Positions 1 through 13,415 of a stretch of DNA of 13,415 nt are shown piece after piece. Position 1 is the stretch's first letter. The number at the start of each line of letters is the position of its first letter. Source of the stretch: Entamoeba histolytica HM-1:IMSS (taxonomy: Eukaryota > Evosea > Mastigamoebida > Endamoebidae). Under the pieces are notes generated by a model, which ran no database searches, was not told the DNA's origin, and saw only the letters and a list, made by a program, of their open reading frames with translations. A program made the position numbers and the translations under genes. The stretch spans positions 1-13,415 of the forward strand of contig NW_001915228.1 of the NCBI RefSeq assembly GCF_000208925.1, given 5' to 3'.

Positions 1-414
1 GTTGGAAAAACAGTTACAAAAGAATATACTGTTGGATTAAAAGATTCAATTAATGATCTTAATGCACTTGGAAGAACAAAAAGAGGGAAGACAACAAAAC
101 AATCATCTCATAATGAACCAAATGCTTTCAATCTTCATTCTTTTATTTTAGTTTATACTTCATTATCTTCATTAAATAATTATTCTTTCTTTGATGGAAA
201 AATCAATGCTATAGCAATTGTTCATTTAATTAATGGAAAAGTTATTCCTAATTGTTTAGGAAATATATGGGTATATGTTAGAGATTGGTCAGAAGAAGAT
301 GGAAGATGTGGGAAATTTAATGTTGGAAAACAAAATGTTACATGGTGTGGTGGAAAATATCATCCAGATCCTCTTCATGATGATACTTCAAAATATTTAA
401 AAATCACACTTTAA
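1..414 (+). CDS. C-terminal part of an unidentified beta-rich protein, candidate structural protein of a virus-like element (5' partial)
   Basis: The first 414 bases are open in frame 1 to a TAA at 412-414, giving 137 residues; the start lies left of the window. The N-terminal third is polar and basic (KRGKTTKQ). The rest alternates hydrophobic strands and turns (FILVYTSL, INAIAIVHL, NIWVYVRDW) and ends in a strand-like KYLKITL, as in all-beta proteins. There are three cysteines within about 35 residues and three Trp, all TGG. I do not recognise a family. It converges on a packaging-type ATPase, only 12 bp from the end of that gene's readable frame, so a capsid or other virion protein of the same element is a reasonable inference, not something the sequence proves. 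A cellular beta-domain protein remains possible. The open frame and ordinary composition argue that it is a real gene. Confidence 0.6.
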   Translation, partial: VGKTVTKEYTVGLKDSINDLNALGRTKRGKTTKQSSHNEPNAFNLHSFILVYTSLSSLNNYSFFDGKINAIAIVHLINGKVIPNCLGNIWVYVRDWSEEDGRCGKFNVGKQNVTWCGGKYHPDPLHDDTSKYLKITL

Positions 415-492
415 TTTTTAATTCAATTATTTTTTAATAACATTAACATCTCCTGTTAAATTATCTATTTTTAATACTTGTTTCTTATCCAT

Positions 493-1167
493 TCATAAAT
501 AAAGATAATATGCTACTGTTCCACTTGAATTTGCTGCTGTTTGTCGAAAAATATAACTAAAATTCTCTTTAGAATATCCTTTAAAAATAATAATTGTTGC
601 TACTTGTGTTTTAAATGATGCATTTAATGCCTTCCATATATGTAAATTCACAATAATTGTTGTTTTCAAATGTCTTAATCTTGTAATAATTTCTCCCCAT
701 GTTTTATCCGCTTTCATCATTGCAATTGTTGCATCTTCTAATATAATTAATAAATGTTTCTCTCGTGCTTGTTTATAATATTGCACTAATGCTGGCATAA
801 ATTTCTCATAATTCATTCCATATATTGGTGTTTTAATTAAATCTTTTAATTGTTTAAATGTTTCATCTTCTCCTGCATTTTGTGCTACATAAATAATAGC
901 CCCATATAAATGTTCTATATGATTCATTTTTATTAATTCTTTCATTATAAATGTTGTTTTTCCTGTTCCTTGTTTCCCTAATACTATATTCAAACTATTA
1001 TAATAAAAGAAGATTTGATGATGTACTTTTTGTATTTTATTCCCTTCTTTAATTTCTGATAATTTATCTTCTATCATTTCTTCTATTCTATCTATTCCAA
1101 TCTCATCTTCTTCTTCTTCATCTTCTATACTATTTATATCTTGTGGATTTGTTTCAAAATATTCCAT
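493..1167 (-). CDS. A32-like (FtsK/HerA-type) DNA-packaging ATPase
   Basis: This 224-residue protein is predicted to use ATP to drive viral DNA into a capsid. After an acidic N-terminus (residues 13-45) comes a Walker A loop, GKQGTGKT at 64-71, in the hydrophobic context typical of the family. Walker B is LLIILED at 139-145. A basic segment RLRHLKTTIIVNLH (163-176) follows, corresponding to the arginine/sensor strand of A32-like ATPases, although the usual sensor Gln appears as His. A late FRQ (207-209) completes the pattern. Length is normal for Polinton, virophage and NCLDV packaging ATPases. The ATG at 1165-1167 follows a TATA-like element and a GAACT box. The stop is TGA at 493-495, yet the same frame stays open for 22 more codons to a TAA at 427-429, so the product may once have been, or may still be, longer. 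The family call is by motif only; another P-loop ATPase is less likely. Confidence 0.8.
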   Translation of the reverse strand: MEYFETNPQDINSIEDEEEEDEIGIDRIEEMIEDKLSEIKEGNKIQKVHHQIFFYYNSLNIVLGKQGTGKTTFIMKELIKMNHIEHLYGAIIYVAQNAGEDETFKQLKDLIKTPIYGMNYEKFMPALVQYYKQAREKHLLIILEDATIAMMKADKTWGEIITRLRHLKTTIIVNLHIWKALNASFKTQVATIIIFKGYSKENFSYIFRQTAANSSGTVAYYLYL

Positions 1168-1180
1168 TCTAAAAATAATT

Positions 1181-1200
1181 AGTTCAAAAAAGTATTTAAA
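1181..1200 (-). promoter_or_regulatory. Entamoeba-like core promoter of the ATPase gene
   Basis: In the 45-bp gap upstream of the ATPase start, the - strand reads TTTAAATAC (1192-1200), then GAACT (1181-1185), then an AT-rich stretch running into the ATG. Entamoeba core promoters are known for a TATA-like GTATTTAAA element about 30 bases upstream, a GAAC box and short 5' leaders. The order and spacing fit, although the TATA-like match is exact only on the + strand (GTATTTAAA), its core TTTAAA being palindromic. Confidence 0.4.
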
Positions 1201-1212
1201 TTAGATTTATTT

Positions 1213-1554
1213 CTATTCCCATTGAATAGCATAAAGAAGATTAACTCTTTCTTTTAAAACTCCATTTCTAATCTCTTCATTCATTCGATTCTCATTAACT
1301 AATAACATTCGATTTCTTTCTAATTCTTTTCTTAATCTCTCATTTTCTTCAAGTATGTCTATCATTAATTCAATTGCATTATCATTCATTTGTCTTTTAA
1401 TAAAATGTGTAATCTTTTCTTTATTATTCATTTTATTCTTCTTTGGTTTTATTTCTTCATTTATTGGTTCTGGGGTTGTTGGACATGGTGGAAGCTCTGG
1501 TGCTCCTGTAAAGGAACACATTTGTGTACTGTTGTTATCACTAGCAATTGACAT
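1213..1554 (-). CDS. Small proline-rich/coiled-coil protein of the virus-like cluster
   Basis: This is a 113-residue protein of no family I recognise. Residues 1-16 are Ser/Asn/Thr-rich, 17-30 are Pro-rich (APELPPCPTTPEP), and 33-48 are Lys-rich. Residues 55-105 form a convincing amphipathic helix or coiled coil (IELMIDILEENERLRKELER), ending in a hydrophobic tail. The stop is TAG. It lies 45 bp upstream of the packaging ATPase on the same strand, so the two look like neighbouring genes of one element. A scaffold, minor virion or oligomeric DNA-binding role could be imagined, but nothing in the sequence decides. The opposite-strand frame across 1355-1762 is a hydrophobic, Phe/Ile/Ser-rich shadow and not a gene. 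The ATG at 1552-1554 is the only sensible start because the sequence upstream is stop-rich. Confidence 0.6.
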   Translation of the reverse strand: MSIASDNNSTQMCSFTGAPELPPCPTTPEPINEEIKPKKNKMNNKEKITHFIKRQMNDNAIELMIDILEENERLRKELERNRMLLVNENRMNEEIRNGVLKERVNLLYAIQWE

Positions 1555-1823
1555 CGTTTGTTTGTCATTAAGTTATTTAAGTTGTATTTATATCATCATT
1601 TCATTCTTCATTTTGTGTTTCATTTCTTATTTATATCCTATTTTTCATTCATATTTCATTCATATTTCTATATTTTATTACTTTATTTCTATATTTCTTC
1701 ATTCCTCGATTATTCTTTACGTCATATTTATGATTTATTCATTCATCAGGGGTAATAAATAAATTAAAAACTCAATTTATTCGACTATTTATTCATTATG
1801 AATCTCATTATTTTCATTCATTC
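1555..1823. other. Divergent intergenic region between the coiled-coil gene and the 69-residue gene
   Basis: This 269-bp spacer separates two divergently oriented genes and must hold both promoters. It is strongly T-rich on the + strand, with a short repeated CATTCATATTT motif near 1640-1675. TTATTCATTATGAAT sits just upstream of the 1824 start. I see no perfect GTATTTAAA element in it. The translatable frames within it are low-complexity Phe/Ile/Ser/Leu-rich strings and are not supported as genes. Confidence 0.4.
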
Positions 1824-2033
1824 ATGTCTTCCGTAAGAGATTTATTAATGGCGGCTGCTTGCATTGATCTTGATCCTGCAAATCTTCAAGTCGCCTCTTC
1901 TCTTTTATCTCAACTTGTTCTTCTTCTTCCATCAATCACAAATGAGAATGAAAAGAGAATATTAAAAAGCGTCTATTGGAAACTTGTATGGCAAATTAAT
2001 GCTCTTACTGGATGGAGTAAAACCATTAATTGA
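1824..2033 (+). CDS. Small helical protein of unknown function (69 residues)
   Basis: This is a short frame whose composition is clearly unlike the spacer around it. It uses GCG, GCC and GTC codons, has no low-complexity runs, and encodes a balanced, helix-prone sequence. Residues 5-35 are rich in Ala/Leu (LLMAAACIDLDPANLQVASS). A second segment, 44-62, carries three of the aromatic/charged patches, including two Trp. I do not recognise a family, and no signal peptide or credible membrane span is present. It sits between, and on the opposite strand to, the coiled-coil gene and the 134-residue gene, an alternating layout seen in compact viral genomes. The ATG at 1824 is preceded by T/C-rich DNA; the stop is TGA. 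It could be a small virion or regulatory protein, or a chance open frame, though the codon composition argues for coding. Confidence 0.45.
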   Translation: MSSVRDLLMAAACIDLDPANLQVASSLLSQLVLLLPSITNENEKRILKSVYWKLVWQINALTGWSKTIN

Positions 2034-2172
2034 TTATTTTCTTTTTATTATTCTGTATGTTTATTTTCATTCAATATTTAATCAAAATTTAAATAAAATA
2101 AAAGAGATAAAAATCATTTAATTATTATTTTATTGATAACAATAATAAAAAGGAGTTAATTAAATTAGAGAT

Positions 2173-2577
2173 TTAAATCTCCCCGTTTTGTTTACGATAT
2201 AGCTCAAAGACTATATCCCAGGCACCAGCAAAGCCATCCCGTGCCCAAAAGTCATCGAGATATGGGATGACACGAGCTAATACGGTTGGGGATAAATTAG
2301 TAACCCCATCCCATTGAATGCAGGTTATTATCGCTATTGCAAACCCGCATTCGTGTATAATCACTACGTCCCAATTCTCGGGATCACTTAAATGATGATA
2401 AAAATCATAATATTGCAATAATTCCTCGATGGAAAATTGCATTGAATATTTATTGACAATTGAATCAAGTAATATGTAATCGTTTTCGCATAATGTCAGT
2501 TTTATTAGTTTGTATCTGTCAGAGGAAGAAATCGTAGTGTTGTTGTTTATAATGTCAATTATTTTGTTATCATTCAT
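2173..2577 (-). CDS. Conserved-looking protein of unknown family, compositionally foreign (134 residues)
   Basis: This is an intact 134-residue frame with TAA stop. The N-terminal half is helical and polar (KIIDIINNN, then SDRYKLIKLTL). The C-terminal half is richer in Trp, Asp and Gly (ENWDVVIIHECGFAIAIITC, later PYLDDFWARDGFAGAWDIVF) and resembles a compact alpha/beta or helical-repeat domain. I do not recognise the family. The striking property is composition: about 44% G+C over 2168-2387 by hand count, with many CpG dinucleotides and NNC codons, against roughly 20-25% or less in the flanks. That suggests recent transfer or a different mutational history from its neighbours. It is the right-most gene of the virus-like cluster and may be cargo. 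A TATA-like TATTTAAAT lies about 35-45 bases upstream of its ATG. Confidence 0.65.
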   Translation of the reverse strand: MNDNKIIDIINNNTTISSSDRYKLIKLTLCENDYILLDSIVNKYSMQFSIEELLQYYDFYHHLSDPENWDVVIIHECGFAIAIITCIQWDGVTNLSPTVLARVIPYLDDFWARDGFAGAWDIVFELYRKQNGEI

Positions 2578-2612
2578 TTTTAATTTGTTACTTCTACTTG
2601 TAAAATTTGATC

Positions 2613-2621
2613 ATTTAAATA
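2613..2621 (-). promoter_or_regulatory. TATA-like element of the 134-residue gene
   Basis: The - strand reads TATTTAAAT here, 36-44 bases upstream of the ATG at 2575-2577. This matches the core of the Entamoeba TATA-like consensus (GTATTTAAA) at about the expected distance for a gene with a short 5' leader. No clear GAAC box is present between it and the start. Confidence 0.35.
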
Positions 2622-2639
2622 TTCAAATTAATCAGAACA

Positions 2640-3275
2640 TAGGGTTTGATTGATAGAACATGTGCTGTTTATCTTATTATTTGTCACAACATAAACATGA
2701 CATTAGTCAGAATATACCAATAAAAATCATTTATTTTTTAATACAGAATTACATAAAATGTATTATTTTTTATATTCTTTTGTTTTTTATTTTTTAAAAA
2801 TAAAATAATAAAGTTACATAAAGTGTAAGAAAAAATAGAATATTCAAAAAGTGTAAGAATAATAGAATATTCAAAAAGTGTAAGAGTTATAAAATATCTT
2901 TTTATTACTTCAAAATATCTTCATTATGAATTTTACGAAAATAACGAAGATATAATACTTCAAAATAAGAAAATATATAAGAATAGATCAAAAAATATCC
3001 AACAATCATTCATTTTAAATGGAATACCTCAAAATATCTGTATCCATTCTAAAAATAAAAATACAAATCTATTTATAGAAAAATGGTATTTTAAAAACAA
3101 TAATAAAAATATAAAAATGTTATATAAAACAATAGTAATAAAAAATGTTATTTATCCCAAAAGGACCAGATTTTCCCACTACATATATATGATGTATCAC
3201 ACTATTGTCAAATTGTACCATTGAAAAATAATATAAAAAGATATAATTATAATTATATTTCAATAAATAAAAAGT
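2640..3275. other. AT-rich spacer without genes
   Basis: About 640 bp without a supportable coding frame on either strand. It holds the 27-bp-period repeat described separately. It also has an imperfect dyad with arms ATATCTTC (2915-2922) and GAAGATAT (2946-2953), embedded in two copies of TACTTCAAAATA spaced about 50 bp apart. There is a slightly GC-richer patch near 3156-3180 (CCCAAAAGGACCAG). The right end runs into the 3' tail of the reversed LINE fragment. No tRNA or other RNA gene is recognisable. Confidence 0.5.
2834..2885. repeat. Short tandem repeat, 27-bp period, two full copies
   Basis: AATAGAATATTC followed by AAAAAGTGTAAGA occurs at 2834-2858 and again at 2861-2885, identical over 25 bases and spaced 27 bases apart. 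A partial earlier copy (AAAGTGTAAGA) precedes it at 2820-2830. The unit contains the palindrome GAATATTC. There is no coding potential across it. Confidence 0.75.
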
Positions 3276-4250
3276 AAATAATAAGCAATTAATTAAGTAT
3301 TAATAGAACTAACTTCTATTGTTCCTGAATCAAGAGAGACTAATCCTGTCTCTTCGTCTTCTTCTTCAAGCATCTCTACAGAGTATGTTTGGTTGTGATT
3401 GAAGTTGTATTCCATGACATCCATCATATTTTTAATAACAAAGTTTTTTACTTCTTTAACAATGTCAATTTCAATTTTTAATTCTTTAATTAATTTAATA
3501 CTTTCTTTATTTATTATTCCATTGATTGATATTACTACTGGATTTATTTTGACATCTTTTAGTTTTTTCTATTTTCATTTGAATATTCTTTAATTCCTTA
3601 TACATATTTCTTTTCTTCATTTACACTCATTTAATATTGTGATAAACCACAATAGTCATATCAAATAATAGACTAGTTTTATTCTTTTTATCTAATACAT
3701 ATATGTCTGGTATTTTGTGATATTGTCCATCACTTTTAGGCATTATTTGTTTGTTCCATATCATTGTGATGTCTTTATATTGGAACACTGTTTCATATGG
3801 AGGTTTTTTATATTGATTATTTCCTGTATATTTTCTTATTAATCAATATTATAATGCCAATATTGTCATGTTTCTCCATTTGTGATTTTTTATAATAAAT
3901 ACAAGATAGTAGAATGTGTTCTACTGTAGCTATCTTGTCTTTACAAATTGTGGAATATTTTAATCTTTCATTTTTCATTATTTTTGCTTTTCTATACCCA
4001 CAAAATATTGCACCATCTTGCATTTTAGTTAATTGGAGAAATGCATTTTTCTTAATATTGATGGACTTCCATGCTTTCACTGTAGTAGTTTTATCTACTC
4101 CTTTTGACTCATTCCATCTTCTAAAATGTCATTTGTTTGATGACACTTCCATTTTTTGATGTATTTGTCAATAATTTTTATTTCTATGACTACTTCTTTT
4201 TCTTTTTTCTTTTCTATAAATTCATTTATTATTTCTTCTATGTTTGGGGT
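3276..4250 (-). mobile_element. 5'-truncated LINE fragment (EhLINE-like), 3' part of ORF2, reversed
   Basis: The - strand encodes, in several broken frames, the C-terminal third of a LINE ORF2. It aligns with 8030-9012 of the + strand LINE. Shared blocks include the finger region (KIATVEHILLSC against KIATINHILLNC), the following KKSQMEKHDNIG block, and the endonuclease core. The endonuclease core keeps a canonical PD (codons at 3705-3710) with 14 residues to the second Asp (3660-3662), then MTIV. The first finger Cys is replaced by Ser. Frameshifts occur near 4116-4140, after the endonuclease motif and near 3550, and several stops interrupt it, so it is inactive. An acidic C-terminal tail ends in TAA just before a 3' sequence resembling that of the other LINE. 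Identity to the long copy is only moderate, so it belongs to a different subfamily or an older insertion. Confidence 0.85.
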
Positions 4251-4269
4251 TTAATCAACTTGCTCCGAA

Positions 4270-5705
4270 ATGTCACGAAGATTTTATCAACAAAGTTACT
4301 CAACAAGAAATAGAATCAAAAAACTCAATAGAGACTATAAGAATGATGATCATAAAATGTTCAATAACTACTACTATAAGAAATATTATTACCCTAATAA
4401 CACTGTCAACAGAACAACAGAGCACTCAGATTATTACAGAAAATATTATAACCAAAATTATTACAATCCTAGAAGAAAGGTTAACAAGTATTATCATAGA
4501 AATGAACGATTTGGAAGAAGAAGATATAAGAATAAAGGATATTATAATAAAAGACAAGGATGGAAGAATAAACAGAAAGAAGAAAACACAAAAATAATAC
4601 AAAAATGGATGAAAAGATTTGAAGAATTAGAGAGACTAGTTAAAGAGAAATTAGAGACAACAACAAAGGCAGAAGAAGAAGAAATAGCAAAGGAAATGGT
4701 AGAAAAGCAAGAAGAAATAATGCAAGAAAAAGAGAATAAAGAGAATAAAGAAAGACAAGAAGAAGAGAAACAAACAATAATACGAAAGTGTGAAGAAGAA
4801 AGAAGAAAAATTACTAAAGAATTTGAAGAAGAGATAAAGAAAATGAAGATAACATTTGAGAAAGAAAAAAAAGAGTTAGAAATGAAGATAAAAAGCAAAG
4901 AAGAAATACAAAAACAAAGAAAACAAGAAGAGAGGAAAAATAGAGAGAAAAAAGAAGAACAAGAAGAAGCTAGAAAGAGAGAACAAGAGATAGAAAGACT
5001 AAAAAGTACACATGCTATAGAAATAAATAAAAAAGAAGAAAGAATCAGAACACTTAAAGGAAAACTAGAGAAACAAAAAAAAAGAGAAAGAAATCCAAGA
5101 GATTAAAGAAAAGAAAGAGATTAAAGAAATCAACAAAAAGAGAGAAGAAGAAATAAAGAAAACAAAAGAAAAGATAGACAAGATTAAAGAAGAAATGGAG
5201 AAGATTAGAAAGGAGAAAGGCAAAGAAATAGAAGAAAAAGACAAGATAATAGAAGAAGAAAGAAAAGAAAATATAGAAAAAGAAGAAAGAATGAAAAACA
5301 TAGAAAAAGAAGAAGAAATGAAGGAAAAGGTAAAAGAGAAGGAAGAAATAGAGAACAAATATCTACAAGGACAAATTGATAAAAGTATAATAGAAAGCAA
5401 AGTAATGAATGAAAACACAAATACTAATAAATGGAATAGAAAAAAGAGGAATAAACGTAGAAGAAATATTTAAAGAACAAGAACAAGATGAAGAAAATGA
5501 AGAAAGAAATTTTCAAAGACAGAAGAAGAAAAGAATAAGGATGAAAGAGACAGAACAAGGGACAATTATACGACGAGCATCATCAGTGACAGAAAAGATG
5601 AATATAATAGGGAAAGAACAGAAGAAGATGATCATAATAGAAGAAGAACAAGAGAATAAAGAAGAGGAAGAAGTGAAGCAAGGAGAAGAGAAGAAACAGA
5701 ATTAA
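4270..5705 (+). pseudogene. LINE ORF1: basic N-terminus plus long coiled coil, frameshifted
   Basis: ORF1 proteins of LINEs bind element RNA and act as chaperones in the retrotransposition particle. The first open segment (4270-5106, 278 residues) begins MSRRFYQQSY. Over residues 1-105 it is extremely rich in Tyr, Asn, Arg and Lys, a disordered RNA-binding type of sequence. Residues 105-278 are a highly charged Glu/Lys heptad region, predicted coiled coil. The same coiled coil resumes in frame 2 after 5083, so a run of nine A at 5075-5083 marks a single-base frameshift. A further shift lies around 5440-5500, and an in-frame TAA at 5657 interrupts frame 2. The 3' limit is uncertain because frame 2 is then open through the ORF2 start. 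The Ser/Phe/Ile-rich frames on the opposite strand are shadows of this purine-rich sequence. Confidence 0.8.
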
Positions 5706-5740
5706 AGAAGAAAGAATATGTCTGTTATGGAATTGACATA

Positions 5741-8700
5741 ATGAATATTAAAATAAAAAAGAAATTAAGAAAAGAAGAAATAAAAAGAATATTAGAAGAA
5801 TATCATATTGATATTACAATCAAAGAATATATAAAAACAGTTAAAAGAAGTAAAGGGATTAAAAAAGAAATCATAGAATACATTAATAAGAAAGTAGGAG
5901 AATTGATTAAAGAAGAAGATAATATAAAAAATGAAAAGATTAGAGAGATTATTAGAAAGAAAAAGAAGGAAGAGATTGATGTAGAATACATAGAAGAGTT
6001 AATAAAGAAAAGTAAAAGAAAAGACATCAAAGAGTGTAGATACATTGGATATTATTTCAATAAAGAAATATGTGAAGAAATAATAAGATATATTGATGAA
6101 AAAAGGGAATGGAAAGAAGGAGGTATTAGAGAGATACAAGAAGACATTTACAGAATAACATACATAATAAAGAAGTATTTAGAAAACAAATTCATAGGAT
6201 TTAAGAAATAATATGAAGTAGTAATACAAAGCAAGATAAATAAACTAAAAGACATGGTAATAAGAGGAAACTATAAAAAATTAAGAAGGATATTAAGAAT
6301 AAGAAGAATGATAGAAGAAAAGATAAGGGGAGAAGTAAATGAAGAAATAAAACAATTAGAATACTTAAAAGAAATGAGGAAAAAGAAGTAGACTTAAACA
6401 AAAGTAAAAGAACAAGAATCTACAGAAACAAAATCATGAGTACTACTGGAAAGAAATAAGAAAGGAAATAGGAAGAGAAGAAGAAAGACGATGTGAAGAA
6501 GAAACAAAAGAGTTTTGAATAAGATATATAACAGAGGAAAAAGAATAAAGAAAGAGAATGAAAGAATAAAAGAGATGATTGAAGAGAGTAATAGAAGGAA
6601 TTTGAAAAGAATAATAATCACAAAAGAAAACATAGAGAATGTGATAACAAGAATACCATCATGGAAAGCACCAGTGATTGACAGCATTCAGGGATATTAC
6701 TGGAAAAGATTAGAGAGTGTTAGAGACAGATTAGTTGTAGTGTTAATGAATGGTTAGACACTCCAAAAAACATTCCAATAGAAATGCTAACAAGAAGAAC
6801 TATTCTAATACACAAAGGAGGAGATATCAAAAAGCAGAGAATTATAGACCAATAACATGTCTTAATGTAATAATGAAAATCTTTACTTCAATCATAAAGA
6901 GAAAGATAGAAGAACAACTAGCAAATAATGAAGAGAAATACCAAATTAATAAGAGTCAATATGGGAATAAGAAAAGAAGTCTGGCAGCAAAGGAAGTATC
7001 ATAAGTTTATTAGAAAGAAATGAAAGAGAAGTACAGAAGAAAAGATATTTAGAATCATTCTATAACATTAGAAAAGCATATGATACAGTTAATCATGAAT
7101 GGTTAGAAATTGTATTAAGATACTTCAAAATACCATTTCAAATAACTGAATTAATAAAAAGTATGAGTAGTAGATGGAGAATAAGAATAGGATATGGATA
7201 TAAAGAAGAAATAAGAGAAGTTAAAATAAAAATTGTATATTACAAGGAGATTCTCTTTCACCACTCCTATTCATATTACAAATGAATATCATTTCTGATG
7301 TTATTGATAAAACAAATGAGAAATGAATAAAAGTGACACACGTACTATACATGGATGATATTAAAGTAACAAGTGAAACAAAAAAAGGAATGGAAATAGT
7401 GCATAAAAATATAATAGAAACAATAGAAGTAATAGGAATGGAAGTTAATGTAAATAAAAGTTGAGTAATGAAGAAAGGAAATATAGAAATACAAGATAAT
7501 ATGAAAGACATTCCAATAGTAGACTCAGAACATCAATATAAGTATTTAGGTATTTATCAATTCACAAGAAATGATGATTTGAGATGCATAGAAAGAATAA
7601 TTAAAAGTGTAGAAGAAGGAATAAAAGAAAACAATAAAGGGAATGACAGTAGTATGAATTATATCAACCGAATTAATACAGAATTAATTCCTAAGTTCAC
7701 ATATAGTACATTTGTAGTTAAATAACCTATAATGAAACTGATAGAAATAGATAAAATGATAAGGAGAGAAATGAAAGAAGGAAAGATTAATGGAGCATGA
7801 ATGTGTAGTAGCAGATTATATGTAAACAGAAATAAAATGGGAGATGGATTGAAAAACATTAGAGATGAATATGCAATTGAATTAATAAGAACTATTTTGT
7901 ATTACACATGGAAAAGAGGAGATAGAATAGGAGACATGATACGAATAAATGAAAAGAAGAATGGAATGTGGAATAGATTGTATAAAGCGTGTGGAAAAAG
8001 AATAAATAAAGAAGAATTTAGAAAAATAGTAACAGAAGAAGAAAGAGGAAAACGGGATAAAAACAGAATAATTAAGTATGTGAGAGAAAAGTTCCAAGAA
8101 GATTATATCAATAAATGGAGAAACAAGAAAGTAAACAGTGAAGTATTGAAATGATTTGAGGATAAAATGACTGAGCAAAATAAAACAGTTAAAGTAAGGA
8201 AAGGAATTAATGTTATAAGAAAAGCATATATACAAATAAAGAAGATGGAAGAGAAAGCAACAAATGTAGGAGTAATGAAAGCATTAATGAAACATGATAT
8301 GAGATATGCAATGTGTCCAATGTGTAATAAGATAGCAACAATAAATCATATTCTTTTGAACTGTATAGTTACTAAGAAAACACAAATGAATAAACATGAT
8401 AGAATAGGAGAATATATATGGAGGAGATTAAAGATTAAATACCAAATATATGAAAACAAAGAAAAGATGAAGATGAGAGAAGAAGAAAATACAAAAAAAT
8501 TAATAATAAGGAAAAAAGAATTAGGAAAGAATGAAAGAAGAATAGAGAAAGATAAAATACTTATAGTTTGGAATCAAGAAGTAGTAAACAGAAGTGAAGA
8601 CAAATTCCATAAAAGAATAGACATTTATGTCAGAGACTTAAATAAGAAAGAAGCAATGATTATAGATATGACAATAGTAAGAGATAAAAACATAAGTAAA

Positions 8701-9012
8701 GCATTTACAGATAAGATTAATATGTATTCAAAACTACACGAACATATAAGAAAGATAGAAAGATTAGTGAGAGTAATAGTTATACCAGTAGTAATAACAG
8801 TTGGTTGATTAATAAACAAAGAAACAGTTAGATTACTAAATGCAGAAGGAATAGAAATACCAAGGGAAATAATGACAAGAGAGATTATAATATCAAATAT
8901 GAAAGATATTATGAGATATTGTGGAGACAATTCTGGAGAATACAGAGATGTAGAAATACCAGAAGAAGTAGATTCTCAAGAGAGTGAAGGAAGGGAAGAA
9001 ATTCTCATCTGA
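5741..9012 (+). pseudogene. LINE ORF2: reverse transcriptase and restriction-like endonuclease, heavily disrupted
   Basis: ORF2 performs target-primed reverse transcription. In order: a Lys/Glu/Ile-rich N-terminal region (5741-6391, one TAA at 6209); RT fingers with KAPVID near 6665 (normally KAPG.D) and AENYRPITCLN near 6830-6870; motif A KAYDTVNHEWL at 7073-7105, whose upstream catalytic Asp is Asn (AAC at 7064-7066); QGDSLSPLLF from 7243; YMDD at 7348-7359; a thumb with LYVNRNKMGDGLKNI near 7818-7862; CCHC finger Cys codons at 8314 and 8323, His and last Cys by 8364; endonuclease Asp at 8620-8622 and 8665-8667 with 14 residues between, the usual Pro before the first being Ile. At least five frameshifts fall between 6380 and 7234. 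From 7234 to 9012 frame 1 is continuous apart from stops at 7324, 7462, 7798, 8152, 8806 (all TGA) and 7723 (TAA). Confidence 0.9.
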
Positions 9013-9029
9013 ACAATAAGTTGAAAGTT

Positions 9030-9059
9030 ATTAAACCTTAATTTAATTATTATTATTTG
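9030..9059 (+). other. LINE 3'-terminal sequence shared with the reversed copy
   Basis: ATTAAACCTTAATTTAATTA plus the following ten bases closely resembles the - strand sequence at 3304-3276 (ATTAATACTTAATTAATTGC and onward). Both lie just beyond their ORF2 stops. Shared 3' ends are expected where the reverse transcriptase recognises its template. In Entamoeba they are also what LINEs share with their SINE partners. Confidence 0.5.
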
Positions 9060-9290
9060 AATAATGCCTTTCGTCTTCTAATCCATTTTTCCTTGGTATA
9101 TCGTTTACCTTTATCATTGTTATGCCATTTATTGCTATTGACATTTCTTTTTTTATTGTATGAAATTGGATTTCTATGTCTTGTTTGCTTTTCTTTACAA
9201 GACACAATGGTTTTATACATAGCAATTGCATTAAAAATTTGTTGTATTTCCTGCACTGGAAAGTATCTGTTGATCCAATATAATTTAGAA
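9053..9290 (-). pseudogene. Possible protein-coding remnant abutting the LINE 3' end
   Basis: The - strand is open here with a sequence unlike the low-complexity surroundings. KLYWINRYFPVQEIQQIFNA is followed by a basic, Asn/Lys/Arg-rich region with two Trp and a run ending in KWIRRRKALFK. Within the LINE-like tail it meets TAA at 9053-9055. Composition is mixed and includes CG dinucleotides, and the frame is about 78 codons. I do not recognise a family. The reading frame runs straight into the probable LINE insertion point, so it may be the surviving upstream part of a gene cut by the LINE, or a piece of another element's basic RNA-binding region. An overlapping second - frame and the hydrophobic + frame at 9057-9314 look like shadows. 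There is no clear start upstream. Confidence 0.3.
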
Positions 9291-9327
9291 AGAAATAAAA
9301 AGAAGAAAAATTGAATGACGGTTATCT

Positions 9328-9365
9328 TAAAAATAAAAGAAGTTCAAACTAAAAATAAAAGAACT
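9328..9365 (+). promoter_or_regulatory. Upstream repeat with GAAC box before the LRR pseudogene
   Basis: TAAAAATAAAAGAA occurs twice, at 9328-9341 and 9350-9363. The second copy reads directly into GAACT (9361-9365), 38 bases before the ATG at 9403. GAACT matches the core of the Entamoeba GAAC promoter element. No clear TATA-like GTATTTAAA is present. It is a plausible relic promoter. Confidence 0.3.
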
Positions 9366-9402
9366 AAAATATAATGAAATAATCAAAAATAATAAAGAAA
9401 GA

Positions 9403-10062
9403 ATGCAATTAGGATATAATGAAATAATGATTGTCTCGAAGTATTTTGAAGATATTAATGATTTTATTAATTTAGAAATGGGAGTTAAAAGATTTGAAGG
9501 AAATATGGAACGATTTCATTTTAATCCAATTCCATTGAATCAATATTCAAGAAAATTGTTTCCTAATATTGAAACATTTCATATTTATAATGAAAAAGAT
9601 GAAATATTTAAAGATGGAAAAATATTTAAATATGTAATATGGTATAAAGTGAATTATTCAAGATATTTAAAAGAGAAAAATGAAATGAATGAATGTAAAA
9701 ATATCAAATATACACAAGAAGATAGAGAAGAATATTGAAATACAATACCAATAGAAGTACATTCATTTGGAAATGAATGTTTTTCTGGATGTTCATCATT
9801 AAAATCAATTAATATACCAACAAGTGTTATTGAAATAGGATTTGGATGTTTTGAAGGATGTTTATCATTAACATCAATTAATATACCAACAAGTGTAATT
9901 ACAATAGGAAATTGGTGTTTTTAAGAATGTTCATCATTAACATCAATTAATATACCATCATCAATTACGTCATTTGGAAATGGATGTTTTTATCATTGTG
10001 GATGTGAAGAAGAATTAAAGAAGAATAAAACAATACCAGAATATTGCTTTGAAGAATATTAA
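9403..10062 (+). pseudogene. BspA-like leucine-rich-repeat protein, broken by two nonsense codons
   Basis: The reading frame is 219 codons with no frameshift. Residues 1-111 are the Entamoeba BspA-family N-terminal cap: EIMIVSKYFEDINDFINLEM, then GNMERFHFNPIPLNQYS, then FPNIETFHI. TGA at 9736-9738 interrupts exactly where the cap meets the repeats. The frame continues with four 23-residue BspA-type LRRs (SINIPTSVIEIG, GCFEGC, CSSL signatures), with TAA at 9922-9924 inside the third repeat after GNWCF. A short acidic/basic tail ends at TAA 10060-10062. Related full proteins usually carry more repeats, so this one is short even if read through. BspA-like LRR proteins are a large Entamoeba family with at least some surface-associated members. 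Because decay is limited to two substitutions, inactivation looks recent, unless the stops are strain polymorphisms or read errors. Confidence 0.85.
9742..10017 (+). repeat. Four 69-bp tandem repeats encoding BspA-type LRRs
   Basis: The unit boundary ATACCA recurs at 9745, 9814, 9883 and 9952, an exact 69-bp period (23 codons). Units 2 and 3 are the most alike (AATATACCAACAAGTGT, then TCATTAACATCAATTA). High identity between units suggests recent expansion or gene conversion within the family. Confidence 0.85.
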
Positions 10063-13000
10063 AGAAGAAAGAAGATAATTGAATTATTAAAGAATAAAAA
10101 TAAATTTCATTTTATAATTTAAATGATAAGAAATACATCATAAACAATTTAATTGATAATAAAATAAAGAATGAAATATCAAATTAATGAAATGTGATAA
10201 AATCATCCATCATTTATTTAATTATTATTATGTTATGATAATTCATTTTTAATTTATTTCATTTTATTTATTTGTTTCAATATGTTGTATTGATAGAAAT
10301 ATAACATCAATCATATTCATTGATAAATATTGATTATGAATGATAATATATTTCAAATATCAATCATAATTATCATTTCATGTATTTTGTATTAATTTTT
10401 GATTATATTTCAATGTTAATGTTTGTGTGAATTGTTGATATTGAATAACAAAGATGATGAATGTCATAATTAATAATATGATGAATGTGTTGTTCAATGA
10501 ATATGAATAAATTATATTAAATTATTTCATTTTATACAATTGTGTTTCATTTATTTTTGATTGAAATGTATATTCAATGAGAATGATATTTATCATTTTC
10601 TATATCTAGTTTATTTTCAACTTATTCATATGATTTGAAGAATAAAATGAATGTGCTATTATTATGTTTAATGTTTCTTATTATTTTTTACAAATATATA
10701 CACAACATCAAATTATTCATAATTCATTCTATTTGTTTGTCAAATTAATCTATATTATCATGACTGTTATATTTGATAGTGAAGAGTATTTGTAATGATA
10801 GAATTTACATTATTAATTACATTGAAATTCTCGTTGTTATTGAATGATTTTTTGATATTATGTGGATCAAGAAATGAAAGAGAATAATTGAAATGGTAAA
10901 TTACATTACAAAGATGTGGTATTGATTGATTTAATTAATTTTCAAACAAGAAGTGATGAATAAGAAAATAAAAATATGCAATGTGTTTTTCAAGATGAGT
11001 GATGAATTAATAATGATAAACAGATATTTTGTTAAATGTCTAGTATCATATTTGATTTGATTTATAATTAAAAGTAAACATAATGAGTTGAAATAGTGAT
11101 ATGAATAAAGTGAATAATAATGATATTTTCATATGATTAAATGAATAAAGTTGATTATTCTTTATAAATATAATTAACATTGTTTGTATTTAAATCAATA
11201 TTCTAAACATATAGAAATGAAACAAATATTTAATAATTAAATAAATGATAATAATAAACATTCTTATGAGTTTAATTTGTTGATTATGATTTGTTTAACA
11301 TTTTAACAAAATCAAATAACAAACAATGTAATATGAATATTTTGTTAAATGTGTATTTAATTGATATGAATATTTTCCATTTAACACGTGTTCATTTCAT
11401 ATTTATTCATATCATATGTTTATTGTTAATTATATGTGTTTCTTATTATCTTTTGATTTTTAGATTCTTTCTTTTGTTTTAATCCAATTCAATGAATTTA
11501 TTTAATAAATGTTCAGTGATGAAATAAATATTAGTTATGATTTTAAACATATTCATTTCATTTGTTTTAATAGTTGTGAAATGATTTGAGTAATGAAAAT
11601 AAAAGAATAAAGAATAATGAAAATACATTCAATGATAAACAAAGAATATCATCATTGAATAAAATGAAAATCAATATTATTCAATATCAAATCATCATTT
11701 CATTAATAAACACATCAAATAACAATAAGATAAGAATGAAAAAGATTAAATAAAATAAACATAACAAGTGACAATAATTACAAATGAATGATAATGAAAA
11801 TACAACCAATTGATATATATAATTAAATTCTATCAATATATTGTCTTTTAGCTATGGTATGATTTCATAACATAATATACTAATATATTATTATTCATTA
11901 TTCTTAAAATATTGAAATGAAATAATATGATGATTCTAATTTATTAATTGTTTTATTATTCAATTTGTTTATTTTCATTCAACATTCGATACTTATTACT
12001 CAATGTTATTCATAATTAAATTAATTGAAATAAATACAAAAATGAGAATAAAATAAACATAATTATTTGTAATAATGTTATTTTCATTTCAATTCACTCT
12101 TTATCTTTATTTTATTGTTAAATTATATTGAATTGATTTAATGAAATAATTAATATTGAAACAAATATGAATAAGAATATATGTTATTTAATCATGAATA
12201 TATCAAATTTAATAATTTCATCATTAAATGATTAATGTTTAATAACATGATGAAGTATTTTCATGAAATAGATAATTTCTATTCATTATGAATGTATTAT
12301 TGATATTCATGACACTACTATTTATTTTCATTCAACATAAAATGAAATGAATGATAAATAATGAATAAATAAAAAAGAATGAAAAGAAATGAATAATGAT
12401 GAAATGAAAGAATATAACTTCAATGAAACATGATGAAGAAAAAGAATAAAAAACAATACAAAACATAAAATAATAAAACAGAATAGAAAGAAGAATAGAA
12501 TAAGTCATGAATGAAACAAATAAGAAATTGAAAATAAGAATAAAAGTAATGAAATAGAAGTGATTAAAGAATAATACAATAAAACAATAAAGAAAATAGA
12601 ATAATGAATAAAAATGAATTTGTTTTTAATACAAATACAATATGAAATAAAAACAAATATGAATAATAACATTAATATGAAATGTTGAAATGTTAAATAA
12701 AATAATTAAGAAATAACAATATTTATAAAGAATGAGAAGAATATAAATAAATAAAAATATAGAAATACTAAAAGAGAGATGAAAATGAAGATTATTCAAT
12801 AACTAAATACACATATATTAACAATAATTATTATTTAACTTCAATTATTTATTGATTATTGTATTAATAAATATTATTAAAATGAAAATAATAAAAAGGA
12901 AGTGAAACAAAGAATAAAAAGAGAAGAAATATAAAGAGAAAATAGAGAAAAGAAACAAAATAATACTATAATATACACTAATTATTAGGAAGATAAAAAT

Positions 13001-13415
13001 AACAAAAAATAAGAAATAAAGAAAATAGAAAAATAAGTTACCAAATGGATAATTAAGTGTTAATAAAATTGTTATTTATTCATTGATTAATGAATATTAA
13101 TCACATCATATATCATTAAAATGAATATTTTATTTATTATTTAGATTTTTTTCTTGTTTTATGAATAAATCATTTTATTTCTTTTATTGTCTTTTTATTC
13201 TTTTAGAATTTCATCATTTTAATTATTCTCATTGAATTATCATTTATTTATTTCTTATTTTATTCATTGAGTTAATTCATTATCATTGTATTATTATGTA
13301 TAATTTCATTTAGTATTAATATCTTCATTTATATCATTTTATTTTCTTATTATTATTTCATATTATTTTATTTCATTCGTTCTATTATTATTTATTATAT
13401 TTCTTATTAAATTAT
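10063..13415. other. Long AT-rich stretch with no supportable gene
   Basis: Over 3.3 kb I find no frame with protein-like composition; all six frames are dense with stops, and the one longer frame (11291-11482, + strand) encodes only a Phe/Ile/Leu string typical of random AT-rich DNA. G+C is extremely low (for example 8 of 60 bases at 12001-12060). ATGAAT/ATTCAT-like words recur throughout. Strand composition switches: T-leaning at 10200-10800, markedly purine-rich on the + strand at about 12340-13020, then strongly T-rich from 13080 to the end. No tRNA, rRNA or ordered tandem array is recognisable. The purine-rich block might be ancient LINE-derived sequence, but there is no motif to support that. 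Confidence 0.5.

Follow-up and report, generated by a model that had tools for sequence, protein, structure and literature searches.

What kind of entity left the small, tightly packed genes that open contig C38 of the Entamoeba histolytica HM-1:IMSS genome? This contig, analyzed here over its complete length of 13,415 nucleotides (the window), belongs to an assembly of 16.95 Mb in 392 contigs. The initial annotation had proposed an integrated virus-like gene cluster with a packaging ATPase at its left end, and the core of this claim was right: all five open reading frames (ORFs) were confirmed, in mixed orientations and with tight spacing (Table 1). Moreover, the same gene order is repeated in other contigs of the genome, so the cluster is not a product of chance. 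Sequence comparison and a structure model point to an A32-type ATPase, a predicted double-jelly-roll capsid protein, a B-family polymerase, a dNK-dUTPase fusion (in one element type) and terminal inverted repeats (TIRs), on an element of 13–14 kb that occurs in several dispersed genomic copies. We are fairly certain that this is an endogenous polinton-like virus, and we assign a probability of roughly 93% to the whole explanation, i.e., that window positions 1 to ~3276 are one end of such a virus (Varidnaviria type) of Entamoeba, and that the ancestral entity was a linear dsDNA virus of ~13–14 kb with inverted terminal repeats. Counting against this explanation are the lack of an rve match and of a recognized protease, a penton that is a candidate at most, the low identity of the capsid model to solved capsids, the dN/dS values of ATPase and 366-aa protein, the early end of the C146 polymerase, capsid relatives on long contigs and the absence of relatives in the viral contigs scanned, all described below.

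Table 1. Features of the element in the window and in related copies (positions refer to the window unless a locus is given).
Feature	Position	Strand	Remarks
C-terminal 137 codons of 366-aa element protein	1..414	+	contig starts inside gene
A32-type genome-packaging ATPase	493..1167	-	Walker A and B; last 22 residues missing via in-frame stop
113-aa orphan, coiled-coil by look	1213..1554	-	ORF
69-aa orphan	1824..2033	+	homologue in C57, C189 (68 aa); similar frame in C239
134-aa orphan at element end	2173..2577	-	ORF
Terminal repeat region of element	2786..3276		matches both ends of C146
Terminal inverted repeat core, 30 bp	3190..3219	-	15 genomic sites at ≤3 mismatches
dNK-dUTPase fusion, 359 aa, one element type	L009 8186-9265 (C146)		dNK 8e-12, dUTPase 1.1e-39
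CRESS-like insertion sites	L013 (C118) 1378-2973, 3114-3641; L022/L053 (C23); L015 (C142) 6574-8268

Because the window is a whole contig, we turned to other copies for the remainder of the element. Two of them, C146 and C57, are near-complete and were read piece by piece in their present state. In C146, the genes encode, in this order, a 133-aa protein, a 113-aa protein, the ATPase, proteins of 366, 131 and 291 aa, the dNK-dUTPase fusion, a second dNK-like protein, the capsid protein, proteins of 155 and 117 aa and the polymerase. In C57 the order is 131-aa protein, polymerase, 147-aa and 155-aa proteins, capsid, 291-aa, 128-aa and 382-aa proteins, ATPase, and proteins of 109, 68 and 391 aa, the 382-aa protein being a homologue of the 366-aa one. 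It is the ATPase end of these elements that the window genes represent. The second dNK-like protein of C146 matched dNK with E = 1.3e-07 and AAA_28 better (4.1e-09). A separate 146-aa dUTPase frame lies in C275 and is perhaps the host's own.

A DNA polymerase B, which the initial annotation had suggested looking for next to the cluster, was found in these other copies. All three element polymerases scanned, from C146 (958 aa), C57 (1231 aa) and C34 (1124 aa), matched Pfam DNA_pol_B_2 (E = 1.2e-44 for one of them), and judged by sequence the enzyme appears to be of the organellar/viral, protein-primed B-family type. They are the long matches without stops among seven in the genome. As the C146 frame stops earlier than those of C57 and C34, this copy may be damaged. 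Polymerase dN/dS was 0.24–0.32 (this and all dN/dS values below by Nei-Gojobori, no significance test, some dS near saturation), and a comparison with PDB sequences gave nothing significant. A search for a common promoter motif among k-mers preceding 27 element genes (12 of C146, 11 of C57, 4 of the window) yielded none that was convincing on visual comparison with a crude background.

The putative capsid gene encodes 586 aa in C57, where the product is verbatim identical to an E. histolytica protein (P0026); search, alignment and structure model used the 579 aa of the C146 copy. The model predicts a double-jelly-roll capsid protein, a feature that the initial annotation had proposed to look for. 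It shares only 6–11% identity with solved capsids, and its fold lies near those of mavirus and Sputnik, among others. In the fold scores, large DNA virus capsids stood above virophage capsids, a rank that we do not use for placement. The query matched no family in Pfam, and its profile matched nothing significant among PDB sequences. Capsid matches occur at seven genomic places, two of them full-length without stops (C146 and C57), the others broken or partial. We found 122 capsid relatives; among the 120 listed, three carry an organism name, all Entamoeba, and nearly all others are presumably metagenomic. Taken together, the named relatives of capsid, ATPase and 366-aa protein come from E. 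nuttalli, E. histolytica and E. dispar. Relatives also lie on contigs of up to 42 kb, so that the 13 kb contigs are only suggestive. Scans of viral contigs with the capsid, the ATPase and a 40-row capsid alignment gave no confirmed relatives, and phage records yielded two weak matches to Sulfolobus spindle-shaped viruses (E = 0.2 and 0.5). The 131-aa protein is by look a candidate penton, i.e., a single-jelly-roll minor capsid protein; its best PDB sequence match (E = 0.51) was not significant.

A virophage, i.e., a satellite needing a co-infecting giant virus of Entamoeba, would be a sub-case of the polinton-like virus reading, and a rather unlikely one. We know of no giant virus of Entamoeba. 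The fold proximity to mavirus and Sputnik would fit a virophage, but capsids of large DNA viruses outscore virophage ones, the capsid query itself has no Pfam family match and one element type has its own nucleotide enzymes. Rumen virophages, as described in passages of PMC4409740, also combine pPolB and TIRs without a detectable integrase, which counts in favor of this sub-case.

The element extends past position 2577, via the terminal repeat, to ~3260–3280. A LINE-like 3' end starts at ~3262–3277, a boundary that is approximate because, in the scoring of 40 of 344 candidates, 10 of 39 other matches started earlier and ran further into the repeat, whereas 29 of 39 started at window position 3262 or later. 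TIRs had likewise been suggested as a feature to look for, and they are present in other copies: the 30-bp core occurs in opposite orientations at the two ends of C146, and likewise of C57, and a reversed-pattern control found no site. The first 405 bases of C57 match its right end inverted at 399 of 405 positions, with the differences at the inner edge; the left TIR copy is cut by the contig start. The element thus carries the TIRs by which polinton-like viruses (~13–40 kb) are recognized.

LINE-like 3' sequence abuts element ends in C38, C34 and C146 (right), and a dispersed SINE-like repeat does so in C118 (two), C146 (left), C279, C373 and C323 (two). We speak of LINEs because the C146 flank encodes a reverse transcriptase domain (RVT_1, 3.9e-19), and infer SINEs from copy number. 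Of the LINE- or SINE-like ends that adjoin terminal repeats (window ~3277–4246; C34, C146, C118, C279, C323, C373), several do so at the same repeat position, a pattern that an insertion hot spot or co-duplication might produce. Since such sequence abuts many ends, no target-site duplication (6 bp in a strict Polinton) is definable at the element ends. We considered whether the window and C146 are one locus related by inversion, as both show element, LINE-like and LRR sequence in order. However, flank identity is mostly 82–86%, which favors paralogous loci over an inversion. In the window the LRR-like gene is truncated (9403–9738), whereas next to the C146 element a homologue remains open over 354 aa (L011 2273–3337).

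The initial annotation had thought of Polintons/Mavericks, and in the strict sense this did not hold. The rve integrase family PF00665 gave no match in the 16.95 Mb assembly, although masked stretches or a very diverged integrase could escape; a control gave matches in 6 of 14 genomes. Similarly, no protease family was recognized among the 23 element ORFs scanned from the window, C146 and C57, where a diverged protease could escape. We hence conclude that the element is not a canonical Polinton as regards integrase. A capsid-less or domesticated self-synthesizing transposon (Polinton/Maverick) that moves as DNA only is very improbable: it would agree with the several genomic copies and with the placement of E. 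histolytica polB2 among Polintons in passages of PMC3511435 and PMC10285105, but the capsid gene is free of stops at two loci (C146 and C57), the assembly lacks an rve match, and capsid and ATPase have relatives in the wider protein set.

The window ATPase carries a Walker A (GKQGTGKT) and a Walker B (LLIILED) motif and matched Pfam Pox_A32 with E = 1.2e-4 and 22.1 bits, i.e., 0.7 bits under the cut-off of 22.8 bits. We aligned 19 sequences (window, C146, C57 and 16 database relatives). Both Walker motifs and an LRHL motif were conserved, 31 columns were invariant, and 14 of the 19 matched Pox_A32 at E ≤ 0.01 (best 4.5e-07), compared with at most 7 of 19 for any other family. Weak sub-cut-off matches to several cellular P-loop families were also found, and nothing significant among PDB sequences. 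The ATPase is thus A32-like, as first annotated, so that the refutation considered there (a cellular P-loop protein) did not come about. The weak cellular matches could be cited for the view that the ATPase is a cellular P-loop protein and the cluster a set of ordinary Entamoeba genes, as could the named relatives, all of them Entamoeba proteins annotated as nothing more than hypothetical or AAA+ ATPase domain-containing. This view deserves practically no credence given that Pox_A32 is the family most often matched, and we regard it as already refuted by the element structure, i.e., the synteny with capsid and polymerase genes and the TIRs.

The ATPase copies used for comparison have 246 aa. 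The virus-like genes had been described as open, which is true in part, but the ATPase of the window loses its C-terminus to the in-frame stop. The gene is found at nine genomic places, window included: four others share 96–98% identity with the full-length window protein, one of them carrying an internal stop. Two more reach 74–75%; of the remaining two, one has 68% identity and four stops, the other being a short fragment where a contig ends. Between element types the dN/dS of the ATPase was only 0.50–0.60. In the window the element survives as a damaged relic whose end adjoins LINE-like sequence, and since copies carry different damage, domestication, which had been considered, is not indicated.

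The frame at the left edge had been noted to run off the window, and the C146 copy identifies it as the end of the 366-aa protein. This piece is 99.3% identical to an E. histolytica protein over 137 aa and matched no Pfam family; the whole protein gave one weak sub-cut-off match (TMV_coat, E = 0.063). It has four database relatives only, of which two are named, both hypothetical Entamoeba proteins, so the element genes did not turn out to be ordinary Entamoeba genes. A structural role had been suggested for this protein and was not borne out, as its structure model was unreliable (pLDDT 49.8). dN/dS was 0.77–0.88 between types and above 1 in one close pair (22 nonsynonymous versus 4 synonymous). 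The protein hence changes rapidly, and it may have a surface or host-facing role.

Homologues of the 113-aa orphan (109–113 aa) adjoin the ATPase in C146, C118, C57, C189 and C239, with dN/dS of 0.42–0.46 between element types; for the 69-aa orphan it was 0.40 to both C57 and C189. The 134-aa end gene differs greatly between copies that are nearly identical elsewhere, as if it had been exchanged or were diversifying: between window and C146 its dS is 0.82, compared with 0.02–0.03 for neighboring genes. SMI1_KNR4 was the only, sub-cut-off hint for its C146 homologue (E = 0.075).

The reverse of this pattern was found between C146 and C57. Here, most of the stretch with capsid, 155-aa and 117-aa genes agrees at 99.6% over 2011 bp and that with the 131-aa and 291-aa genes at 96.8% over 1262 bp, whereas the polymerase and ATPase stretches show 69.8% and 74%, respectively. 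From this difference, module exchange between element types looks recent.

Three element copies carry a CRESS-like insertion fused, at one shared position, with the final ~54 codons of the double-jelly-roll capsid gene. The insertion contains a gene that is Arg-rich and capsid-like by look, without a Pfam family, and a Rep helicase domain (PF00910, 2.3e-07); an N-terminal Rep piece in C23 reached only E = 0.065. In C118, capsid tail and CRESS-like gene read as one frame of 532 codons. We set aside a virus with a chimeric capsid: the junction recurs, but the joined gene carries a stop in C23 and several in C142. As C118 and C23 moreover share a 4.4 kb stretch of insertion plus flank at 96.7%, this appears to be a CRESS-virus insertion that underwent duplication afterwards. 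Further CRESS Cap/Rep-like sequences lie beside a decayed element copy in C239 (L020 2900–3451, L021 645–1928), with a weak Circo_capsid match (E = 0.006).

For the virus from which these elements would descend, we envisage that the polymerase would copy the linear genome from its ends using a protein primer, that the dNK and dUTPase would supply dNTPs, and that the ATPase would pump the genome into an icosahedral capsid. As no integrase is recognizable, repeated integration might have proceeded by host repair, recombination or a trans-acting enzyme. Capsids of the mavirus/Sputnik type measure ~75 nm. A polyhedral E. histolytica virus of 70 nm was seen in 1972 and, according to passages of a review (PMC9973342), is unassigned, its genome not studied. 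We speculate, tentatively, that the elements are the integrated form of this transmissible virus (~70 nm by electron microscopy), that virions are still made in some strains and that lineages swap capsid modules in co-infected amoebae; the three points that connect them are the host, the predicted capsid type and the expected particle size. E. histolytica and related species parasitize the gut of humans and other primates. The dsDNA virus lineage described here from their genomes is predicted to encode a capsid; its element types differ greatly yet share nearly the same capsid gene, and it has many relatives in the wider protein set. The element supplies sequence baits and an antigen for a direct test of the old virus question.

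As far as our literature searches reach (titles, starts of abstracts and some passages, with most subscription papers outside their scope), the element is not described and the lineage is so far new. It is absent from passages of PMC4642659, PMC12220804, PMC12210455 and PMC10285105, and the E. histolytica literature found in this way reports the polymerase, not an ATPase or capsid. In the portions covered, a survey of integrated viruses in protists (PMC10120064) contains no occurrence of Entamoeba, PMC11071308 gives definitions of the virus groups and PMC7493932 links CRESS viruses to Entamoeba.

Compared by features rather than sequences, Polintons/Mavericks, including the E. invadens element (Polintoviricetes), resemble the present element in DNA_pol_B_2 polymerase, A32-type ATPase, double-jelly-roll capsid, TIRs and integration. 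The present element differs in having no rve match, no recognized protease, a capsid without Pfam match and, in one type, the dNK-dUTPase fusion. Rumen virophages (hybrid virophages; passages of PMC4409740) are likewise linear, with TIRs, pPolB, ATPase, capsid, no detectable integrase and a gut habitat, but they have a protease gene and a capsid sequence typical of virophages, neither of which was recognized here. For VC20 polinton-like viruses, passages of PMC7805220 describe amoeba genomes that carry capsid genes, two of these genes having pPolB no more than 10 kb away; by description, not sequence, these two loci also have rve genes nearby, unlike the present element. There, VC20 capsids are reported from other amoebae and a capsid had not yet been found in E. 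invadens. Comparable to the present polymerases (958, 1124 and 1231 aa) are EhDNApolB2 and the four E. histolytica B2 polymerases of Polinton type (813–1279 aa), for which, according to passages of PMC3511435, the authors were unable to identify ATPase, protease or integrase. In contrast, ATPase and capsid genes here share elements with such a polymerase, and the B2 polymerases of E. histolytica, described as transposon-derived, thereby gain a viral context.
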